64,000 nucleotides of DNA from a virus: the IMG/VR virus record IMGVR_UViG_3300042897_000994, positions 1-64,000 of that record; one strand, written 5' to 3'. The notes under the pieces were generated by a model. It worked only from the letters and a program-made list of their open reading frames with translations. It was not told the origin of the DNA and ran no database searches. This document shows positions 1-64,000 of this stretch, piece after piece. A program made the position numbers and the translations under genes. Numbering within the stretch: position 1 is the first letter of the stretch; every line of letters begins with the position of its first letter.

Positions 1-1
1 T

Positions 2-2790
2 ACTTCAGGTTCGAGCGGTTCTTCGGGAACTAGCGGCAGTTCAGGTTCAAGCGGTACCAGTGGTTCATCAGGTACTTCAGGCTCAAGTGGTTCTTCTGGA
101 ACGAGTGGTTCATCAGGTTCAAGTGGTACCTCAGGAAGTTCAGGTATATCAGGTGTAGATGGTACTGATGGAAGTTCTGGTTCTAGTGGTTCGAGCGGAA
201 CATCTGGTTCAAGTGGTTCTTCAGGAACATCTGGTTCGTCTGGAACAAGTGGTTCATCGGGAACTTCAGGTTCTTCAGGATCATCTGGAACGAGTGGTTC
301 TTCAGGTTCATCAGGAACCTCAGGCTCGTCTGGTACTTCGGGAAGTTCTGGGACATCTGGCTCATCTGGAACGAGTGGTTCTAGTGGAAGCTCGGGGACT
401 TCAGGTTCATCAGGTTCTTCAGGAACTGGAGGAACATCAGGTTCATCGGGTACTAGTGGTTCATCAGGTACTTCAGGAAGTTCTGGAACATCTGGATCGA
501 GTGGCTCGAGTGGAACAAGCGGAAGTTCAGGTTCATCAGGAACTAGTGGAAGTTCAGGATCGAGTGGAAGTTCAGGAACGAGTGGAACTAGTGGAGTTAG
601 TGGAGCATCTGGTACTAGCGGAACATCAGGTTCAAGTGGTACAAGTGGAAGCTCAGGCGCAACAGGAGCACAAGGCGTTCAGGGAGCACAGGGAGCACAA
701 GGCGTTCAAGGTGCACAAGGAAACCAAGGAGCACAGGGAGCACAAGGAAACCAAGGAGCACAGGGAGCACAGGGCGTTCAAGGAGCAACTGGAAACCAAG
801 GCGCACAAGGAGCACAAGGAGCTGCAGGATCAAGTGGATCTTCAGGAACTTCAGGTGCAACAGGAGCACAAGGCGTTCAAGGTGCACAAGGAAACCAAGG
901 AGCACAGGGTGCACAAGGAAACCAAGGAGCACAGGGAGCACAAGGAAACCAAGGAGCACAGGGAGCACAGGGTGTTCAAGGAGCAACTGGAAACCAAGGC
1001 GCACAAGGAGCACAAGGAGCTGCAGGATCAAGTGGATCAAGCGGAACGAGTGGTTCATCTGGTTCTTCAGGTTCATCAGGAACTTCGGGTTCATCTGGAA
1101 CAAGTGGTTCAAGTGGAACGAGTGGTTCAAGTGGTTCTTCTGGAACTAGTGGTTCTTCCGGTATATCGGGTGTAGATGGTACCGACGGAAGCTCTGGATC
1201 GAGTGGAAGTTCAGGAACTTCAGGAGCACAAGGTGCACAAGGTGCACAAGGTGTTCAAGGGGCACAAGGAAACCAAGGAGCGCAGGGAGCGCAAGGAAAC
1301 CAAGGAGCACAAGGAGCACAGGGTGTTCAAGGAGCAACGGGAAACCAAGGAGCACAGGGAGCACAAGGAGCTGCTGGATCAAGTGGTTCAAGCGGAACTT
1401 CAGGTGCAACAGGAAACCAGGGAGCACAAGGAGCACAAGGAGCACAAGGTGTTCAAGGAGCACAAGGAGCACAAGGTGTTCAAGGAGCACAAGGAGCACA
1501 AGGTGTTCAAGGAGCAACAGGAAACCAAGGAGCACAAGGAGCGCAAGGAAACCAAGGAGCACAAGGAGCACAGGGTGTTCAAGGAGCAACAGGAAACCAA
1601 GGAGCACAGGGAGCACAAGGAGCTGCTGGATCAAGTGGTTCAAGCGGAACTTCAGGTGCAACAGGAAACCAGGGAGCACAAGGAGCACAAGGTGTTCAAG
1701 GAGCACAAGGAGCACAAGGTGTTCAAGGAGCACAAGGAGCACAAGGTGTTCAAGGAGCAACAGGAAACCAAGGAGCACAAGGAGCACAAGGAGCTGCTGG
1801 ATCTTCGGGGTCGAGCGGAACTAGTGGTAGTTCCGGAACTAGTGGTAGTTCTGGGGTAAGTGGTATTGCTGGAACTAATGGTACATCTGGTTCTTCAGGA
1901 TCGAGCGGAACTTCAGGTGCAACAGGAAACCAAGGAGCACAAGGAGCACAGGGTGTTCAAGGAGCAACAGGAAACCAAGGGGCACAAGGAGCACAAGGAG
2001 CACAGGGTGTTCAAGGAGCAACAGGAAACCAAGGGGCACAAGGAGCACAAGGAGCGCAGGGTGTTCAAGGAGCAACAGGAAACCAAGGAGCACAAGGAGC
2101 TGCTGGATCTTCAGGATCGAGTGGAACTTCAGGTGCAACAGGAGCACAAGGTGTTCAAGGAGCAACAGGAAACCAAGGAGCACAAGGAGCACAGGGTGTT
2201 CAAGGAGCAACAGGAAACCAAGGAGCACAAGGAGCACAAGGAGCACAGGGTGTTCAAGGAGCAACAGGAAACCAAGGAGCACAAGGAGCACAAGGAGCAC
2301 AGGGTGTTCAAGGAGCAACAGGAAACCAAGGAGCACAAGGAGCTGCTGGATCTTCAGGATCGAGTGGAACTTCAGGTGCAACAGGAAACCAAGGAGCACA
2401 AGGAGCACAAGGTGTTCAAGGAGCAACAGGAAACCAAGGGGCACAAGGAGCACAGGGTGTTCAAGGAGCAACAGGAAACCAAGGAGCACAAGGTGCACAA
2501 GGTGTTCAAGGAGCAACAGGAAACCAAGGAGCACAAGGAGCACAGGGTGTTCAAGGAGCAACAGGAAACCAAGGAGCACAAGGTGCCGGAGGAGCTGCTG
2601 GATCTTCAGGATCGAGTGGAACTTCAGGTGCAACAGGAAACCAAGGAGCACAAGGAAACCAAGGAGCACAAGGAGCACAAGGAAATGCAGGAGCGCAAGG
2701 AGCACAAGGAAATGCAGGAGCACAGGGAGCACAAGGAAATGCAGGAGCACAGGGGGCACAAGGAAATGCAGGAGCACAAGGGGCACAAGG
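2..2790 (+). repeat. Collagen-type coding repeats (two interleaved repeat classes)
   Basis: Gly-X-Y coding triplets run without interruption. Serine-rich blocks (GSSGTSG) fill about 2-655 and reappear near 1025-1228 and 1801-1912. Glutamine-rich blocks fill most of the rest. Near the 3' end a higher-order unit of about 243 nt recurs; the junction encoding [12 protein letters not shown] is found near 2100, 2343 and 2594. The repeat is richer in G and C than the rest of the window and stays open in several other frames and on the other strand. Confidence 0.9.
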
Positions 2791-3277
2791 TGCAGCGGTA
2801 TCAGTGTCTGGAACCAACAATACAGTAGTTAAATTTACAGGCGCAAGTACAGTAGGAAATAGCCAGATCACGGACGATGGTACTACCGTTACTATGACGG
2901 GAAGACTCGGAGTTGGTTCCGGTGTTAGTGTACCAGCAACCAATGGGGTAATTGTTGCAACAAATGATGTAATAGCTTTTGCTTCCTCCGACTCTAGGTT
3001 AAAAGATAATAAAACTATTCTGACTAACCCTCTAGATAAAGTTTCTAAACTGAATGGGTACGAGTTCGATTGGATCCCGATGCTTGGAATTCACGAAAAT
3101 GAAGGACACGATATTGGTTTAATAGCACAAGAGGTTGAAAAAGTACTGCCAGAAATTGTTAAAACTCGTGATAATGGATATAAAGCTATTAGATACGAGA
3201 AGATCGTTCCTCTACTAATTGAAGCTATTAAAGAGCTAAGCGCGGAGATAGATAAATTAAAAAGTAAAAAATCATAA
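2..3277 (+). CDS. Collagen-like tail fibre with C-terminal S74 self-cleaving chaperone domain (5' truncated)
   Basis: The reading frame is open from the first in-frame base, so the gene begins before the window; 1091 codons are visible. About 930 residues are Gly-X-Y triplets, first serine/threonine-rich (GSSGTSG) and then glutamine/alanine-rich ([16 protein letters not shown]), which should form a long collagen-like triple-helical shaft. A short beta-rich stretch follows, then an S74 peptidase/intramolecular chaperone domain. It holds the S-D-S-R-L-K motif (Ser codon at 2987, Lys codon at 3002, spaced i to i+5 as in endosialidase chaperones), the conserved G-L-I-A-Q-E-V-E segment and a terminal helix ending in an amphipathic coiled coil. 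By family knowledge the C-terminal ~95 residues help trimerise the fibre and are then cut off before the serine. The next gene starts 2 nt after the stop. Shaft and chaperone are clear; the receptor-binding part is not recognised. Confidence 0.9.
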
Positions 3278-3279
3278 TT

Positions 3280-3990
3280 ATGACAACACCAGCATCTGGA
3301 CAAATTTCAATGGACGACGTTAAAGCCGAGGTTGGTTTCGGTAATCCAGTAAAAATGTCAGATTTATACGGTTTAGCTCTTGTGCAGGGCGCGGGCGGAT
3401 TGATGTATCATAATCTAAATATGTCTCCTGGTAATGCAACAACGGCCAAGGTTGCAATCTATGATCCAAACAATGCAAATCAAAATAGGTCTTTAGATAA
3501 TTGGTACAACTACGATCAAACTCCAAATATAGTATTAAACTTTGATGTAATAAACCAGGTAGGCACAGGAGACATTATTTTTGAGCTTTATATAGTTGAT
3601 CCTGACACTGCACCCCCAACGTTTATTCAATTTAACCCCCCTTACACAGGAAACCTGGCACCTGCTGGTGGTAATGTTAGTGAAACAAATTTTGATACGG
3701 GAGTGCCCGTTGCGAGCATTGTGCAGGGTTACAAAATCGGGGTGGAAGCTGCTTATGCACCTAATCCTCCACCTCCCCCCACCCCGGCGGTTGCTATAAC
3801 AGCAGACGTATTTGGAGCTGCGAGTGATACTGATGGTGTAGGTCCTGGTACGTTTAGAAGAGGATTAGGTCCAACCTTCGACACGGACACTCCGCTGCCA
3901 CAAACAATAATTGTTGACGGAAATACCCCATCCGGGAGAACGGAAATTTTGATTAACAAGAGAACCACTTTTACGTTAACTTTTGTGTAA
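3280..3990 (+). CDS. Putative virion/tail-associated protein
   Basis: The protein has 236 residues. It starts 2 nt after the tail fibre stop, so it is probably co-translated with it. Its N-terminus (GQISMDDVKAEVG) resembles a short segment common at the start of many phage tail-associated proteins of unknown function. The middle is beta-rich and carries a proline run near residues 162-168. No transmembrane segment or catalytic motif is visible. Its position directly after the fibre suggests an adhesin cap, fibre attachment or fibre assembly role, but that is inference. Confidence 0.55.
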   Translation: MTTPASGQISMDDVKAEVGFGNPVKMSDLYGLALVQGAGGLMYHNLNMSPGNATTAKVAIYDPNNANQNRSLDNWYNYDQTPNIVLNFDVINQVGTGDIIFELYIVDPDTAPPTFIQFNPPYTGNLAPAGGNVSETNFDTGVPVASIVQGYKIGVEAAYAPNPPPPPTPAVAITADVFGAASDTDGVGPGTFRRGLGPTFDTDTPLPQTIIVDGNTPSGRTEILINKRTTFTLTFV

Positions 3991-4041
3991 TTCTCCGTTT
4001 CTTCCGGTTATGTAAGTTAAAACATTAACGTACTAAAGATC

Positions 4042-4065
4042 TAGTTTCTTAAAAAGATGAAACTA
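4042..4065 (+). terminator. Possible weak terminator hairpin
   Basis: Inverted repeat TAGTTTC / GAAACTA (7 bp stem, 10 nt loop) in the 102 nt gap after the fibre gene pair, followed by a T-rich stretch. The stem is AT-rich, so this is weak evidence. Confidence 0.3.
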
Positions 4066-4092
4066 TTTCTAAATTTCTTCTAAAAGTTAAAT

Positions 4093-4578
4093 ATGTCTAC
4101 AATAAAGAACGATATTTTTTACGAGTGGGTGAAAGGTGATTATACCGGAAACCTAGAAAAAATAACTTCTGAAGAGATTGAAAATGGAATAGAGTGGATT
4201 AATTTCGAGAGCGGCAGAAGAATAAACAAATCTCTTTTTGGAGAATTTTTACTCATAAATGAAAATGGAGTAAGTTCTATAGAACCTATCGGAAATCTGA
4301 CAGTGCCAGTAGTTTCTCCAAAGATTCAAGTTCAAGAAGAAAAATTACAAGAAAGTCCAATTTCAATCTTATTAAAGACACAAAAGAAAAGAAAAACAGA
4401 AAAGATGGTTTTAGAATTCGATCTAGAATTACCTTCGCCTGAAATACTTTTGATTATGTATGAATCTTTTGGTGAAGATCTTTTTTCTGAAATATATAAG
4501 ATGAATCTTTCTAATTTTAAAGATTCTTTACCCTCTAAATTTGATGAAGCTATAAAATCTTACTTAAAAATAAAATGA
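4093..4578 (+). CDS. Hypothetical protein, 161 aa
   Basis: I do not recognise this protein. It is charged and soluble-looking, with a Lys/Glu-rich middle (about residues 75-105) between two apparently folded parts. It starts after the leader AAAAGTTAAAT, with no Shine-Dalgarno. Its stop overlaps the next start (ATGA), so it opens a run of four small co-directional genes at 4.1-5.8 kb. Confidence 0.7.
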   Translation: MSTIKNDIFYEWVKGDYTGNLEKITSEEIENGIEWINFESGRRINKSLFGEFLLINENGVSSIEPIGNLTVPVVSPKIQVQEEKLQESPISILLKTQKKRKTEKMVLEFDLELPSPEILLIMYESFGEDLFSEIYKMNLSNFKDSLPSKFDEAIKSYLKIK

Positions 4579-4853
4579 GTATAACAAGAAGACAAAAAAG
4601 AGCCTATAAAAAGGCTACCGGAGACCTAAAAAGAAAAAGATCCCAGAGTGTTTCTAACTGGATAGAAGAAGTTAGAAATAATATAAAAGAAGGTCAAAAC
4701 ATGCATCTAGCGTTTGTCGATCATCAGGATAAAATGGTATATGAACAGCTCCAAAAAAAGGAAGAGTCGATCATCGAGTGGCTTCGTGATAAAGGATATA
4801 ATGAAGATCAAATAAAGACTCACCTCGACTCTTGGTATCAATCTCTAGCGTAA
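4575..4853 (+). CDS. Hypothetical small basic/helical protein, 92 aa
   Basis: The start overlaps the upstream stop by 4 nt (ATGA), implying translational coupling. The N-terminal ~25 residues are strongly basic (RRQKRAYKKATGDLKRKR). The rest is predicted helical and ends in YNEDQIKTHLDSWYQSL. The basic end could bind nucleic acid, but no family is recognised. Confidence 0.7.
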   Translation: MSITRRQKRAYKKATGDLKRKRSQSVSNWIEEVRNNIKEGQNMHLAFVDHQDKMVYEQLQKKEESIIEWLRDKGYNEDQIKTHLDSWYQSLA

Positions 4854-4855
4854 GA

Positions 4856-5248
4856 ATGTTATTTAATTGTGTCTATTCTAGGGATGCAGTTAATATAAAT
4901 CTCTTTCTAAGAGAAAGAGAAGGTCTTGTTGTCAGCTATATTGATATTACAAATAAGCTCTCTAAAAGAGACGTTTATAACGAAGAGCCCAGTGATGATA
5001 TAGTAGCCTTTCATGTATTTTCTTCTCTTCGAGAATCTTTATCTCTGGTTCAAGATTCTGAGAATTTGTTTTATGTTCTTAGCTCTACCGAAACTGAGAT
5101 TATGGAAAATTTAAGAGAATTAATTGAAGAAATTTATCAGAAAGAATTTATTTTCAATCTGTACATACACGAAGGAGAAACCCCCGAGAATGATTCTGTC
5201 TTTGATAATATTCTGTATTACAAAAATGAAGAAACACAGAATTTTTAA
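4856..5248 (+). CDS. Hypothetical protein, 130 aa
   Basis: I place the start at the ATG at 4856, 2 nt after the upstream stop. The frame also holds a TTG at 4832, but that would overlap the previous gene and adds eight residues without clear value. The protein is acidic and mixed alpha/beta with no recognised motif. It is part of the small-gene run with its neighbours. Confidence 0.65.
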   Translation: MLFNCVYSRDAVNINLFLREREGLVVSYIDITNKLSKRDVYNEEPSDDIVAFHVFSSLRESLSLVQDSENLFYVLSSTETEIMENLRELIEEIYQKEFIFNLYIHEGETPENDSVFDNILYYKNEETQNF

Positions 5249-5777
5249 TAAAGGTGATCAGATTCATTGTTTTTTAACTTCATATACGCATCCGAAGATC
5301 TTTCTTCCGGTAAAAGCTATTATTAAAGAAACTCAATGGGATACTGTAAATCCTAAGTATCTTATTAAAGTTTTAAAATTTTACGATTCATATCTTTTTC
5401 TGAGAAATACTCTTTTTGAAATGAATTTTTCTAATTCTTTTGAAAAGAGAGCTCAACCTCTACCTATAAAAAAGGAAGACTATAAAAGAAACAAAGAGTT
5501 GGAAACTCAGATGTCATCTGAAGATCCGCGTTTTTATATAGTAGTAGATTCTATATTGGCGGTAAAGACTTATAATGATCTATCAGATCTTTTTAACAAT
5601 TTACAATTTTTTCTAATATCAAGAGAGCTTTCTGAATTAAAAGAACTAATGACTAGAACCGTTTATCGAGGTTCTTTTAAAATTGATACTGAAAGAGAAT
5701 TTTCTATTAGACTCAAGAATGCGTTTGGAGACAAGTCCAAAGATTTAGATATTGATAAATTTTTAGATTCCCTTTAA
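5226..5777 (+). CDS. Hypothetical protein, 183 aa
   Basis: The frame is open from 5124, but the first 34 codons would lie over the previous gene. The ATG at 5226 gives a 23 nt overlap and a natural N-terminus (MKKHRIFNKGDQ), so I prefer it. The protein looks soluble, with a helical, charged C-terminal third ending in DIDKFLDSL. No family is recognised. It converges with the minus-strand cupin gene; the two stop codons overlap by 4 nt (5774-5777). Confidence 0.65.
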   Translation: MKKHRIFNKGDQIHCFLTSYTHPKIFLPVKAIIKETQWDTVNPKYLIKVLKFYDSYLFLRNTLFEMNFSNSFEKRAQPLPIKKEDYKRNKELETQMSSEDPRFYIVVDSILAVKTYNDLSDLFNNLQFFLISRELSELKELMTRTVYRGSFKIDTEREFSIRLKNAFGDKSKDLDIDKFLDSL

Positions 5778-6172
5778 GGTTTTTCCTTTTGAACTAATCC
5801 ATCAGGATGTTCAGCCGGTGTATAGATTACATATAACTTTAGATCTTCATCTCCATCATTAATGATGTTATGCTCTGTGCCAGCTGGTATTACTACTGCG
5901 TCATTAGTTTTAAATTCAAACTCTTTTCCGTTTAAAACTGCTTTACCAGAACCTGCTTCAACTCTTAAGAATTGATCTCCTTTTTTATGAACTTCGCTAC
6001 CTATTTCAGTACCTGGTTTGATGCTCATTAAAACAAGTTGGCTATAAGGCCCTGTAAAAAGAACCTTTCTATAGTTTTCGTTTTCAACTGTAGCTGTGTC
6101 TATATTTTCAAGCCAATAATCTTCGCTTGATTTTTTTTCTTCATTTAGAAATTCTTCGAATCTTTTGAGCAT
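5774..6172 (-). CDS. Cupin-domain protein with putative capsid-targeting N-terminus
   Basis: This is the only convincing minus-strand gene in the window. Residues ~25-132 match a well-known small single-domain bacterial cupin family. Visible family features are YRKVLFTGPYSQLVLMS, a metal-site region VHKKGDQF (His62), IPAGTEHNIIND with His101, and LKLYVIYTPAEHPDG. Such proteins fold as a beta barrel, often binding a metal; the substrate is unknown. Bacterial relatives, as I remember them, begin close to the cupin core, whereas this one carries an extra N-terminal peptide MLKRFEEFLNEE. That peptide resembles the T4 capsid-targeting sequence. A minus-strand copy of the late-promoter-like motif sits 12 nt upstream. 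I infer a late protein that may be packaged in the head. The fold is sure; the localisation is a hypothesis. Confidence 0.85.
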   Translation of the reverse strand: MLKRFEEFLNEEKKSSEDYWLENIDTATVENENYRKVLFTGPYSQLVLMSIKPGTEIGSEVHKKGDQFLRVEAGSGKAVLNGKEFEFKTNDAVVIPAGTEHNIINDGDEDLKLYVIYTPAEHPDGLVQKEKP

Positions 6173-6184
6173 TTTAACTTCTTT

Positions 6185-6193
6185 TTTTATATA
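6185..6193 (-). promoter_or_regulatory. Late-promoter-like element for the cupin gene
   Basis: Read on the minus strand, this is TATATAAAA followed by AAAG, with 12 nt between the core and the cupin ATG. Spacing and sequence match the plus-strand copies, including the one at 6225, so the two promoters are divergent and only 31 bp apart. Confidence 0.6.
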
Positions 6194-6224
6194 TTAAGAT
6201 ATTATGATAATCAAGTTAGGGGGA

Positions 6225-6233
6225 TATATAAAA
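6225..6233 (+). promoter_or_regulatory. Late-promoter-like element for the baseplate hub operon
   Basis: GGGGGATATATAAAAAAAA, core TATATAAAA, 12 nt before the ATG at 6246. It heads the gene run 6246-12931. The element resembles the T4 late promoter TATAAATA in place and base composition. Confidence 0.65.
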
Positions 6234-6245
6234 AAAATGTCCTAG

Positions 6246-8255
6246 ATGTCGTTAGTTGGAAAGCAAATTAATAGAATTACTGGAAGCGTAGAAGACTTTA
6301 ACGTAAATGCCGACGATATTAATTTGACTCAGGCTGTTAATGCTCTGAATGCAAATTCAAGCCTTAATTCTTCGTACGATAGTCTTTCAGCTCAGGCTGC
6401 TAAATCTTATTATACAAGAGAAAATAGTGATGAGGTAGATAGTTTTACGGTTCCGATTGGAGTTAAAAAACTTCCTCGATCGATTGCAAATACATATGCT
6501 CTTTTTCAATACAGAGGTATGTATGGGGCTTTGAATGAAGGATCGGATACACTGGCCAGTTCGTATTCTGATAACGTGAGTGGAGGTGGGTACAGAAGAT
6601 TAGTAGGTGGTGAACCTGCAGAAAATCCAACAGTTCAACAAATTCTTCAGTTTTTTGGTGATCAATCTGCAGATAAAAGCGGAGCTGGATTTGATGTTTT
6701 ATATGAACCTCAAGATTTTATTTTCTGTAAATACTACAGAAAAATCCCAAATAACTATCTAGTTACGTTGAGAAGATTTGGATCTCCGGCACCTGATAAT
6801 ATTTATAGCACTGCTGTTAGATATCAACCACAAGATTCTAATGGAAATGTGACCACAAATGGTCCTGCTCCCGCCGAAAATTTTCCGGTAGTTAAAACAA
6901 CTAAACCTGATATTGCACGAGCGGTAACTTGGATGGGAGAGACAACAGGAAATAAAATAGAAGAACTACTAAAGTTTACGTATGGATTTAACTATAAAGA
7001 TCAGGAAGGCACATTACAGGCTCACCAGAGACCAAATAACCAGGGTAGTGCTGAACAGTCTCCATTCTGGAATAAAATAGGTGGAGCGGGTAGAGCATTC
7101 TATCAACAAGTTTCAGGTGTAAATGCTGCTACTAAATGGAGAAATATCATAGGATCTGAGACAGGCGCTAATGATATTGACTGGTTAGGAACTACCTATG
7201 AAAACTATGTATTAGGACCTATCAACGTGATCAACAAAAACACAATTAGAGATACCGGTCTTAAATTTGAGCAGGATATCAAGCTCATATTTGAATATGA
7301 AATGAAATCTTTCAATCACATCAATCCTAAAGTTGCTATGCTTGATATGATGGCCAACTTGCTAGTCTTAACATATAATAATGCAAGTTTCTGGGGAGGA
7401 GCACACCGTTTCTACGGTAGCAATGGATATTCAATGCCGCCATTTGGTGATTTTTCAAAATTACAAAGAGGTGATATTGGCGGATTTTTAACCAGTGTAG
7501 TTAGTAATGTAACTACTAGAGTTAGAGATTCATTTATGGCTAAAGGTAAAGATGGTTCATATAGTCTTGATCCTAAAAAACTTGTGAATCAATTTTTAGG
7601 ATTCTTGAATAATGTGGCTGGAGACTTTCTCGGGCAATTTGCAATGGATAATTTCGGAGCTGGCCCAGCGGCAGTTGCGCTACCTGCACTTGTTAGCGGA
7701 GATCCACATGGATGTTGGCATGTAACAATCGGAAATCCTCTTAATCCTATTGCAATGATCGGAAATTTGCATTTAGAATCTTCAGACTTAACGTTCGGTC
7801 CTACTCTGGGTAGAGATGATTTTCCAACTTCGATGAAACTTGAAGTTGATCTTAAACATGCAAAACCTAGAGACAAAACAGATTTTGAAAGTATCTTTAA
7901 CGCAGGTAAAGGTAGACTTTACGCTACTGGATTTAATCAAGATATTTTGAATATTAAAGGGGTTGATTCCAGAGATAAAAGATCAGGCGGAAGCGGTGAT
8001 CCCCCAGGACAAAATCCAGGAGGTGCGGGCGGATCTGCAAATACTACAACAACTGGAAATAGTAGAAGAAAAACTCCTTCCAAGGGAGGAATTTCAGGAT
8101 CAGATCAACCTGCTACTGTTCTTTCAAATGCTCTAAGAAATCCTGCCGGTAGCATCTATCAGATGGGACAAGGATTAAGTGTTCAGAAGCTTAAAAACTA
8201 TGGAACGGATGTCGGAGAAGTTCTTAACCAAATAAGATTTAGAATTGACTCATGA
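6246..8255 (+). CDS. Baseplate/tail structural protein, 669 aa
   Basis: First gene of the hub operon. I do not recognise a named T4 homologue. The protein is soluble and aromatic-rich. Residues ~340-400 hold a segment typical of large tail structural proteins (KLIFEYEMKSFNHINPKVAM, then WGGAHRFYG). The C-terminal ~90 residues are Gly/Ser/Pro-rich and probably flexible. Neighbours are a LysM-like baseplate protein, a gp27-like hub and a gp5-like spike, so a central baseplate position is likely. The next gene overlaps its stop by 4 nt (ATGA). Confidence 0.6.
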   Translation: MSLVGKQINRITGSVEDFNVNADDINLTQAVNALNANSSLNSSYDSLSAQAAKSYYTRENSDEVDSFTVPIGVKKLPRSIANTYALFQYRGMYGALNEGSDTLASSYSDNVSGGGYRRLVGGEPAENPTVQQILQFFGDQSADKSGAGFDVLYEPQDFIFCKYYRKIPNNYLVTLRRFGSPAPDNIYSTAVRYQPQDSNGNVTTNGPAPAENFPVVKTTKPDIARAVTWMGETTGNKIEELLKFTYGFNYKDQEGTLQAHQRPNNQGSAEQSPFWNKIGGAGRAFYQQVSGVNAATKWRNIIGSETGANDIDWLGTTYENYVLGPINVINKNTIRDTGLKFEQDIKLIFEYEMKSFNHINPKVAMLDMMANLLVLTYNNASFWGGAHRFYGSNGYSMPPFGDFSKLQRGDIGGFLTSVVSNVTTRVRDSFMAKGKDGSYSLDPKKLVNQFLGFLNNVAGDFLGQFAMDNFGAGPAAVALPALVSGDPHGCWHVTIGNPLNPIAMIGNLHLESSDLTFGPTLGRDDFPTSMKLEVDLKHAKPRDKTDFESIFNAGKGRLYATGFNQDILNIKGVDSRDKRSGGSGDPPGQNPGGAGGSANTTTTGNSRRKTPSKGGISGSDQPATVLSNALRNPAGSIYQMGQGLSVQKLKNYGTDVGEVLNQIRFRIDS

Positions 8256-8785
8256 ATTTTAAAGTATTTGACTATAAGCCTACACTGATAGACGAAAACG
8301 GCGACGAGTTTTTTGATTTATCGGCTCCTGTATTTGATTATAATTCAGATACAGCAAAGGCACTCGTTTTTGTGAATCAAGAATATAATGGTAGAGCTGA
8401 CTTGATTGCGTTTGATCAATTCGGAGATGAAGGATATTTAGATAGTATTATGAAAGTAAACAATCTCTACAATCCGTTTGCTGTTGAAGAGGGGCAATTT
8501 TTGTTGATTCCTGCGGTAGAATCGGGAAGCCCTTTTTACACAAAACCTGCGCAGGTTCAACTTCCAGCAAATGACACAGCCACAACTCAATATCAGCAGC
8601 CTGATCCGAATAACGAAAAAGATAAAAACAGAGTTGAGAGACTAAAACAGATTGCAGCAAAACAATCCAATGGAGTAACTGTACCTCTACCTCCGAATGC
8701 TCTTCAGCCCGGAGAAGAGATGTTTAAAAAACAACCTAACAGCACTGTTATTGCTGGAGCTAACATGAATATTAGAACTGATTAA
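8252..8785 (+). CDS. gp53/LysM-like baseplate protein
   Basis: The protein has 177 residues. Residues ~45-90 (NGRADLIAFDQFGDEGYLDS, then IMKVNNLYNPFAVEEGQFLLIP) match the pattern of LysM-type baseplate proteins such as T4 gp53: a leading GRxDLIA, a central N-x-[IL]-x-[ND]-P-F and a terminal [LF]-x-IP. By family knowledge such proteins link wedge or hub components. The C-terminal half is low-complexity, rich in Gln, Pro and Asn. It is coupled to both neighbours through ATGA and TAATG junctions. Confidence 0.65.
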   Translation: MNFKVFDYKPTLIDENGDEFFDLSAPVFDYNSDTAKALVFVNQEYNGRADLIAFDQFGDEGYLDSIMKVNNLYNPFAVEEGQFLLIPAVESGSPFYTKPAQVQLPANDTATTQYQQPDPNNEKDKNRVERLKQIAAKQSNGVTVPLPPNALQPGEEMFKKQPNSTVIAGANMNIRTD

Positions 8786-10275
8786 TGGCAAGCTCAAAAG
8801 AACTTCGAATTTTACAAATAACCAAACCTGAGATAGTTCTAGATCAGATAAAACATGATGATTTAGAAAACAGTACAAATAATAAGTACAACCTCGGTAA
8901 AATGTGGGGATTTGTGTTTCCTTTGATTAAGATCAACGGAAAAATGTATACTGATTCTGATATCGACTTTTTTCAGCTTAATGTTTCTGGTTTTTTACCA
9001 ACTATAACTCTAACTGTGGTCGATCTTCATAATCAATTTAAGAACAGAAACTTTCCGATGGCTGGGGCTGTAATTTCTGTTTTTATTAGAGGTGCTGGAG
9101 ATGATAAAATATTTAAACCGATAAGAATTGATTTTGATACCGTTTCGATAACTCCATTTGGTGGCGTTCCGGGGAAAGGTACGATGTTCAGAATGACTGG
9201 AAAAATGCGGGTTCCTAATCTTTTTAAAGATACTTGCGGGTATTTTTCTGGAACTTCTTTTGAAACCCTATTAGAAATTAGTAAAAAAATGCAACTAGGT
9301 TTTTCATCTAATGTCACGGGCACGAGTGATTCTATGAATTGGATAAACCCTACAGATACCACAGCAAGATTTGTACAAGATATAACCTCTTCTGCGTATT
9401 TAGATGAAGATAGCTTTTTTGGTTCATATATAGATCCATACTATCTTTTAAATTTTGTAGAGTTAAATAGACTTTATCAAGATACTGCTGATATCGAACA
9501 GAGTTTTAATTTTAGCGCATCAGATGTAAGTTCTTATGTAAAGAATGTAGAAGATTCTCAGGGTGAAGCAAACGTGTTAACAAACCATCCAGAAATGCGC
9601 GGAACTGCTCGATATCTAGACGCTTACAATTCTTACAATAATACATCTAAAATTACAACGGATCATGGTTATTTTAGATTTGAGCAGCACTATGATGTAG
9701 ATAATAAAGAATATGTCAATGAATTCGTAGATCCTTTCGCTACAGATGATCCTAATAAAGTTACTTTAAAAGGCAGGGGAGTAGGTTTTTATGATAAAGG
9801 ATCGCAGGCGGTTCCTGAATTTTCTTTTAAACAGAGAGATTTTAAAACAAAATATCTAGGAAAACAAGGATCAAATATGCATCCTCAGTTTAATTATTCC
9901 ATCATCTTGAATTATCAAAATCAACTCGAAATTCAGAAATATGGACTAGTTGTAACATTAAACGCTGTAAATCCTGCTCTTCATAGATTTCAAAGGATTT
10001 TTGTGATAATTTATGATTTTGGAAGATCACAGACTTCTACTATGGATGAAGAGCTGAATAAAACACAAAATAGAGAACCTAGCGAAGGGGCTCAAAGTAC
10101 AAACTATAAAACAGGAAATAGCGGAGAATTTGGAGAACAAACTCAATCTCTAAACCAGGCACTAAGTGGATTTTATGTAATATCAGAAATTTCTTATAAG
10201 TATGACTCTACTATATCTAGTAATATATCTATGGAGCTTGTTCTTTCGAGAAGAGACTTAATTGCATCTCCATAA
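8785..10275 (+). CDS. gp27/gpD-like baseplate hub protein
   Basis: The protein has 496 residues. The N-terminal third shows the hub pattern in which a beta domain reads 'P-x-ITLTVVDLHNQF' and then 'GAVISVFI' (residues ~70-105). Residues ~190-235 (ARFVQDITSSAYLDEDSFFG, then DPYYLLNFVELNRLY) resemble the gp27-type segment that describes the central tube. By family knowledge a trimer of this protein adapts the sixfold tube to the threefold spike. The gp5-like spike gene two genes downstream supports this. It starts at TAATG, overlapping the previous stop by 1 nt. Confidence 0.6.
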   Translation: MASSKELRILQITKPEIVLDQIKHDDLENSTNNKYNLGKMWGFVFPLIKINGKMYTDSDIDFFQLNVSGFLPTITLTVVDLHNQFKNRNFPMAGAVISVFIRGAGDDKIFKPIRIDFDTVSITPFGGVPGKGTMFRMTGKMRVPNLFKDTCGYFSGTSFETLLEISKKMQLGFSSNVTGTSDSMNWINPTDTTARFVQDITSSAYLDEDSFFGSYIDPYYLLNFVELNRLYQDTADIEQSFNFSASDVSSYVKNVEDSQGEANVLTNHPEMRGTARYLDAYNSYNNTSKITTDHGYFRFEQHYDVDNKEYVNEFVDPFATDDPNKVTLKGRGVGFYDKGSQAVPEFSFKQRDFKTKYLGKQGSNMHPQFNYSIILNYQNQLEIQKYGLVVTLNAVNPALHRFQRIFVIIYDFGRSQTSTMDEELNKTQNREPSEGAQSTNYKTGNSGEFGEQTQSLNQALSGFYVISEISYKYDSTISSNISMELVLSRRDLIASP

Positions 10276-10290
10276 AAAGATAAATATATT

Positions 10291-11889
10291 ATGGCATTTG
10301 ATCCAGAAAGTTTAGGCGCTGCATTTGGCAGAAATCGTGGCTTCAGAGATGCAGCTGTAAAGCAGTTTGTTGACTCTGGTGCTCAAAATAATGTAGGCTT
10401 CGGTTATCAGATTGGAGAAGTTCCTCTGAATAAAATAGAAGATCCTACATACTTAGGTTTTTCTTTTGTTTTTGACAAAATGTCTCCACTTTTTAATTTA
10501 AGCGATGGAGCTACAGACAACACAGCATATAGTTATCTTTTACACACATATCCAGAAGGTAATCAGTTAAGAGCTAAATACATGAGAGCTTTTGTAGAAT
10601 CTTTTTTAGCTATTAATGATAGATTCCCTTATTATTTTCAATCGATAGAAGGATTAGATACGATATGGAAAAAAACAACTATGTTCACCGATCCGTATTT
10701 CGGGGGAGATGATTCAAAAATATCAGTAGATTGTCTAGAGGCTTTAGATCTTAAAATTACCGGGATCATGGACCTTTATAGAAAAGCTGTATATGATCCG
10801 ATAAATAGAAGAGTTATTCTTCCTGAAAATTTAAGAGAATTTGATGTAGTAGTTTATGTAAAAGAAATTAGAAAATTTAGAACTTCCGCAAAAAGACTTT
10901 CAGACCTTTTAGTAACTACGAATCCTCTAGCTAACACTTTTAATAATGTAGATTTAGATCAAATTCCACCTACTGAATTTAACTCAACCGCTCAGTTTGT
11001 AAATGAAAATTCTTCATTCGTTTCTTTTACTCTCAAGTTTTGTGAATTTGTACCAGAAGATTCATCTGCATTTTTAGACAACGTTTCAAACGTCGGTGGA
11101 GAATCTGCAAAGCAGAAAATATCTTGGATTTGGAAAGATGTAGAAGAAAACAACAGATATTCAAGTCTAGTTTATTTTGCAAGTAGTTTAGCAGCAAACG
11201 GGTTAGGTGCAAATTCTGGAGGTAACGGAAGTAGATGGGCAAACGCTGCAAGAGAATTTGCTAAATCAGTAATTTATCAAGGAATTGGAGCTGCTACTCA
11301 AAAACTTGCAAATGTTATTAATCAGGGTCAGCTAGGAAACGTATTTGGATTTAGTCCAAATCAGCTACAGACTCTTCTCGTTTCTCAGAGCATCGATTCT
11401 GTAATCAGATCTGCTACAACACCAGAAGAAGATACAGATGAATTAGGAAGGCTTAAAGTTTTTTCAGAAACATTAGAAAGACCGGGTTTGGATGAATTTA
11501 ATTTGTTCGGAGAGCCCGGCGGAGAGCCTCCTCAATATACGGGAGAAAAAATCTTACCAGATGGAAATCTTCCTACGAATAAAGACGGAAATCAATCTTC
11601 GCCACTAAACGGAACTGGAAATCCTTTGGATTCTAATCCAAACCCAATAACTCCCCTGAAACCTGACAACAATTTCCCAACACCTCCGGGACCACAAGCG
11701 TTTACGGGTACTAATGTTTTAGAATCTAATCAAAATCCTACCACACCTTTAACTCCAGATAAAGTTTTAGATGCTGCTCAAACTCCTACAAATCGTGATG
11801 GATCAGAGCCACCAAAATTAAAAAGAGAACAGATACTTGGCGAGGGTGGAGCACCGGGACCGTTAGCACCTGATAATATTTTCGGATGA
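10291..11889 (+). CDS. Baseplate/tube-associated structural protein, 532 aa
   Basis: Residues 1-320 form a folded part with LKITGIMDLYRKAVYD and VILPENLREFDVVVYVKEI. This reads like a tail-tube or tube-initiator beta domain, but I cannot name the T4 counterpart (gp48 or gp54 would be position-compatible). Residues ~425-532 are Pro/Asn/Asp-rich and carry a loose tandem repeat: LDSNPNPITPLKPDN and LESNQNPTTPLTPDK lie roughly 40 residues apart. The start is preceded by AGATAAATATATT, with no Shine-Dalgarno. It ends with an ATGA overlap to the spike gene. Confidence 0.5.
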   Translation: MAFDPESLGAAFGRNRGFRDAAVKQFVDSGAQNNVGFGYQIGEVPLNKIEDPTYLGFSFVFDKMSPLFNLSDGATDNTAYSYLLHTYPEGNQLRAKYMRAFVESFLAINDRFPYYFQSIEGLDTIWKKTTMFTDPYFGGDDSKISVDCLEALDLKITGIMDLYRKAVYDPINRRVILPENLREFDVVVYVKEIRKFRTSAKRLSDLLVTTNPLANTFNNVDLDQIPPTEFNSTAQFVNENSSFVSFTLKFCEFVPEDSSAFLDNVSNVGGESAKQKISWIWKDVEENNRYSSLVYFASSLAANGLGANSGGNGSRWANAAREFAKSVIYQGIGAATQKLANVINQGQLGNVFGFSPNQLQTLLVSQSIDSVIRSATTPEEDTDELGRLKVFSETLERPGLDEFNLFGEPGGEPPQYTGEKILPDGNLPTNKDGNQSSPLNGTGNPLDSNPNPITPLKPDNNFPTPPGPQAFTGTNVLESNQNPTTPLTPDKVLDAAQTPTNRDGSEPPKLKREQILGEGGAPGPLAPDNIFG

Positions 11890-12638
11890 GAAAAGAGATA
11901 GATCCAATAAATGATAATTTAGCAACCACTAAGTGGGTAGGAGTAGTCGTGAACAATGACGATCCTCTTCGTTTAGGAAGATGTCAGGTTAGAATATTCG
12001 GAAAGTTTGATATGAGAGAAGATCCTTTCTCAAATGATAGCCCCTTTATTATTCCAGATGAAAATCTTCCTTGGAGTTATCCAGCTACTTCTACTACTGC
12101 TTCATCCGAAACAGGAGGTGCTGGATTTTCTGTTCCAAAAATAAACTCTATAGTTTCCGTAACTTTTGATAATGGAAACCCATACTTTCCAGAATATAAT
12201 TTTAATCAACACTATTCAGATGAAGTTTTAACTGAAATCCAAAATAGTTATGCAAATGCTCATGTTCTTTGGTATGATGTTGTAACTGAAGGCGGTATGA
12301 AAGTTTTCTTTACCGAAGAAAAAGGCTTGGTGTTAGATTATAAAGAAACACAACTAAACGTCAAACCAGATAATTCAATTGTAATTCTAAACCCAAACGG
12401 TGATACTGTAACTCTTTCAAATGATGGTAATTTAACTATCAAAACTTCATCTAAAGTAAAGGTTGATTCTCCTTCTATAGAACTAGGTTCCAAAGCAGCA
12501 GAAGCGGTGATAAAAGGAAATACATTTCAGGCTTTGTTTAATGCGCATACTCATATCGGAAATCTAGGAGCGCCTACAGGTCCACCGATTATTCCACTAA
12601 ATGGATCTGAATTAAGTACAGTAACTAAAACCCAATAA
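11886..12638 (+). CDS. gp5-like baseplate spike protein (OB domain plus beta-helix tip, no lysozyme)
   Basis: The protein has 250 residues. The N-terminal region (WVGVVVNNDDPLRLGRCQVR, then LPWSYPA) is the OB-fold of gp5/gpV spikes. Residues ~165-200 carry short repeats (NGDTVTLSNDGNLTIKTSSK) typical of the triple-stranded beta-helix. Near the C-terminus, FNAHTHIG supplies an H-x-H pair (His221, His223) followed by APTGPP, as in iron-binding spike tips. By family knowledge the trimer sits below the hub and pierces the outer membrane. There is no lysozyme domain, unlike T4 gp5, so cell-wall cutting must come from elsewhere. Confidence 0.8.
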   Translation: MRKEIDPINDNLATTKWVGVVVNNDDPLRLGRCQVRIFGKFDMREDPFSNDSPFIIPDENLPWSYPATSTTASSETGGAGFSVPKINSIVSVTFDNGNPYFPEYNFNQHYSDEVLTEIQNSYANAHVLWYDVVTEGGMKVFFTEEKGLVLDYKETQLNVKPDNSIVILNPNGDTVTLSNDGNLTIKTSSKVKVDSPSIELGSKAAEAVIKGNTFQALFNAHTHIGNLGAPTGPPIIPLNGSELSTVTKTQ

Positions 12639-12640
12639 TT

Positions 12641-12931
12641 ATGCCACTAATACCGAATACATTAGAAACAGTTTTGGCCGAAGCTTTTGATAAAGGAATG
12701 CTTGTATTTGCTGAAACAATTAAAAATTCTCCGCCCGGAACAGATGTGAGTGATGATGCCCGTAGATTGGCTGCCAAAACTTTTGCCACTATAGCTTCTA
12801 CTGCTATTGATGCATATATTAGATCAGCTACTATAATAGTTCCTCCAGGGCAAGTTGTAACTGCGGCTAGTCCCGCAGGCCCGGTTGCTGGATCAACTAC
12901 CTCTCCTTCAGCTCCCGCAATAATTTCTTAG
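12641..12931 (+). CDS. Small baseplate-associated protein, 96 aa
   Basis: It starts 2 nt after the spike stop. Residues ~1-65 are helical and alanine-rich. The tail (IIVPPGQVVTAASPAGPVAG) is Pro/Gly/Ser-rich, a style often seen in small proteins next to phage spikes. No named family. Probably the last gene of the hub operon. Confidence 0.55.
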   Translation: MPLIPNTLETVLAEAFDKGMLVFAETIKNSPPGTDVSDDARRLAAKTFATIASTAIDAYIRSATIIVPPGQVVTAASPAGPVAGSTTSPSAPAIIS

Positions 12932-12940
12932 ATTCAAAGA

Positions 12941-12949
12941 TATATAATC
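12941..12949 (+). promoter_or_regulatory. Variant late-promoter-like element before the S1-like gene
   Basis: GATATATAATCT, sharing GATATATAA with the strong copies but diverging after that and lying 23 nt before the ATG at 12973, farther than the usual 12-16 nt. Weak candidate. Confidence 0.35.
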
Positions 12950-12972
12950 TGTACACTTTTAATTTAGACTAA

Positions 12973-14097
12973 ATGCCTATACAAAAAATTCAAATTCTTC
13001 GAGACGAAGAAAACCCATTTGACGTAATTGAAACAGAAGTAGAAGTACCAAAAGGAAGTAAAATCCTATCAAATGAACCTTATGTTCTAGATGTACTACA
13101 CTATTACTTTAAAAATTCTGAAGTATCTTTCAAACCTATCACCGACAATGAAATTATAGATTCAAAAATAATCTATATTTCGGAGTCTTCTATTATTGTA
13201 GACATTAACGGAAAAGACAATGCCTACATCGATCTCCTAAAGGAGAAAATGTCTTCAAATGAATTCCGAATTGGAGACACTGTCAAAATTAAAGTTAAAA
13301 AAGGCCATAAAGAAGGAAGCATCGAAGCGAGCATTGGTGCAGCTTCTACACAGGGAAAGATCGAGGACTTAGTAAATTCAATCGGTTCTAAAACTGTAGC
13401 TTACAAAGCACAAGTTAAAGAACTTATCAACGGTGGATATTATCTAATGATAGACGATATAAAAGTATTTATGCCTGGTTCACTTGCAGGTATGAACAAA
13501 CTTTCAGATTTTGAAAGAATGCTGGGAAAAGAAATTATTGTAATGCCTGTAAACTTCTCCAAAGAAAGAAATATTGTAGTAGTTTCTCACAGAGAATATT
13601 TAAAAACTTTGGTCCCTGTTGCAATTGATAGAGTTAGTGAAAATCCAAATGATCTCAGAGAAGGTACAGTTACCGGAACTTCGGGTTCTGGGATATTTGT
13701 AGAGTTTGAAGAATGTCTAACAGGATTGATCACCGTAACCGAAATGGAAAGGTGTAAAACCGATTTCGAGAATGGAAGTATTAAACCTGGGGATTCTATT
13801 CAATTTAGAATTAAGCAAATCATTAGTGAGACTAAGATTATTTTAACACAAAAGGAGAGGGAATATAGTCCATGGGATGACATCGAGGATAGATACTCAC
13901 CCGAAACCAGAATCACTGGAAATGTAGTAAAGAAAGCATCTTACGGTCTCTTTGTTGAAATTGAAAAAGGCATCAATGGTCTTCTTCACTCATCAAACAT
14001 AAAGGGTGATAATTTTGAAGAAGGAGATTCAATCGATGTAATTATTACCAAGATAGATCCTGTAAATAGAAAAATAACCCTTAGAAGAAAAAGGTAA
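12973..14097 (+). CDS. Ribosomal protein S1-like RNA-binding protein
   Basis: The protein has 374 residues with apparently four S1-type OB domains: a degenerate one at ~62-120 (GDTVKIKVKKG), then ~140-210, ~226-293 (REGTVTGTSGSGIFVEFEEC) and ~310-373 (ITGNVVKKASYGLFVEIEKG, NGLLHSSNI). The last two are textbook S1 repeats. Cellular S1 is longer (about 550-600 aa, six domains) and delivers mRNA to the 30S subunit. Phage S1 homologues are known from surveys of viral ribosomal proteins. Because phage genes here lack Shine-Dalgarno sites, a phage S1 could favour A-rich phage leaders on host ribosomes; that is inference. It is a single-gene unit with a strong terminator behind it, lodged between two structural operons. 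Confidence 0.88.
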   Translation: MPIQKIQILRDEENPFDVIETEVEVPKGSKILSNEPYVLDVLHYYFKNSEVSFKPITDNEIIDSKIIYISESSIIVDINGKDNAYIDLLKEKMSSNEFRIGDTVKIKVKKGHKEGSIEASIGAASTQGKIEDLVNSIGSKTVAYKAQVKELINGGYYLMIDDIKVFMPGSLAGMNKLSDFERMLGKEIIVMPVNFSKERNIVVVSHREYLKTLVPVAIDRVSENPNDLREGTVTGTSGSGIFVEFEECLTGLITVTEMERCKTDFENGSIKPGDSIQFRIKQIISETKIILTQKEREYSPWDDIEDRYSPETRITGNVVKKASYGLFVEIEKGINGLLHSSNIKGDNFEEGDSIDVIITKIDPVNRKITLRRKR

Positions 14098-14116
14098 AGG
14101 CTTAATCTCAGGTAAG

Positions 14117-14145
14117 AAAAAACCTAGCTTCGGCTAGGTTTTTTT
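14117..14145 (+). terminator. Intrinsic terminator after the S1-like gene
   Basis: AAAAAACCTAGC-TTCG-GCTAGGTTTTTTT: a perfect stem with a UUCG tetraloop and a seven-T tail. It separates the S1-like gene from the next late promoter at 14154. Confidence 0.93.
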
Positions 14146-14153
14146 GTGTGAGA

Positions 14154-14162
14154 TATATAAAA
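14154..14162 (+). promoter_or_regulatory. Late-promoter-like element
   Basis: GAGATATATAAAAAAAG, core TATATAAAA, 13 nt before the GTG start at 14176, directly after the terminator at 14117-14145. It heads the wedge operon. Confidence 0.65.
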
Positions 14163-14175
14163 AAAGTCTACTAAT

Positions 14176-15459
14176 GTGAATTTTACAAGAGAGGAAACCC
14201 TTTATAATACTATCATTTCTTACACTTCTGAATTTTATTCGGAATTAGGAATGGATGATGTTAAAGCATTAATTTCATCATCTTTAGGAAGAAAAGTCTA
14301 TCCTAAAGATTCTTTCCAGTTAACAGAAACTCTGATGCACGATTATCTCAGAATTTCTAAAAATTCAGCAGGAAAGTACTCAATGACCACCGGCTATTTG
14401 AGATATTCCGAAGGTCGTTTGTATCTTACAAAAATGTTGAATATGATTGATGAGAATTTCTCAACCGAAAAGGACTGTAGTCTAAATTTCAGTGTAATGT
14501 ATTCTGCTTATGATCAACCAGGTACTCCTGATATATCAAGATTAGATTCTCTTAAGTTTATTTTAGAATATGATGAAAACGTTCCATACACACATTTCCC
14601 AGAGAGAAAAAATGTACTTTATTCAAAGTCTATCAAAAATATTCTTCCTGGCAGCAAATTTTTCACAGAAAGCTCAGCAAACATTTCTTCTAGAAACTAC
14701 AGCTATCCTTTTCAGCCTTATTTTGCTGTAGATTTTTCTTCTCTAAAAAGAGGCAATCTAACTTTTAGATATATTGGTGGAGAAGATTATCAAAAGAAAG
14801 AAGGAATTAGAGAGATTATTGAATATTCTTCTTTAACTCTCTATAGTTGCATCAGAAATCCGTACATTAACGAAAAGAACAAAGCTGAATTAGATAAGAT
14901 TCTAAGTAAACATCAAGCAATTTCCGATTCTTATTCTTCAGCTACCGATTTTAAAAGGAGTTTTCCTGATATTACTCTGATGGTAAATCTGCAATCAGAT
15001 AAGAGAGTGATTGATACGATGTATCCTTACATCAGAGATAAAATATACAATCTTCTAATTGAATGCAATTTTCAAAGGGGCTACTTGAACTATGATTCAA
15101 ATAACGGAAAGCTTCAGATTAAAGATGCAGAGATCAATAATGCATATCTGATTGACAACATAGACATCTTTGATTCGAAAATAGAAGGTACCATTTCGAA
15201 TTGTGATATATTTCAATCTGAAATCAAAGAATCTGAAATTTTTAGATGTAACTTGTTTGATAGATCTAAAGCTATTAATTGCTACCTATACAATTCTTAT
15301 GTGAACGGAAATAGCATACTCAATGAATCTACAGTAGAAGGTGATCTTGGTATATTTTCGGGGAAGATGAAAGATGGAGTTTTTGTCTCTGGAAAAATAA
15401 CTCAAAGTGCTAATCTATCTGATACCACTAAAGTAATCTCATACCAAAAAATAAGCTAA
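14176..15459 (+). CDS. Virion protein with C-terminal pentapeptide-like beta-helix, 427 aa
   Basis: The start is GTG. The ATG two bases earlier is followed at once by a stop, and the late-promoter spacing (13 nt) supports GTG. Residues 1-300 are not recognised. Residues ~318-410 show short repeating units (IDNIDIFDSKIEGTISNC, DIFQSEIKESEIFRCNLF) with hydrophobic residues every five or so positions, like pentapeptide-repeat parallel beta-helices. The protein heads the operon that continues with gp25 and gp6, so it is probably a structural or assembly protein. The function is unknown. Confidence 0.6.
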   Translation: MNFTREETLYNTIISYTSEFYSELGMDDVKALISSSLGRKVYPKDSFQLTETLMHDYLRISKNSAGKYSMTTGYLRYSEGRLYLTKMLNMIDENFSTEKDCSLNFSVMYSAYDQPGTPDISRLDSLKFILEYDENVPYTHFPERKNVLYSKSIKNILPGSKFFTESSANISSRNYSYPFQPYFAVDFSSLKRGNLTFRYIGGEDYQKKEGIREIIEYSSLTLYSCIRNPYINEKNKAELDKILSKHQAISDSYSSATDFKRSFPDITLMVNLQSDKRVIDTMYPYIRDKIYNLLIECNFQRGYLNYDSNNGKLQIKDAEINNAYLIDNIDIFDSKIEGTISNCDIFQSEIKESEIFRCNLFDRSKAINCYLYNSYVNGNSILNESTVEGDLGIFSGKMKDGVFVSGKITQSANLSDTTKVISYQKIS

Positions 15460-15462
15460 CAC

Positions 15463-16245
15463 ATGGCAAACATGACACCTGAACAAGTTAGATGTACTGA
15501 TGAATTAGTAAAAATGATTCAGCAAGAAGTTACAGTAGCTTGTCAAATTCCCATTACTATACCGAAGCAAGAAATTCTTCGAATTATTGATAGAGCCAAG
15601 AAATGGTTCTACAAAAATTATGAATACTCTGTACAAGAAAAATACTATGCAGTAGATGCTACAGCATTTTCAACTACTGCGTTTAAAAGAAGCGGAGAAA
15701 TTTTCATGCCGGAAAATGTATTTGCTGTAAATGCTGTATATCAGATAGGCGAATTTAGCGGAGAAGATGGAGGATTTGGAGGTTATAGTTTTAACGGTTT
15801 AGATCCTGATTTTGCTCTTGATAAATGGGTTTATGGAAATGTCTATGGCTCTGGTATTGGATCTGAAAATTTGATGTATTATGTAATTAATGCAATGTTC
15901 ATCGACTTAGCTAGATTTACTTTACAGCAGATGATGTCTTACAATTACAACTATCTGAATTATAAGTTTAGATTTATGGGACAGCTGCCAACTAATACAT
16001 GTATTTTTCTGGTATATGAAAAAATTGATGATTGCGCTCTATTTTCAGAAGAGATTTTTATCAGATATTGTGTAGCAGAAACCAAGTTGCAATTGGCCAG
16101 AATTACAGGTACTTTTAATTTCAACTTACCAGGAAATGTTACTATCAACTATTCCGAAATAAGAAGTGAGGCAACTGATGAAATTTCGTCAATTAAAGAA
16201 GAAATAAAAGGCGATGAAGGGGTAGATTACTTCTTTACAGACTAA
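15463..16245 (+). CDS. Putative tail/neck structural protein, 260 aa
   Basis: The protein starts 3 nt after the upstream stop. It has an N-terminal helical part (TIPKQEILRIIDRAKKWFYK), a glycine-rich loop near residues 98-130, and a helical segment rich in Tyr/Asn (YNYNYLNYKFRFMGQLP). It ends in an acidic tail. I know the style from T4-like structural gene clusters but cannot assign a name; a neck or completion protein is possible. It precedes gp25. Confidence 0.5.
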   Translation: MANMTPEQVRCTDELVKMIQQEVTVACQIPITIPKQEILRIIDRAKKWFYKNYEYSVQEKYYAVDATAFSTTAFKRSGEIFMPENVFAVNAVYQIGEFSGEDGGFGGYSFNGLDPDFALDKWVYGNVYGSGIGSENLMYYVINAMFIDLARFTLQQMMSYNYNYLNYKFRFMGQLPTNTCIFLVYEKIDDCALFSEEIFIRYCVAETKLQLARITGTFNFNLPGNVTINYSEIRSEATDEISSIKEEIKGDEGVDYFFTD

Positions 16246-16274
16246 GAAAAATATAATATCATAATATATAAACC

Positions 16275-16631
16275 ATGCCAGATATCTATACTAGAACTGA
16301 TGACATGCTCAATTACCAACCGGATTTGTTGGAAGTAGATGATGATATTTCATTATTGATTTTACAGCTTGAAAACTTGTTGTTTACTGAGCCTCGTCGA
16401 GTTTTAGGATCTTCTAATTTTGGCATTGATCTAGAAGGATTGCTTTTTAATTTGATGTTGAATGAATCTTATATTCAAGGAAGAATAACCACTGCAATTG
16501 GAAACTTTTGCCCCTTAAGAGAGACTTATCAAATTGATGTAAGGGTAAATTTCTACTCTGGAGAAGTTTCTGACATAGGAGAAGTTTTGATAACTGTAGA
16601 TGGTAGAAAAGTATTTTCAGTTTTAGTATAA
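16275..16631 (+). CDS. 25: gp25-like baseplate wedge protein
   Basis: The 118-residue length fits gp25 (132 aa in T4). The central segment ILQLENLLFTEPRRVLGSSN followed by FGIDLEGLLF matches the gp25/gpW family, in which this region forms the core that contacts gp6 and starts sheath assembly. The gene for gp6 follows 13 nt downstream, as expected for the wedge. An AT-rich leader with ATATATAAACC abuts the ATG. That is too close to act like the other late-promoter motifs. Confidence 0.88.
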   Translation: MPDIYTRTDDMLNYQPDLLEVDDDISLLILQLENLLFTEPRRVLGSSNFGIDLEGLLFNLMLNESYIQGRITTAIGNFCPLRETYQIDVRVNFYSGEVSDIGEVLITVDGRKVFSVLV

Positions 16632-16644
16632 AAAAAAGAGATAA

Positions 16645-18516
16645 ATGAACTTCTTAAATAAAAATAGAATTAAGGCTCTTCAGATTTATCAGGATGCTTT
16701 TAATTATCTTTCGGATATTTACAATCAATCCAGAAATGTGTTTACGCCTGCTTCTCCTTTCGGGCAGCTATTAACAGTGACTGCAAACTTAGGAGAAATG
16801 ATTTTCTTTTATATAGAAGCTGCTATCACTGAATTAAATATTGCTCGTGCAAAAAACGTTGAATCTGTTTATGGTCTAGCAAGACTTACCGGTCACAATG
16901 CAACTAGAGGTATTTCTGCAGAGGGGAAGTTAGGATTGAAATTGAAAACTGATGCAGCAGATAATATCACCGGAAACTACTTGTCAATAGTTAATAAAAC
17001 TCGTCTTTCATGTTCAGTTAATGGATTGGAGTATTTTTTCGAGTTTTACAAAGATGAGTTTATCATTGATAAAACTGATACAACTATACATTACGCAAAA
17101 ATATTTCAAGGAAAGACTGAATTTCAAATTTTTACAGGAAATGGTCAGCCTCTACAAAGCTACTCAGTATCTACCGGTGGAGCGGTAGACAATTACATGG
17201 TAAAAGTTACGGTAAACGGAAGACTTTACAAAGTTACGGAATCTCTCTATGACATGAATCAGAATGAGGAAATGTGTCTTGCAAAAACCGGAATAAGCGG
17301 AGGTCTTGATATTTATTTTGGAAATGGATATTTTGGAGCAATTCCACTAGAAGGAAGTTCTATTCAAATCGAATATGTAAGAACTGCAGGTTCGGCGGGC
17401 AACATTGGTGGTAGTGATGACATAACATTTCAATTCTTAGATGAAGGAAAGGATGAATTTGGAAACCCAGTTGATCTTACTGCTCTTTTAGACGTAATTA
17501 TAGTTTCTCCCCCTTCATTTGGTTCAAACACAGAAAATCCGGACTTTACTAGACTGATTGCACCAAAGGCGAGTAAATCTTTTGTTCTTGCTAATCCTGA
17601 TGCTTATGTGTATTTTCTAAAAAAGTACACATATTTTTCGTTCGTAGATGCCTTCAATACCAAAGACGATGAATATATCAATGACGATAATATTATCTAC
17701 TTAAGTTTGCTTCCGGATATCACAAGAAAACTAACTTCAGACGTTGATTATTTTACTTTACCCGAAGAAGAATTTACACTGACGGAAAGCGAAAAGTTGA
17801 TGGTTAATGATATTTTAGACAGAAGTGGTCAAATGTTGATCACGGCTGAGAATAGAATTATAGATATAGCTATCAAGAGATATGCAATTAGTATAGTGTT
17901 ACGTTATTTTGATGATGCAGATAAGAGTGAAATAAGATCTAATATCAGAAAAATCTTAAATGAATATTTCATAAACGTAAAACGCAGAGACAGAATACCA
18001 AGATCTGACGTAATTTCATTGATTGAAGAAGTTTCAGGCGTAGATTCTGTAAATGTATTCTTCATTTCAGAAGAAAATGAAAAAGCAGTTAGAGATGGAT
18101 ATTACATCGTACCTGTTTATGGATATGATCCTATCACACAACAGAGAACTCTTATAGAAAATAAGAAGGTTGTTTTGCAACCCGGAGAAGATCCAGGTCT
18201 CGGTTTAGATGAGTTTGGTGATATTATGATAGGAGATAGAGAACTTTCCATCATTAGAGGGGGTTGGTACGACAGAAATAATAATTATTTTGAAGTCTAT
18301 CCAGATTCTGATAAGATGTCATCTTTAAATGTTTTCTTTAAAGAATCTATCAAATCAGATCTTTACAACAAGATTCAGCAACAGAATATGAATCAAATCA
18401 GAAGAAAGGCTGTAATGAATAATACTACTGAAGTTGGATCTACTCTTCTTAATCAAACTACTCAAACCAAATTAGAAAATCCAATTTCTAATATCAAAAA
18501 CGGAATAACACGATGA
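16645..18516 (+). CDS. 6: gp6-like baseplate wedge protein (baseplate J family)
   Basis: The protein has 623 residues (T4 gp6 has 660). The N-terminus (FTPASPFGQLLTVTANLGEM, then IFFYIEAAITELNIARA) is the classic gp6/gpJ helical start. The middle has the GYFGAIPLEGSSIQIEYVRT strand region and GSAGNIG. The C-terminal domain (ISLIEEVSGVDSVNVFFISE) matches the dimerising part. By family knowledge gp6 forms the ring that holds the baseplate together and changes shape on triggering. The start follows AAAAAAAGAGATAA, without Shine-Dalgarno. It overlaps the next gene by 4 nt. Confidence 0.88.
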   Translation: MNFLNKNRIKALQIYQDAFNYLSDIYNQSRNVFTPASPFGQLLTVTANLGEMIFFYIEAAITELNIARAKNVESVYGLARLTGHNATRGISAEGKLGLKLKTDAADNITGNYLSIVNKTRLSCSVNGLEYFFEFYKDEFIIDKTDTTIHYAKIFQGKTEFQIFTGNGQPLQSYSVSTGGAVDNYMVKVTVNGRLYKVTESLYDMNQNEEMCLAKTGISGGLDIYFGNGYFGAIPLEGSSIQIEYVRTAGSAGNIGGSDDITFQFLDEGKDEFGNPVDLTALLDVIIVSPPSFGSNTENPDFTRLIAPKASKSFVLANPDAYVYFLKKYTYFSFVDAFNTKDDEYINDDNIIYLSLLPDITRKLTSDVDYFTLPEEEFTLTESEKLMVNDILDRSGQMLITAENRIIDIAIKRYAISIVLRYFDDADKSEIRSNIRKILNEYFINVKRRDRIPRSDVISLIEEVSGVDSVNVFFISEENEKAVRDGYYIVPVYGYDPITQQRTLIENKKVVLQPGEDPGLGLDEFGDIMIGDRELSIIRGGWYDRNNNYFEVYPDSDKMSSLNVFFKESIKSDLYNKIQQQNMNQIRRKAVMNNTTEVGSTLLNQTTQTKLENPISNIKNGITR

Positions 18517-18782
18517 ACATTATAGATACTGAAGATCATAACAGAGGAATTAGTGTTTATGATGCTACATGGGAAAGTGGGAATCAGTTGAAAAACACGG
18601 GGTACGATTATAGCAAAACTTTATATTCAAAGAATGCTTCTACATATCTCTTTAGAAATCCTAGAGTAGCTAGATATATTTCTTATCTAAACGATATCAT
18701 TTTTGAATATGTCGAGACCGTTAAGAAGATAAGAGTTTATTACAACTACACGGTTAAAAAAGATTATAGAAAAATTAACTAA
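18513..18782 (+). CDS. Small protein between gp6 and gp7, 89 aa
   Basis: The protein is not recognised. It is tyrosine-rich and basic at the C-terminus (YYNYTVKKDYRKIN). It is tightly coupled to gp6 (ATGA overlap) and to the gp7-like gene (TAATG), so a small wedge-associated role is plausible. Confidence 0.65.
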   Translation: MNIIDTEDHNRGISVYDATWESGNQLKNTGYDYSKTLYSKNASTYLFRNPRVARYISYLNDIIFEYVETVKKIRVYYNYTVKKDYRKIN

Positions 18783-21595
18783 TGAGATATCAACATTTAG
18801 CATTTTTTAATAAAAATGGAAATGTTCAAGACTTTTCCTATGACTCCGCGACTCAGATATGGAGCGGGATAGTCTTTATCCCTAAGGTTTCTGTTGATCT
18901 TTTTGAAGTTGCTCAGATTTATATTCTAGAGCAAATGTTTAATCAAAATAATCAGTTAGTTTATGGGTTTCCGCACGATTTGGATTCTGCAAATTCTGCA
19001 ACTGAAGGTTGGATTTTAGAATGGGAAAAGGAGACGCCGACTGATATCTTCTTATTCTCATACGATATCGAGCAAGAGAAACCACTTTTACAGAAGGTTG
19101 ATTATGCTACGGTTTCTCTAGACTACGATCCTAATCAAACTATTGATTCTAGTGGATATCTGCATACTGATCTAGTTACAAATAGTGCATTACAAATAAA
19201 TGTTGCCCTTTCGTCTTCTACTGAAAATATCTTTGTTAGAAAGCTTCTAATTAAAGATAGAAGCCAGGATTATACAGTAGCTGAAATTTTGTTCTATGGA
19301 GAAACTGAAGGTGAAGATGAAAGATTAAAAGTAATGACTGAGAATATGGGATATCCTATATTTCCCGGCGATACTGCAATTTTTAGAAATACTGATATAA
19401 ACGAAAGAGCTGTAGACTTTATAGAAATAAACAGAAAAAGAAAAGAGATTATGCTCGAAGGGCATAATATCTTTCCGTATACAGGATCTTATAAAGCTCT
19501 AATAAATGCTATCAAATTCTATGGATATGAAAATATCTACATGAAAGAATACTGGCAGGATCTAGATCCAAATTCTAGAATGTTTGGAAAATACATACAG
19601 ACAAATCCTATTCAGCTTCTACAGCCTACAGCTAAATTTAACGATCCTAATATCAAAGTTCCGAGTAAGTCTTTAAGAAAGACTGGTAAGTTTGGTCTTT
19701 TTTATTCTATAAACGAAATTGTTCCTGATCAATATGATGATTATGGATTGCCTGTAACTGCTGAAGAATTCTCTTATACTTTAGAAGAAGCTCTTATTAA
19801 GCTATACGGTCTAAAGATTAAATTACAGAAATACTATCTTCCTCTAAATGCTAAGATTGTAGACATTACGGGAGAAGCTGATTATTTTTCTAAAAATTCT
19901 ATAACTACTCAAATAGAAAAGAATGAAACATTTTCTATTCTTGCGGGGTTTGATACCGACTTCGAAATTCTTCCTCATACTGTAGTATTTTTAGAAGATT
20001 TGAGAACTATAGAAGATTTAGAGTTTCCTAAATATACTCCGTACGACATACCTCAAAACATTCTGGTAGGGCCTCTTGGGGACCCCGTGTTGATAGGGTC
20101 TTCCGAGGTAGGAGGTCCATATTTCATCGGAGCTTCAAGCTTTCTAAGCATACAAGATAAGAATAGTCCGCTTGGACCACCCGTTGACGGAAAGGATTTT
20201 ACTCTTGGAGAGCTTTCTGATATCTTCTTAGCATATTTTTCTAGATATGCGCCGGGTATTTCAACTATTGCACAGTTAGGTGACAATGAAAATGTTCCAG
20301 TCGGAGCTCCAATCGTTCTTAAAAATACAAGCTTTTCTGATACAACTTGGAATAGTGTAGACTCTAATTGGAATCAGCTTGATACTATTTCAGGATCTAT
20401 CATATTTAGTTGGATTTATTTGCAGTATAGAAATTCGGCTGAAATAGAATGGACAATTAGTAAAGATGCCGACAGTGTGTCTCCAGCTTATTATAATGTG
20501 ATTAGAGGTCCCATTGAAGAATATGATCAAACTGCCGTGGTTCTGCCTTATGTTGGTGAATACTATGTAGAAATGAGAATTTACGACTTCTATAACAATA
20601 TCTCATCAAGCGTAGAAACTACTGCAGTTACAGTTCGTCCAAAGAATGTTGATTTTTGCGGATATTACGCAGAAAGAAAAAAGAGTTATACGTGGTCTAG
20701 TGAGGGATCTTATTCTTTAGAGGACTATGCTTCGAATTGGTCTCTTCCTTTATCTCCTAACTCAGGAGTTAGTGAATATTTGATGTCCTTTGACTCCTTA
20801 GACAGAGCTAATTATGCTACAAATAATTTTCAAGATACTATAAATTCAGAAGTTTTAACATATCAAGATAGTGGAGAGCAAAGCTTTTCGGGTCCTTATT
20901 TTTGGGACTATATGACCAAAGGTAACTGGGAAAAAACTTCTCATTTATGGTGGGATAGTACAGAAGTTACTGGGGATACTCCAGCATTTTTTGAAATTTT
21001 AGAAATTCCTGCATCTCCTTTTGTTTTAACTATAGAAAATACAAAGGGGTTTTTTGATCTTTTTATTGAGACTGAGGTGCAAAATCTTACAGATTTTGTT
21101 GACTTTATGAATAGTGCAACAGCAGATCCTTTTTCGAGATACATCTATAATCTGGTTACAAGTGAAGATAGATCTATTCAATATGTTCAAGCTGTTGCAA
21201 AATACAACTCATCTTCTTATGGAGATTTTATTTCGGTTAGTGGCTATCAAGTAAATGCTGTTTCGAATGAAGTTTTAATCGGAAGAACAGGTCAGTCGAA
21301 TATTACAAATCCAACTTGGAACTCTGCGAATCCTATTTATAATGCAGAAACCTTGCAGCTGTTGACTTATGTAACTTTTAGCTACAATAACTGTGAAATA
21401 ATGGGAAAAGTAGATGAAAAGTCTGCTTGGATTCTAAAAAATAATAGCAATCCAAATTTTAGTGATATATATTTAAACAGCAAATATTTTACGTATATGT
21501 TCGACACACCAGGTAATTATACCCTGCAATTGAACATAGAAGACAACAACCAAAACAAATACACAAGAGAAAAAAACATTCTCATAATAAAATAA
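18782..21595 (+). CDS. 7: gp7/gpI-like baseplate wedge protein
   Basis: The protein has 937 residues (T4 gp7: 1032). Residues ~228-258 (GHNIFPYTGSYKALINAIKF, then YGYENIYMKEYW) match the gpI-like motif of gp7 proteins. Gene order 25-6-(small)-7 agrees with a wedge operon. Two Ig/PKD-like beta domains appear near residues ~575-620 and at the very C-terminus (DTPGNYTLQLNIEDNNQNKY). T4 gp7 has no such PKD ends as far as I recall, so these may be Bacteroidota-phage decorations that touch fibres or the host surface. The name rests on one motif plus synteny. Confidence 0.7.
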   Translation: MRYQHLAFFNKNGNVQDFSYDSATQIWSGIVFIPKVSVDLFEVAQIYILEQMFNQNNQLVYGFPHDLDSANSATEGWILEWEKETPTDIFLFSYDIEQEKPLLQKVDYATVSLDYDPNQTIDSSGYLHTDLVTNSALQINVALSSSTENIFVRKLLIKDRSQDYTVAEILFYGETEGEDERLKVMTENMGYPIFPGDTAIFRNTDINERAVDFIEINRKRKEIMLEGHNIFPYTGSYKALINAIKFYGYENIYMKEYWQDLDPNSRMFGKYIQTNPIQLLQPTAKFNDPNIKVPSKSLRKTGKFGLFYSINEIVPDQYDDYGLPVTAEEFSYTLEEALIKLYGLKIKLQKYYLPLNAKIVDITGEADYFSKNSITTQIEKNETFSILAGFDTDFEILPHTVVFLEDLRTIEDLEFPKYTPYDIPQNILVGPLGDPVLIGSSEVGGPYFIGASSFLSIQDKNSPLGPPVDGKDFTLGELSDIFLAYFSRYAPGISTIAQLGDNENVPVGAPIVLKNTSFSDTTWNSVDSNWNQLDTISGSIIFSWIYLQYRNSAEIEWTISKDADSVSPAYYNVIRGPIEEYDQTAVVLPYVGEYYVEMRIYDFYNNISSSVETTAVTVRPKNVDFCGYYAERKKSYTWSSEGSYSLEDYASNWSLPLSPNSGVSEYLMSFDSLDRANYATNNFQDTINSEVLTYQDSGEQSFSGPYFWDYMTKGNWEKTSHLWWDSTEVTGDTPAFFEILEIPASPFVLTIENTKGFFDLFIETEVQNLTDFVDFMNSATADPFSRYIYNLVTSEDRSIQYVQAVAKYNSSSYGDFISVSGYQVNAVSNEVLIGRTGQSNITNPTWNSANPIYNAETLQLLTYVTFSYNNCEIMGKVDEKSAWILKNNSNPNFSDIYLNSKYFTYMFDTPGNYTLQLNIEDNNQNKYTREKNILIIK

Positions 21596-21601
21596 AAAAC
21601 A

Positions 21602-22246
21602 ATGGCTATTAGCGTAACTGAAATCCTCGGAACAGACTCTCTAGCAGGGTCTAGAATTGTTATTAATGACAATTTTAATATTCTTGCTGAAGAGATTAAT
21701 TTGATGGAAGTATATTTTAATCCTACTGCTGGAACATTAGCAGGATTAAATAGCACTACCACGAACACCCTTAAAGTTGGACTGTCAACTGTCAAGCTTG
21801 AAATTACTTCAAGCGCATTCAACATTATCAGCGATGTGAGCCTGATAGGTAATCTAAATCTAGAAGGTAATCTTCTTAGAAATAATATAGATCCTGACAT
21901 TTACAGCGATACTACACTGGCACCTAGCTATACAGCAAACATTGGAAGTACCACGGCGGTTCCAGAATATTTGTTATTTAAAGTTCATAATTCTCTTTCG
22001 AGTGCAGTTACTCTCAGTCTTTTTGCTGGAGAAATAGGTCAAGAGATTATCTTCCAATACGATAATAGCAACACAGGAGATGTTAACATTATTGAAGGTA
22101 CCGGTTCTACTTTTTCTCTAGAAGGAAATGCTTCTACTATTACTTTGAATGGATTAGGTCAAACTGTGCATCTATTCTCAACAACTGATTCTTCAGGTAA
22201 CCCTCTTTGGATTATTATCGGAGGAGCGGGATATACTCTTTCGTAA
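21602..22246 (+). CDS. Baseplate/fibre attachment protein with shared N-terminal anchor, 214 aa
   Basis: The N-terminus (MAISVTEILGTDSLAGS followed by INDNFNILAEEIN) is clearly similar to that of the fibre gene at 32768 (MAIVIKEILASDTISQAS, INFNFDQFLIN). I read this as a common docking module. The rest is beta-rich and Ser/Thr/Asn-rich, with repeats like VSLIGNLNLEGNLL, as in fibre shafts. It sits between the gp7-like gene and large structural genes. It is probably a short fibre or a fibre-adaptor. Confidence 0.55.
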   Translation: MAISVTEILGTDSLAGSRIVINDNFNILAEEINLMEVYFNPTAGTLAGLNSTTTNTLKVGLSTVKLEITSSAFNIISDVSLIGNLNLEGNLLRNNIDPDIYSDTTLAPSYTANIGSTTAVPEYLLFKVHNSLSSAVTLSLFAGEIGQEIIFQYDNSNTGDVNIIEGTGSTFSLEGNASTITLNGLGQTVHLFSTTDSSGNPLWIIIGGAGYTLS

Positions 22247-22249
22247 AAT

Positions 22250-24352
22250 ATGGCAACAACACCAGTAATAAGAACACCGCAGGCGCAGGGAGGTACTTTT
22301 TATACCTTTACTTCTGCGTCTAGAGATTTATCGAAAACACTTACGAATGATAATTTAAAGTTCGTGTTTTCTAAATATGTTCTCTTGAATCTTCCTGATT
22401 TTAATAGTTTAGATTTTTCTACCTTTGGTAGCTATAATAACTATATGCAATTCGATACAGTCGATGGTTCTATTTTTGCTGGAGGTTTATCGCCCGATAG
22501 AAACATAGACTGGGCACAAGGGCTTCAGAATTATGCATTGAATATAGAAAGTTTAATTCTAGACGATGCAAGTTATGATTCTACTCAAAAAAGAAGCGTA
22601 GCAGAAAGAGTATTTTTCAAATGGTTGAAGGAGACTGGAGCTATTAGATTTAGAGATGCTAATACTACTTCGGAGGCTAGTCCTGCTCTTACTACACCTA
22701 GATTTGTAGAAGAAGATGAAAAGTTGACAGGATCTGTTCAATATCAGAAAGTCGTACAGTACATAGGAGACATCGACGTTATTAACAACGTAGATAAAGC
22801 AGGAGACAGTTATACTGAAGTTTACCTTTATGTCCCTACTCAAGTTGGAAAAACTCCGGTTGTTCTTTTTTCTGCATTAGAAGATACGAACTATGAGCCT
22901 TCTATGATTATTCAAGGAAATGGAGAATTTGATCTAGGGAGAAACGTTTCCTCAGTTCACCCGGAAGGTTTGACTTTCAGGGCATTTTATGACGTTGATG
23001 GTCAAGTAGATTATACAGATGCAGACGCAGATTGGATGGATAATCCCTACCCACAAGCTGTAACTAATGCATATTTTACAGAACCTTCGACTTTTGCCGA
23101 TTCTTCAAATGCCGATATTCAAAAATACCCAGCAGATTATGATAATCCTTCTGGATTCAATGGCGTTGCATACAGAAGATCAAAACTGGATGGGATTAGT
23201 GTAGACTTCAATCCTAACGATTATGCAACAATAGTAAATGACTCTACAGTTTCTACTATTGCACAATATAATGGTTCTGATTATTCTTCAAACTTTGAAT
23301 TTAATGCAGTTCTAGTATATTATGATTTATATGATGTAAATGATCAAGAAAATGGAGCTACTAATTTATACGGAATCTTGTTACTGGATAATATCACTCC
23401 GACTTTAGAAGGTGGATTTATTCAAAGATCACAAAAGTTCAAGCCTAACAAGGTAACTGGTGAAAATGGAAACTCTTATGGGTTCAAACTGAACCTTAGA
23501 TTTGATGCATCTTTAAACACCCAGGGTGTTAGTAGCATCGTAAATGAATATAATAACTTTTCAACAGGTCAGTTTACAGAAGCAGTTGCTCTGTTACAAC
23601 AGTCTGTTAAGTTTTTTGAGAGACAACAAGTTAAATTTATAGATCTAGAATCTAAAATCAATACTTCTTATTCTGCTGCAACTGACAATACTGCAAGAAT
23701 TTTATCTTTGCAAGCCGAAGTAGATGCACTAGAAACTGCTCTTCAGAATGCAAGATTAGCATTCTCTTCGAGCACAGCTCTTTTAGATATGATTGCTGCG
23801 AATTCTAAAGCAATATCAGATATTGTTGCTGGTAAGATTAATATAAACTTACAGTATAACACTGATGTTTTAAGTGAAGGCCCTGGAATTGTTCTTGATA
23901 AATCGGTTCCGAATAAGATCAAAATTACGCAAAAGACTCAAGCTTATGTGATTGACGAATCTTTTGATAAAAACTCAAACCCAATAACACCTTCTTCGCC
24001 TTTAAGTCTAAATATAACTTCACCTGAAGTTTATTTCAGACTAACTGATTTTACGAATATGTGCAGAATCTACACCACAGATACCGCACTCGGAGATTTA
24101 CAAATTTATATCAATGATTCTTCTGCACTTTTTAAGAAGTATCAAACAGTTAAAGTAGTTTTCCCTACCACATTATCAATAGGATCTAGAAATATTGTGA
24201 TTTACACAGATGCACTTAACAGAAAAGGTACTGGAGTCTATGGTGTGCAAGTTGGAACTATTTCTAACCAAGATATTAGCAACAAACCTATTTTTGAGAT
24301 TATATGCTCCGATCCTGACGCATATACTTTTGAAATAGATATACTAAGATAA
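22250..24352 (+). CDS. Large baseplate/tail structural protein, 700 aa
   Basis: The protein starts 3 nt after the previous stop. Residues 1-440 are beta-rich. Residues ~445-515 form a coiled coil (IDLESKINTSYSAATDNTAR, ILSLQAEVDALETALQNAR) and the C-terminal ~180 residues are beta again. This head-coil-head form suits a trimeric or dimeric fibre-like baseplate part (in T4 the analogous slot is gp8-gp12). No homologue can be named. Confidence 0.55.
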   Translation: MATTPVIRTPQAQGGTFYTFTSASRDLSKTLTNDNLKFVFSKYVLLNLPDFNSLDFSTFGSYNNYMQFDTVDGSIFAGGLSPDRNIDWAQGLQNYALNIESLILDDASYDSTQKRSVAERVFFKWLKETGAIRFRDANTTSEASPALTTPRFVEEDEKLTGSVQYQKVVQYIGDIDVINNVDKAGDSYTEVYLYVPTQVGKTPVVLFSALEDTNYEPSMIIQGNGEFDLGRNVSSVHPEGLTFRAFYDVDGQVDYTDADADWMDNPYPQAVTNAYFTEPSTFADSSNADIQKYPADYDNPSGFNGVAYRRSKLDGISVDFNPNDYATIVNDSTVSTIAQYNGSDYSSNFEFNAVLVYYDLYDVNDQENGATNLYGILLLDNITPTLEGGFIQRSQKFKPNKVTGENGNSYGFKLNLRFDASLNTQGVSSIVNEYNNFSTGQFTEAVALLQQSVKFFERQQVKFIDLESKINTSYSAATDNTARILSLQAEVDALETALQNARLAFSSSTALLDMIAANSKAISDIVAGKININLQYNTDVLSEGPGIVLDKSVPNKIKITQKTQAYVIDESFDKNSNPITPSSPLSLNITSPEVYFRLTDFTNMCRIYTTDTALGDLQIYINDSSALFKKYQTVKVVFPTTLSIGSRNIVIYTDALNRKGTGVYGVQVGTISNQDISNKPIFEIICSDPDAYTFEIDILR

Positions 24353-24360
24353 ATATACAT

Positions 24361-27300
24361 ATGTCTGAGAATTCAATATCAACCCTACTACCACAGCTGT
24401 TAAGACTTTATCAGAACTCTATCAGTTCCTATGAAGCGATGACGGGTGCAGTTACGGGAAATGAGGAGACCGTTAATATTGACGTAATAGAAAATGACAA
24501 CACTATTACAAAACTACCAGTTCCTACATTTGGGTATCTGAAGAATGAAATTCAAAGACTGGAGAGAAATATAGCAACTCTTACTAACTACGATTCTGCA
24601 TCGAATAGCAGTATTCTGCTACCTGATGGGTCTGTTAGAAGTATTATTCTTCAAAAACTTGAAGCAGAAGCTTCAGATTTGACAAGCATCAATAGTGTTA
24701 CAAATTTTTCTGTCAAGCAGAATTATTTCTTTGATGATTTTATGACGCCTCTTTTATATGTGAGCTTTGATTTAACGAATCAAATTTCTCCAAATACAGA
24801 AGAAGCCGTCCTGAGTATCTTCTATATGACTATTGATTCTCAAGATAAATTGAACTATTTTAATTCCGAATTAAAGGGTTCGAGCATTTTGGAATATGAT
24901 TCGTTTAAGTCTGCTTTAGATGATAGAGGAATTTCATATTTAGAAGAAACTGAAGTCAAAGCAATATCGCCAAGAAATAATAGATATTACGGAACTTTTG
25001 ATGTAAATGATATATCTTCTTCTACTGTTACACAGCTTATAAATGGCGTAAACACTACGGTAGTCTTAAAGACTTATCGCTTGAATAAGTTGACTTATTC
25101 TGATTCCGATTCTCCTTTCACAGACACTCAAAGTATTAAGATTGGTGATAGCTTGGTGATTAATCAAGATCCTATTAGTACAAGATATGAAGTGGTAAGT
25201 GTGGATTCAGGGACGAATTCTGTGACATTAAAGTTACTAGAAGGTAATTCTCCTATTACTATTGGTTCTGAGATTTTTAAAATTTACAAGAGTCCAGAAA
25301 GTACAGTTTCTTTAGACTTGAATGTAGGATACGGAGAATACTTAGCAGTATTCATTAAACCTGTAGATCCTAATTCAAGAATACCAGCGATTAACTGGTC
25401 TCCAGGTTCGGCTTTCTTTACGAACGATTTGACGATTACTCTTTCGAGTGGAGAAGTAAAACCTCTTTATAATTATTACAGAGAATTTGTTACAGATTTT
25501 GGTGCTTATATTTTAGGTCTAGCTGTTGATAAAATTCCTACATCATCTCAAGCAATCACTCCTGATTCTCCCGTTCTGAATTCTTCAGATTTTAAAGTAG
25601 TTCAAATTAATCAACAAATCACTAACAAGAGAGAAGTTGCAGAGATTGAAGACTTGAATAAACAGAAGAATACCCTATCATCTGAGATTAAAGAGCTTGA
25701 CAATGCAATTGCGGCAAAGAGAAGCGAAATAGCAAATAAAAATTATAAGAATTCGGTTGAAAGAGATGCTGATAAAAATCAGCTAGATGGTCTTGTAACT
25801 CAAAGATCTACAAAAGCGGATTTATATTCATCTATTGTTAAGAGCATAGATGCCAAAGCCACAGATGCAGGTTTAACTGCAGCAGATCCAAAATATCGGG
25901 TTAGAGGATTCTTTCCTCTTCCTTCACCTAAAGTTTCTAATGAAACTGGGGCTCAACAGATTGTACAGTTTCTTATTGAATATAAATATCTGAATACTGA
26001 TGGCTCTGCTAATCCAGTAGATACTTTCAATTTTCAAGATGGAAATTCAGAAGCAAGCGGCGCTTTTTCAAACTGGGTAGAAGTTTACGGTCCAGTAAGA
26101 CCTAGAGTTTACAATGCGAGTTCTCAGAAATATCAATGGGCAACTATTCTTACACAAGATTCAGATACTATCAATATTAATCAGGTTGATATTCCTATTA
26201 CTAAAGGAGAACAAGTTGAAATTAGAGTACGAAGCGTTTCGGAAGCAGGTTGGCCTTCAAATCCAGCTCTTTCCGATTATTCTGAATCAGTTATTATTTC
26301 ATTCCCAACTGAAATCAATACTGACAATACTCTGAATGACATTATCAAACAGAATCAAGAGTCTTTAGCTGCTGTAAAACTGCAAGAAGCTATTAATTCA
26401 AAAGGAATTGATCAACATTTATCAAGTTCTTTTACAGCTAACGAGAAGTATTTTGCACACGATGCTACTGTTATTTCTTCAGGATTCGTATCTGGTAATC
26501 AAACTCCAATAGATCTTTTCACGAAGCTGAATCAGTTACAAAATGAAATTACTAGTCTTCAACAAGTAATAGCTGGAATCGGTGGAGAACTTGCAGTTTC
26601 TATTATCGATGATCAGGGGGTTGAAACTGCATTGGTTAAAGATCAACTAAATACGTTCTTTGCCGGATATTACGCAGATGCAGTAAACGGACTAAGTATC
26701 AAGAAAGGTGCTATAGTTACTAAAACTTACTTCATTAATATCAAGAATACCAATCAAAATCCATTAGAACTTATTTCTAAGATCTTTGGTAGCTCTGACA
26801 GAAAAGTTAGAGAATCAGAAGATCCTTCTGCTTCTTCATCTTCTAGCACGATTCTTCCTGCGATTTATGAGTATTTAGACAATTTTAATACTTATGTAAG
26901 TTCAGATTCTACATATAATACTCTGTATAAATATGACTTGGTTCCTCTATTGTTAACAAGTCCTGATGTAACTTCATCAGATCCATATACTCAGATAGAA
27001 TCTTTAGCTCCATATCAGTCTTCTCAAGTAAAATCTCAGTTCATTTACTCTAGATATTATGATGTTGCAGGAGAAGAAAAATTCTATCAAAGCGTAGAAC
27101 CAGGAACTACTACTCCAATTTACAATTTAGATGATGCAGAAAATTTTTACGGAAGACTTTCATATGAAACTTCGTTAGGAGCCAGCTTTATCTTCGGGGG
27201 TTCTTTTGCATACGATGTAGTTACCGGTAAGTTTCTTCCTACCACTTCAACTACTTTTTATAATAACGATGACAATACAATAGAAATTCATACTTCGCAT

Positions 27301-28197
27301 CCTTCTTTAGCTAGACTGAATACATTTAAAAGCTTTTATGAGAGCATAACACAGGACACTGGAACTGGTAGTGGAGTTGGAGTTACTATTCCTTCAGAAT
27401 CTGATCTTTTCACCGCAGGTTACGATCTTTATGTTGCAAATGAACGGGTAGATAGCGGAACATATTTGGGTAGAAGAACTATATTTCCAGTAATTAGAAA
27501 TTCAAAGTATGCTCCTCTAAGTGCCTCAAGTGCTTATACCAAATCTCAAAATATGTATATTTTTGAAGAAGTTGCTAATATGGGAACTTCTCAAACATAT
27601 AATATAACGGGCAGTCCTACTCTTATTGATACAAGTTTACATATCACTAATGCTTCTACTAATACCGGTGATGGTTTAGGTGGAGTTGACTTTCAGAGAG
27701 GCGCTAAAATGTCTTTTGAAAGCGACGATCAGTATCTGTTAGGCAAAAAGAGCTGCGGTTCTTATCTTTTCATTTCTACCGATATTCATAGCAGTATTTG
27801 CGTAGATGGTAAAGCTTCAACTTCAACTAAAAAGATTTTAAACGGAACTAACAATTCAATCAAAGTTCCTGTAGTTTTCCAATATCGAATGACAGATTTT
27901 TACGGCTCTGGAACAAGTGGCTTAGGAAACATCGGAGGTGATTCTACAGGAAGCACTACAAATCTTACATATACCAAGAGGATAGGTTTTGATATTTTGA
28001 TCAAAGACGGAACAGTTTATTCTTATGACTTAGAAGTTTCTGCAAAATACAAATCAGATTCGTTGAATCTAAATTCTGTACCTTCGGTTAGTGTTTCTAC
28101 TGCAGTAAGTGACTTACAGGGAGTGATAAAAAATCTATCTCCTGCAGTACCACAAACTATAGGGGCAGCTAGCACAAATACTATTTCGACTGGTTAA
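24361..28197 (+). CDS. Very large tail structural protein with FN3-like domain, 1278 aa
   Basis: The N-terminal ~400 residues are beta-rich with a short helix pair. A coiled coil lies near residues ~420-475 (IEDLNKQKNTLSSEIKELDN). An FN3-like domain follows (QVEIRVRSVSEAGWPSNPA, SDYSESVIISFP, residues ~615-650). The C-terminal half contains further beta domains. The leader GATAAATATACAT lies just before the ATG. It is probably the periphery of the baseplate or a long side fibre. FN3 domains in phage structural proteins often bind carbohydrate surfaces. Not matched to a T4 gene. Confidence 0.55.
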   Translation: MSENSISTLLPQLLRLYQNSISSYEAMTGAVTGNEETVNIDVIENDNTITKLPVPTFGYLKNEIQRLERNIATLTNYDSASNSSILLPDGSVRSIILQKLEAEASDLTSINSVTNFSVKQNYFFDDFMTPLLYVSFDLTNQISPNTEEAVLSIFYMTIDSQDKLNYFNSELKGSSILEYDSFKSALDDRGISYLEETEVKAISPRNNRYYGTFDVNDISSSTVTQLINGVNTTVVLKTYRLNKLTYSDSDSPFTDTQSIKIGDSLVINQDPISTRYEVVSVDSGTNSVTLKLLEGNSPITIGSEIFKIYKSPESTVSLDLNVGYGEYLAVFIKPVDPNSRIPAINWSPGSAFFTNDLTITLSSGEVKPLYNYYREFVTDFGAYILGLAVDKIPTSSQAITPDSPVLNSSDFKVVQINQQITNKREVAEIEDLNKQKNTLSSEIKELDNAIAAKRSEIANKNYKNSVERDADKNQLDGLVTQRSTKADLYSSIVKSIDAKATDAGLTAADPKYRVRGFFPLPSPKVSNETGAQQIVQFLIEYKYLNTDGSANPVDTFNFQDGNSEASGAFSNWVEVYGPVRPRVYNASSQKYQWATILTQDSDTININQVDIPITKGEQVEIRVRSVSEAGWPSNPALSDYSESVIISFPTEINTDNTLNDIIKQNQESLAAVKLQEAINSKGIDQHLSSSFTANEKYFAHDATVISSGFVSGNQTPIDLFTKLNQLQNEITSLQQVIAGIGGELAVSIIDDQGVETALVKDQLNTFFAGYYADAVNGLSIKKGAIVTKTYFINIKNTNQNPLELISKIFGSSDRKVRESEDPSASSSSSTILPAIYEYLDNFNTYVSSDSTYNTLYKYDLVPLLLTSPDVTSSDPYTQIESLAPYQSSQVKSQFIYSRYYDVAGEEKFYQSVEPGTTTPIYNLDDAENFYGRLSYETSLGASFIFGGSFAYDVVTGKFLPTTSTTFYNNDDNTIEIHTSHPSLARLNTFKSFYESITQDTGTGSGVGVTIPSESDLFTAGYDLYVANERVDSGTYLGRRTIFPVIRNSKYAPLSASSAYTKSQNMYIFEEVANMGTSQTYNITGSPTLIDTSLHITNASTNTGDGLGGVDFQRGAKMSFESDDQYLLGKKSCGSYLFISTDIHSSICVDGKASTSTKKILNGTNNSIKVPVVFQYRMTDFYGSGTSGLGNIGGDSTGSTTNLTYTKRIGFDILIKDGTVYSYDLEVSAKYKSDSLNLNSVPSVSVSTAVSDLQGVIKNLSPAVPQTIGAASTNTISTG

Positions 28198-28202
28198 TTC
28201 AT

Positions 28203-28228
28203 GTGGGATATATAAAAAAAGATCCCAC
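28203..28228 (+). promoter_or_regulatory. Late-promoter-like element enclosed in an inverted repeat
   Basis: The core TATATAAAA occupies 28209-28217, 14 nt before the ATG at 28232. It is flanked by a perfect 7 bp inverted repeat GTGGGAT / ATCCCAC (28203-28209 and 28222-28228), unlike the other copies. A transcript entering from upstream would form this hairpin; a transcript starting here would not contain its left arm. Confidence 0.6.
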
Positions 28229-28231
28229 TGA

Positions 28232-31200
28232 ATGGCTGATCCTATATTAGATAAAGCATCGTTTCAACTCGTTAGAACTAATCCAAAACTAACCACAAAT
28301 GTGAAGTTAGTAGTTGATAGTTCTGGGAATTTGTACTTAGATTCGTTTAATGCAAATTCAGACTTGTCAAATAATATTTACAAGGCTTATAACATAGATC
28401 CGAACTCGTCTTATGAAAGAGATGTTTTCAATTTCTATAATCAAAGAAACTTACCTCAGTCCTTGGCATATTCATTGTTTCAACAGAACAATGATATTTC
28501 AGTTCTCCCCGAGTATGATGATCAGTATGAGAGTTTTTATACGGGTGGAGCTGAATCTATATCTTCGGAATCTTATGCCGAAGATTTAGGTGTTTTAGCA
28601 CCAATTTGGCTAGAAGAACAAATTCCTGACTATTTTGTTATTTTCAGAACTAATGGACCTGCTAACGTAAATTTAGTTAATCAAACAGATCCTAATTTTG
28701 ATGTAGATTCTGCAACAGGATCTTCTGAATTTTCTCAGAATATTCTCGAAAATTCTACAATAATTAAAACTTTTGATTTAACTGCAAATTCAAGCATTGG
28801 AAAGTATCTTAGAAACTATAGAAGTAATCCTCTCTTTCCTCAGTCTTCTCTTTTTGTGACTAATCTTCCAGATGAACCTGTTTTATTTAGAGGAATTTCT
28901 TATGATAAAGGCGGTTTTGTAGAGAAGGGAGATCTTTTGTACAGCTCTCTTATAACAGAGGAAAAAACAATTATTGAAACTGAATATTTAATTTCATCTG
29001 GATTTGAAAGAAATGGAGTAATATGTGCAAATCTTATCAATCTTCAGTTTTTATTCAATGATGAATATTCAGATGAATATTCTATCAATAGATATTTCGG
29101 AATCTATGTTAGTGGTCAAAAAGAAGGTTCTTTCTATTTAGATTCGAATGCATTTTATCTAAATAGATTAGCAGAAAAACAAACTCCTAGAATTTCTTCT
29201 GCCGATGAAATATCTAACATAACAACAGAAAAGTTTGTAGTAACTAATCCAAACGGCGTTGTAATTTATGCAGATCCTTCTACTATAGAAACTGACACCG
29301 GATTTCCTGATCCTCAGCGAGTTTCAGAAGTAAATTCTTTTCTGTATGTAAAAGACAAATATGACAGTTTTCATACTCTTAAAAAAGGATCGAAATTTCC
29401 TGCGAATTCTCTAAGACTTTCTGATCAGAAAGCTGATTTAGGTGCTTTTACAGGTTTGGATTCTCCGCCAATTTCTTCTATTGAAGCAGAAAGACTTTCT
29501 AATAAAGGTGCGGCCGGATTTTATATTGAAATAAACAGTGGATCTGTAAGAAACGGACTTAATATAGAATTTTATGATGGGAATACAAGAACTCATATAA
29601 TTTCTTGTAATTCTGCTGTAGCAACTACACCTGGAATTTCAAATCAATATTACTTCAACGGAAATGGTTCTTCTGTAGATATTGCAAATTCAATATTAGG
29701 AGCTATTAACTATTATTCTCCAGGAACTAGATTTTTTTCTGCATGTATTGTAGGTAACAAGATAATCATTTACTCCAGATATACAGGATCCAGATTTAAT
29801 AGATTAGGATTTAAAATTACTGAAGTTGATTCTACTATTACAACTTACCCTTCTCATATAACTGATCAAGTAACTTCTTTCATTGGTGGATCGGATTCTT
29901 CTAATTCAAGAATTAAAGTAGAAAGATCCTCAAAGGATAGATTTTCTGGTAATCTGTATAAAGCAGGAGAACAAATAACTCAATATGTATCTGATGGTTT
30001 ATATTTAGAAGAGCCAGTTTTTAATTCTTCTGGAAATATTATTGGATTTACCGGGGTAGATTCTTATTCAACTATTATTTTTGACAAACCCGGCGTTGAA
30101 ATCACTTCAATTGGAACAGTTTCTAGTTATTCAGTCTTTAAGGCCGAATTTGGAAGACTTTCTATTTATCCGTTGCGAGATTTTGACTTTGATTTCTATA
30201 GTCAACAGTACAGCTTAATGGGTGAATTAATAGAAGAGCATGATTTTTACAACGAGTATGTTCTAGAAAATGGTGTTTTAGTTCCAGTAGAAGAGTCTTC
30301 TTACCCTCAGATTATCGATTTCTATACAAACGGTGGTTTTTCTGAACTTCAACCTATTCTTCGAAATGAAAGCCAACTTAATATTCAACAGTCACAAGAA
30401 ATTCTTTCTGAATATGATAGACTGTTTGAAAATTATAACAAAAATTTGGCTTTACCTTCTAGAACGGTTCCTTATATTTGTAAATGGGTCTATGATGACT
30501 ATGGAAAGGATGTTAGAAATAAAGCTTACAGACTGGATTATAGTCCAGCCTTCGGTATCTACAACTTTTCTCCGTCGGATAAAGATTTTACGCAAAATCC
30601 ACAGGCATTCACTCATGAATGGTACTATCTTTCAAAGGTACCTTATTATTTTGATGAAGTAAGTCTTTTAGAATCATGGAGCTATTTCAACGAAACAGTT
30701 GATGACAATCAAGGTTCGACTCTTGGATTTTTTCAAGATGTAACTACTGACAATTTCGTTAATTACTTTGTTGTTGATAATCTGCATAACGATTTATATG
30801 ATGCTTACTTCGACAAGGAGATAAGATATTCAAGATTTAGTAATGGAAATTCTGCTAACTTTGCAGAAGCATTTTTTAGAGGAGTTAAAGTAATCGGAAA
30901 AAAGAGATCAGAAAGCACGACAGTAATAGATTTTAATCTCAATAATATTAAGTTCACAACTCCTGATTATTTTAATGATTACAAGTTTGCGGCCATATTA
31001 ATTCCAAACAGACCAGACAAACCTTCTACGCAGATAAAGGTAATTGAAAATAAGAAATGGAAAACGATTACTCTTGTGATTTTCTTGACGATAGATTATC
31101 AAGAAATTTTACCTGGTAGAGATATAGAAGTTATTGATAGGACTCTTCTATATTGTCTTAAAGATAAAATTTCGCCTAATCTCGATGGAGACTTTTTCCC

Positions 31201-32764
31201 TCAAACGTCAGCAGGTGAATACTTATACGAAGATTCAGTACTGAATGGTGCTATAAATTTCGCAACTTCAAAATTTGATAACGCAGGAGGATACTATGTA
31301 ATGAGAGGTACTCTGAGTTCTGTAGGAGTTGCTCCTAAATTTTCTCGGGATATTCAACTTGGCCCGGATGGAAAATTTAATGATATTGAATTTACTATCG
31401 ATTCTGGGCCCGATGCAGGGGTTTATTTAATTTCTGGTATTTTAGCAGTTATTAACGATTCAACGTTTCATGCTACTACAATAACTAAAAACGGGCTTCC
31501 TTTTAATCTGCCTTATGTTCCTTCTGATATTTTAAGCTTCACTGGAGCTACCTATTATGTCGTGTTTGGTGGATTTAATCTGTTTGTACCTATTATGAAT
31601 TCAGTTTCGTATGCAGCAATCAGCTCGGCTATAAATAACGGAGATCCTGGAATTATCTATGAAACAGTAGAAACTGATGGGACTTTATCTTACAACCAAT
31701 TTGTTCTTGAATTGAGATCTCAGGATTTCTTTATGAAATCTGTGTATTTAGATCCAATAAGAGATCCTAATAAACCAACCAGCTTTAATTTACAGAATAC
31801 GATAGGTTATGAATTAAACTTATCTTCAAATTCAAGAGTAATTCCTTTCTTTAGACATAGCGGAAGATTTAATCCTAAGTTCGTTGATGTTTTCAAATTT
31901 TTAGATCCTTATCTAGCTGAAGAGACTGATAACACGGCAACCCAAGGAGGGTCAGATCTAATTTACAAAGAAAAGGTATTTAATTTGATGAGATACAAGA
32001 ATACTCAACTAGATCCTGCGTTCGTCTATTTTGGAAAAATTAGAAATTATTTCTATCACAAAGTTAATTCTATTAATGCTGGCGGAATCTTGGAATTATC
32101 AGGAAGTTCTTCCTTTCAAAGCTTATATCCTCTTATTAATGAGGTGGCTATAAACAAAAGAGATAGTTTTTATATCTTCTCTTCGTCGTGGGATCCTGGA
32201 TATTTTACTACAAATCTTACTAAGGCTTCTTCTGTTCTTTCGCCTGGAACTTTTTCATCCCTTGAAAAGAAATCTTTTGCTGGATCTAAATATGTAAAAG
32301 TTCCACAGAACTTTTTATTAGAAGAATTTCTAGAAAATGAATATAGAGTTACTGTAACCGGTTCTCAGGTTTCTATTTATTTGGATGTCCAGGGAGCACT
32401 TGTTAGATATTTCTACTCAAAAACTTCTGACCTTTTTAGAAAATACGTGAATCCTAATTTTACACTCTTTTCTGATTCTAGCGTAGAAGAATTTGCGAAA
32501 TCTTATATTAGAAAAAATATACTTCCTCTCTATAAAATAGAAAATATTAACTTCTATCTAAAGGAATCTCGATCAGTAGAACCCGATAATTACCAACCTT
32601 TTCAAATTTCTAACTCCGAAAAATTAGCAGAAGGTTTAAGAATTGTGAAGAATTTCACTGTGAATTTTAAAGATCCGAACCAGTTTAATCTGGATTTGAT
32701 ATATATTAAAAAATCAGGCTTCTCAATTTCTGCAGGTGCAAGTTTGACTATAACAAAAAAATGA
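28232..32764 (+). CDS. Giant tail/baseplate structural protein, 1510 aa
   Basis: The longest gene in the window. The start (MADPILDKASFQLVRTNPKL) is followed by NVKLVVDSSGNLYLDSF and a region with APIWLEEQIPDYFVIFRTNG that looks conserved in style, but I cannot attach a named family. It is beta-rich, aromatic and Asn/Ser-rich throughout, with no signal peptide or transmembrane segment. It has its own late-promoter motif and precedes the collagen-containing fibre. The size suits a baseplate-proximal fibre or a large wedge decoration. Confidence 0.55.
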   Translation: MADPILDKASFQLVRTNPKLTTNVKLVVDSSGNLYLDSFNANSDLSNNIYKAYNIDPNSSYERDVFNFYNQRNLPQSLAYSLFQQNNDISVLPEYDDQYESFYTGGAESISSESYAEDLGVLAPIWLEEQIPDYFVIFRTNGPANVNLVNQTDPNFDVDSATGSSEFSQNILENSTIIKTFDLTANSSIGKYLRNYRSNPLFPQSSLFVTNLPDEPVLFRGISYDKGGFVEKGDLLYSSLITEEKTIIETEYLISSGFERNGVICANLINLQFLFNDEYSDEYSINRYFGIYVSGQKEGSFYLDSNAFYLNRLAEKQTPRISSADEISNITTEKFVVTNPNGVVIYADPSTIETDTGFPDPQRVSEVNSFLYVKDKYDSFHTLKKGSKFPANSLRLSDQKADLGAFTGLDSPPISSIEAERLSNKGAAGFYIEINSGSVRNGLNIEFYDGNTRTHIISCNSAVATTPGISNQYYFNGNGSSVDIANSILGAINYYSPGTRFFSACIVGNKIIIYSRYTGSRFNRLGFKITEVDSTITTYPSHITDQVTSFIGGSDSSNSRIKVERSSKDRFSGNLYKAGEQITQYVSDGLYLEEPVFNSSGNIIGFTGVDSYSTIIFDKPGVEITSIGTVSSYSVFKAEFGRLSIYPLRDFDFDFYSQQYSLMGELIEEHDFYNEYVLENGVLVPVEESSYPQIIDFYTNGGFSELQPILRNESQLNIQQSQEILSEYDRLFENYNKNLALPSRTVPYICKWVYDDYGKDVRNKAYRLDYSPAFGIYNFSPSDKDFTQNPQAFTHEWYYLSKVPYYFDEVSLLESWSYFNETVDDNQGSTLGFFQDVTTDNFVNYFVVDNLHNDLYDAYFDKEIRYSRFSNGNSANFAEAFFRGVKVIGKKRSESTTVIDFNLNNIKFTTPDYFNDYKFAAILIPNRPDKPSTQIKVIENKKWKTITLVIFLTIDYQEILPGRDIEVIDRTLLYCLKDKISPNLDGDFFPQTSAGEYLYEDSVLNGAINFATSKFDNAGGYYVMRGTLSSVGVAPKFSRDIQLGPDGKFNDIEFTIDSGPDAGVYLISGILAVINDSTFHATTITKNGLPFNLPYVPSDILSFTGATYYVVFGGFNLFVPIMNSVSYAAISSAINNGDPGIIYETVETDGTLSYNQFVLELRSQDFFMKSVYLDPIRDPNKPTSFNLQNTIGYELNLSSNSRVIPFFRHSGRFNPKFVDVFKFLDPYLAEETDNTATQGGSDLIYKEKVFNLMRYKNTQLDPAFVYFGKIRNYFYHKVNSINAGGILELSGSSSFQSLYPLINEVAINKRDSFYIFSSSWDPGYFTTNLTKASSVLSPGTFSSLEKKSFAGSKYVKVPQNFLLEEFLENEYRVTVTGSQVSIYLDVQGALVRYFYSKTSDLFRKYVNPNFTLFSDSSVEEFAKSYIRKNILPLYKIENINFYLKESRSVEPDNYQPFQISNSEKLAEGLRIVKNFTVNFKDPNQFNLDLIYIKKSGFSISAGASLTITKK

Positions 32765-32767
32765 TAA

Positions 32768-35230
32768 ATGGCTATAGTAATTAAAGAAATACTGGCTTCT
32801 GACACCATTTCACAAGCTTCTGATAAAATTAATTTTAATTTTGATCAGTTTTTAATAAATGGCGGAGGTCCTCCAGGGCCACAGGGACCTTTAGGTCCTA
32901 TCGGACCTGCAGGAGTCAGAGGAAGTTTATGGTTTGATGGTAGTGGTGCTCCATCTTCAATAACCGGTGAAGAGGAAGGCGATTATTATCTAGATGTAGA
33001 TAATGGCGATGTTTATTTGTATAATGGAGTAACCTGGTCATTAGAAGGAAATATTCAGGGTCCTCAGGGTCCGGTAGGGCCGCAAGGTCCGGGGAATATT
33101 CTTTTTGAAATAGATGGAACAAATCCAGATGTAAACCCAGCTAACCTTTTTTACAGATATAGATTCATTAATGCGAATTCCGATCTTTATACAAATACAG
33201 GTCTTTATGCTTCTCAGAGTTTACTAGTAGGTGGTTTCCCAATCGGTACTAATTCTGATGAAGGTATTTCTAGCTCGTGGGGAGAAGTAACTGATGTATA
33301 TTCTAATCAAATCAATCCTGCTTCTGGAGTTCTCTTCGTTCATATGCCGGTTGCTACTTCTGGAAAAAATATAATTCTTTCCAGGATATTAGGAGATGGA
33401 ATAAACACGTACAATACTGATGATATTACAGAGATGGGTAGTATCAGCGTTGACGACTATGATTCAGTTTTTATTGAATCAAATAGAATTATCAATAGTG
33501 CAGATTTATATGCCCAAAGCGTAGGACTAAAGATTGCTTCTTATGACAGTGATCTTCAGCTTTTGTCAGGAAGAAATATCAATATTTCTACACAGACTCC
33601 TACTACCCCTTATGGTAGTTCGATATTCGGTGCAGATACTGGGAATGGAATTATTACGATTACTGCTTTAGAATCAATTGCCTCGGGATATACTGGATCT
33701 GCTGTAAGATTACAGAAAGGTTCTGGATCTACTTATGGTCATGCATATATTTCGTTAGGAACAAGTAATCCCGCAGTACAACCTGCATCAGGTGATGGTT
33801 CTATCTTAATTACAAATACAACTGGAGATTCAATTACTGTAGATTCAAGTGGGGCACTATTCTTAGTTTCTACTGATGCTATGGATATTGTTTCTAGCGA
33901 TGATATAACGTTAGATGCTACCGTAGCTCTTAAACTTACTGCACCTACTATAGTTTTAGGTGATGGTGATCTGGAAACAGGTGGAAAGATTATTCTAGGA
34001 GCTGATACTCTTGGTGGTAGCTTTACTACTGGGCAATTATTTCTGGTAAGAGAAACAAGCAATTCGGTGAACACCGTAGTTGCTCAAAGTGGCTATGATT
34101 TTGTATTAAAGTCAATCAATTACACAGGAAATGTTTCAATACCAGAGGGTGCCAGATATGGTAGAATTGTAGGTCAAATTAATACGTCTACTGGTGGAGT
34201 TCTGGATAATTTGGCAGGAATATCTTTCGAAGCCGATTCTGGAGCTTCTTTCTCTGGACAAATAAATTCAAGAATAAGATTCTCTGTTTCTAGAAACACA
34301 GTTGCTGCATTTGAACAGAGGCTTGAACTAAATAAGAATGGTCACCTTAAATTTCTTTGGGATAGTTCTAAGTCTGCAGGCTCTGAAAGAGATGCTAAGA
34401 TCTTTATGCAAAGCGGAGACTCTACCGAAGGTGATGGTGCTCTATTGACTATAAAAGGTTCTGATTCTTATATGCCCGGGAGTGGTTTTAGCGCTTACAA
34501 CGGTGGGGGAATTATTATTGAAGGTGGCGATGGATATGGTGCAGGATTTACTCTGGGCAAGAAAGGTAATATCTATCTAAACCCTTGGCGGTTATCTGGT
34601 GGAAGTAGTCAAGACTCTTATGGTGTTAAAATTGGTGGAGATACTACCACCGGAATTACTGCTTCTCTTGCGATCTATCCAATGAGAAGTGGAGGCACTA
34701 CATATGCAACTGACACACACAGTGTACAGATTTACGATGGTTCGGGTGTAGAAAGATTCGGAATTAAAAATGATGGTAGTCTTTCGGTAGGTTTAAAATT
34801 CCCAGCCACTCAAGTCGCTTCTGCAGACGCTAACACTCTAGATGACTACGAAGAAGGAACATGGACTCCTAGTATGACTACGGGATCTGGATCCGTTACA
34901 TTCAACAGTACTAGCGGTACTTATACGAAAATAGGTAGAATGGTAACTGCTACTGGATATTTGCTTGTTTCAGCTAGCACAGGTAGCGGATTTTTAAGAA
35001 TAACTAACTTACCTTTCGCATGTGCAAACTCTAATTCAGCAGAAAGTGCAGCTGCACTCTATTTTGATGTGGTAAACTACGGTGGAACAGTTACCGGTCT
35101 GATAGGTCATGTAGTTGCTAACACTTCATACATCTTAGTAGAAGCGAATGATACAGGTTCGGGTACCAATGCAGGTGGAATGTTGGCTAATGGAACAACG
35201 ATTAGAGTAACAGTAACATATATAGTATAA
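32768..35230 (+). CDS. Tail fibre with short collagen segments and C-terminal beta domain, 820 aa
   Basis: The N-terminus (residues 1-31) shares an anchor module with the protein at 21602. Two collagen-like stretches follow: residues ~34-53 (GPPGPQGPLGPIGPAGVRG) and ~98-109. A long shaft with repeats typical of knitted fibres comes next. Residues ~690-820 (YEEGTWTPSMTTGSGSVTFN, then GTYTKIGRMVTATGYL) match a C-terminal domain common in tail fibres and tailspikes. No S74 chaperone is visible, unlike the fibre at the start of the window. It likely contacts the receptor through the C-terminus. Confidence 0.8.
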   Translation: MAIVIKEILASDTISQASDKINFNFDQFLINGGGPPGPQGPLGPIGPAGVRGSLWFDGSGAPSSITGEEEGDYYLDVDNGDVYLYNGVTWSLEGNIQGPQGPVGPQGPGNILFEIDGTNPDVNPANLFYRYRFINANSDLYTNTGLYASQSLLVGGFPIGTNSDEGISSSWGEVTDVYSNQINPASGVLFVHMPVATSGKNIILSRILGDGINTYNTDDITEMGSISVDDYDSVFIESNRIINSADLYAQSVGLKIASYDSDLQLLSGRNINISTQTPTTPYGSSIFGADTGNGIITITALESIASGYTGSAVRLQKGSGSTYGHAYISLGTSNPAVQPASGDGSILITNTTGDSITVDSSGALFLVSTDAMDIVSSDDITLDATVALKLTAPTIVLGDGDLETGGKIILGADTLGGSFTTGQLFLVRETSNSVNTVVAQSGYDFVLKSINYTGNVSIPEGARYGRIVGQINTSTGGVLDNLAGISFEADSGASFSGQINSRIRFSVSRNTVAAFEQRLELNKNGHLKFLWDSSKSAGSERDAKIFMQSGDSTEGDGALLTIKGSDSYMPGSGFSAYNGGGIIIEGGDGYGAGFTLGKKGNIYLNPWRLSGGSSQDSYGVKIGGDTTTGITASLAIYPMRSGGTTYATDTHSVQIYDGSGVERFGIKNDGSLSVGLKFPATQVASADANTLDDYEEGTWTPSMTTGSGSVTFNSTSGTYTKIGRMVTATGYLLVSASTGSGFLRITNLPFACANSNSAESAAALYFDVVNYGGTVTGLIGHVVANTSYILVEANDTGSGTNAGGMLANGTTIRVTVTYIV

Positions 35231-35231
35231 G

Positions 35232-35429
35232 ATGACAAATATTGAACTAAAAGAACTAGAAGACAAAACGATAGCCTGTAAAAAGATGGTTATTGAAAAT
35301 GACGATACGATTAGCATCGAAAGATTTTGTGTTGAATACACTGAAGATGCCGAAGAGCTTAATCTTATCAAGCAGAAAGTGGGAGTTAAATCTTATCATG
35401 AAATCATTTCAATTTGGAATAAAATATGA
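35232..35429 (+). CDS. Small acidic protein, 65 aa
   Basis: The gene starts 1 nt after the fibre stop and overlaps the next gene by 4 nt (ATGA). The protein is charged and mostly helical (IELKELEDKTIACKKMVIEN). Its tight coupling to the fibre gene suggests a fibre-assembly or adaptor role; the family is unknown. Confidence 0.6.
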   Translation: MTNIELKELEDKTIACKKMVIENDDTISIERFCVEYTEDAEELNLIKQKVGVKSYHEIISIWNKI

Positions 35430-35662
35430 CACAACAAGAAAGAGAACAAGTAATGAGCATTGTCTATGAATATGGATTAGCTTTCAACAAACTTGAAGCT
35501 GCACAAAAACAGATGAAAATGCTTAGTGAAAACGTAACTAACATAGAAGGTGAAATAAATGAAATCAGAAAAAGGGAGCAAGACCTTATTTCTAATTTAA
35601 GAGAAACCTACGGTGAAGATGTAATTACAGCTGATTATCTTTTCAATGAAATAAAAAAATAA
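35426..35662 (+). CDS. Small coiled-coil protein, 78 aa
   Basis: The protein is helical through most of its length with heptad-like spacing (MLSENVTNIEGEINEIRKRE). It is coupled to the previous gene by ATGA and stands 6 nt before the next. Possibly a fibre chaperone, since small coiled-coil chaperones follow fibre genes in T4-like phages (gp38, gp57A style), but there is no sequence identity to claim this. Confidence 0.6.
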   Translation: MTQQEREQVMSIVYEYGLAFNKLEAAQKQMKMLSENVTNIEGEINEIRKREQDLISNLRETYGEDVITADYLFNEIKK

Positions 35663-35668
35663 AAGCGG

Positions 35669-37051
35669 ATGGCTTTCGATTTATCAAAATATGTTCAACT
35701 GTATGATGGAGTACTTTTAGAGTACATCTACACGAATCATTCGTCTCCAGAGACTTTTAACACTCTGGATCTACCTATTGAGTTGATGCGGGATAGTTAT
35801 ACGGGTGGTACATATCTTTTTAATCCTCCTGCATATCAAAGTCAAACTGGAAATGTAAGAGGAAATAGCTCTGCTGCAATCAATTCAACAAAAACAAGAT
35901 TTGCTTCTCTTATTACAAACCGAAGCATATCATACAACGATGTTGATTCAAATTTAACACCAAGCGCTAATCTTCTTCAAACTTTTTCTCCTAATATTGA
36001 TGTTGAATATGACACAATTAGACTTCATTTCGCATCAGGCTTAGATTTTAGAGGATTTGATGGTTTTGTTATAGCTCTTACAGTACAGAGAAGAGATGGC
36101 TTGGATTTAAACTTAGCTAATATTAATTTTCTAAAAAGCGATACTGCTACATTCAATCCTAATCCCTTTTTGTTAGGTGAGAGAGTATATGCATCTTACT
36201 TAGAGTTTAAAATTCCTTCAGCTTATTATATGCTGGAGAATTTTTATTCAAATCCAAGCAGTACAAACACTCTAGGGTATAAATTTACAGAAGCGAAGGG
36301 GTTTATAAAGACTACTACCATTGATGCAACAATTAATGGAATTTCTTCAACATACACCAAAGACGGATTTCCGGCATATGAAACTCAAGTTCTTAGTAGA
36401 AGCACAATTTCTACTACTGATGAATTTAATTTATTAGCTGCAACTATCGAAGAATCAACTCTGGGTGATTTTTTCGAAATGTACGGAGAGTACAACGGAG
36501 TTATTTATGAAGATTTTATGGCAAGCCTAAACTCTCAACCTAATTCTAGCTGGATAGTATTTCATAGTGTAGTTACTCAAGAACAGATAGGTACTTCTTT
36601 TGTAGAAACTGCAGAACAGACTTTTACTCAATTAGATAATTTTGATGTTCCTATCAGATTTAGACCTATCATATTGAACTCTGCTGTTGCTGTATCTTTT
36701 GCTCTTGATTATACGATGAGGATTTATAATAGAGCGAATGGAACTCAAATTATTAGAAAATCGAGAATAATTTCTACAGATGTCGGAACTTATGGAAGAA
36801 GACTTAGAAGAATTAATCTGGGTACAGTTCCTACGGTGGTAAAAGTTTATAATGAACTGCCTAGAGATAATGGAGAAAATATCATCATAAATGATGTAAT
36901 AAATGTACAGAGAAGTATCACACAGGGTACAAGTCCAGTTGCAAATACACCTGTTCAAACTCAAATAGTTCCAGTAACAGTATTTAGAGATAAAGGAGCA
37001 GTTACTGCTAAAATATCTCCAGTTAAAGTAGAAGTTCGTAATGGCAATTGA
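35669..37051 (+). CDS. Tail structural protein, 460 aa
   Basis: The protein is beta-rich with no recognised motif. Its C-terminal 60 residues (about 400-460) are Thr/Val/Pro-rich and probably extended. The end overlaps the next start by 11 nt. Its neighbours are fibre proteins upstream and two paralogous coiled-coil proteins downstream, so it probably belongs to the same peripheral tail structure. Confidence 0.55.
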   Translation: MAFDLSKYVQLYDGVLLEYIYTNHSSPETFNTLDLPIELMRDSYTGGTYLFNPPAYQSQTGNVRGNSSAAINSTKTRFASLITNRSISYNDVDSNLTPSANLLQTFSPNIDVEYDTIRLHFASGLDFRGFDGFVIALTVQRRDGLDLNLANINFLKSDTATFNPNPFLLGERVYASYLEFKIPSAYYMLENFYSNPSSTNTLGYKFTEAKGFIKTTTIDATINGISSTYTKDGFPAYETQVLSRSTISTTDEFNLLAATIEESTLGDFFEMYGEYNGVIYEDFMASLNSQPNSSWIVFHSVVTQEQIGTSFVETAEQTFTQLDNFDVPIRFRPIILNSAVAVSFALDYTMRIYNRANGTQIIRKSRIISTDVGTYGRRLRRINLGTVPTVVKVYNELPRDNGENIIINDVINVQRSITQGTSPVANTPVQTQIVPVTVFRDKGAVTAKISPVKVEVRNGN

Positions 37052-38243
37052 TACTAACATACCGCAAATTAAAACTCCGATTAATTACATTTACACCGCA
37101 AGAAATCTTGCGATAAATGATATTTCTTATTCGGATGGTGATGGAACTCTAACAGTACCTCGGTTTGACAGTTATGTTATGTTTGATTTCGATCAAACTG
37201 ATTTAAATGGTCAAAAATTTGAAGTTGATTTTTCAGGAATGGGGGATGCTTATCTCTGCTTTGTCGATAATAATATCGAAGTAAAGATAAAAAATCTGAA
37301 TAATATTGAGAATATCAATAAGGGATTAGGTCAAGTAGTTTTTAAAATATCGTCTGATGATTCGAGAAAAATATATGGAATGCAGACTAGATATTTCTTT
37401 GTTACTACGAAGATCACTCAATTAAATTCAGTTACTGAAGAAACTGTAGTATATTCAGGCATCTGGCAAAAATCAGGTGAAGGAGAAAGAATTACATTCG
37501 AAAATCTAATAGCTACAAAAAATGCAGAATATAATAACTTGAATGAGACTTATAAATCTGCATATGAATCTTCTGAAAAACAACAGAACATATTAAACAA
37601 TTCTGCTTCGATTCTAGAAGAAGAAAAGAATAAAACTAAGATTTTAACTGATTCAATCGCGAGAGTTCAAGGGGAAATTGAAAAATCTCGCAAAATTGTA
37701 GTAACTACTGGATCAACTACAGGTTCAAATACAGGAACTCCGGGGGGAACTCCAGATCCTAATGCAGTAACTGCTACTGTACAAGGAGTTACTAACGATG
37801 AAGAAAAAGTAGTAGTAATTGATCACACTTTTTTTGGTGACAATGGAACTACATCTAGAAAGCTTGCAAAGCTTAAATTTACGTCGAGTATGAATACTTT
37901 GTTTGCTTTAATCGATAATAGTATTTTAATTCCGAAACCAAGTTTAGATACGAGTATTAAAATTACATCTAGCCAGTATAACAAATATCTTTCTACTTCA
38001 AAACAAACTTCAAAGCTAATGAAATATTATTCAGTAGAATTTACAGATTCAACTTTGAAAGTTACGATAATGAAGAAGTACAAAACTGATTTTCTTCACT
38101 TTGCGGGAATTGAATATCTGACTGCAAATATTGAAGATATTGGTGGCAGCAAGCAAATTAAATGTTCATTAAAAGAAGCATTGGATAATATAGATGAAAT
38201 TCTAACAGATTCCGGTCAAGGTAAGATAAAAATTAACGTATGA
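37041..38243 (+). CDS. Coiled-coil tail protein with beta N-domain, 400 aa (paralogue of next gene)
   Basis: Residues ~1-150 form a beta domain with DAYLCFVDNNIEVKIKNLNN, then GQVVFKISSDDSRKI and YSGIWQKSGE. A coiled coil lies at ~165-215, then a Thr/Gly/Pro linker (STTGSNTGTPGGTPDPN) and a C-terminal alpha/beta domain. The N-domain lines up with that of the next protein (AYL-x-F-x-D, D-x-RKI, TR-Y, IY-x3-W), so the two are likely duplicates. Beta head plus coiled coil is the build of receptor-device baseplate proteins, but no named family is claimed. Confidence 0.55.
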   Translation: MAIDTNIPQIKTPINYIYTARNLAINDISYSDGDGTLTVPRFDSYVMFDFDQTDLNGQKFEVDFSGMGDAYLCFVDNNIEVKIKNLNNIENINKGLGQVVFKISSDDSRKIYGMQTRYFFVTTKITQLNSVTEETVVYSGIWQKSGEGERITFENLIATKNAEYNNLNETYKSAYESSEKQQNILNNSASILEEEKNKTKILTDSIARVQGEIEKSRKIVVTTGSTTGSNTGTPGGTPDPNAVTATVQGVTNDEEKVVVIDHTFFGDNGTTSRKLAKLKFTSSMNTLFALIDNSILIPKPSLDTSIKITSSQYNKYLSTSKQTSKLMKYYSVEFTDSTLKVTIMKKYKTDFLHFAGIEYLTANIEDIGGSKQIKCSLKEALDNIDEILTDSGQGKIKINV

Positions 38244-38839
38244 TTTTAGCTATTTCTCCATTTTCTAATTTCTTTACTTTCACTATACAGAAAAGTGACG
38301 GTGGGACTCTGTCTTCTATTAATCTAGAAAATATTAAGCAAGCTTATCTTGTTTTTGAAGATGGGCAAAATATAGTAAAGGTCGAGTCATTAATTTTGAA
38401 GAGTAGAGAAGGTTTAAACGAAGGAGTTGTAAGTTTTTTAATTGAACAGACAGATGCTCGTAGAATTAGAAAATTCAATACTAGAAATTACGTCTTAACG
38501 ATTTTAGAACAGAGAATAGATGGAGTATTAGATGAATCTCCCATCTATGAAAACTCTTGGATTCTTTATGAAAAGAAGGCAGAAAACTCATACATCGCTA
38601 AAAATATAAAACTCACTACTCAAATAAACGAATTAACGGTGAAGTTGAATGCCTTGAATACAAATATTGAACAGCTTAAGAATGAAAATTCCTCGATACA
38701 ATCAGAAACTCTGACTGTAAGAGAAAAAAATTCTGGGTTACAAGCTACTTTAAATCAGAGAGAATCTGAGCTAGCGAAACTCTTAGCTTCACCAAATAAT
38801 AAGGGAGCTAATGCTTCTACTAATGCATCAATAAATTAA
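38240..38839 (+). CDS. Short paralogue: beta N-domain plus coiled coil, 199 aa
   Basis: Residues ~1-115 align by eye with the N-domain of the gene before (QAYLVFEDGQNIVKVESLIL, EQTDARRIRKFNTRNYVLTI, IYENSWILYEK). Residues ~120-180 are a coiled coil (INELTVKLNALNTNIEQLKN). The C-terminus is an Asn/Ala/Ser tail. It lacks the C-terminal domain of its larger partner. It is coupled by an ATGA overlap. A mixed oligomer with the larger protein is possible. Confidence 0.55.
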   Translation: MILAISPFSNFFTFTIQKSDGGTLSSINLENIKQAYLVFEDGQNIVKVESLILKSREGLNEGVVSFLIEQTDARRIRKFNTRNYVLTILEQRIDGVLDESPIYENSWILYEKKAENSYIAKNIKLTTQINELTVKLNALNTNIEQLKNENSSIQSETLTVREKNSGLQATLNQRESELAKLLASPNNKGANASTNASIN

Positions 38840-38844
38840 TAGAA

Positions 38845-39399
38845 ATGATACAGTCAGCTAGAAGTAATCAGTTTAGATTTAATTTTCCAAGAACTTTTGT
38901 TCCGCGGGTTATAGTAGATAAATACAAACCATATTTGCAAAGAATCCCGGGAAATATTGTCTATGAGCCGATCGATTTTATTAATTATTCAATACAGAGT
39001 CTAAGCTTTGTAGGATCTTCCTATGATTCAGTAGAACAAATTGATAATCCGGGAGTTAAAAGACAGTACAGAGGTAGTTTACCTACTGCTGAACTATACG
39101 GAAAAGAAATAACAGTGACATTTCAGTTGTTTGATGGTTTTTTTAATTACTGGATGATGACAGATATCTTTACTTATTACTATAATTTAGGTGGTCAGAC
39201 TCCTTATACACCAGAAGGAACTAGAGTACAATTTTTAGACTCCGAAGGAAATATTATGGTTACTGCAGGATTAGAAAGAGTTTTGTTTTCGAGCATTGCA
39301 GACTTGGAGCTGAATTTTTCTTCTAACACTGCAGAGTTTGTAACATTTGATTGCACATTCATCTATAATAAGCTAGACATTAAGCTTGAACTTCAGTAA
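38845..39399 (+). CDS. Putative tail-tube-like protein, 184 aa
   Basis: The size suits a gp19/gp54-type tube domain (T4 gp19: 163 aa). The pattern is beta-rich and lacks cysteine clusters: RSNQFRFNFPRTF at the start, SIQSLSFVGSSYD, KEITVTFQLFDGFFNYWMMT, and a closing strand FVTFDCTFIYNKLDIKLEL. The assignment is based on size, beta pattern and position at the end of the structural block, not on a diagnostic motif. Confidence 0.4.
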   Translation: MIQSARSNQFRFNFPRTFVPRVIVDKYKPYLQRIPGNIVYEPIDFINYSIQSLSFVGSSYDSVEQIDNPGVKRQYRGSLPTAELYGKEITVTFQLFDGFFNYWMMTDIFTYYYNLGGQTPYTPEGTRVQFLDSEGNIMVTAGLERVLFSSIADLELNFSSNTAEFVTFDCTFIYNKLDIKLELQ

Positions 39400-39408
39400 T
39401 ATATAAAA
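39400..39408 (+). promoter_or_regulatory. Late-promoter-like element
   Basis: Core TATATAAAA with 14 nt before the ATG at 39423. The surrounding 16 nt AATATATAAAACAAAT (39398-39413) recur exactly at 47375-47390. Confidence 0.55.
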
Positions 39409-39422
39409 CAAATCAATCTCTT

Positions 39423-39779
39423 ATGAGAACATTTAGCGAATACATCAACGAATCTAACGAAAAAGAATTTAAACTTTTCGAATCTTCGATACATGAAGAA
39501 CTTACTCCTGAACAAGAAGCAAAGATTAACGAAGCTCTTGAGAAATTTATGGAGAAATATGAAGAAGGATATACTTTAGAAGAGCTTTCAGAAGAAATGA
39601 CTAACGAAGGAATCATCGGTTCTATTCTCGGTGGTTTAACTGGATTTGCTCTAGGTAGCACGGTTGGAAAAATGATAGCTAAAATTTTAGGAGTTGAAAA
39701 AGGTATTTTTTACGACATGTTAACCAGTAGACTTGTAGGAGCAGCTCTTGGAGCTTCTTTGGGCAAGCGAATTATATGA
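39423..39779 (+). CDS. Putative internal head protein with capsid-targeting N-terminus and Gly-rich hydrophobic segment, 118 aa
   Basis: The N-terminus MRTFSEYINE-S is close to the 10-residue capsid-targeting sequence of T4 internal proteins (MKTYQEFIAE). It ends in I-N-E before Ser, matching the T4 prohead protease consensus; a second I-N-E|A lies near residues 36-38. The middle is acidic. Residues ~65-90 (IIGSILGGLTGFALGSTVGK) form a glycine-zipper hydrophobic segment that could insert in a membrane, and a second such segment ends the protein. It follows a late-promoter motif and overlaps the next gene by 4 nt. A packaged membrane-active protein is my inference; a holin is the main alternative. 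Confidence 0.6.
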   Translation: MRTFSEYINESNEKEFKLFESSIHEELTPEQEAKINEALEKFMEKYEEGYTLEELSEEMTNEGIIGSILGGLTGFALGSTVGKMIAKILGVEKGIFYDMLTSRLVGAALGASLGKRII

Positions 39780-40399
39780 GATACGTAGGTATAGATTTTT
39801 CAATTAATAGTCCAGCAATCTGCATTTTAGAAAAAGATGCATATCACTTTGTAGGATTTTACAACGAAGAGGGAAAAAAGTTCGAAAAGAAAGACCCCTC
39901 TGATTATTCATATCACAGAAAGCTTCTTTCTCTCAAAGATGTAGATATCATACATTTCAGCAGAAGAAAAAAGAATGAAAATTATTCTGTCGATCAAAGA
40001 CAAAAAATCGAAGACAGTCACACTTTAGGGAAGCTAATAGCTGAGAATATTGGTTCCGAAAAAAATAAAGTAGGAATCGAAGGTTATAGCTATGGTTCGA
40101 AGGGAAATAGTTTTATAGATCTTATCTCTTTCAATTCTGTAATGAGACATGTATTGTACACGGATACGGATTCAGAGATTTTTGTTAGAACACCTAGTCA
40201 AGTTAAAGGATTAGCTGGAAAAGGAAATGCAAATAAGTCAATGATGTACGAATACTTTTGTCAGAATACAACGAAGGATCCGAATCTAGAAAAGTCTTCT
40301 TTTTGGAAATGGTGTATTGAACAGAAGTTCGTCGGAGAGATTCCGAAACCTATAGATGATCTGATAGACTCTTATTTTATCTCTAGATCTGTTCAGTAG
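39776..40399 (+). CDS. RuvC-like Holliday junction resolvase
   Basis: The protein has 207 residues with an RNase H-like fold pattern: VGIDFSINSPAI (Asp7), VGIEGYSYG (Glu102) and KPIDDLIDSYFIS (Asp194, Asp195, Asp198). This gives the D-E-D-D acidic set of RuvC/poxvirus-type resolvases. It should cut branched DNA before packaging, the job done in T4 by endonuclease VII (gp49), an unrelated enzyme. The position just before gp32 agrees with recombination work. Confidence 0.75.
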   Translation: MRYVGIDFSINSPAICILEKDAYHFVGFYNEEGKKFEKKDPSDYSYHRKLLSLKDVDIIHFSRRKKNENYSVDQRQKIEDSHTLGKLIAENIGSEKNKVGIEGYSYGSKGNSFIDLISFNSVMRHVLYTDTDSEIFVRTPSQVKGLAGKGNANKSMMYEYFCQNTTKDPNLEKSSFWKWCIEQKFVGEIPKPIDDLIDSYFISRSVQ

Positions 40400-40413
40400 A
40401 GCTCTGTAGCTCT
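40398..40413 (+). terminator. Small perfect hairpin at the resolvase stop codon
   Basis: AGAGCT-CTGT-AGCTCT, 6 bp stem with 4 nt loop, overlapping the TAG stop. No T-tract follows directly, so it may be a weak terminator or an mRNA 3' end stabiliser. Confidence 0.35.
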
Positions 40414-40670
40414 TAGAGTCTTTCCTTCCCAAAACTTCAGATAAATTTTATAGTATGCGATCTGAGAAAGTTTACTGATCTCGTAAAAAAAATTTATTCC
40501 CAGAAAAAATAAACTTTTCATCGTTTCCGGATATATATTATGTAAGGTTTTTTTAAGGGCAACTTTTATTTTTTATGGCAATTCGCGGCAAGTCTAAAAT
40601 TTTTTAGGAGCTTTTTTAAACTTCTTACGGCAAATCTTTATTAATTAAACAACAAAAAAGGCAAATTAAA
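40414..40670 (+). promoter_or_regulatory. Long untranslated leader of the gp32-like gene with six GGCAA copies
   Basis: No gene is seen in this 257 nt gap. GGCAA occurs at 40558, 40577, 40587, 40629 and 40660, and again over the start codon region at 40673. The last 30 nt before the ATG (AATTAAACAACAAAAAAGGC and so on) are A-rich and unstructured. T4 gp32 represses its own mRNA by binding an unstructured leader next to a pseudoknot, so a similar operator is plausible here. ATATATATTATG at 40530-40542 may hold a promoter. All of this is inference from composition. Confidence 0.35.
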
Positions 40671-41591
40671 ATGGCAAATGAATTCGACATTTTCAATCTA
40701 GGGGTCAATGACATTGACACCTACACAAGAGAAGCTTCCGGCGGAAGTGATCTCTTCAAACCCACAGCAGATCAAGGTAAAGACGGAGTCTACAAAGCAT
40801 TAGTTAGATTCGTACCTAATCCAAAGAATCCCCAAAAATCAATTATTAGAAAATTTGTTTATTGGCTGGAAGATGGTGCAGGTAACGGAGGTTACTATGA
40901 TTCACCTTCTACAGTAGGAGAAAAATGTCCTGTACAGGATCTTTTCTTTAAACTGAGAAATTCTGAATCGGCAGTAGACAAAAAGATGTCTGAAAAACTG
41001 AAAAGAAGAGAAATTTTCTATTCTTTAATTCAGATTATCAAAGACTCAAACAGTCCTGATCAAGAGGGTTCTATTAAAATTTTCAAGTACGGTTACAAAA
41101 TTAAAGAAAAAATTGATGCCGAGTTGAATCCAGAGTTTGATGAACCTACACAGGTTTTTGATTTATTCGAAGGTAAAAACTTTGAAATGATCATCACCAA
41201 ACAAGCTGGTTACAACAACTACGACTCATCAAAATTTCAAGGAAAAAGAACTCCAATTTTGGTAAACGGAAAAGCAGTTGAAAAAGATGCAGAAGGTAGA
41301 AAGCAAATTTTAGAATATCTAAATTCTTCTCCTTCTCTAGATTCTTTTGACTACAAACCTTGGGATGATGCAACTCGATCTAAAATTGAAGATATTTTGA
41401 ATCAATATAGATCTCCAGGTTCAGCAATATCCACGGTCTCTTCCAAGAAGAGCCAAACTTCTGAATCCGCATCATTTGATAGTTTTGGTTTTGATGAACC
41501 TAAAGCTTCGGCACCTGCAACTTCAACTTCATCGGCATCTGAAGAAGATTCGGATGATCTAGATGAATTCTTGAAGGGTCTTGACATCTAA
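40671..41591 (+). CDS. 32: Single-stranded DNA-binding protein, gp32-like
   Basis: The protein has 306 residues (T4 gp32: 301). The core keeps gp32 features: YKALVRFVPNPKNPQKSIIR, a YYDSP segment, GKNFEMIITKQAGYNNYDSS. The C-terminal tail is flexible, Ser-rich and then acidic, ending EEDSDDLDEFLKGLDI, the tail that recruits partner proteins in T4. The T4 zinc-binding Cys/His set appears lost: only one Cys (EKCPV) remains in the region. It coats single strands in replication and recombination. The primase gene follows 2 nt later, then UvsY and UvsW. Confidence 0.9.
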   Translation: MANEFDIFNLGVNDIDTYTREASGGSDLFKPTADQGKDGVYKALVRFVPNPKNPQKSIIRKFVYWLEDGAGNGGYYDSPSTVGEKCPVQDLFFKLRNSESAVDKKMSEKLKRREIFYSLIQIIKDSNSPDQEGSIKIFKYGYKIKEKIDAELNPEFDEPTQVFDLFEGKNFEMIITKQAGYNNYDSSKFQGKRTPILVNGKAVEKDAEGRKQILEYLNSSPSLDSFDYKPWDDATRSKIEDILNQYRSPGSAISTVSSKKSQTSESASFDSFGFDEPKASAPATSTSSASEEDSDDLDEFLKGLDI

Positions 41592-41593
41592 AA

Positions 41594-42667
41594 ATGCCAA
41601 CAAAATTGTCTACAGACAAAATAAGTCGGGAAGAGATAACTCTGAAGATTGAGCAGGTCTTAGACAGATGTCACGGCAATTTAGAAAAAAGAAGAGCAAG
41701 AGAATCTCACAGCAGGCTTAATTTTGCTTGTCCATATTGCGGAGATTCTTCTTCAGACATGAGAAAGAAGAGGGGCAACCTATACTGGGAGTCCCTCTCT
41801 TTCCATTGTTTTAATTGTAATAAACATCGAGATCTAGATGCATTTTTACGTGATTTTGATAATGGCTTCGAAGGAGAAAAAAGGCTAAGCTTAGTAAATT
41901 TCTTGAGAGAAAGAGCTACTTACAACATACCTAAAACTCTAGACTTTTATCTTTTTCAGAAAATAGAAGAGCTCGCAATTACCAAAGCAGAATTATTTTC
42001 TGCTCTCAATGTTTATCCGATAAATTCAAATACAAAACGAGCATATCCATATCTACAAAGCAGACTGTTAACTCATCGCCTTGAAAATTTTGGATATGAT
42101 CCAAAGAGAAGAACTCTATATGTATTTAATTTTAATTCTGATAAAACTAAGATCATAGGTTATCAGACTCGTTATTTAGAAGATTCTGCTTCCAAATATT
42201 TGAGTTATAATCTTTTTAGAATGAGAGAAAAATTGAATCAACCTGAAGTAGAAATAAATGATACTGATAAAGATTCAATAAATAGAATATCAATGCTGTT
42301 TGGTATTCTGCAAATAGATCTTTCTCGAATCTTCACCATCTTCGAAGGCCCCATAGATGCAATGTTTATGAAAAATTCTTTGGCTTTAACTGGAGTAAGC
42401 AAAAGCACATTTAACTTTGATGAACTTGATTCTGTAAGGTACATGTTAGATAATGATTATGAAGGAAAGAGAAAAATGGTTGAAAAACTAAAACTTGGAA
42501 AAAAGGTTTTTATGTGGAGAAAGTTTATTGAAGAAAATAGACTCTCTAGACATAAAATTAAGGACTTAAACGATTTAGTTAAAGTTGCATATAAAGAAAA
42601 AAGAGATGTTTTGAGAGAAATCAATCTTTATTTTACAGATAACTCAAAAGATCTAATATATGTATGA
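41594..42667 (+). CDS. 61: DNA primase, gp61-like
   Basis: The protein has 357 residues (T4 gp61: 342). A zinc ribbon is formed by Cys46/Cys49 (CPYCGD) and Cys72/Cys75 (CFNC). A TOPRIM core follows with FEGPIDAMF (Glu251) and the D-x-D pair in LDNDYEGK (Asp286, Asp288). It makes RNA primers for the lagging strand in partnership with the gp41 helicase encoded at 58.9 kb. Here it sits apart from the helicase, next to gp32. The next small gene overlaps its end by 8 nt. Confidence 0.88.
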   Translation: MPTKLSTDKISREEITLKIEQVLDRCHGNLEKRRARESHSRLNFACPYCGDSSSDMRKKRGNLYWESLSFHCFNCNKHRDLDAFLRDFDNGFEGEKRLSLVNFLRERATYNIPKTLDFYLFQKIEELAITKAELFSALNVYPINSNTKRAYPYLQSRLLTHRLENFGYDPKRRTLYVFNFNSDKTKIIGYQTRYLEDSASKYLSYNLFRMREKLNQPEVEINDTDKDSINRISMLFGILQIDLSRIFTIFEGPIDAMFMKNSLALTGVSKSTFNFDELDSVRYMLDNDYEGKRKMVEKLKLGKKVFMWRKFIEENRLSRHKIKDLNDLVKVAYKEKRDVLREINLYFTDNSKDLIYV

Positions 42668-42872
42668 CAAGGTAATGGAAGATCTCGATAAATTTTTCGA
42701 TGAAAAAAATAATAGAGATAAAAAATTGAAATTTTTTGTTGAAATCGAGACTTCTGATGTTAATATAGAAGAACACCCCTTTATCTTTCCAGAACCAATC
42801 CAAAAGAAAAAAACTATAGTCAGGGTTGCGACTAAAAGAAAGGGTAAAGATAGCAAAGATAATCTATTCTAA
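42660..42872 (+). CDS. Small charged protein, 70 aa
   Basis: The protein is not recognised. It has a helical acidic/basic N-terminus (MEDLDKFFDEKNNRDKKLKF) and a basic C-terminus (KKKTIVRVATKRKGKDSKDN). It overlaps the primase by 8 nt and its last base is the first base of the next start codon. It may be an accessory of the recombination mediator next door. Confidence 0.6.
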   Translation: MYDKVMEDLDKFFDEKNNRDKKLKFFVEIETSDVNIEEHPFIFPEPIQKKKTIVRVATKRKGKDSKDNLF

Positions 42873-43312
42873 TGAATCGTGAAGAACTAGAAGCAAAAAC
42901 TCTTGAATTAGAAGAAACTCTAATCCGCGACAGAGATAAATGGAGCAATAAGATTAGAGAACTTATTGCTATGATGAAGAATGTAAATGACATTCCAGAA
43001 GCACAAGTATATATGCTTTCTTATCGTCAAATGCTACTTGATTCTATTTCTTCTTTTCAAACAAGCTTATACAAAAAGAATGTTAGCTTTGATACTTACT
43101 ATAAAAAGAAATTTAGAGAATACACTCTAGATTACGACATAAAATTGAACGGAGGTGAAAAGGAAAAGATGATTAGAGCCGATTTAACCCTCGTTCAAAG
43201 ACAAATACATCTTCTGGAATCTCATATTGATTATTACAGGGAGTGCATCAGAACTCTAGATAATATGGGGTTTGCTATTAGAAATAGAATAAGAGTTGCA
43301 GAAGAGTTTTAA
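42872..43312 (+). CDS. uvsY: UvsY-like recombination mediator
   Basis: The protein has 146 residues (T4 UvsY: 137). It is helical, with a KWSNKIRELIAMMKN segment and a C-terminal signature LDNMGFAIRNRIRVAEEF. This lines up with the T4 end (GFAIKHIQDMRAFE). UvsY loads the UvsX recombinase on gp32-coated DNA. It lies directly before uvsW, as these genes are close neighbours in T4, and close to gp32. The assignment rests on the C-terminal match, length and synteny. Confidence 0.75.
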   Translation: MNREELEAKTLELEETLIRDRDKWSNKIRELIAMMKNVNDIPEAQVYMLSYRQMLLDSISSFQTSLYKKNVSFDTYYKKKFREYTLDYDIKLNGGEKEKMIRADLTLVQRQIHLLESHIDYYRECIRTLDNMGFAIRNRIRVAEEF

Positions 43313-43326
43313 AAAAATAAAGAAAA

Positions 43327-44835
43327 ATGGATTTAAGACTTTCTGATGATAAGAGATTTTTAATCATTGAAAGTTGTACTGAAATGGAGTACGAACAGCT
43401 AAAGCTGTCTCTGACTAAAAAGATCGATGGCTGGAGATTTCACCCTCTAGTTAAAAAGAAATTATGGGACGGAAATATCAGTTTCATAAAAGGAAATAAA
43501 ATTCCGGCAGGTCTCTGGAAAGAGGTACTCGACATTGGCCAAGAATATAGTTTCGTGGTTAATATGAAAGGTACAACTATACTTTTTGATTCTGAAATCA
43601 AAGAAGAAGAATTTATTGCATGGGCAACTGAATTCTTCAAAAAACATCCTAAATACAAACCGAGGGACTATCAAATTCAAGCAGCTTATAGAATTTTAAG
43701 ATATAGAAGATGTCTTGCAGAGCTCGCAACATCAGCCGGAAAGACTCTTATATCTTTTATGGTAATTGCGTATTTGTTAGAAGTTTTAAAGAAAAAGAGA
43801 ATACTCTTTATTGTTCCTAACGTATCTCTGGTTCTTCAAGCAACCGAAGATTTTGATGAATATAATTTAAAAGAGAGAGTACCTCTCAAAATTCAGCAAA
43901 TTTACGCAGGTGCAAAAATTAAAGCAAGTTCTAATATTGTAGTTGGAACATATCAATCTCTGGTCAAAAAGCCTGCAGATTATTATGAGAGCTTTGATGT
44001 AGTTATGATCGATGAAACTCACAAAGCAAAATCAAATTCAATAAGATCGATTCTTGATCAGTGCTGGCACTGTGATTATAGATTTGGTCTTTCTGGAACA
44101 ATTCCTAAAAGAGGAACTGTAGACAGATTAACCCTGATGGCATGTACTGGGCCTCTTATCACAAATGTAAGTGCTAATTATCTTCAGCAAGAAGGCCACG
44201 TTTCTCTTTGTAAAGTTCATATTTTTGAAATGGATTATGCTTCTAACGAACAAAAAGAAGCTTTCTATTTCTTGTCAAAAACTCCAGAAGACAGAAAAAA
44301 GCTTTTTTCCCTAGAACAGAATTTTATAGTAGGTTCTTTAAAAAGAAGAGAATTTATCACTAAAGTAATTGCTAGTTCGACGAACAATAGCTTGGTTTTA
44401 TTCTATCGAATTGAACAAGGAGAAGCCTTGTATAATGAGCTAAGACAACTTCCAGACAAAGAAGTCTACTATGTAGACGGCGGAACTGATAAGGATATCA
44501 GAGAAGTTTATAAGAAGAAAATGGAAGGTGGAGATAATGTAATTCTAGTTGCCTCATTTGGAACCTTTTCAACCGGTATCTCTGTACAAAACATTCATAA
44601 TATCTTCTTAACCGAATCTTTTAAATCTGAAGTAATTATCAGGCAGTCTATCGGTAGAGGTTTGAGAAAGCACAGCTCAAAATCAATGTTGAATATCATC
44701 GATTTTGTAGATGATTTTCGCTACAATGAAGGCGGCAAATATTGGACCAATTACTTATATAAACATTCAGAAACTCGAATAGAGATCTACAAAGACCAGA
44801 AGTTTCCGTATGAAGTGAAAAAATTCAAATTCTAA
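43327..44835 (+). CDS. uvsW: UvsW-like SF2 DNA helicase
   Basis: The protein has 502 residues (T4 UvsW: 503). Superfamily 2 motifs appear in order: Q-like RDYQIQAAYRIL, Walker A ATSAGKT (134-140), VPNVSLVLQ, DETH (229-232), SGT (256-258), and motif VI IRQSIGRGLRKH. The N-terminal ~110 residues match the small UvsW N-domain in position (KIDGWRFHPLVKKKLWDGNI). It remodels branched DNA, removes R-loops and turns off origin-dependent replication in T4. Confidence 0.92.
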   Translation: MDLRLSDDKRFLIIESCTEMEYEQLKLSLTKKIDGWRFHPLVKKKLWDGNISFIKGNKIPAGLWKEVLDIGQEYSFVVNMKGTTILFDSEIKEEEFIAWATEFFKKHPKYKPRDYQIQAAYRILRYRRCLAELATSAGKTLISFMVIAYLLEVLKKKRILFIVPNVSLVLQATEDFDEYNLKERVPLKIQQIYAGAKIKASSNIVVGTYQSLVKKPADYYESFDVVMIDETHKAKSNSIRSILDQCWHCDYRFGLSGTIPKRGTVDRLTLMACTGPLITNVSANYLQQEGHVSLCKVHIFEMDYASNEQKEAFYFLSKTPEDRKKLFSLEQNFIVGSLKRREFITKVIASSTNNSLVLFYRIEQGEALYNELRQLPDKEVYYVDGGTDKDIREVYKKKMEGGDNVILVASFGTFSTGISVQNIHNIFLTESFKSEVIIRQSIGRGLRKHSSKSMLNIIDFVDDFRYNEGGKYWTNYLYKHSETRIEIYKDQKFPYEVKKFKF

Positions 44836-44838
44836 AGA

Positions 44839-44847
44839 TATATAAAA
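44839..44847 (+). promoter_or_regulatory. Late-promoter-like element
   Basis: AGATATATAAAAAAAATT, core TATATAAAA, 16 nt before the ATG at 44864. It marks the switch from recombination genes to the accessory block. Confidence 0.65.
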
Positions 44848-44863
44848 AAAATTATTTTTAAGG

Positions 44864-45697
44864 ATGCAACCAATACAGAAATTTTCTGATTACTTCAAAG
44901 GTTATCAGACTACACAAGAAGCTATTCGCGAAGCAGATCTTCAAAAAGAATACGGTGAAGTTTTCATGTCTCTTTTGAAAAAATATGGAGTTAGTAGTCC
45001 AGCAGAGCTAGACGAAGAAAAGAAGAAAGAATTTTTCGATGAAATCGGAGGTCTTTATAAAAAGGGAGAAGGTCAAACTGCTAAGGGCGAAGAATTAGTA
45101 GACACTGAAAAACCTGAGCCCGTTAAAGAAGAGGAAAATGAAGAAGAGGAAGAAGAAGACGAAGAAGGTGTGAAGATTCCTAAAAAGAAAGACGAAGAAA
45201 CAGCTGCAGAAATAGAAGCAGAAATCGATGATATGGGTGAACCTAAAGATTCTGAAGATAAAGGAGATGAAGTTCCTAAAGACTCAGAAGAAGTCGAGGT
45301 AGAAGTTGAAGAAGAACCTGCAGCACCAGAAGCTGGAACTGAGGTTGATAAAGAAGAAGATAAAGAAACTGACAAAGATATTGAAGCTGAGATTGATGCA
45401 ATGGGTGAACCTAAAGATTCTGAAGATAAAGGAGATGAAGTTCCCGCCGATGCTGAAGAAGTTGAAGTAGAAGTTGAAGAAGAACCTGCAGCACCAGAAG
45501 CTGGAACTGAGGTTGATAAAGAAGAAGATAAAGACACAGCAAAAGAAATCGAAGCTGATAAAGTTGAAATGGGTAAACCAAAGAAAGCTGTTATGAGTTT
45601 TGATGAATTTGTTTCTTCTAAGAATGAGTCTACTACCAAAGGAGAAGAATCCGAATTAGAGGATGAAGATTTGGATGATGTAGACGATCTTGGGTAA
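44864..45697 (+). CDS. Acidic repeat protein with putative capsid-targeting N-terminus, 277 aa
   Basis: The N-terminus MQPIQKFSDYFKGYQ resembles the F-x-[DE]-[FY] targeting peptides of the neighbouring genes and is followed by I-R-E|A (residues 21-24), a prohead-protease-like site. Residues ~28-70 (EVFMSLLKKYGVSSPAELDE, EKKKEFFDEIGGLY) form a short motif I know from other phage internal proteins but cannot name. From ~75 to 240 the protein is very acidic and contains a 56-residue repeat. A second F-x-E-F motif (MSFDEFVSSKNES) lies near residue 245. It could act as scaffold, core or packaged protein. It is led by a late-promoter motif. Confidence 0.6.
   Translation: MQPIQKFSDYFKGYQTTQEAIREADLQKEYGEVFMSLLKKYGVSSPAELDEEKKKEFFDEIGGLYKKGEGQTAKGEELVDTEKPEPVKEEENEEEEEEDEEGVKIPKKKDEETAAEIEAEIDDMGEPKDSEDKGDEVPKDSEEVEVEVEEEPAAPEAGTEVDKEEDKETDKDIEAEIDAMGEPKDSEDKGDEVPADAEEVEVEVEEEPAAPEAGTEVDKEEDKDTAKEIEADKVEMGKPKKAVMSFDEFVSSKNESTTKGEESELEDEDLDDVDDLG
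45211..45600 (+). repeat. 168-nt tandem coding repeat (2 full copies plus a partial)
   Basis: ATGGGTGAACC lies at 45233 and 45401, and the related ATGGGTAAACC at 45569; each step is exactly 168 nt (56 codons). The first two copies are nearly identical at the DNA level (GATTCTGAAGATAAAGGAGA in both), which suggests a recent duplication. The third copy is degenerate. Confidence 0.85.
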
Positions 45698-45712
45698 TCA
45701 CAAAAAAATGAA

Positions 45713-46843
45713 ATGAAGCACATTAAACTATTTGAAGAATTCTCGGCCACATTCGAGGCTCAAACCAAGCTAACACCTGAGCAAGAGAAGTTCTTAAATA
45801 GGTCAGTAGGAGGAACTTGGTCTTTGAATCCTCAGACAGGACTTGTTGATGTAGATGGCTATGTCAACTGTTCTAATGAGGGTCTACAAGATCTTAAAGG
45901 CGTCAGATTCGGGAACGTAAGTGGGAGTTTCTCGTGCAGCTATAATAAGCTCACAAGTCTGGCAGGAGCACCACAGACCGTTGGTAAGGATTTCCATTGT
46001 GATATGAATAAGCTCACCTCACTGGTGGGAGCACCACAGGCTGTTGGGGGGATAAATGCCTTTACTGTATCAGGCACTACGGGGAGTTTCTGGTGTATGA
46101 ACAATCAGCTCACCTCACTGGTGGGAGCACCGCAGGCTGTTGGCGGGGATTTCCGTTGTCATAACAATGTGCTCACCTCTCTAGAGGGAGCACCTCAGAC
46201 CGTTAAATGGGGTTTCCTTTGTAGTAACAATCAGCTCACCTCTCTAGTGGGAGCACCAAAGACCGTTGGTAAGGAATTCGATTGTAGTAACAATCAGCTC
46301 ACCTCACTGGTGGGAGCACCTCAGAAGGTTGGTGACGAATTCGATTGTAGAAATAATCCTCAACTTACCTCATTAGAAGGAGCGCCGAAAGCAAAGAGAA
46401 TTGCTAGTGATATTAATAAAACCACGGTGGCTCCGCGGTCTTTTTCTATTGCCAGCGAATTCGAGGATTATGAAAATGGCAAAACTTATGATCTACAGGG
46501 TGAATGGGAAGATTTTAATTTTTCTGTTAAAGGAGACACCGTAATCTTTTCTGGTAAAGCTTATATAGGTGATGTAAAAGGAAGTTATAGTGATAAAAGG
46601 GGTTTAGAAATGACCATGATGGTTGATATATTCACATTTGCAGATTGGTTTAAAGATAATCCTGTAAAGATCATATATAGAGTCAACAAAATCAAACCTG
46701 AAGATGTAATTGGTGATATTCATAACACCCTTGCCGCAATTAATGACTCTGGGACTGATTGGGAATCAGTAAAAGATGTTAGTAAATTTCTTAGAGATAA
46801 TGGATTAAAAACTACATCTAAAATATTAGAGCCTGAAGATTAA
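45713..46843 (+). CDS. Leucine-rich-repeat protein with putative capsid-targeting N-terminus, 376 aa
   Basis: The N-terminus MKHIKLFEEFSATFE resembles the putative targeting peptides of neighbouring proteins. Residues ~52-226 hold about eight LRR-like units of mostly 21 residues, of the form NNQLTSLVGAPQxVGxxFxC; one unit carries an 11-residue insert. The repeat bases are visibly richer in G and C than the flanks. Residues ~235-376 form an unrelated alpha/beta domain. LRR solenoids bind proteins. Similar LxSLxGxP repeats occur in phages and bacteria, with no known phage function. It follows the acidic protein by 15 nt and ends at a strong terminator, so the two are co-transcribed. Confidence 0.8.
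   Translation: MKHIKLFEEFSATFEAQTKLTPEQEKFLNRSVGGTWSLNPQTGLVDVDGYVNCSNEGLQDLKGVRFGNVSGSFSCSYNKLTSLAGAPQTVGKDFHCDMNKLTSLVGAPQAVGGINAFTVSGTTGSFWCMNNQLTSLVGAPQAVGGDFRCHNNVLTSLEGAPQTVKWGFLCSNNQLTSLVGAPKTVGKEFDCSNNQLTSLVGAPQKVGDEFDCRNNPQLTSLEGAPKAKRIASDINKTTVAPRSFSIASEFEDYENGKTYDLQGEWEDFNFSVKGDTVIFSGKAYIGDVKGSYSDKRGLEMTMMVDIFTFADWFKDNPVKIIYRVNKIKPEDVIGDIHNTLAAINDSGTDWESVKDVSKFLRDNGLKTTSKILEPED
45866..46391 (+). repeat. 63-nt leucine-rich coding repeats
   Basis: CAGCTCACCTC followed by GGGAGCACC recurs with a 63 nt step through most of the region (for instance CAATCAGCTCACCTC near 46102, 46227 and 46290). Copies are similar enough to allow slippage or recombination. G+C content is clearly above the surroundings. 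Confidence 0.85.
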
Positions 46844-46861
46844 TCAAAATTGATTCTAGAT

Positions 46862-46893
46862 AAAAAAGAGGTCACCTATGGCCTCTTTTTTTT
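46862..46893 (+). terminator. Intrinsic terminator after the LRR gene
   Basis: AAAAAAGAGG - TCACCTATGG - CCTCTTTTTTTT: ten-base stem arms with an eight-T tail, 18 nt after the LRR stop. Confidence 0.9.
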
Positions 46894-46946
46894 GTTTACA
46901 TAATTACTTATTATAATAAAAAAAGAATGCCCTAAAATGCACGAGA

Positions 46947-47402
46947 ATGAATTCGATGATTTTAATTGGTTCCCTGACCATCCCTTCAGTCAGCCCGCTA
47001 AACCTATTACAGGAACTATATCGGGAGAATCCCTGGAAGATGCTGGTATGTTGTCTATTTCTGAATCAGACAACCAGAAAGCAAGTCGACAAGATCCGTG
47101 AAGAATTTTTCTTAAGATATCCGTCTCCTCAAGATCTATTAAAAACTGGAGATGAAGAAATTGAAGATCTGATCAAATCTCTAGGGTTTAAAAGAGTTAG
47201 AACACAAAGACTAAAGAGATTCTCTCTAGAATTTATTTCTAAAGAATGGAAAGAACCTATTGAGTTACATGGAATAGGGAAGTATGCCCAAGAATCTTGG
47301 GAAATATTTCAGAAGCTCAACTTCAATGTTCAACCTACAGATGGAGCTTTAATCGATTATTTGAACTGGTTGGAAATATATAAAACAAATGGCAGGAATT
47401 AG
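46947..47402 (+). CDS. HhH-GPD DNA glycosylase, MBD4-like
   Basis: The protein has 151 residues. It shows ENPWKMLVCCLFLNQTTRKQ, the helix-hairpin-helix LHGIGKYAQESW (residues 107-118) and VQPTDGALIDYLNWL with the likely catalytic Asp132. This follows the catalytic domain of MBD4 (NPWK, HGIGKY, P-x-D-x-x-L-x-x-Y-x-x-WL). That enzyme removes T or U from G mismatches formed by cytosine deamination. No Fe-S cysteine cluster is present. The start is uncertain: an ATG at 46937 opens a different frame of 54 codons, so a frameshift or downstream start (46956) is possible. It overlaps the next gene by 14 nt. Confidence 0.8.
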   Translation: MNSMILIGSLTIPSVSPLNLLQELYRENPWKMLVCCLFLNQTTRKQVDKIREEFFLRYPSPQDLLKTGDEEIEDLIKSLGFKRVRTQRLKRFSLEFISKEWKEPIELHGIGKYAQESWEIFQKLNFNVQPTDGALIDYLNWLEIYKTNGRN

Positions 47403-48540
47403 TACATTAGATTCTTTTTACAAAAAAGAGGGAAAAGAAAAACTAGATAATCTTCTCAAGAATTATGTAGTGATAGTTGAGAAGTTTTCAGCTTGTAATT
47501 TTTACATTCAAAGATCGGGTGATCAGGTTTCTTTTTATAAGAAAGATGATCAAAACATGATAGGACTAATAGATAGAACTTTTACGCAATTATACGAAAA
47601 GGCTATTTCCCATTTTTTGAAATTTGACTCTACGGACTTTCCAGAAAACTATAGATTTGGTTTTGAATATTTTCCAAATAATAAACCCGGAGAGATTGAA
47701 TATATCAGTATTCCTGAAAATTCTTTAGTTCTAACGAGAATAATGATTAAAAATTCAGCAGGTAAAACTGTAAAAGTAATTGATGATGATAAAGTTCTAG
47801 AAAACTGGGCGAGCATTTTAGACGTTTCATACAACACTCCAATTTTTTCTGGTGAGCTTTCTGATAAACAGAGAAATACTCTTGTAGAAATGGTGATTAA
47901 TTCTTCAGACAATGTAAAACGTAAATTTCTTTCTCTTTTTGAATCATATGAAGCACCAGCTCAAAGTGACACTTTCGATTCATATATCTTTAAAATTGTT
48001 TCACCGGGATCTGTTAAAAAATATAAATTTGTAGATGTTTCTGTTCCTCTCACTGAAAAAACTTCACAAGAAGCAAGACGAGGTTCTGTGGATTCCGTTT
48101 CAATTTTAATCTTAGATGTTTTAGATTTTATCGAAAGTGAAGGACTTCCTCAACTGTTATCGGGCTCAAATGACGAGGAAAAATACATTGATCTTATTTC
48201 CCAACTGTACAATAGGTACATGAGTAAATATGAGAGTGGAGTTGCTGGAATGACTTTTGATAAAAAGGACTTTGCAGATTCTCCAGAGTTTGATGTTAAT
48301 TTAAACATGATTAAAAATCCAACAACTCTACGGTTTTTGGAAAAATCGGATACCAACAAGACTATATTTAAAATTCTTCTAAACTCATTTAGAAAGTATA
48401 GAGATACAGAAATGGCAAATGATGTCTTAACCCCACAGGTATTAAAAGACTTTAATCTTAGAGTTGATGAAATCAAATCTCTAAGCAAGAAAATCTCAAA
48501 TGATATAAAGACCTTTTCTGAATTTGTAGGTGATATATAA
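47389..48540 (+). CDS. Hypothetical protein, 383 aa
   Basis: Not recognised with confidence. The N-terminal half has NFYIQRSGDQVSFYKKDDQN, then PENYRFGFEYFPNNKPGEIE and NSLVLTRIMIKNSAGKTVKV. I associate this pattern with phage proteins loosely called nucleotidyltransferase-like, but no lysine-nucleotidyl (K-x-D/E-G) motif is seen. The C-terminal half is helical. Its ATG lies within the 3' end of the glycosylase gene, 3 nt after an AATATATAAAACAAAT element, which is too close for the usual late-promoter spacing. It is probably co-transcribed with the glycosylase. Confidence 0.6.
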   Translation: MAGISTLDSFYKKEGKEKLDNLLKNYVVIVEKFSACNFYIQRSGDQVSFYKKDDQNMIGLIDRTFTQLYEKAISHFLKFDSTDFPENYRFGFEYFPNNKPGEIEYISIPENSLVLTRIMIKNSAGKTVKVIDDDKVLENWASILDVSYNTPIFSGELSDKQRNTLVEMVINSSDNVKRKFLSLFESYEAPAQSDTFDSYIFKIVSPGSVKKYKFVDVSVPLTEKTSQEARRGSVDSVSILILDVLDFIESEGLPQLLSGSNDEEKYIDLISQLYNRYMSKYESGVAGMTFDKKDFADSPEFDVNLNMIKNPTTLRFLEKSDTNKTIFKILLNSFRKYRDTEMANDVLTPQVLKDFNLRVDEIKSLSKKISNDIKTFSEFVGDI

Positions 48541-48542
48541 AA
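48534..48542 (+). promoter_or_regulatory. Late-promoter-like element overlapping the upstream stop
   Basis: GGTGATATATAAAAAAATCC, core TATATAAAA, 14 nt before the ATG at 48557. The motif also encodes the last codons (GDI-stop) of the upstream gene. Confidence 0.65.
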
Positions 48543-48556
48543 AAATCCTATAAAAT

Positions 48557-50167
48557 ATGATAAGTAGTTTCGACGACTTTTTAGATGAAGGTAAAGTACA
48601 AGTTAAAAGACGGTATACTGAAAACTATCCGTCCAAACATGTTTATAGCGGAGCTAAAATCAGGAATGCAGTTCTTTCTGCAATTAAAGACGGCGTTGTA
48701 ACCGAAGAAGAATTTCAAAAGATTTTAGACGAAGCTGGAGCTTCTAGAATTTGGAAATACAAATACAATCATCTTTTTGACGTCAACGAAGACGGCGTAA
48801 AACTTTCATCAAAAGGTCTTAAACTCTGTCCTGTTGAAAGAATTGAAGAAGCTGATAAGATTGATGAAGTTTCAACTTCAATAGCTCAACAAAGACTAAT
48901 GGGAATGGCCTATGCCTTGAAAACGGGCGAAATGGACCCTGAGGATGCTAGTGATGAAGTAAAAGATTTAGCTAAAAACATGACAGTTAAACAGCTAAAA
49001 GATTTTGCATCTACCAAGCATAAAGGTCTTCCCTATAAAAAAGAAAATGAAAATCTTACATTACCAGATGTCCCCGGCATGGGAGCCGTTAAACTACCCG
49101 GAAACCCAGGAACATCTACACAGTTTGATAATCAAGAAACCGGATCTGGTGATATTCCTTACCCGATACCAAACAAGAAAAAAATGAAAAAAATGAAACT
49201 AATTCCAGAATCTTTTGAAGAGTTTTCAGAATCTCTAATCAATGAAGCATTTGCATCTTCTATTTTACAAAATTTAACTGCAGGAAAGTCAGATCTTAAC
49301 AAGAAATTTTTTGATGCATTGTCAAGAATGGGAATTGCTGCATCCGATATTGAAGATGATCAAATAATTGAATTGAAAACCAGCGATGCCAAAAAATATA
49401 CAAAGCAAAACCCCAATTCCATATTGATTTATTATTCTACTACAGAAAAGCCAAATCCGTTTGCTGGTAGTGGAGCATGGAGTAGTTCTAAAACTATCCC
49501 AGGTGATATGCCTTTAGCCGTTGTAAAAGATAAGATATACATGGGATTAAAATATGACAGATACTCTAGAGGAAGTAAACCAGAGTATTCTTTAGTTCAG
49601 AATCCAGGCGGCACTATAGGAATCGATAAAGCTGGAGGAACTTATGGTTCGGGATTAACGACATTAGATAAAATAGCAGCGGTGTCTGATATTGTGTATG
49701 TAATTGATCCTACTGTAATACCTTCTTCTTCTGCAAAAAGAGCAGAAAGAAAACAGTCTAGATCCGGAGCCACTGCATATGTTAGTGATAAAGATTTTAA
49801 AGCTCAAAATAAAGCAAGATACGATGTTATTCTAGCAGACAGAGCTTCTAAATTGCCACTAGATAAAGAAGTTGGTGAAGCTATCGATATTTTGGCTTCT
49901 CACATCAAAGATGCTATCTCTTCAGGAGCTAAAACTAGATATGGGGAAATCCTTATCGGTACAGATCCAAAAGGAAGAGAAATTAAAATGAGTGATGCCA
50001 GTAGCATCATGAGAAATCTTTTAGATGATTTTGGAAGATATGTAGATTATACAAATAAATCTGCAGAAGAAGGTAGTAGCAGATACTATGAAGCAGAATC
50101 TAAGCAATATGCTAAATCAGTTTCGGATAGACTTCGAAAAATTAAGAATAAAGACTATGCTTGGTAA
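48557..50167 (+). CDS. DUF3008-containing protein with two capsid-targeting-like motifs, 536 aa
   Basis: The N-terminus MISSFDDFLDEGK fits the targeting-peptide pattern. Residues ~102-159 (AQQRLMGMAYALKTGEMDPE, then LKDFASTKHKGLP) match the small DUF3008 motif common in phage proteins. Residues 213-231 (MKLIPESFEEFSESLINE-A) form a second, better targeting-like peptide. It ends in I-N-E|A, a prohead-protease-type site, and is preceded by an A-rich stretch with an ATG at 49193. The C-terminal ~305 residues are alpha/beta and not recognised. It may be two fused packaged proteins or a gene with an internal start. A terminator follows 38 nt downstream. Confidence 0.65.
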   Translation: MISSFDDFLDEGKVQVKRRYTENYPSKHVYSGAKIRNAVLSAIKDGVVTEEEFQKILDEAGASRIWKYKYNHLFDVNEDGVKLSSKGLKLCPVERIEEADKIDEVSTSIAQQRLMGMAYALKTGEMDPEDASDEVKDLAKNMTVKQLKDFASTKHKGLPYKKENENLTLPDVPGMGAVKLPGNPGTSTQFDNQETGSGDIPYPIPNKKKMKKMKLIPESFEEFSESLINEAFASSILQNLTAGKSDLNKKFFDALSRMGIAASDIEDDQIIELKTSDAKKYTKQNPNSILIYYSTTEKPNPFAGSGAWSSSKTIPGDMPLAVVKDKIYMGLKYDRYSRGSKPEYSLVQNPGGTIGIDKAGGTYGSGLTTLDKIAAVSDIVYVIDPTVIPSSSAKRAERKQSRSGATAYVSDKDFKAQNKARYDVILADRASKLPLDKEVGEAIDILASHIKDAISSGAKTRYGEILIGTDPKGREIKMSDASSIMRNLLDDFGRYVDYTNKSAEEGSSRYYEAESKQYAKSVSDRLRKIKNKDYAW

Positions 50168-50204
50168 CTTTATGCCTGTGTAGCATCATACTCTAAATTT
50201 CTTT

Positions 50205-50232
50205 AAGCTCGGTTTAGGCCGAGCTTTTTTTT
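50205..50232 (+). terminator. Intrinsic terminator
   Basis: AAGCTCGG - TTTAGG - CCGAGCTTTTTTTT: 8 bp stem and T-tail. It closes the accessory block and insulates the replication operon. Confidence 0.92.
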
Positions 50233-50283
50233 GTTAATTTCATAATAAGGTTAAACAATTGCAAGAGTTGTCATATAAATTTT

Positions 50284-50763
50284 ATGGCAAATCAAGATAA
50301 TACATGTTCGGATCTTCACATCGAAGATTTTTGGGAAAGAAGAACGCAGTTTACAACCGATACCCTTGGTGATATTTTAAATTTACAGGCAGAAACTCAA
50401 AAAAATATTTATGAATATGATTTTGAGAATATGTCTCTTCGCGACATTATGAATTTCTGGCACATGAATACTCATGCTATGATCGATGAAATTCATGAAG
50501 CTACAGATGCTTTAGGTGGAATTAGAGACGGTTCTGGAAATGCGATTTGGAAAAGATGGAAAAAAGACTATAAAAAATTCGAATCTTTGAAGTTTTCCGA
50601 TTTAAGCGAAAATGATCAACTGGAATGTAAATTTGAAATTGTGGACATGCTTCACTTTTTTATGAATTATGCGGCTTCTATTGGAATGACTTCTCAAGAA
50701 ATGTACAATATGTATATGAGTAAGAATAAAGAGAATAGAGAAAGACAAAAGCGAGGATATTAA
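50284..50763 (+). CDS. All-alpha dUTPase/dCTPase, gp56-like
   Basis: The protein has 159 residues. The metal site is made by MIDEIHEATDAL (Glu69, Glu72) and FEIVDMLHFFMNY (Glu118, Asp121). The C-terminal signature KNKENRERQKRGY is typical of dimeric dUTPases. T4 gp56 belongs to the same all-alpha family. It would remove dUTP (and perhaps dCTP) and supply dUMP for dTMP synthesis. The leader TCATATAAATTTT precedes the ATG. It starts the replication operon and its stop shares one base with the polymerase start (TAATG). Confidence 0.82.
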   Translation: MANQDNTCSDLHIEDFWERRTQFTTDTLGDILNLQAETQKNIYEYDFENMSLRDIMNFWHMNTHAMIDEIHEATDALGGIRDGSGNAIWKRWKKDYKKFESLKFSDLSENDQLECKFEIVDMLHFFMNYAASIGMTSQEMYNMYMSKNKENRERQKRGY

Positions 50764-52169
50764 TGTTATTAGACATAGAACAGCGTGGTAAAGAACTTAT
50801 CGTTTCTTATTACAACAAAGAAGGAAACACTGCCTTTAAAAAATATAAGCTACCTTCCGTTTCTAACTGGGCCGTATGTAATCCAAAAGACAAAGGAAAG
50901 TCCGAAGAATTTAAAAACTGGGATGGCCGACCAGTAAGACTGGCACCTAGTAAAGCTTATGATAAATATTCTCTAATTCAATTTTTAGAAAATTTACCAG
51001 AAGAAGAATCATTTGAAATTTTTGAATATTGTCTTCCAAAGATTTATTTTGTAGATATTGAGGTTGAAGTTACCGATTCTTTTCCAGAACCAGAAAGAGC
51101 AGAAAATCCAGTTACTACAATAGCAATTGTTACACCGACTGGACAGTCTATTGTTTTAGCAACAAAAGATTTAAAAAGAGAAAATCAAATAGAAATACAA
51201 GAATCTATTAATGACTATTTCTTAGAAGAAGATGTTTCTTTTAACTTTGTTTATAAAGTTTTTTCATCTGAATATGATATGCTTTATACGTTTTTCCACA
51301 CCTTTGTGAAAAAATTTCCAATGATGACAGGTTGGAACTTTATTAATTTTGACTGGAAATATCTCGTAAATAGAGCAATGAAACTTTCTATTGATGTTTC
51401 AATCGCCTCTCCGACCGGTGCAGTTTGGGGAAAAGAACAAATTCCATTTCATGTAGGTGTGATGGACTATTTGGAACTATACCGAAAATGGGATAGAAGC
51501 GTAGATATTAAAGAAAACTTTACTTTAGATTCAGTTGCCGAAGTTGTTACTGGATATAAGAAAATTAAATACAATGGATCTCTACAAGATCTCTATGAAC
51601 AAGACTATCAGAAATATGTTTATTATAACGTAGTCGATACTTGTCTGGTATTTCTCATACACAGAAAAATTAAAACGATGGAGATTGCTTTAACTATTGC
51701 AAATCTTTGTCGAATTTCTATTTATAAAGCAGCATCACCCGTTGCGGTAACCGAGTCTCTCTTGTGCAGGAAATTCTTGGATAAAGGTCAAGTGATGGCC
51801 AAAGACTGGGAAGCCTCACCAAATAAAGTAAATGGACAATATGCCGGAGCTTATGTAAAACAACCAGAAGTCGGAATGCACAGAGGAGTAGCTTGCTTTG
51901 ACTTTGCTTCTCTATATCCATCAATTATGAGACAGTTGAATGTTAGTCCCGATTCGTTCATTAGAAAGGTAGATCCTAACAATGCAGATGCGGAAAAACG
52001 TGATGATAGAATAGTATCTGTGACTGGCGCAGTATATCGAAAAGATGAATCCATACTCAAGAATATTCTCACAGATCTCTATAATCAGAGAAGAACTTAC
52101 AAGAAAAAGTATTTTGAGTTAGAAGTTAAAGCAGATGAGCTTAGGAAAAAAATTAAGGAAATGAGTTAG
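50763..52169 (+). CDS. 43A: DNA polymerase (family B), N-terminal part: exonuclease plus palm motif A
   Basis: The protein has 468 residues. Proofreading exonuclease motifs are intact: Exo I FVDIEVE (Asp98, Glu100), Exo II NFINFD (192-197) and Exo III YNVVD (288-292). Polymerase motif A is present (DFASLYPS, 380-387, with Asp380). The protein then stops in the fingers helix, ending ELEVKADELRKKIKEMS, before motif B. The missing motifs B and C are encoded at 56232. Split family-B polymerases are known in some T4-related phages, for example certain Aeromonas phages and Rhodothermus phage RM378. The two halves must assemble for activity. Confidence 0.92.
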   Translation: MLLDIEQRGKELIVSYYNKEGNTAFKKYKLPSVSNWAVCNPKDKGKSEEFKNWDGRPVRLAPSKAYDKYSLIQFLENLPEEESFEIFEYCLPKIYFVDIEVEVTDSFPEPERAENPVTTIAIVTPTGQSIVLATKDLKRENQIEIQESINDYFLEEDVSFNFVYKVFSSEYDMLYTFFHTFVKKFPMMTGWNFINFDWKYLVNRAMKLSIDVSIASPTGAVWGKEQIPFHVGVMDYLELYRKWDRSVDIKENFTLDSVAEVVTGYKKIKYNGSLQDLYEQDYQKYVYYNVVDTCLVFLIHRKIKTMEIALTIANLCRISIYKAASPVAVTESLLCRKFLDKGQVMAKDWEASPNKVNGQYAGAYVKQPEVGMHRGVACFDFASLYPSIMRQLNVSPDSFIRKVDPNNADAEKRDDRIVSVTGAVYRKDESILKNILTDLYNQRRTYKKKYFELEVKADELRKKIKEMS

Positions 52170-52252
52170 ATTTTTATGGTTAGGCCCACTTTTTCCAATA
52201 TATAATTTAATAGAATTGCTTATGTCTACTATCTAACATATAAAAGACTAAT

Positions 52253-52281
52253 GAAGGACCTCTTACAAAAAGAGGTCCTTC
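52253..52281 (+). terminator. Perfect 12-bp hairpin between polymerase part 1 and nrdB
   Basis: GAAGGACCTCTT - ACAAA - AAGAGGTCCTTC, followed by TTGTCTC, so the T-tract is poor. It lies in a 183 nt gap that holds no gene. A terminator or RNA-processing site is possible. The rest of the gap is AT-rich with TATATAATTT near 52200 and an A-rich nrdB leader. Confidence 0.6.
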
Positions 52282-52352
52282 TTGTCTCTAAAACTTTTAA
52301 AACTAATAAGCAGTTTTTAAAAAACAAAAGATAAAAAAACACTAAAATACAC

Positions 52353-53345
52353 ATGGGATTATTTGACAACAGAGTAGCTTTTAAGCCTTTTGAATATCCG
52401 GCTTACTTTACAGATGGATGGCTATTACAGGCTCAAAGTTTCTGGCTTCACACCGAAATTCCAATGCAGGGGGATGTTAAAGATTGGAATGAGAATCTAG
52501 CGCCACACGAAAAGAATCTCGTAGGAAATATTCTCTTGGGCTTTGCTCAAACTGAATGCGCAGTTTCTGATTATTGGACAGGAATGGTAACTAACTGGTT
52601 TCCGAAACATGAAATCAAGCACATGGCTATGATGTTTGGTTCACAAGAAACGATTCATGCCACTGCATATTCATATTTGAACGAAACTCTAGGATTAGAA
52701 GACTTTGAAGCATTCTTGCATGAACCTGCAACATCTGAAAAGTTCGAACTTTTAGTTTCTACCAAAGCAGAGTATAATTATGAAGATCTTAAATGGAATA
52801 AAGACGCTAGAAATGATGTTGCCAAATCTTTAGCTATTTTTTCTGCTTTCGCCGAAGGTGTTTCTTTATATTCATCATTTGCCGTTTTATATTCATTCCA
52901 GATGAGAAATCTTCTCAAAGGAATAGGACAGCAAATGAAGTGGAGTGTTAGAGATGAATCTTTACATTCTAGAATGGGTTGCCAATTATTTCGTCATATG
53001 TGTGATGAATATCCTGATCTAAAAAAGAATGTAATGTATCAGGTTATCGAAGCAGCAGAATTGATTGTAGAGCTTGAACATAAATTTATTGACAAAATGT
53101 TCGAAATGGGAGATTTAGAGAATCTTAAAGCTGAAGATTTAAAGCACTTTATTCTTAAAAGAGCTAATGAAAAACTGGTAGAGCTTGGATATGAACCTCA
53201 TTTTGAATATGATAAAGAATCTGCAGATCAGTTAGAATGGTTTTATCATTTAACGGGAGGATTAACACACACTGACTTTTTTGCATTAAGACCTACCGAC
53301 TATTCAAAAGCCGGCGAAGGAGAAGATTGGGAAGATATATTTTAA
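52353..53345 (+). CDS. nrdB: Class I ribonucleotide reductase, small subunit
   Basis: The protein has 330 residues. Di-iron ligands are visible as Glu68 (TECAVSDYW), Glu99 and His102 (QETIHATAYSY), Glu168 (AEGVSLYSS), and Glu202 and His205 (RDESLHSRM). Tyr106 lies four residues after His102, where E. coli R2 has its radical Tyr122, so a tyrosyl radical is possible. The first ligand is Glu instead of Asp84, at the same 31-residue spacing from the next ligand. The sequence style resembles Bacteroidota R2 proteins. It works with the NrdA encoded 7 nt downstream to make dNDPs. Confidence 0.95.
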   Translation: MGLFDNRVAFKPFEYPAYFTDGWLLQAQSFWLHTEIPMQGDVKDWNENLAPHEKNLVGNILLGFAQTECAVSDYWTGMVTNWFPKHEIKHMAMMFGSQETIHATAYSYLNETLGLEDFEAFLHEPATSEKFELLVSTKAEYNYEDLKWNKDARNDVAKSLAIFSAFAEGVSLYSSFAVLYSFQMRNLLKGIGQQMKWSVRDESLHSRMGCQLFRHMCDEYPDLKKNVMYQVIEAAELIVELEHKFIDKMFEMGDLENLKAEDLKHFILKRANEKLVELGYEPHFEYDKESADQLEWFYHLTGGLTHTDFFALRPTDYSKAGEGEDWEDIF

Positions 53346-53352
53346 AATAGAA

Positions 53353-55131
53353 ATGAAAAATTACGGAGATGATTTAGGCTGGGAATTGGGAGTTGATTTT
53401 CCAGTTTGGGGTAACACAGAAATTTATGTTAAAACAATATCCAAGGGGTATCTTCTAGCCGGAGAAACCCCAAAGGACGCATATTGGAGAGTATCTACAG
53501 CAGTTGCTCGTAGATTAGGAAAGCCGCACATGGCTAGCAAGTTCTTTGATTTTATTTGGAGAGGCTGGCTCAATTTAGCAACTCCTGTTTTGTCTAACAC
53601 TGGCACTGATAGAGGTTTACCTATCTCTTGCTTTGGTATAGATGTAGGAGATTCTATTCAAGAAATTGGATCGAAAAATCTAGAAATGATGCTTTTAGCC
53701 AAACATGGTGGAGGAGTAGGAGTCGGAGTCAACCTGGTTAGATCTGCTGGATCCAGAATTACTGGAAATGGTACTTCAGACGGTGTAGTTCCCTTCTGCA
53801 AAATATATGACTCAACTATTTTAGCTACTAATCAGGGTTCGGTACGTAGAGGAGCCGCCTCAGTTAATCTAAATATTGAACATGGAGACTTTGATGAATG
53901 GATTGAAATCAGAGAACCTAAAGGAGACGTAAATCGCCAATCTTTAAATTTACATCAATGTGTAGTAGTTGGTGATAAATTTATGCGAAGGGTTGAAGAT
54001 GGAGATCCAGAAGCTAGAAGAAAGTGGAGTAAGGTTCTACAAAAGAGAAAAGCCACAGGAGAACCTTATATCATGTTTAAAGGTAATGTGAACAAGCAAA
54101 ATCCAGAGGCTTACAAGCAAAACGGTCTTAAAGTATTTATGACTAATATTTGTAGTGAAATTACTCTACATACAGATGAATCACATTCATTTGTATGCTG
54201 TTTGTCTTCTGTAAATTTAGCTAAGTATGATGAATGGAAAGACACCGATTTAATCTACACTGCTATTTGGTTCTTGGATGGAGTTTTGGAAGAATTCATC
54301 CAAAGAGCTAAAAACATGAGAGGTTTTGAAAACTCAGTTCGTTCAGCTGAAAAGGGTCGAGCATTAGGATTAGGAGTTTTAGGATGGCATACATATCTCC
54401 AACAGAAAGGCATACCATTTGAAGGTCTACCGGCTCAGTTTGAAACTAGAAGAATTTTTTCTCAGATGAAAATTGAAGCAGAAAGAGCTTCTAGGGATAT
54501 GGCTACTGAATGCGGAGAACCTTTATGGTGTGTAGGTACAGGTATGAGAAATACTCACCTGATGGCAATTGCACCTACAGTTTCAAATTCAAAGCTTTCA
54601 GGAAATGTTTCTGCTGGAATTGAACCATGGGCTGCAAATGTATTCACAGAACAAACTGCCAAAGGCACATTTATCAGAAAGAATCCCGAATTAGAAAGAG
54701 TTCTTCGCAAAATAGGAATTAATAATAGAGATACTTGGGACAAAATTCTCGAAGATGGAGGATCCGTTCAAGATATCGGCGAATTAGATAAGTGGGGATT
54801 TATAAACGGAAAACTAACAAATGAGATATCTGAAACCGCAATTCAAAATAAAGAAGTAGATTGGGTTAAAGATGTCTTTAAAACATTTAAAGAAATAAAT
54901 CAGCTAGATCTTATAAAGCAGGCGGGTATTCGCCAGCAATATGTAGATCAGTCAGTTTCTTTAAATTTGGCATTCCCTTCTCAAGCAAATCCGAAGTGGA
55001 TTAATCAAGTTCATTTAGAAGCTTGGAAACAGGGAATAAAAACTCTCTACTATATGAGAACTGAATCTGTATTAAGAGGTGACATAGCAATAAGAGCAAC
55101 AGATCCTGATTGCGTAAGTTGCGACGGTTAA
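53353..55131 (+). CDS. nrdA: Class I ribonucleotide reductase, large subunit (no ATP cone)
   Basis: The protein has 592 residues, shorter than E. coli NrdA (761). It starts at the catalytic region and lacks the N-terminal ATP-cone. Catalytic residues are present: Cys93 (PISCF), N-x-C-x-E at 265-269 with Cys267 as thiyl radical site, Cys282, the tyrosine pair Tyr566-Tyr567 (LYYMRTES) and the C-terminal CVSC pair (587, 590) that passes electrons. Loss of the ATP cone should remove dATP overall-activity inhibition, useful for a phage needing high dNTP levels. It is the second gene lying between the polymerase halves. Confidence 0.95.
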   Translation: MKNYGDDLGWELGVDFPVWGNTEIYVKTISKGYLLAGETPKDAYWRVSTAVARRLGKPHMASKFFDFIWRGWLNLATPVLSNTGTDRGLPISCFGIDVGDSIQEIGSKNLEMMLLAKHGGGVGVGVNLVRSAGSRITGNGTSDGVVPFCKIYDSTILATNQGSVRRGAASVNLNIEHGDFDEWIEIREPKGDVNRQSLNLHQCVVVGDKFMRRVEDGDPEARRKWSKVLQKRKATGEPYIMFKGNVNKQNPEAYKQNGLKVFMTNICSEITLHTDESHSFVCCLSSVNLAKYDEWKDTDLIYTAIWFLDGVLEEFIQRAKNMRGFENSVRSAEKGRALGLGVLGWHTYLQQKGIPFEGLPAQFETRRIFSQMKIEAERASRDMATECGEPLWCVGTGMRNTHLMAIAPTVSNSKLSGNVSAGIEPWAANVFTEQTAKGTFIRKNPELERVLRKIGINNRDTWDKILEDGGSVQDIGELDKWGFINGKLTNEISETAIQNKEVDWVKDVFKTFKEINQLDLIKQAGIRQQYVDQSVSLNLAFPSQANPKWINQVHLEAWKQGIKTLYYMRTESVLRGDIAIRATDPDCVSCDG

Positions 55132-55178
55132 ACTTTTTCTACTTTCACTATAAAATAAAACAAAAAAATAAGAAAAAC

Positions 55179-55355
55179 ATGGAAAAATTCGAAAAAATCA
55201 AAGCATTGATCGCAGAAGCAGAAGCTGATGTAGAAAAATTCTACGAAAAAGGAAACAAATCTGCAGGTACTCGTATCCGTAAGGCTATGCAAGACTTGAA
55301 GAAACTTGCTCAAGAAATGCGTCAAGACGTTCAAGATACTAAGAATACAGCGTAA
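55179..55355 (+). CDS. Hc1-type histone-like DNA-binding protein, 58 aa
   Basis: The frame is open from 55110, but the ATG at 55179 after an A-rich leader (AAAATAAGAAAAAC) gives the expected start. The protein (MEKFEKIKALIAEAEADV, then GNKSAGTRIRKAMQDLKKLA) matches the small histone H1-like Hc1 family found in Bacteroidota and chlamydiae, in which GNKxAGTRxRK is the signature. It would bind and compact DNA or compete with host nucleoid proteins. Arginine is written CGT in four of five cases, whereas AGA dominates elsewhere. Together with its own leader and terminator this suggests high expression and possibly recent capture from a host. Confidence 0.85.
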   Translation: MEKFEKIKALIAEAEADVEKFYEKGNKSAGTRIRKAMQDLKKLAQEMRQDVQDTKNTA

Positions 55356-55380
55356 TTCAGTAATCTATCACATCTGAATT

Positions 55381-55414
55381 AAAAGAGCCTCTGCTAAAGC
55401 AGGGGCTTTTTTTT
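55381..55414 (+). terminator. Intrinsic terminator after the Hc1-like gene
   Basis: AAAAGAGCCTCTGC - TAAA - GCAGGGGCTTTTTTTT, a long stem with one G-T pair in the core and an eight-T tail. Confidence 0.92.
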
Positions 55415-55456
55415 GAAAACTTTATGATTCTATATTGAAACTAATGGTTTTTTGAC

Positions 55457-55465
55457 TATATAAAA
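55457..55465 (+). promoter_or_regulatory. Late-promoter-like element before the clamp gene
   Basis: GACTATATAAAAAAG, core TATATAAAA, 14 nt before the ATG at 55480. It is the only copy that precedes a replication gene; it has C instead of G-A before the core. Confidence 0.55.
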
Positions 55466-55479
55466 AAGAAAAATAATAA

Positions 55480-56232
55480 ATGGAAATCAAAATTAAGAAA
55501 ATAGACACTGCAGAATTTCAGTTGTTTGTTAAGAAATTATTGTCTATCGACAAGTTCATTTTTATGAAAGTTGGAGAAAAGGTTACATCTTCTTCTGTCT
55601 TTCTTCCACAACGGGATGCCGTAAAATTAGTAAACGTTAAGACTTCTGATCTTTTTGATTCTGAAGCTTGGCCTGATCAACCGGTTAAAGTTTCTTTCTT
55701 TAATGGAAATAAGATTATAGAAGCTCTTTCTCATTTCGGTGGAGAATGTTCAGGAAAAATTATCTATGATAAAGTAGGGAATGATTTTGTTGCAAGTGAC
55801 TTTATTATTGAAAATGATAATCTAAAGATCAAACTCTTTTGCGCGGATCCAAGTTTAAACTTTATGGATATGAAAGAAGATGAAACCAAGAGAGCATTTA
55901 CAACTACAGATTCAAAATTCTCTTTTGAACTTTTAACAATCCATGCAGACAAGATGAAGTCTCTTTTCTCTCTCGATAAAGAAAAAGAAACTTATAAGTT
56001 ATATGCAGATTCTAGAGGTGTAAGTATTAAAGGTGAAAATTATGATGCCATCATTACTCACTCTGTTGAAATGGATTCTGAAAATGAAGAAGTTACAATT
56101 TATAAAAAGTATAGTCCTCTTCTAGATAAAGAAAACTACAAAGTAGTAGTATGCGGAAATAAAATTGTATTTAAGTCTCTAGATACTGCAACATATTTAA
56201 CTGTAGCTGTAGCTATCATAGACGAAGAATAA
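55480..56232 (+). CDS. 45: Probable sliding clamp, gp45-like
   Basis: The protein has 250 residues (T4 gp45: 228). It is an acidic beta/alpha protein with two similar-looking halves and no catalytic motif. It ends in a strand pair of clamp type (NKIVFKSLDTATYLTVAVAI). It lies between NrdA/Hc1 and the second polymerase half, overlapping the latter's start by 1 nt (TAATG). By family knowledge the clamp tethers the polymerase and, in T4, activates late transcription. The assignment leans on context and size, because clamps diverge strongly. No clamp-loader gene (gp44/gp62) is seen in the window. Confidence 0.65.
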   Translation: MEIKIKKIDTAEFQLFVKKLLSIDKFIFMKVGEKVTSSSVFLPQRDAVKLVNVKTSDLFDSEAWPDQPVKVSFFNGNKIIEALSHFGGECSGKIIYDKVGNDFVASDFIIENDNLKIKLFCADPSLNFMDMKEDETKRAFTTTDSKFSFELLTIHADKMKSLFSLDKEKETYKLYADSRGVSIKGENYDAIITHSVEMDSENEEVTIYKKYSPLLDKENYKVVVCGNKIVFKSLDTATYLTVAVAIIDEE

Positions 56233-57368
56233 TGAAAGAAGATATAGAAGATCTAAAAAAACAACTTAAAGAAATAGAACAAGAGTCTCAGAAGTATTAC
56301 AACTACGAACAAGCTGTTAAATTAACTCTAAACTCAATTTACGGCGCATTCGGTAATGAGTGGTTCTATTTCTTTAATGTAGACATTGCAGAAACAATTA
56401 CCCTGCAAGGTCAAGACGCAATCTTTTATACCGAAAAACTGATCAATAAGTACTTTCATGATTTTTGGCACAAAGACACGGAAGTACATAAGGAGCTTGG
56501 AATTGAGATTAAAGGCGAAGTAAAGAAGCCTATTGTAATCTACATCGACACAGACTCATGTTATCTTAGATTCGAAGAAGTTCTTGAAAAATGTACTTGG
56601 GATAAATCAGAAAAAGAATTTATTCTCAAGATTTATAATATCAGACTAAAGTCATACATTGAAAATGTTCTTAGTTCCTATGCAAAAAAGAACAACTCTG
56701 ATAACTTTCTTTCATTCGAACTTGAATCGATAGCCAAAAATGCAATCTGGCTAGCAAAAAAGAAATACATGCAAAACATTGTATGGAAAGATCCAGATAT
56801 TCATTTCGAGGCCTTGAGTAAAATAAGTACAAAAGGATTTGAAATCATACAATCAAGTACTCCGCTTTTCGCTCGAAACAAGCTAAAGGAAATCATCAAA
56901 TATATCTTTTCAGTAGATAAAGTAAATTATCCAGATTTGATTGCTCTTTTGAAAAAAATTAAAAGAGAATTTAAACTTGCAAATATCGAGCATATATGTT
57001 TCAATCTAAGAATTGGAAACTATCAGAAATATATTGTTAACGACTATTCTGAATTTGAAATAGCTTCAGGTTGTCCAATGCACGTTAGGGCATCTGGGTA
57101 TTATAATTATTTACTAAATAACAGTACGCACAAAGGAAAATATAAACTTCTTGCCAATTCAGAAAAGGTAAAAATGTATATAAGCAAAGATTCTGCATGT
57201 GACGTATTTGCATTTCCTCCTGGGAATCACCCTTATGAATTTGCACCTTCAGTAGATTATGATGCACAATTCGAAAAAGCAATAATTGATCCTATGAATC
57301 GAGTTATTGCGGCAATGAGCCTTCCTATACTAGATAGAAATTTAATTTATACAACAACGCTCTTTTAA
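56232..57368 (+). CDS. 43B: DNA polymerase (family B), C-terminal part: motifs B and C, thumb
   Basis: The protein has 378 residues. Residues ~3-22 (EDIEDLKKQLKEIEQESQ) are a coiled-coil-like helix, followed by motif B K-LTLNSIYG (30-38) and motif C YIDTDS (Asp106, Asp108), then a helical thumb region. Motif A and the exonuclease are encoded 4 kb upstream. In family-B enzymes the fingers are a two-helix hairpin between motifs A and B. The split falls at the hairpin tip, so the helical ends of both halves could pair. It overlaps the clamp stop by 1 nt and the recombinase gene follows 7 nt later. Confidence 0.92.
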   Translation: MKEDIEDLKKQLKEIEQESQKYYNYEQAVKLTLNSIYGAFGNEWFYFFNVDIAETITLQGQDAIFYTEKLINKYFHDFWHKDTEVHKELGIEIKGEVKKPIVIYIDTDSCYLRFEEVLEKCTWDKSEKEFILKIYNIRLKSYIENVLSSYAKKNNSDNFLSFELESIAKNAIWLAKKKYMQNIVWKDPDIHFEALSKISTKGFEIIQSSTPLFARNKLKEIIKYIFSVDKVNYPDLIALLKKIKREFKLANIEHICFNLRIGNYQKYIVNDYSEFEIASGCPMHVRASGYYNYLLNNSTHKGKYKLLANSEKVKMYISKDSACDVFAFPPGNHPYEFAPSVDYDAQFEKAIIDPMNRVIAAMSLPILDRNLIYTTTLF

Positions 57369-57375
57369 AAAAACT

Positions 57376-58581
57376 ATGGCAAAAACATTTTCATTTGAAG
57401 ACTTAAACAAAGAAATGTCTAAGATCTCAACTTACGGTGATACTCTCGATAAAAGCGAAGTATCTTCTGTAGAACACCACATTCCTACCGGTAATTATGT
57501 ACTGAATGCATGTCTTACTGGATCGCTTTTCGGCGGATATCCAAATAACAGATCTGTATGTATCGCAGGTCCGTCTGGAACAGGAAAAACATTCTTGATT
57601 TTAAATGGCATTAGAGAAGCTCAAAAACTCGGATATTATACAATTTATTATGATTCAGAAAACGCAGTTGATAGAGATCTAGTTGTAAAATTTGGCATTG
57701 ATCCTGCTAGACTAAGATATGAACCTTGTAATACAGTTCAAGAGTTTAGATCAAGTATCACAAATCTTACTAATACTCTTTTAGAACAAAAGAAGAAAGG
57801 AATTGAAATTCCAAGGATCATGGTTATTTTAGACTCTGCTGGTAACTTAGCAACGCAAAAAGAAATCGATGATGCAAAAACTGGATCTGATAAAGCAGAT
57901 ATGACAAGGGCTAAATTGCTCAAATCGACATTTAGAATCCTGATGACTCAAATGGGGCTATGTAAAATTCCATTTTTATTTACTAATCATACATATCAAA
58001 CACAAGATCTTTTTAGCAAACAAGTTGCGGGCGGAGGAACCGGTCCCGAATATGCAGCTTCTATTATATTGTTTTTAGGTAAAGCTAAACTTTCCGAAGG
58101 CAATGCAACAGGAATTATCGTTACCGCTAAACCAAACAAAAATAGATTTGCCAAACCTACACCTGTAAAATTTTGGATTGATTTTAACAAAGGAATGAAT
58201 CAGTACGTAGGTTTACAAGATTTTATTAGTTGGGATAATTGCGGAATTCAAAGAGGCAAATTTATTAATCAAAAAGATTATGAAAAGCTTTCGGCTTCTG
58301 ATAAAGAAAATTGTAGAGAACACACTTACAATACAGAAAAAGGCGAAGTTACTGTATATTTTCAACCTTCAGAAACAGCAAGAGGTTTAGCTGTAAAACA
58401 TCTTAATGATGTTATAAAACTCACAGACTTATTTACGCCTGAAGTTTTAGATCCAGTTCTTAAAGAATTAGATGAAAACGTTATCCAGCAAATATTTCAA
58501 TACGGTGAGAGTGAAGGTATTGAAACGGAGATAGATGATATTATCAATTCAACAGAAGAAATTGATTCTGAAAATGAGTGA
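57376..58581 (+). CDS. uvsX: UvsX/RecA-like recombinase
   Basis: The protein has 401 residues (T4 UvsX: 391). It has Walker A GPSGTGKT (65-72), YYDSENAVD (the catalytic-Glu region), Walker B IMVILDSAGNL, TRAKLLKSTFRIL and a loop region VAGGGTGPEYAAS. It forms filaments on single strands and drives strand exchange and recombination-dependent replication with UvsY and gp32. The C-terminal tail is acidic (EIDDIINSTEEIDSENE), as is usual for regulation in RecA relatives. It overlaps the next gene by 8 nt. Confidence 0.93.
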   Translation: MAKTFSFEDLNKEMSKISTYGDTLDKSEVSSVEHHIPTGNYVLNACLTGSLFGGYPNNRSVCIAGPSGTGKTFLILNGIREAQKLGYYTIYYDSENAVDRDLVVKFGIDPARLRYEPCNTVQEFRSSITNLTNTLLEQKKKGIEIPRIMVILDSAGNLATQKEIDDAKTGSDKADMTRAKLLKSTFRILMTQMGLCKIPFLFTNHTYQTQDLFSKQVAGGGTGPEYAASIILFLGKAKLSEGNATGIIVTAKPNKNRFAKPTPVKFWIDFNKGMNQYVGLQDFISWDNCGIQRGKFINQKDYEKLSASDKENCREHTYNTEKGEVTVYFQPSETARGLAVKHLNDVIKLTDLFTPEVLDPVLKELDENVIQQIFQYGESEGIETEIDDIINSTEEIDSENE

Positions 58582-58879
58582 TTTTATTCCTGGGATTGAT
58601 CTAAATAAGATCAAAGTAAAACATCTTTTAGGTATTTCTAGCACTCTTTCTAGTTTTCCAGACGATAGTGACATTCTGTATTATTTAGTAGACACAATAT
58701 CCTCTAATCCAAAGTCTGACAAAACCTTTACAGATGTTCAATTATCAAAAAAATTCAATAAAGATCGAGAAGAGATTACTTCTCTTCTCGATTCTCTTTC
58801 ATCTCAAGGCTATGTGAAGAAGCTTAAATCTTTAGATAGCAAGTCGGTATATCAAATACTTAAAAATCCATACCGTTAA
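58574..58879 (+). CDS. Small winged-helix-like protein, 101 aa
   Basis: The frame is open from 58535. The ATG at 58574, overlapping the uvsX stop by 8 nt, is the likely start. Residues ~50-100 (FTDVQLSKKFNKDREEITSL, LDSLSSQGYVKKLKSLD, SKSVYQIL) look like a winged helix-turn-helix: two short helices, a recognition helix, then a beta wing. It lies between uvsX and the gp41 helicase. A helicase-loading or regulatory role is possible, but no T4 counterpart (gp59 is larger and different) is recognised. Confidence 0.65.
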   Translation: MSDFIPGIDLNKIKVKHLLGISSTLSSFPDDSDILYYLVDTISSNPKSDKTFTDVQLSKKFNKDREEITSLLDSLSSQGYVKKLKSLDSKSVYQILKNPYR

Positions 58880-58909
58880 ACTTAATACCTTTTTTGTCTA
58901 TAATTTATA

Positions 58910-60205
58910 ATGGACAAGTATGGCATAGATTACGAAAAAATCTTTTTTCTTTACTTTCTAAAAAATCCTTTTTTCTTATCTAAAGTATACAAAGGATTTT
59001 TTAGTAATCAGGATCTGGATTTTTTATCTCAAGTTGCAAAGGAGTTTCAAGTAAAGTTTCAAGAAACTCCTTCGAAAGATCAACTTAAGATTCTGATTAA
59101 AAATGTAAAAGAAAAAAGAGAGCTAGATGATGAAATCGTAGAGGCTATCTTCCAAACCGATATCAAGCAATATGATGAAGAATGGCTTGATAGAACTTCC
59201 AAAGCTTGGATAGCTTGGAAGCATTTCGATAAAAAACTTATTTCTACTGTAGAATTTGTAAAGTTTCAGGATGTCACTCCTGAAAATGTAGAAAAAATAG
59301 TCAATCAAGCAATTGGGATTTTATCTGAAGGTAGCTTAACCTTCGATCAAGATCATGGTTTAGACTTTTTTGAACCTGAAGATCACATTCAAAAAGAATC
59401 TTCTAAAATTCCTTCGGGTAGAGATTTTATAGATCGAATTACAGGCGGAGGTTATGATGCTAAATCTCTCGTTGTTTATGCAGGTGAACAAAATATTGGA
59501 AAAAGTATTTGGCTTGCAAATGATGCATGTAGCTTTGTAAGAATGGGTTATAACACTGCATTTATTACTGCAGAAATGGCAGCTCATAAAGTTGTAAAAA
59601 GGATTGGATCAAATCTTTTAGATATTACAATGGCCGAATATTCCAAGAAAACCTCTGATAGATCTTTTATGAAAAGAAAACTAGAAAGAGTGTCAAATGG
59701 AGTAATGCCACCAGGTAGACTTTTTGTAAAAGAATTTCCTACTTCTCAGGCTACTGTTCCTGATATTGAAAAATTCTTAAAGGGATTAGAAGAATCTCAA
59801 TCATTTAAACTGAAGGCAATTGTTCTCGATTATATAAATATCTTAGCCAACTTTAGAAATCCTAACAGCGAAAATACATATATGAAGATTAAGCAAATTG
59901 CAGAAGATCTTCGAGCAATGGCGGTAAGAAATGACTGGTTAATTATCACTGCAACTCAAATCACTAGAGGAGGTTGGGATGCTACAGAGATAAATATGTC
60001 GAATATTGCTGAATCTGCAGGTTTGGCTCATACTGCAGATATGATGTATGCAATTATTCAAGATTCAATGATGCATGCAAACAAAGAATATTGGTTAAAA
60101 GTCTTAAAAATTAGAGACGGAGAAGGCAAAGGATCTAAATGCAGATTTGAAATTAATTATGAGTATATGCGTCTTAGGGAAACTGGCGACGTAATAACAA
60201 ATTAA
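58910..60205 (+). CDS. 41: Replicative DNA helicase, gp41/DnaB-like
   Basis: The protein has 431 residues (T4 gp41: 475). The RecA-like core has Walker A GEQNIGKS (192-199), in which N-I replaces the usual G/A-x-G pattern, then FITAEMAAHKV, Walker B KAIVLDYINIL and the DnaB-type glutamine loop ITATQITRGGW. The N-terminal ~140 residues are helical, like the DnaB N-domain. It unwinds the fork as a hexamer and cooperates with the primase at 41.6 kb. Confidence 0.9.
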   Translation: MDKYGIDYEKIFFLYFLKNPFFLSKVYKGFFSNQDLDFLSQVAKEFQVKFQETPSKDQLKILIKNVKEKRELDDEIVEAIFQTDIKQYDEEWLDRTSKAWIAWKHFDKKLISTVEFVKFQDVTPENVEKIVNQAIGILSEGSLTFDQDHGLDFFEPEDHIQKESSKIPSGRDFIDRITGGGYDAKSLVVYAGEQNIGKSIWLANDACSFVRMGYNTAFITAEMAAHKVVKRIGSNLLDITMAEYSKKTSDRSFMKRKLERVSNGVMPPGRLFVKEFPTSQATVPDIEKFLKGLEESQSFKLKAIVLDYINILANFRNPNSENTYMKIKQIAEDLRAMAVRNDWLIITATQITRGGWDATEINMSNIAESAGLAHTADMMYAIIQDSMMHANKEYWLKVLKIRDGEGKGSKCRFEINYEYMRLRETGDVITN

Positions 60206-60208
60206 AAG

Positions 60209-60775
60209 ATGATGGAAGAAGAAGAATTTGAAGACGAGTCATTGTCCAGGAGGATAGATGATATAGACGAACTGTACAAAGTAGAAAAAGTATCAGATGA
60301 AGAAGAGAACCCAGATATTGAAGAAGAAATCAGCAATGGATTACGGGTAGATAAGATTTTTGATAATTCATTTGGTGAAAGTGAATATGATGGAAGCAAG
60401 TCGAATTTCGCGGTAGATGCGCAATTTCATGATTATGAAGAAGCCGAAGAAAAAATTCATTACAACTTACTGTTCGAAAAGATTCACGCTCTTATAAAAA
60501 GTTCTCAATATTCAGCATTAAATGAAGTTAAAGAGAATGGCAAGATCTCAAAACTAAATAAAATGCAAATTAATCAAGTATATGGATTTGTCTTAAACTC
60601 TCTTCCCGGTACTGAAAGAAAGATTGAAATTTTTTCAATTCTTTCTGATTATTTTGACATTCATCCATCTAAGTTCTATTCTTCACTTTCAAACAAATAC
60701 AAGAATGATCTGATAATAGAGTTAGATCAGTCTATGAATATTTTTGAAAAGAAGAAGATCAGAAGATTATTTTAA
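60209..60775 (+). CDS. Acidic protein of unknown function between gp41 and gp47, 188 aa
   Basis: The first ~55 residues are very acidic (EEEEFEDES, DEEENPDIEEEI). The rest is helical, with QINQVYGFVLNSLPGTERKI and FSILSDYFDIHPSKFYSSLS. Length and slot recall T4-like late sigma factors (gp55, 185 aa, near gp47 in T4 and cyanophages), but I see no sigma region 2 signature and do not claim it. The acidic start could contact RNA polymerase or the clamp. Its stop overlaps the gp47 start by 1 nt. Confidence 0.6.
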   Translation: MMEEEEFEDESLSRRIDDIDELYKVEKVSDEEENPDIEEEISNGLRVDKIFDNSFGESEYDGSKSNFAVDAQFHDYEEAEEKIHYNLLFEKIHALIKSSQYSALNEVKENGKISKLNKMQINQVYGFVLNSLPGTERKIEIFSILSDYFDIHPSKFYSSLSNKYKNDLIIELDQSMNIFEKKKIRRLF

Positions 60776-61845
60776 TGTATAAGAGAATTATAATAACTAG
60801 TGACTGGCATTTTGGAATTAGATCCAATAACTTAGATTGGTTTGAAATCATGAAGGACTATCACGAGTCCTTTTTTATTCCTTGGCTAGAAGAGAATGTA
60901 CAAGAAGGTGACGTAATGTATCATCTTGGCGACGTTTTTGATAATCGACAAAATGTTAATTTGTTAATAGCAAGTTATGCAATCGATCTATTTGAAAGAC
61001 TTTCCAGAATTGTACCGATACATATTATCGTGGGTAATCATGATATTTACAGAAAAAACACAAATGAAGTAACTTCTGTAGATATTCTAAAACACATCCC
61101 AAATATCACGATTCATAAAGAACCTATTGTTCATAAATATAAAGAAGCAAAATGTCTTTTGATGCCTTGGAGAAGAGATAAAGAGCATGAACAAGAAACT
61201 CTAGCCGAATATAAAAACGTAGATTATCTTTTTTGTCACTCTGAAGCTAAAGGGGTTAGAACAACATCAAATCCACATATCAAACTTGAAGAAGGGAATG
61301 ATGTGAATCTATTCAAAAGATTCAAAAGAGTTTATTCTGGACATATTCACTATGCTCAAAGATTTTCTAACGTGAATTTCGTTGGTAATCCTCATCATAT
61401 GACCAGATCGGATAGAGGAAATAAGAAAGGTATCTGGCTTCTGGATATGGAGACAGGTACGGAATCATTTTACGAAAATACAAGATCACCCATATTTTTG
61501 AAGTATAAGATGTCATCCATATTAGATGAAACTGTTGAAACTCTTCAAGAAAAGTTTTCTAATAACTTTATTGACTTACAAGTTTCTTCTAAGTTTATCA
61601 CTAGCTGTAATATCAGTACCTTGATAAATCTGCTTGAATCTCATGCTCGAAAGATAGAATTAGACATTCAAGAAGAAGAAAACTTAGATGTTGAAGGCTT
61701 TGAGATAGATGAAAATGTTTCCGGTGAATTCGATATTTTGAATATTTCAAAAACATATATCGATTCAACTTCATATGATGAAGAGTTAAAAGAAAGACTA
61801 TTGAAGTCAATTAAGAGTTTATATTTGAAAGTCAATGAAGATTAA
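60775..61845 (+). CDS. 47: Recombination nuclease, gp47 (SbcD/Mre11-like)
   Basis: The protein has 356 residues (T4 gp47: 339). Two-metal phosphoesterase motifs are complete: SDWHFG (Asp10, His12), LGDVFD (52-56), VGNHDI (Asn88, His89), CHSEA (His155) and SGHIHYAQ (His190, His192). With gp46 it resects DNA ends for recombination and host DNA breakdown. It overlaps gp46 by 11 nt, which favours balanced expression of the two subunits. Confidence 0.95.
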   Translation: MYKRIIITSDWHFGIRSNNLDWFEIMKDYHESFFIPWLEENVQEGDVMYHLGDVFDNRQNVNLLIASYAIDLFERLSRIVPIHIIVGNHDIYRKNTNEVTSVDILKHIPNITIHKEPIVHKYKEAKCLLMPWRRDKEHEQETLAEYKNVDYLFCHSEAKGVRTTSNPHIKLEEGNDVNLFKRFKRVYSGHIHYAQRFSNVNFVGNPHHMTRSDRGNKKGIWLLDMETGTESFYENTRSPIFLKYKMSSILDETVETLQEKFSNNFIDLQVSSKFITSCNISTLINLLESHARKIELDIQEEENLDVEGFEIDENVSGEFDILNISKTYIDSTSYDEELKERLLKSIKSLYLKVNED

Positions 61846-63499
61846 AAAGGTTATATTTAAAAACTTTGCAAGTTACGGAAATACACTACAAACACTAGAT
61901 TTCGAAGACACAAGTTTGTTTCTAGTTTTAGGAGGTAATGGATTCGGTAAAAGCACACTTGCAAATGTTATCAAATTTCTCTGCTACGGTAAAGTAGAAG
62001 GAGTCAATAACGGAGAATTACCGAACCGCATAAATAAGAATCTCTGGGGTTCAATTGAATTAGAATCAAGAGGAAGACATGTAAAAATAGAAAGAGGTCT
62101 GGCTCCTAATATTTTCAAAATTTATATAAACGGGGTTGAATATGATCAGGCAGGAAAAATGAACACTCAAGAATATCTTGAAGAAGAGATATTCGAAATC
62201 TCATATAATGTTTTCAAAAATGTAATTATTCTTTCTGTTAATGATTTTAAGTCATTTTTGACGATGAGTCCTGGCGACAAAAAGAGTATTGTAGATAAAC
62301 TCTTCGGCTTTAGTGTTATTAATGACATGCGAGAATCGATAAAAAAGGACAGAAGGGAAGTAAGACAAGAATTAAAAACTCTGGAAGATGAATTAAATTC
62401 ATTAACTGAAAGTATTCTTTCTGTTCAGGAAAAGATTATTCAGCTAGAAGAAGCTTCTCAGAAAAAGAACTCAGAAAAAATTAAAGATCTAAAAAATCAG
62501 CTTTTTCAGTTCGATGAAAATAAGAAAAAGTTAAACGAAGCCAACAAGACTCTAAAAGACAGACTTTCTGGAATTGACAAACAGATAAGCGAAAATAGAA
62601 AGATATATGCGGAGTCTTCAGCTGAAGTTAAGACTCTAGATCAGAAGCTTAAGCTTTTCGAAAATAAACAGTGTCCTACTTGTCAGTCAGATTTAAGCGG
62701 AGAATTTCATCAGAATCTAAAGAAAGATCTAGAAGACAAAAAATCTCAACTCTTAGAAAAAGAACAGTCAGTAGAATCTCTAATAAAAGAGAGTAGAGAA
62801 GCTTATAAACAAGTTCAAGATAAACAACATGGGATTATTTCTAAGCTTTCTTCTCTAGAAACGAATATGAATAATCTAAAGAAAGAATTAGTAAAACTCG
62901 CATCGAATTTAGATAATGGAGAGCATACAGAACTTTCTTCTTTGATCAGAGAATTCAGAGATAAAGAAAAAGAGAAAACAGACAAAAAAACAACTGTTGG
63001 TTCAGAAGATCATTACTTGCAGATTTTAGAAAATATTCTCGGAGATGATGGAATTAAGAACTTAGCAATTAAGACTATTTTACCTACGTTAAATAGTCAA
63101 GTCGCTCAGATGGGAAGAAGAATGCACATCCCATTCAGTATTAAGTTTGACGATAAATTTGATTCTATTATTACTCATCTTGGAGAAGAAATTAATCCAA
63201 AGACAATGAGTACTGGAGAAAGAAAGAAAGCTGATTTTGTGATTATTATTGCTCTGATTAGACTTTTAAAGTTGAGATATCCAAGTCTTAATATTCTTTT
63301 TCTCGATGAAATTTTTAGTTCTGTAGACTCTGACGGTGTTTATCATATCATTGGCATCCTACATGATATGGTAAAAGAGATTGAAATGAATACTTTTGTT
63401 ATCAATCACACAGTTCTTCCCAGCGAATTATTTGATAAGAAAATTGAAATACGCAAGGATAGCGGATTTAGTTCTTTTTCAGTAGAGACCATTTCTTGA
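61835..63499 (+). CDS. 46: Recombination ATPase, gp46 (SbcC/Rad50-like)
   Basis: The protein has 554 residues (T4 gp46: 560). Walker A is GGNGFGKST (33-41). A long coiled coil at about 165-390 is broken by a zinc hook C-P-T-C (Cys280, Cys283). The ABC signature is STGERKKAD (459-467) and Walker B LNILFLDE (485-492). It is the ATP-driven partner of gp47. The late-promoter-like motif for the next gene overlaps its last codons. Confidence 0.95.
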   Translation: MKIKKVIFKNFASYGNTLQTLDFEDTSLFLVLGGNGFGKSTLANVIKFLCYGKVEGVNNGELPNRINKNLWGSIELESRGRHVKIERGLAPNIFKIYINGVEYDQAGKMNTQEYLEEEIFEISYNVFKNVIILSVNDFKSFLTMSPGDKKSIVDKLFGFSVINDMRESIKKDRREVRQELKTLEDELNSLTESILSVQEKIIQLEEASQKKNSEKIKDLKNQLFQFDENKKKLNEANKTLKDRLSGIDKQISENRKIYAESSAEVKTLDQKLKLFENKQCPTCQSDLSGEFHQNLKKDLEDKKSQLLEKEQSVESLIKESREAYKQVQDKQHGIISKLSSLETNMNNLKKELVKLASNLDNGEHTELSSLIREFRDKEKEKTDKKTTVGSEDHYLQILENILGDDGIKNLAIKTILPTLNSQVAQMGRRMHIPFSIKFDDKFDSIITHLGEEINPKTMSTGERKKADFVIIIALIRLLKLRYPSLNILFLDEIFSSVDSDGVYHIIGILHDMVKEIEMNTFVINHTVLPSELFDKKIEIRKDSGFSSFSVETIS

Positions 63500-63508
63500 T
63501 ATATAAAA
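63500..63508 (+). promoter_or_regulatory. Late-promoter-like element
   Basis: TTGATATATAAAAAAAATGG, core TATATAAAA, 13 nt before a GTG at 63522. The ATG at 63512 gives only nine codons, so GTG is the likely start and the spacing then matches the other copies. Confidence 0.6.
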
Positions 63509-63521
63509 AAAATGGCTCTAA

Positions 63522-64000
63522 GTGTCTGCATACAACGCTGAATTTAATACTGATGATGTTTATTTAAGATACATCGTTATAGCTCTACTAGCAGAGTTAA
63601 GAAATAAAGTCTACTTTTACAACTATGTAGACGGTTCAAAGGTTAAAATTGAAGTGCCTTTCTACTATTCAGTAACAGGCCAAGAACGTTTTCTTCTAGA
63701 TAAATTTCTGTTTGAAGCTCTAGACAAAGATAAAGCAGTAGGAGATTATGAAAGAGTCCCCAGAGGGATTATTGAACTTGATTCTGCCGCAATAGATTCA
63801 GGTTCTCTTGTAAATAAATTTGTCAGAGGAGAATTTTTAAGAGAAATTAATGGAGTTCTTAAAACTTTTTCTCTCAACACTCAGCTCATTCCTCTAAATT
63901 TGAATTTTAAAGCTACGATTGTAGCTAACAATAATCTTGAAATGTTCAAAATATTTCAAGGCGTTATTTCAACCCTGTACAAAACGAGCAATTTTTACGT
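63522..64000 (+). CDS. Probable structural protein (3' truncated by window end)
   Basis: The frame is open from GTG 63522 to the window end (about 159 codons), and a stop lies directly upstream in frame (63519). The protein reads SAYNAEFNTDDVYLRYIVIA, then PFYYSVTGQERFLLDKF, ERVPRGIIELDSAAIDSGS and NKFVRGEF. Segments of this type occur in T4-like structural proteins of uncertain role. The late-promoter motif supports a virion function. It is not in the six-frame list because it starts with GTG and has no stop in the window. Confidence 0.65.
   Translation, partial: MSAYNAEFNTDDVYLRYIVIALLAELRNKVYFYNYVDGSKVKIEVPFYYSVTGQERFLLDKFLFEALDKDKAVGDYERVPRGIIELDSAAIDSGSLVNKFVRGEFLREINGVLKTFSLNTQLIPLNLNFKATIVANNNLEMFKIFQGVISTLYKTSNFY

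Follow-up and report, generated by a model that had tools for sequence, protein, structure and literature searches.

A tailed phage carries among its baseplate genes a protein that is D1-D4 of ribosomal protein bS1 without D5-D6 (Table 1), and comparisons of loci and of gene trees indicate that its gene is a vertically inherited core gene of a large clade of T4-like Bacteroidota phages. The window, meaning the whole stretch of DNA that was analyzed, is 64,000 bases long and comprises bases 1-64000 of a virus record of 160,937 bases (a 160.9-kb tailed-phage contig).

Table 1. Features of the S1 gene, its product and its locus, in window coordinates.
Feature	Position	Strand	Remarks
Phage bS1-like protein, 374 aa	12973..14097	+	ATG start; four OB folds (D1-D4), no D5-D6
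N-terminal extension, aa 1-55	12973..13137	+	Beta hairpin and helix; conserved inside the phage family
D1, aa 56-121	13138..13335	+	OB fold with lowest conservation
D2, aa 141-207	13393..13593	+	Phage-specific FMPGSLAGxNKL motif; highest conservation of all domains
D3, aa 226-297	13648..13863	+	Phage-specific ECLTGLI motif; canonical His missing in window sequence
D4, aa 309-373	13897..14091	+	Y324, F327 and H339 of the S1 RNA-binding surface retained
gp5-like baseplate hub	11886..12638	+	Conserved cassette neighbour
Late-promoter-like box AGATATATAA	12938..12947	+	Upstream of S1; putative promoter
Intrinsic terminator hairpin	14116..14145	+	After S1; 13-bp stem, T run
Second AGATATATAA box	14151..14160	+	Upstream of next gene (14176)
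Conserved neighbour of S1, function unassigned	14176..15459	+	No Pfam or PHROG match
Head-tail adaptor, Ad2-like	15463..16245	+	Conserved cassette neighbour; used as S1-independent bait
Baseplate wedge genes, gp25-like (16275-16631) and gp6/J-like (16645-18516)	16275..18516	+	

Domain make-up and ancestry of the phage S1

The open reading frame matches the Pfam S1 domain (PF00575) with 71 bits (cut-off 22), and the same domain is matched by 24 of 24 aligned family members. In a phmmer search of PDB sequences, residues 59-373 align to residues 18-344 of E. coli bS1 as a single colinear stretch spanning D1-D4, whereas PNPase, RNase R and GSP13-type proteins score far lower; the N-terminal extension finds only one match at chance level among the PDB sequences. 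An AlphaFold2 model built from 24 window and IMG/VR sequences (mean pLDDT 83.8) begins with a hairpin and a helix, which are followed by four OB folds, although the pTM of 0.53 makes the mutual placement of the S1 domains unsure. The best Foldseek match for this model is 9gut_B, which is bS1 in a 30S mRNA delivery complex (E 1.5e-24). The “three or four S1 domains” of an earlier sequence-only reading are thus settled at four by the modeled OB folds, and the same reading was right to call the protein shorter than host S1, since the cellular bS1 genes retrieved mostly encode 550-650 aa as compared with 374 aa in the phage. Truncation after D4 is shared by the whole family, and the six-domain layout that includes D5-D6, as in Bacteroidota, is not present in the window S1. 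Four-domain bS1 proteins occur in other phyla. The top NCBIfam models are those for full-length rpsA, with scores far under the equivalog cut-offs (best 159.8 bits vs 624; 155.3 vs 524); because the protein is truncated and diverged, we name it bS1-derived and not a bona fide rpsA.

Relative to cellular bS1, D1 and the N-terminus have diverged and D4 is best kept, with Y324, F327 and H339 unchanged in all 24 members. The canonical His of D3 is gone from the window protein and from many relatives. An N-terminal FDW/FNW motif of Bacteroidia bS1 is found in three relatives (L005, L009 and Lak-C1) and is absent from the window protein; it occurs in 8 of 114 cellular bS1 proteins, all of them within the Bacteroidia/Flavobacteriia branch. 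That the protein is an S1 of the translation type, as first proposed, is borne out by three factors: 1) its colinearity with bS1 D1-D4; 2) the retained RNA-binding residues of D4; and 3) the Bacteroidia-type N-terminal motif in some relatives.

In a tree with cellular bS1, 22 phage S1 sequences lie on one side of a branch with SH-aLRT 100 and a long stem, a split to be read with caution in view of the root and the long branches. The S1 proteins of the LR7565xx phages and Lak phages group with that of the window as a monophyletic set. The phylogeny against Bacteroidota S1 that had been suggested yields a phage-only clade, while the D1-D4 tree names no donor because of its long branches. The shared FDW/FNW motif points to a Bacteroidia bS1 as the likely ancestor, or else to a common docking partner. 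A profile scan with the phage alignment confirmed no phage-type S1 in genome contigs; together with an identity of about 25% between window S1 and cellular bS1 and with the long stem, this leaves recent acquisition from a host unsupported. That the S1 gene came from contaminating bacterial DNA is rejected by its synteny with relatives. Separately, some GenBank “phage” records hold bacterial bS1 (MT835478, CAKLQH020000011 and MT835643, our L023, L024 and L025): the gene in L024 stands beside cmk and himD, and that in L025 is a full-length Bacteroides-type bS1. The S1 genes of these three records are probably bacterial contamination.

Locus, promoter-like boxes and inheritance

The order of genes is gp5-like hub, small companion gene, S1, the unassigned 14176-15459 gene, and then the Ad2-, gp25- and gp6-like genes. 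A AGATATATAA box lies 26-35 nt 5' of the S1 ATG. On the 160.9-kb contig, where the + strand bears 161 of 163 called ORFs, GATATATAA has 20 copies on the + strand and 0 on the - strand; these are mostly intergenic (e.g. at window positions 6223, 12939, 14152, 28207 and 44837) and are present in 12 of 49 intergenic gaps, where 1.0 would be expected. When a single mismatch is tolerated, the window holds no clear excess of the box compared with shuffled sequence, so the case for a promoter-like element rests on strand and position. Among relatives, TATATAA is found 5' of S1 in 60 of 75 loci and 5' of the next gene in 61 of 70, as compared with counts of 0-1 ahead of six closely spaced genes (8252, 8785, 10291, 11886, 15463 and 18513). 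The GATATATAA box is probably a late promoter of this phage lineage, and may be likened to the T4 late promoter TATAAATA.

The hairpin past the S1 stop codon has a predicted energy of -24.2 kcal/mol (z -5.7). A classical terminator follows S1 in only 13 of 78 rows, 2 of these 13 being bacterial controls, and in almost all relatives S1 is followed by a homologue of the 14176-15459 gene, which has a promoter-like box of its own. The box before S1, the terminator behind it, the second box ahead of the next gene and the retention of TATATAA in relatives support S1 as a separate transcription unit, presumably expressed with the virion genes, and so uphold its earlier description as a single-gene unit. 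Elsewhere in the window, the 5'-open frame at 2-3277 encodes a collagen-like repetitive fibre protein of 1091 aa with GAQGAQG and SGSSGTSG repeats, whose C-terminus bears an S74-type chaperone-like motif (SDSRLKDN). In two Mahaphages, the product of the gene directly 5' of S1 (L018:14103-14510 and L019:14061-14474) is 136-138 aa long and contains a UVR motif (PF02151).

At least 579 S1 relatives were confirmed in IMG/VR. The cassette order is repeated in about 85 loci and in the 462-kb phage LR756500, with neighbours that are mostly 28-60% identical. So that loci were not chosen by S1, we used Ad2 as bait: S1 is present in 64 of 64 loci in which 3.3 kb or more of sequence precedes Ad2, in a sample which consists of the 80 best-scoring matches, is not unbiased and overlaps the S1-selected set. 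For 22 phages, the S1 and gp6 trees have 10 of 19 bipartitions in common (label shuffles: mean 0.2, maximum 3), and a single origin of S1 on the gp6 tree is neither demonstrated nor rejected (AU p 0.27). Vertical inheritance as a core gene is argued from the Ad2 loci and from this agreement of trees. Linkage to gp6 and Ad2 is not obligatory, because S1 lies far from both in Mahaphages and Lak-C1.

Shine-Dalgarno-poor leaders and a possible role on the 30S subunit

We compared Shine-Dalgarno (SD) use with one ORF caller for every genome, counting SD-like tetramers at -18..-4. Such tetramers precede 5.6% of 144 ORFs of the contig as compared with 6.2% in the control window, and leader A content is 0.52 vs 0.37 in the control, in agreement with the earlier description of A-rich leaders lacking AGGAGG. 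The argument once drawn from this, which leads from missing SD sites to S1, does not discriminate. No PF00575 match was found in the whole genomes of five relatives, MaF61, pT24, PTm1, MA9V-1 and PAU, which have gp6 (and most also Ad2) in common with S1 carriers, and SD-like tetramers reach 0-10% in this small control of five genomes and 49-kb stretches, as against 0-11% in other S1-carrying huge phages. Leaders are similarly A-rich with and without S1. The frequency is 60% in T4, 44% in Rhizobium phage RHEph12 and 27% in crAss001, an unrelated Bacteroides phage whose control window gives 24%. PAU has the deposited host name Sphingomonas, which is not of the Bacteroidota, and joins Tenacibaculum phages in the gp6 tree. 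Bacteroidota themselves do without SD use (PMC6847099, PMC9976891). SD absence follows the host, not S1, and we discard it as evidence for S1 function because the S1-negative relatives are equally SD-poor. The idea was also not new, since Al-Shayeb et al. 2020 (PMC7162821) described rpS1 in huge phages, as the sequence-only reading knew of viral homologues, and noted that carriers of possible rpS1 rarely have SD sites. Our comparison suggests that this published correlation is confounded by host phylum, and serves as a warning that it may mirror nothing else.

On balance we lean slightly towards a late, exchangeable bS1 that would dock on the 30S platform and load A-rich phage leaders through D4. 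Late in infection, the phage protein would replace or supplement host bS1, its N-terminus and D1-D2 docking on the 30S subunit and its D4 touching the message around nt -12 to -15; A-rich phage leaders could thereby go on being initiated at a high rate, with D5-D6 dispensable for that purpose. In bS1, D1 is anchored on uS2 and D4 is positioned to contact mRNA at -12 to -15 (Baez 2019, PMC6847099), and the phage protein keeps the D1-D4 span described for this docking and contact. The same paper repeats the speculation that bS1 reads an A-rich motif of Bacteroidota. We favour an exchangeable bS1 because of the colinearity with bS1 D1-D4, the best structural match in a 30S mRNA delivery complex, a family truncated after D4 with the D4 aromatics and His invariant, the A-rich leaders, the FDW/FNW motif in phage relatives, the presence of S1 in all 64 Ad2 loci with enough upstream DNA, the agreement of the S1 and gp6 trees, and the gene's own promoter-like box among virion genes. 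We also count as precedent the entry of phage bS21 and bL12 into ribosomes (PMC6375957). Three observations count against it: D1, which in E. coli docks on uS2, is the least conserved OB fold and the window protein has no FDW; S1-negative relatives cope with leaders of the same kind; and the gene is located in a structural cassette.

A further step is tentative and rather doubtful, namely that this Bacteroidota phage clade depends on its own bS1, with a phage-specific 30S for late virion genes as an obligate, lineage-wide specialized ribosome and not an optional auxiliary gene. If the protein does act on the ribosome, a translation protein would be as much a core component as the baseplate genes, and ribosome takeover would be part of the basic life cycle of the lineage. 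Phage S1 would then also be a naturally occurring minimal D1-D4 bS1, suited to testing whether reading of A-rich leaders replaces SD pairing in Bacteroidota.

We judge it unlikely, if the foremost alternative, that the protein works off the ribosome by coating, protecting or unfolding late phage mRNAs, or by regulating its own or a neighbouring mRNA. Many RNA-binding proteins outside the ribosome contain S1 domains (PMC6375957), Al-Shayeb 2020 (PMC7162821) left “on or off the ribosome” open, and a diverged D1 and N-terminus beside a well-retained D4 would suit such a role; the colinearity of four domains with bS1, and not with PNPase, RNase R or GSP13-type proteins, argues against it. Recruitment of a former bS1 as a baseplate structural component or assembly factor is a decidedly improbable reading. 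It would account for the fixed position of S1 between the baseplate hub and the Ad2/wedge genes in all syntenic relatives, for its co-inheritance with gp6, and for the large proteins that likewise adjoin Mahaphage S1, among which is a homologue of window 24361-28197. However, an assembly role would not require invariant RNA-binding residues in D4, S1 is distant from gp6 and Ad2 in the Mahaphages and Lak-C1, the five S1-negative phages have a homologous baseplate, and S1 appears to form its own transcription unit. A dominant-negative competitor, ousting host bS1 to shut off host translation, would fit the truncation after D4 and the competition with the host protein that was first envisaged, but is very improbable, since the promoter-like box and cassette suggest virion-gene timing, late for host shut-off, and the phage has A-rich leaders of the type that Bacteroidota use, with no obvious escape for phage mRNA.

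Comparison with known systems

Cellular Bacteroidia bS1 is like the phage protein in the order of D1-D4 and in the FDW/FNW motif of some phage relatives, and unlike it in having six domains instead of four, at low identity and across a long branch. The Microcystis jumbo phage PhiMa05 also encodes a bS1 (PMC13157829), which, compared here by description, reportedly came from a Vampirovibrio-like host with five other ribosomal proteins. Phage bS21 (PMC6375957, PMC9723584) is similarly an exchangeable ribosomal protein, situated close to the path of the mRNA, and is tied to late replication, but is a different protein; neither bS21 nor tRNAs were found on the 160.9-kb contig, and four Mahaphages have both bS21 and S1. 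The closest system is the huge-phage rpS1 of PMC7162821, where the LR756500 homologue is 42% identical over 99% and the Mahaphages and Lak phages belong to the same S1 clade. Phage rpS1 genes and their correlation with SD absence are thus already published. To these we add hundreds more contigs and, as features not found in the literature searched, the core status of the gene, its syntenic, promoter-bearing baseplate-cassette locus, the definition of the protein as D1-D4 with a Bacteroidia motif, and a test of the SD correlation on S1-negative relatives.
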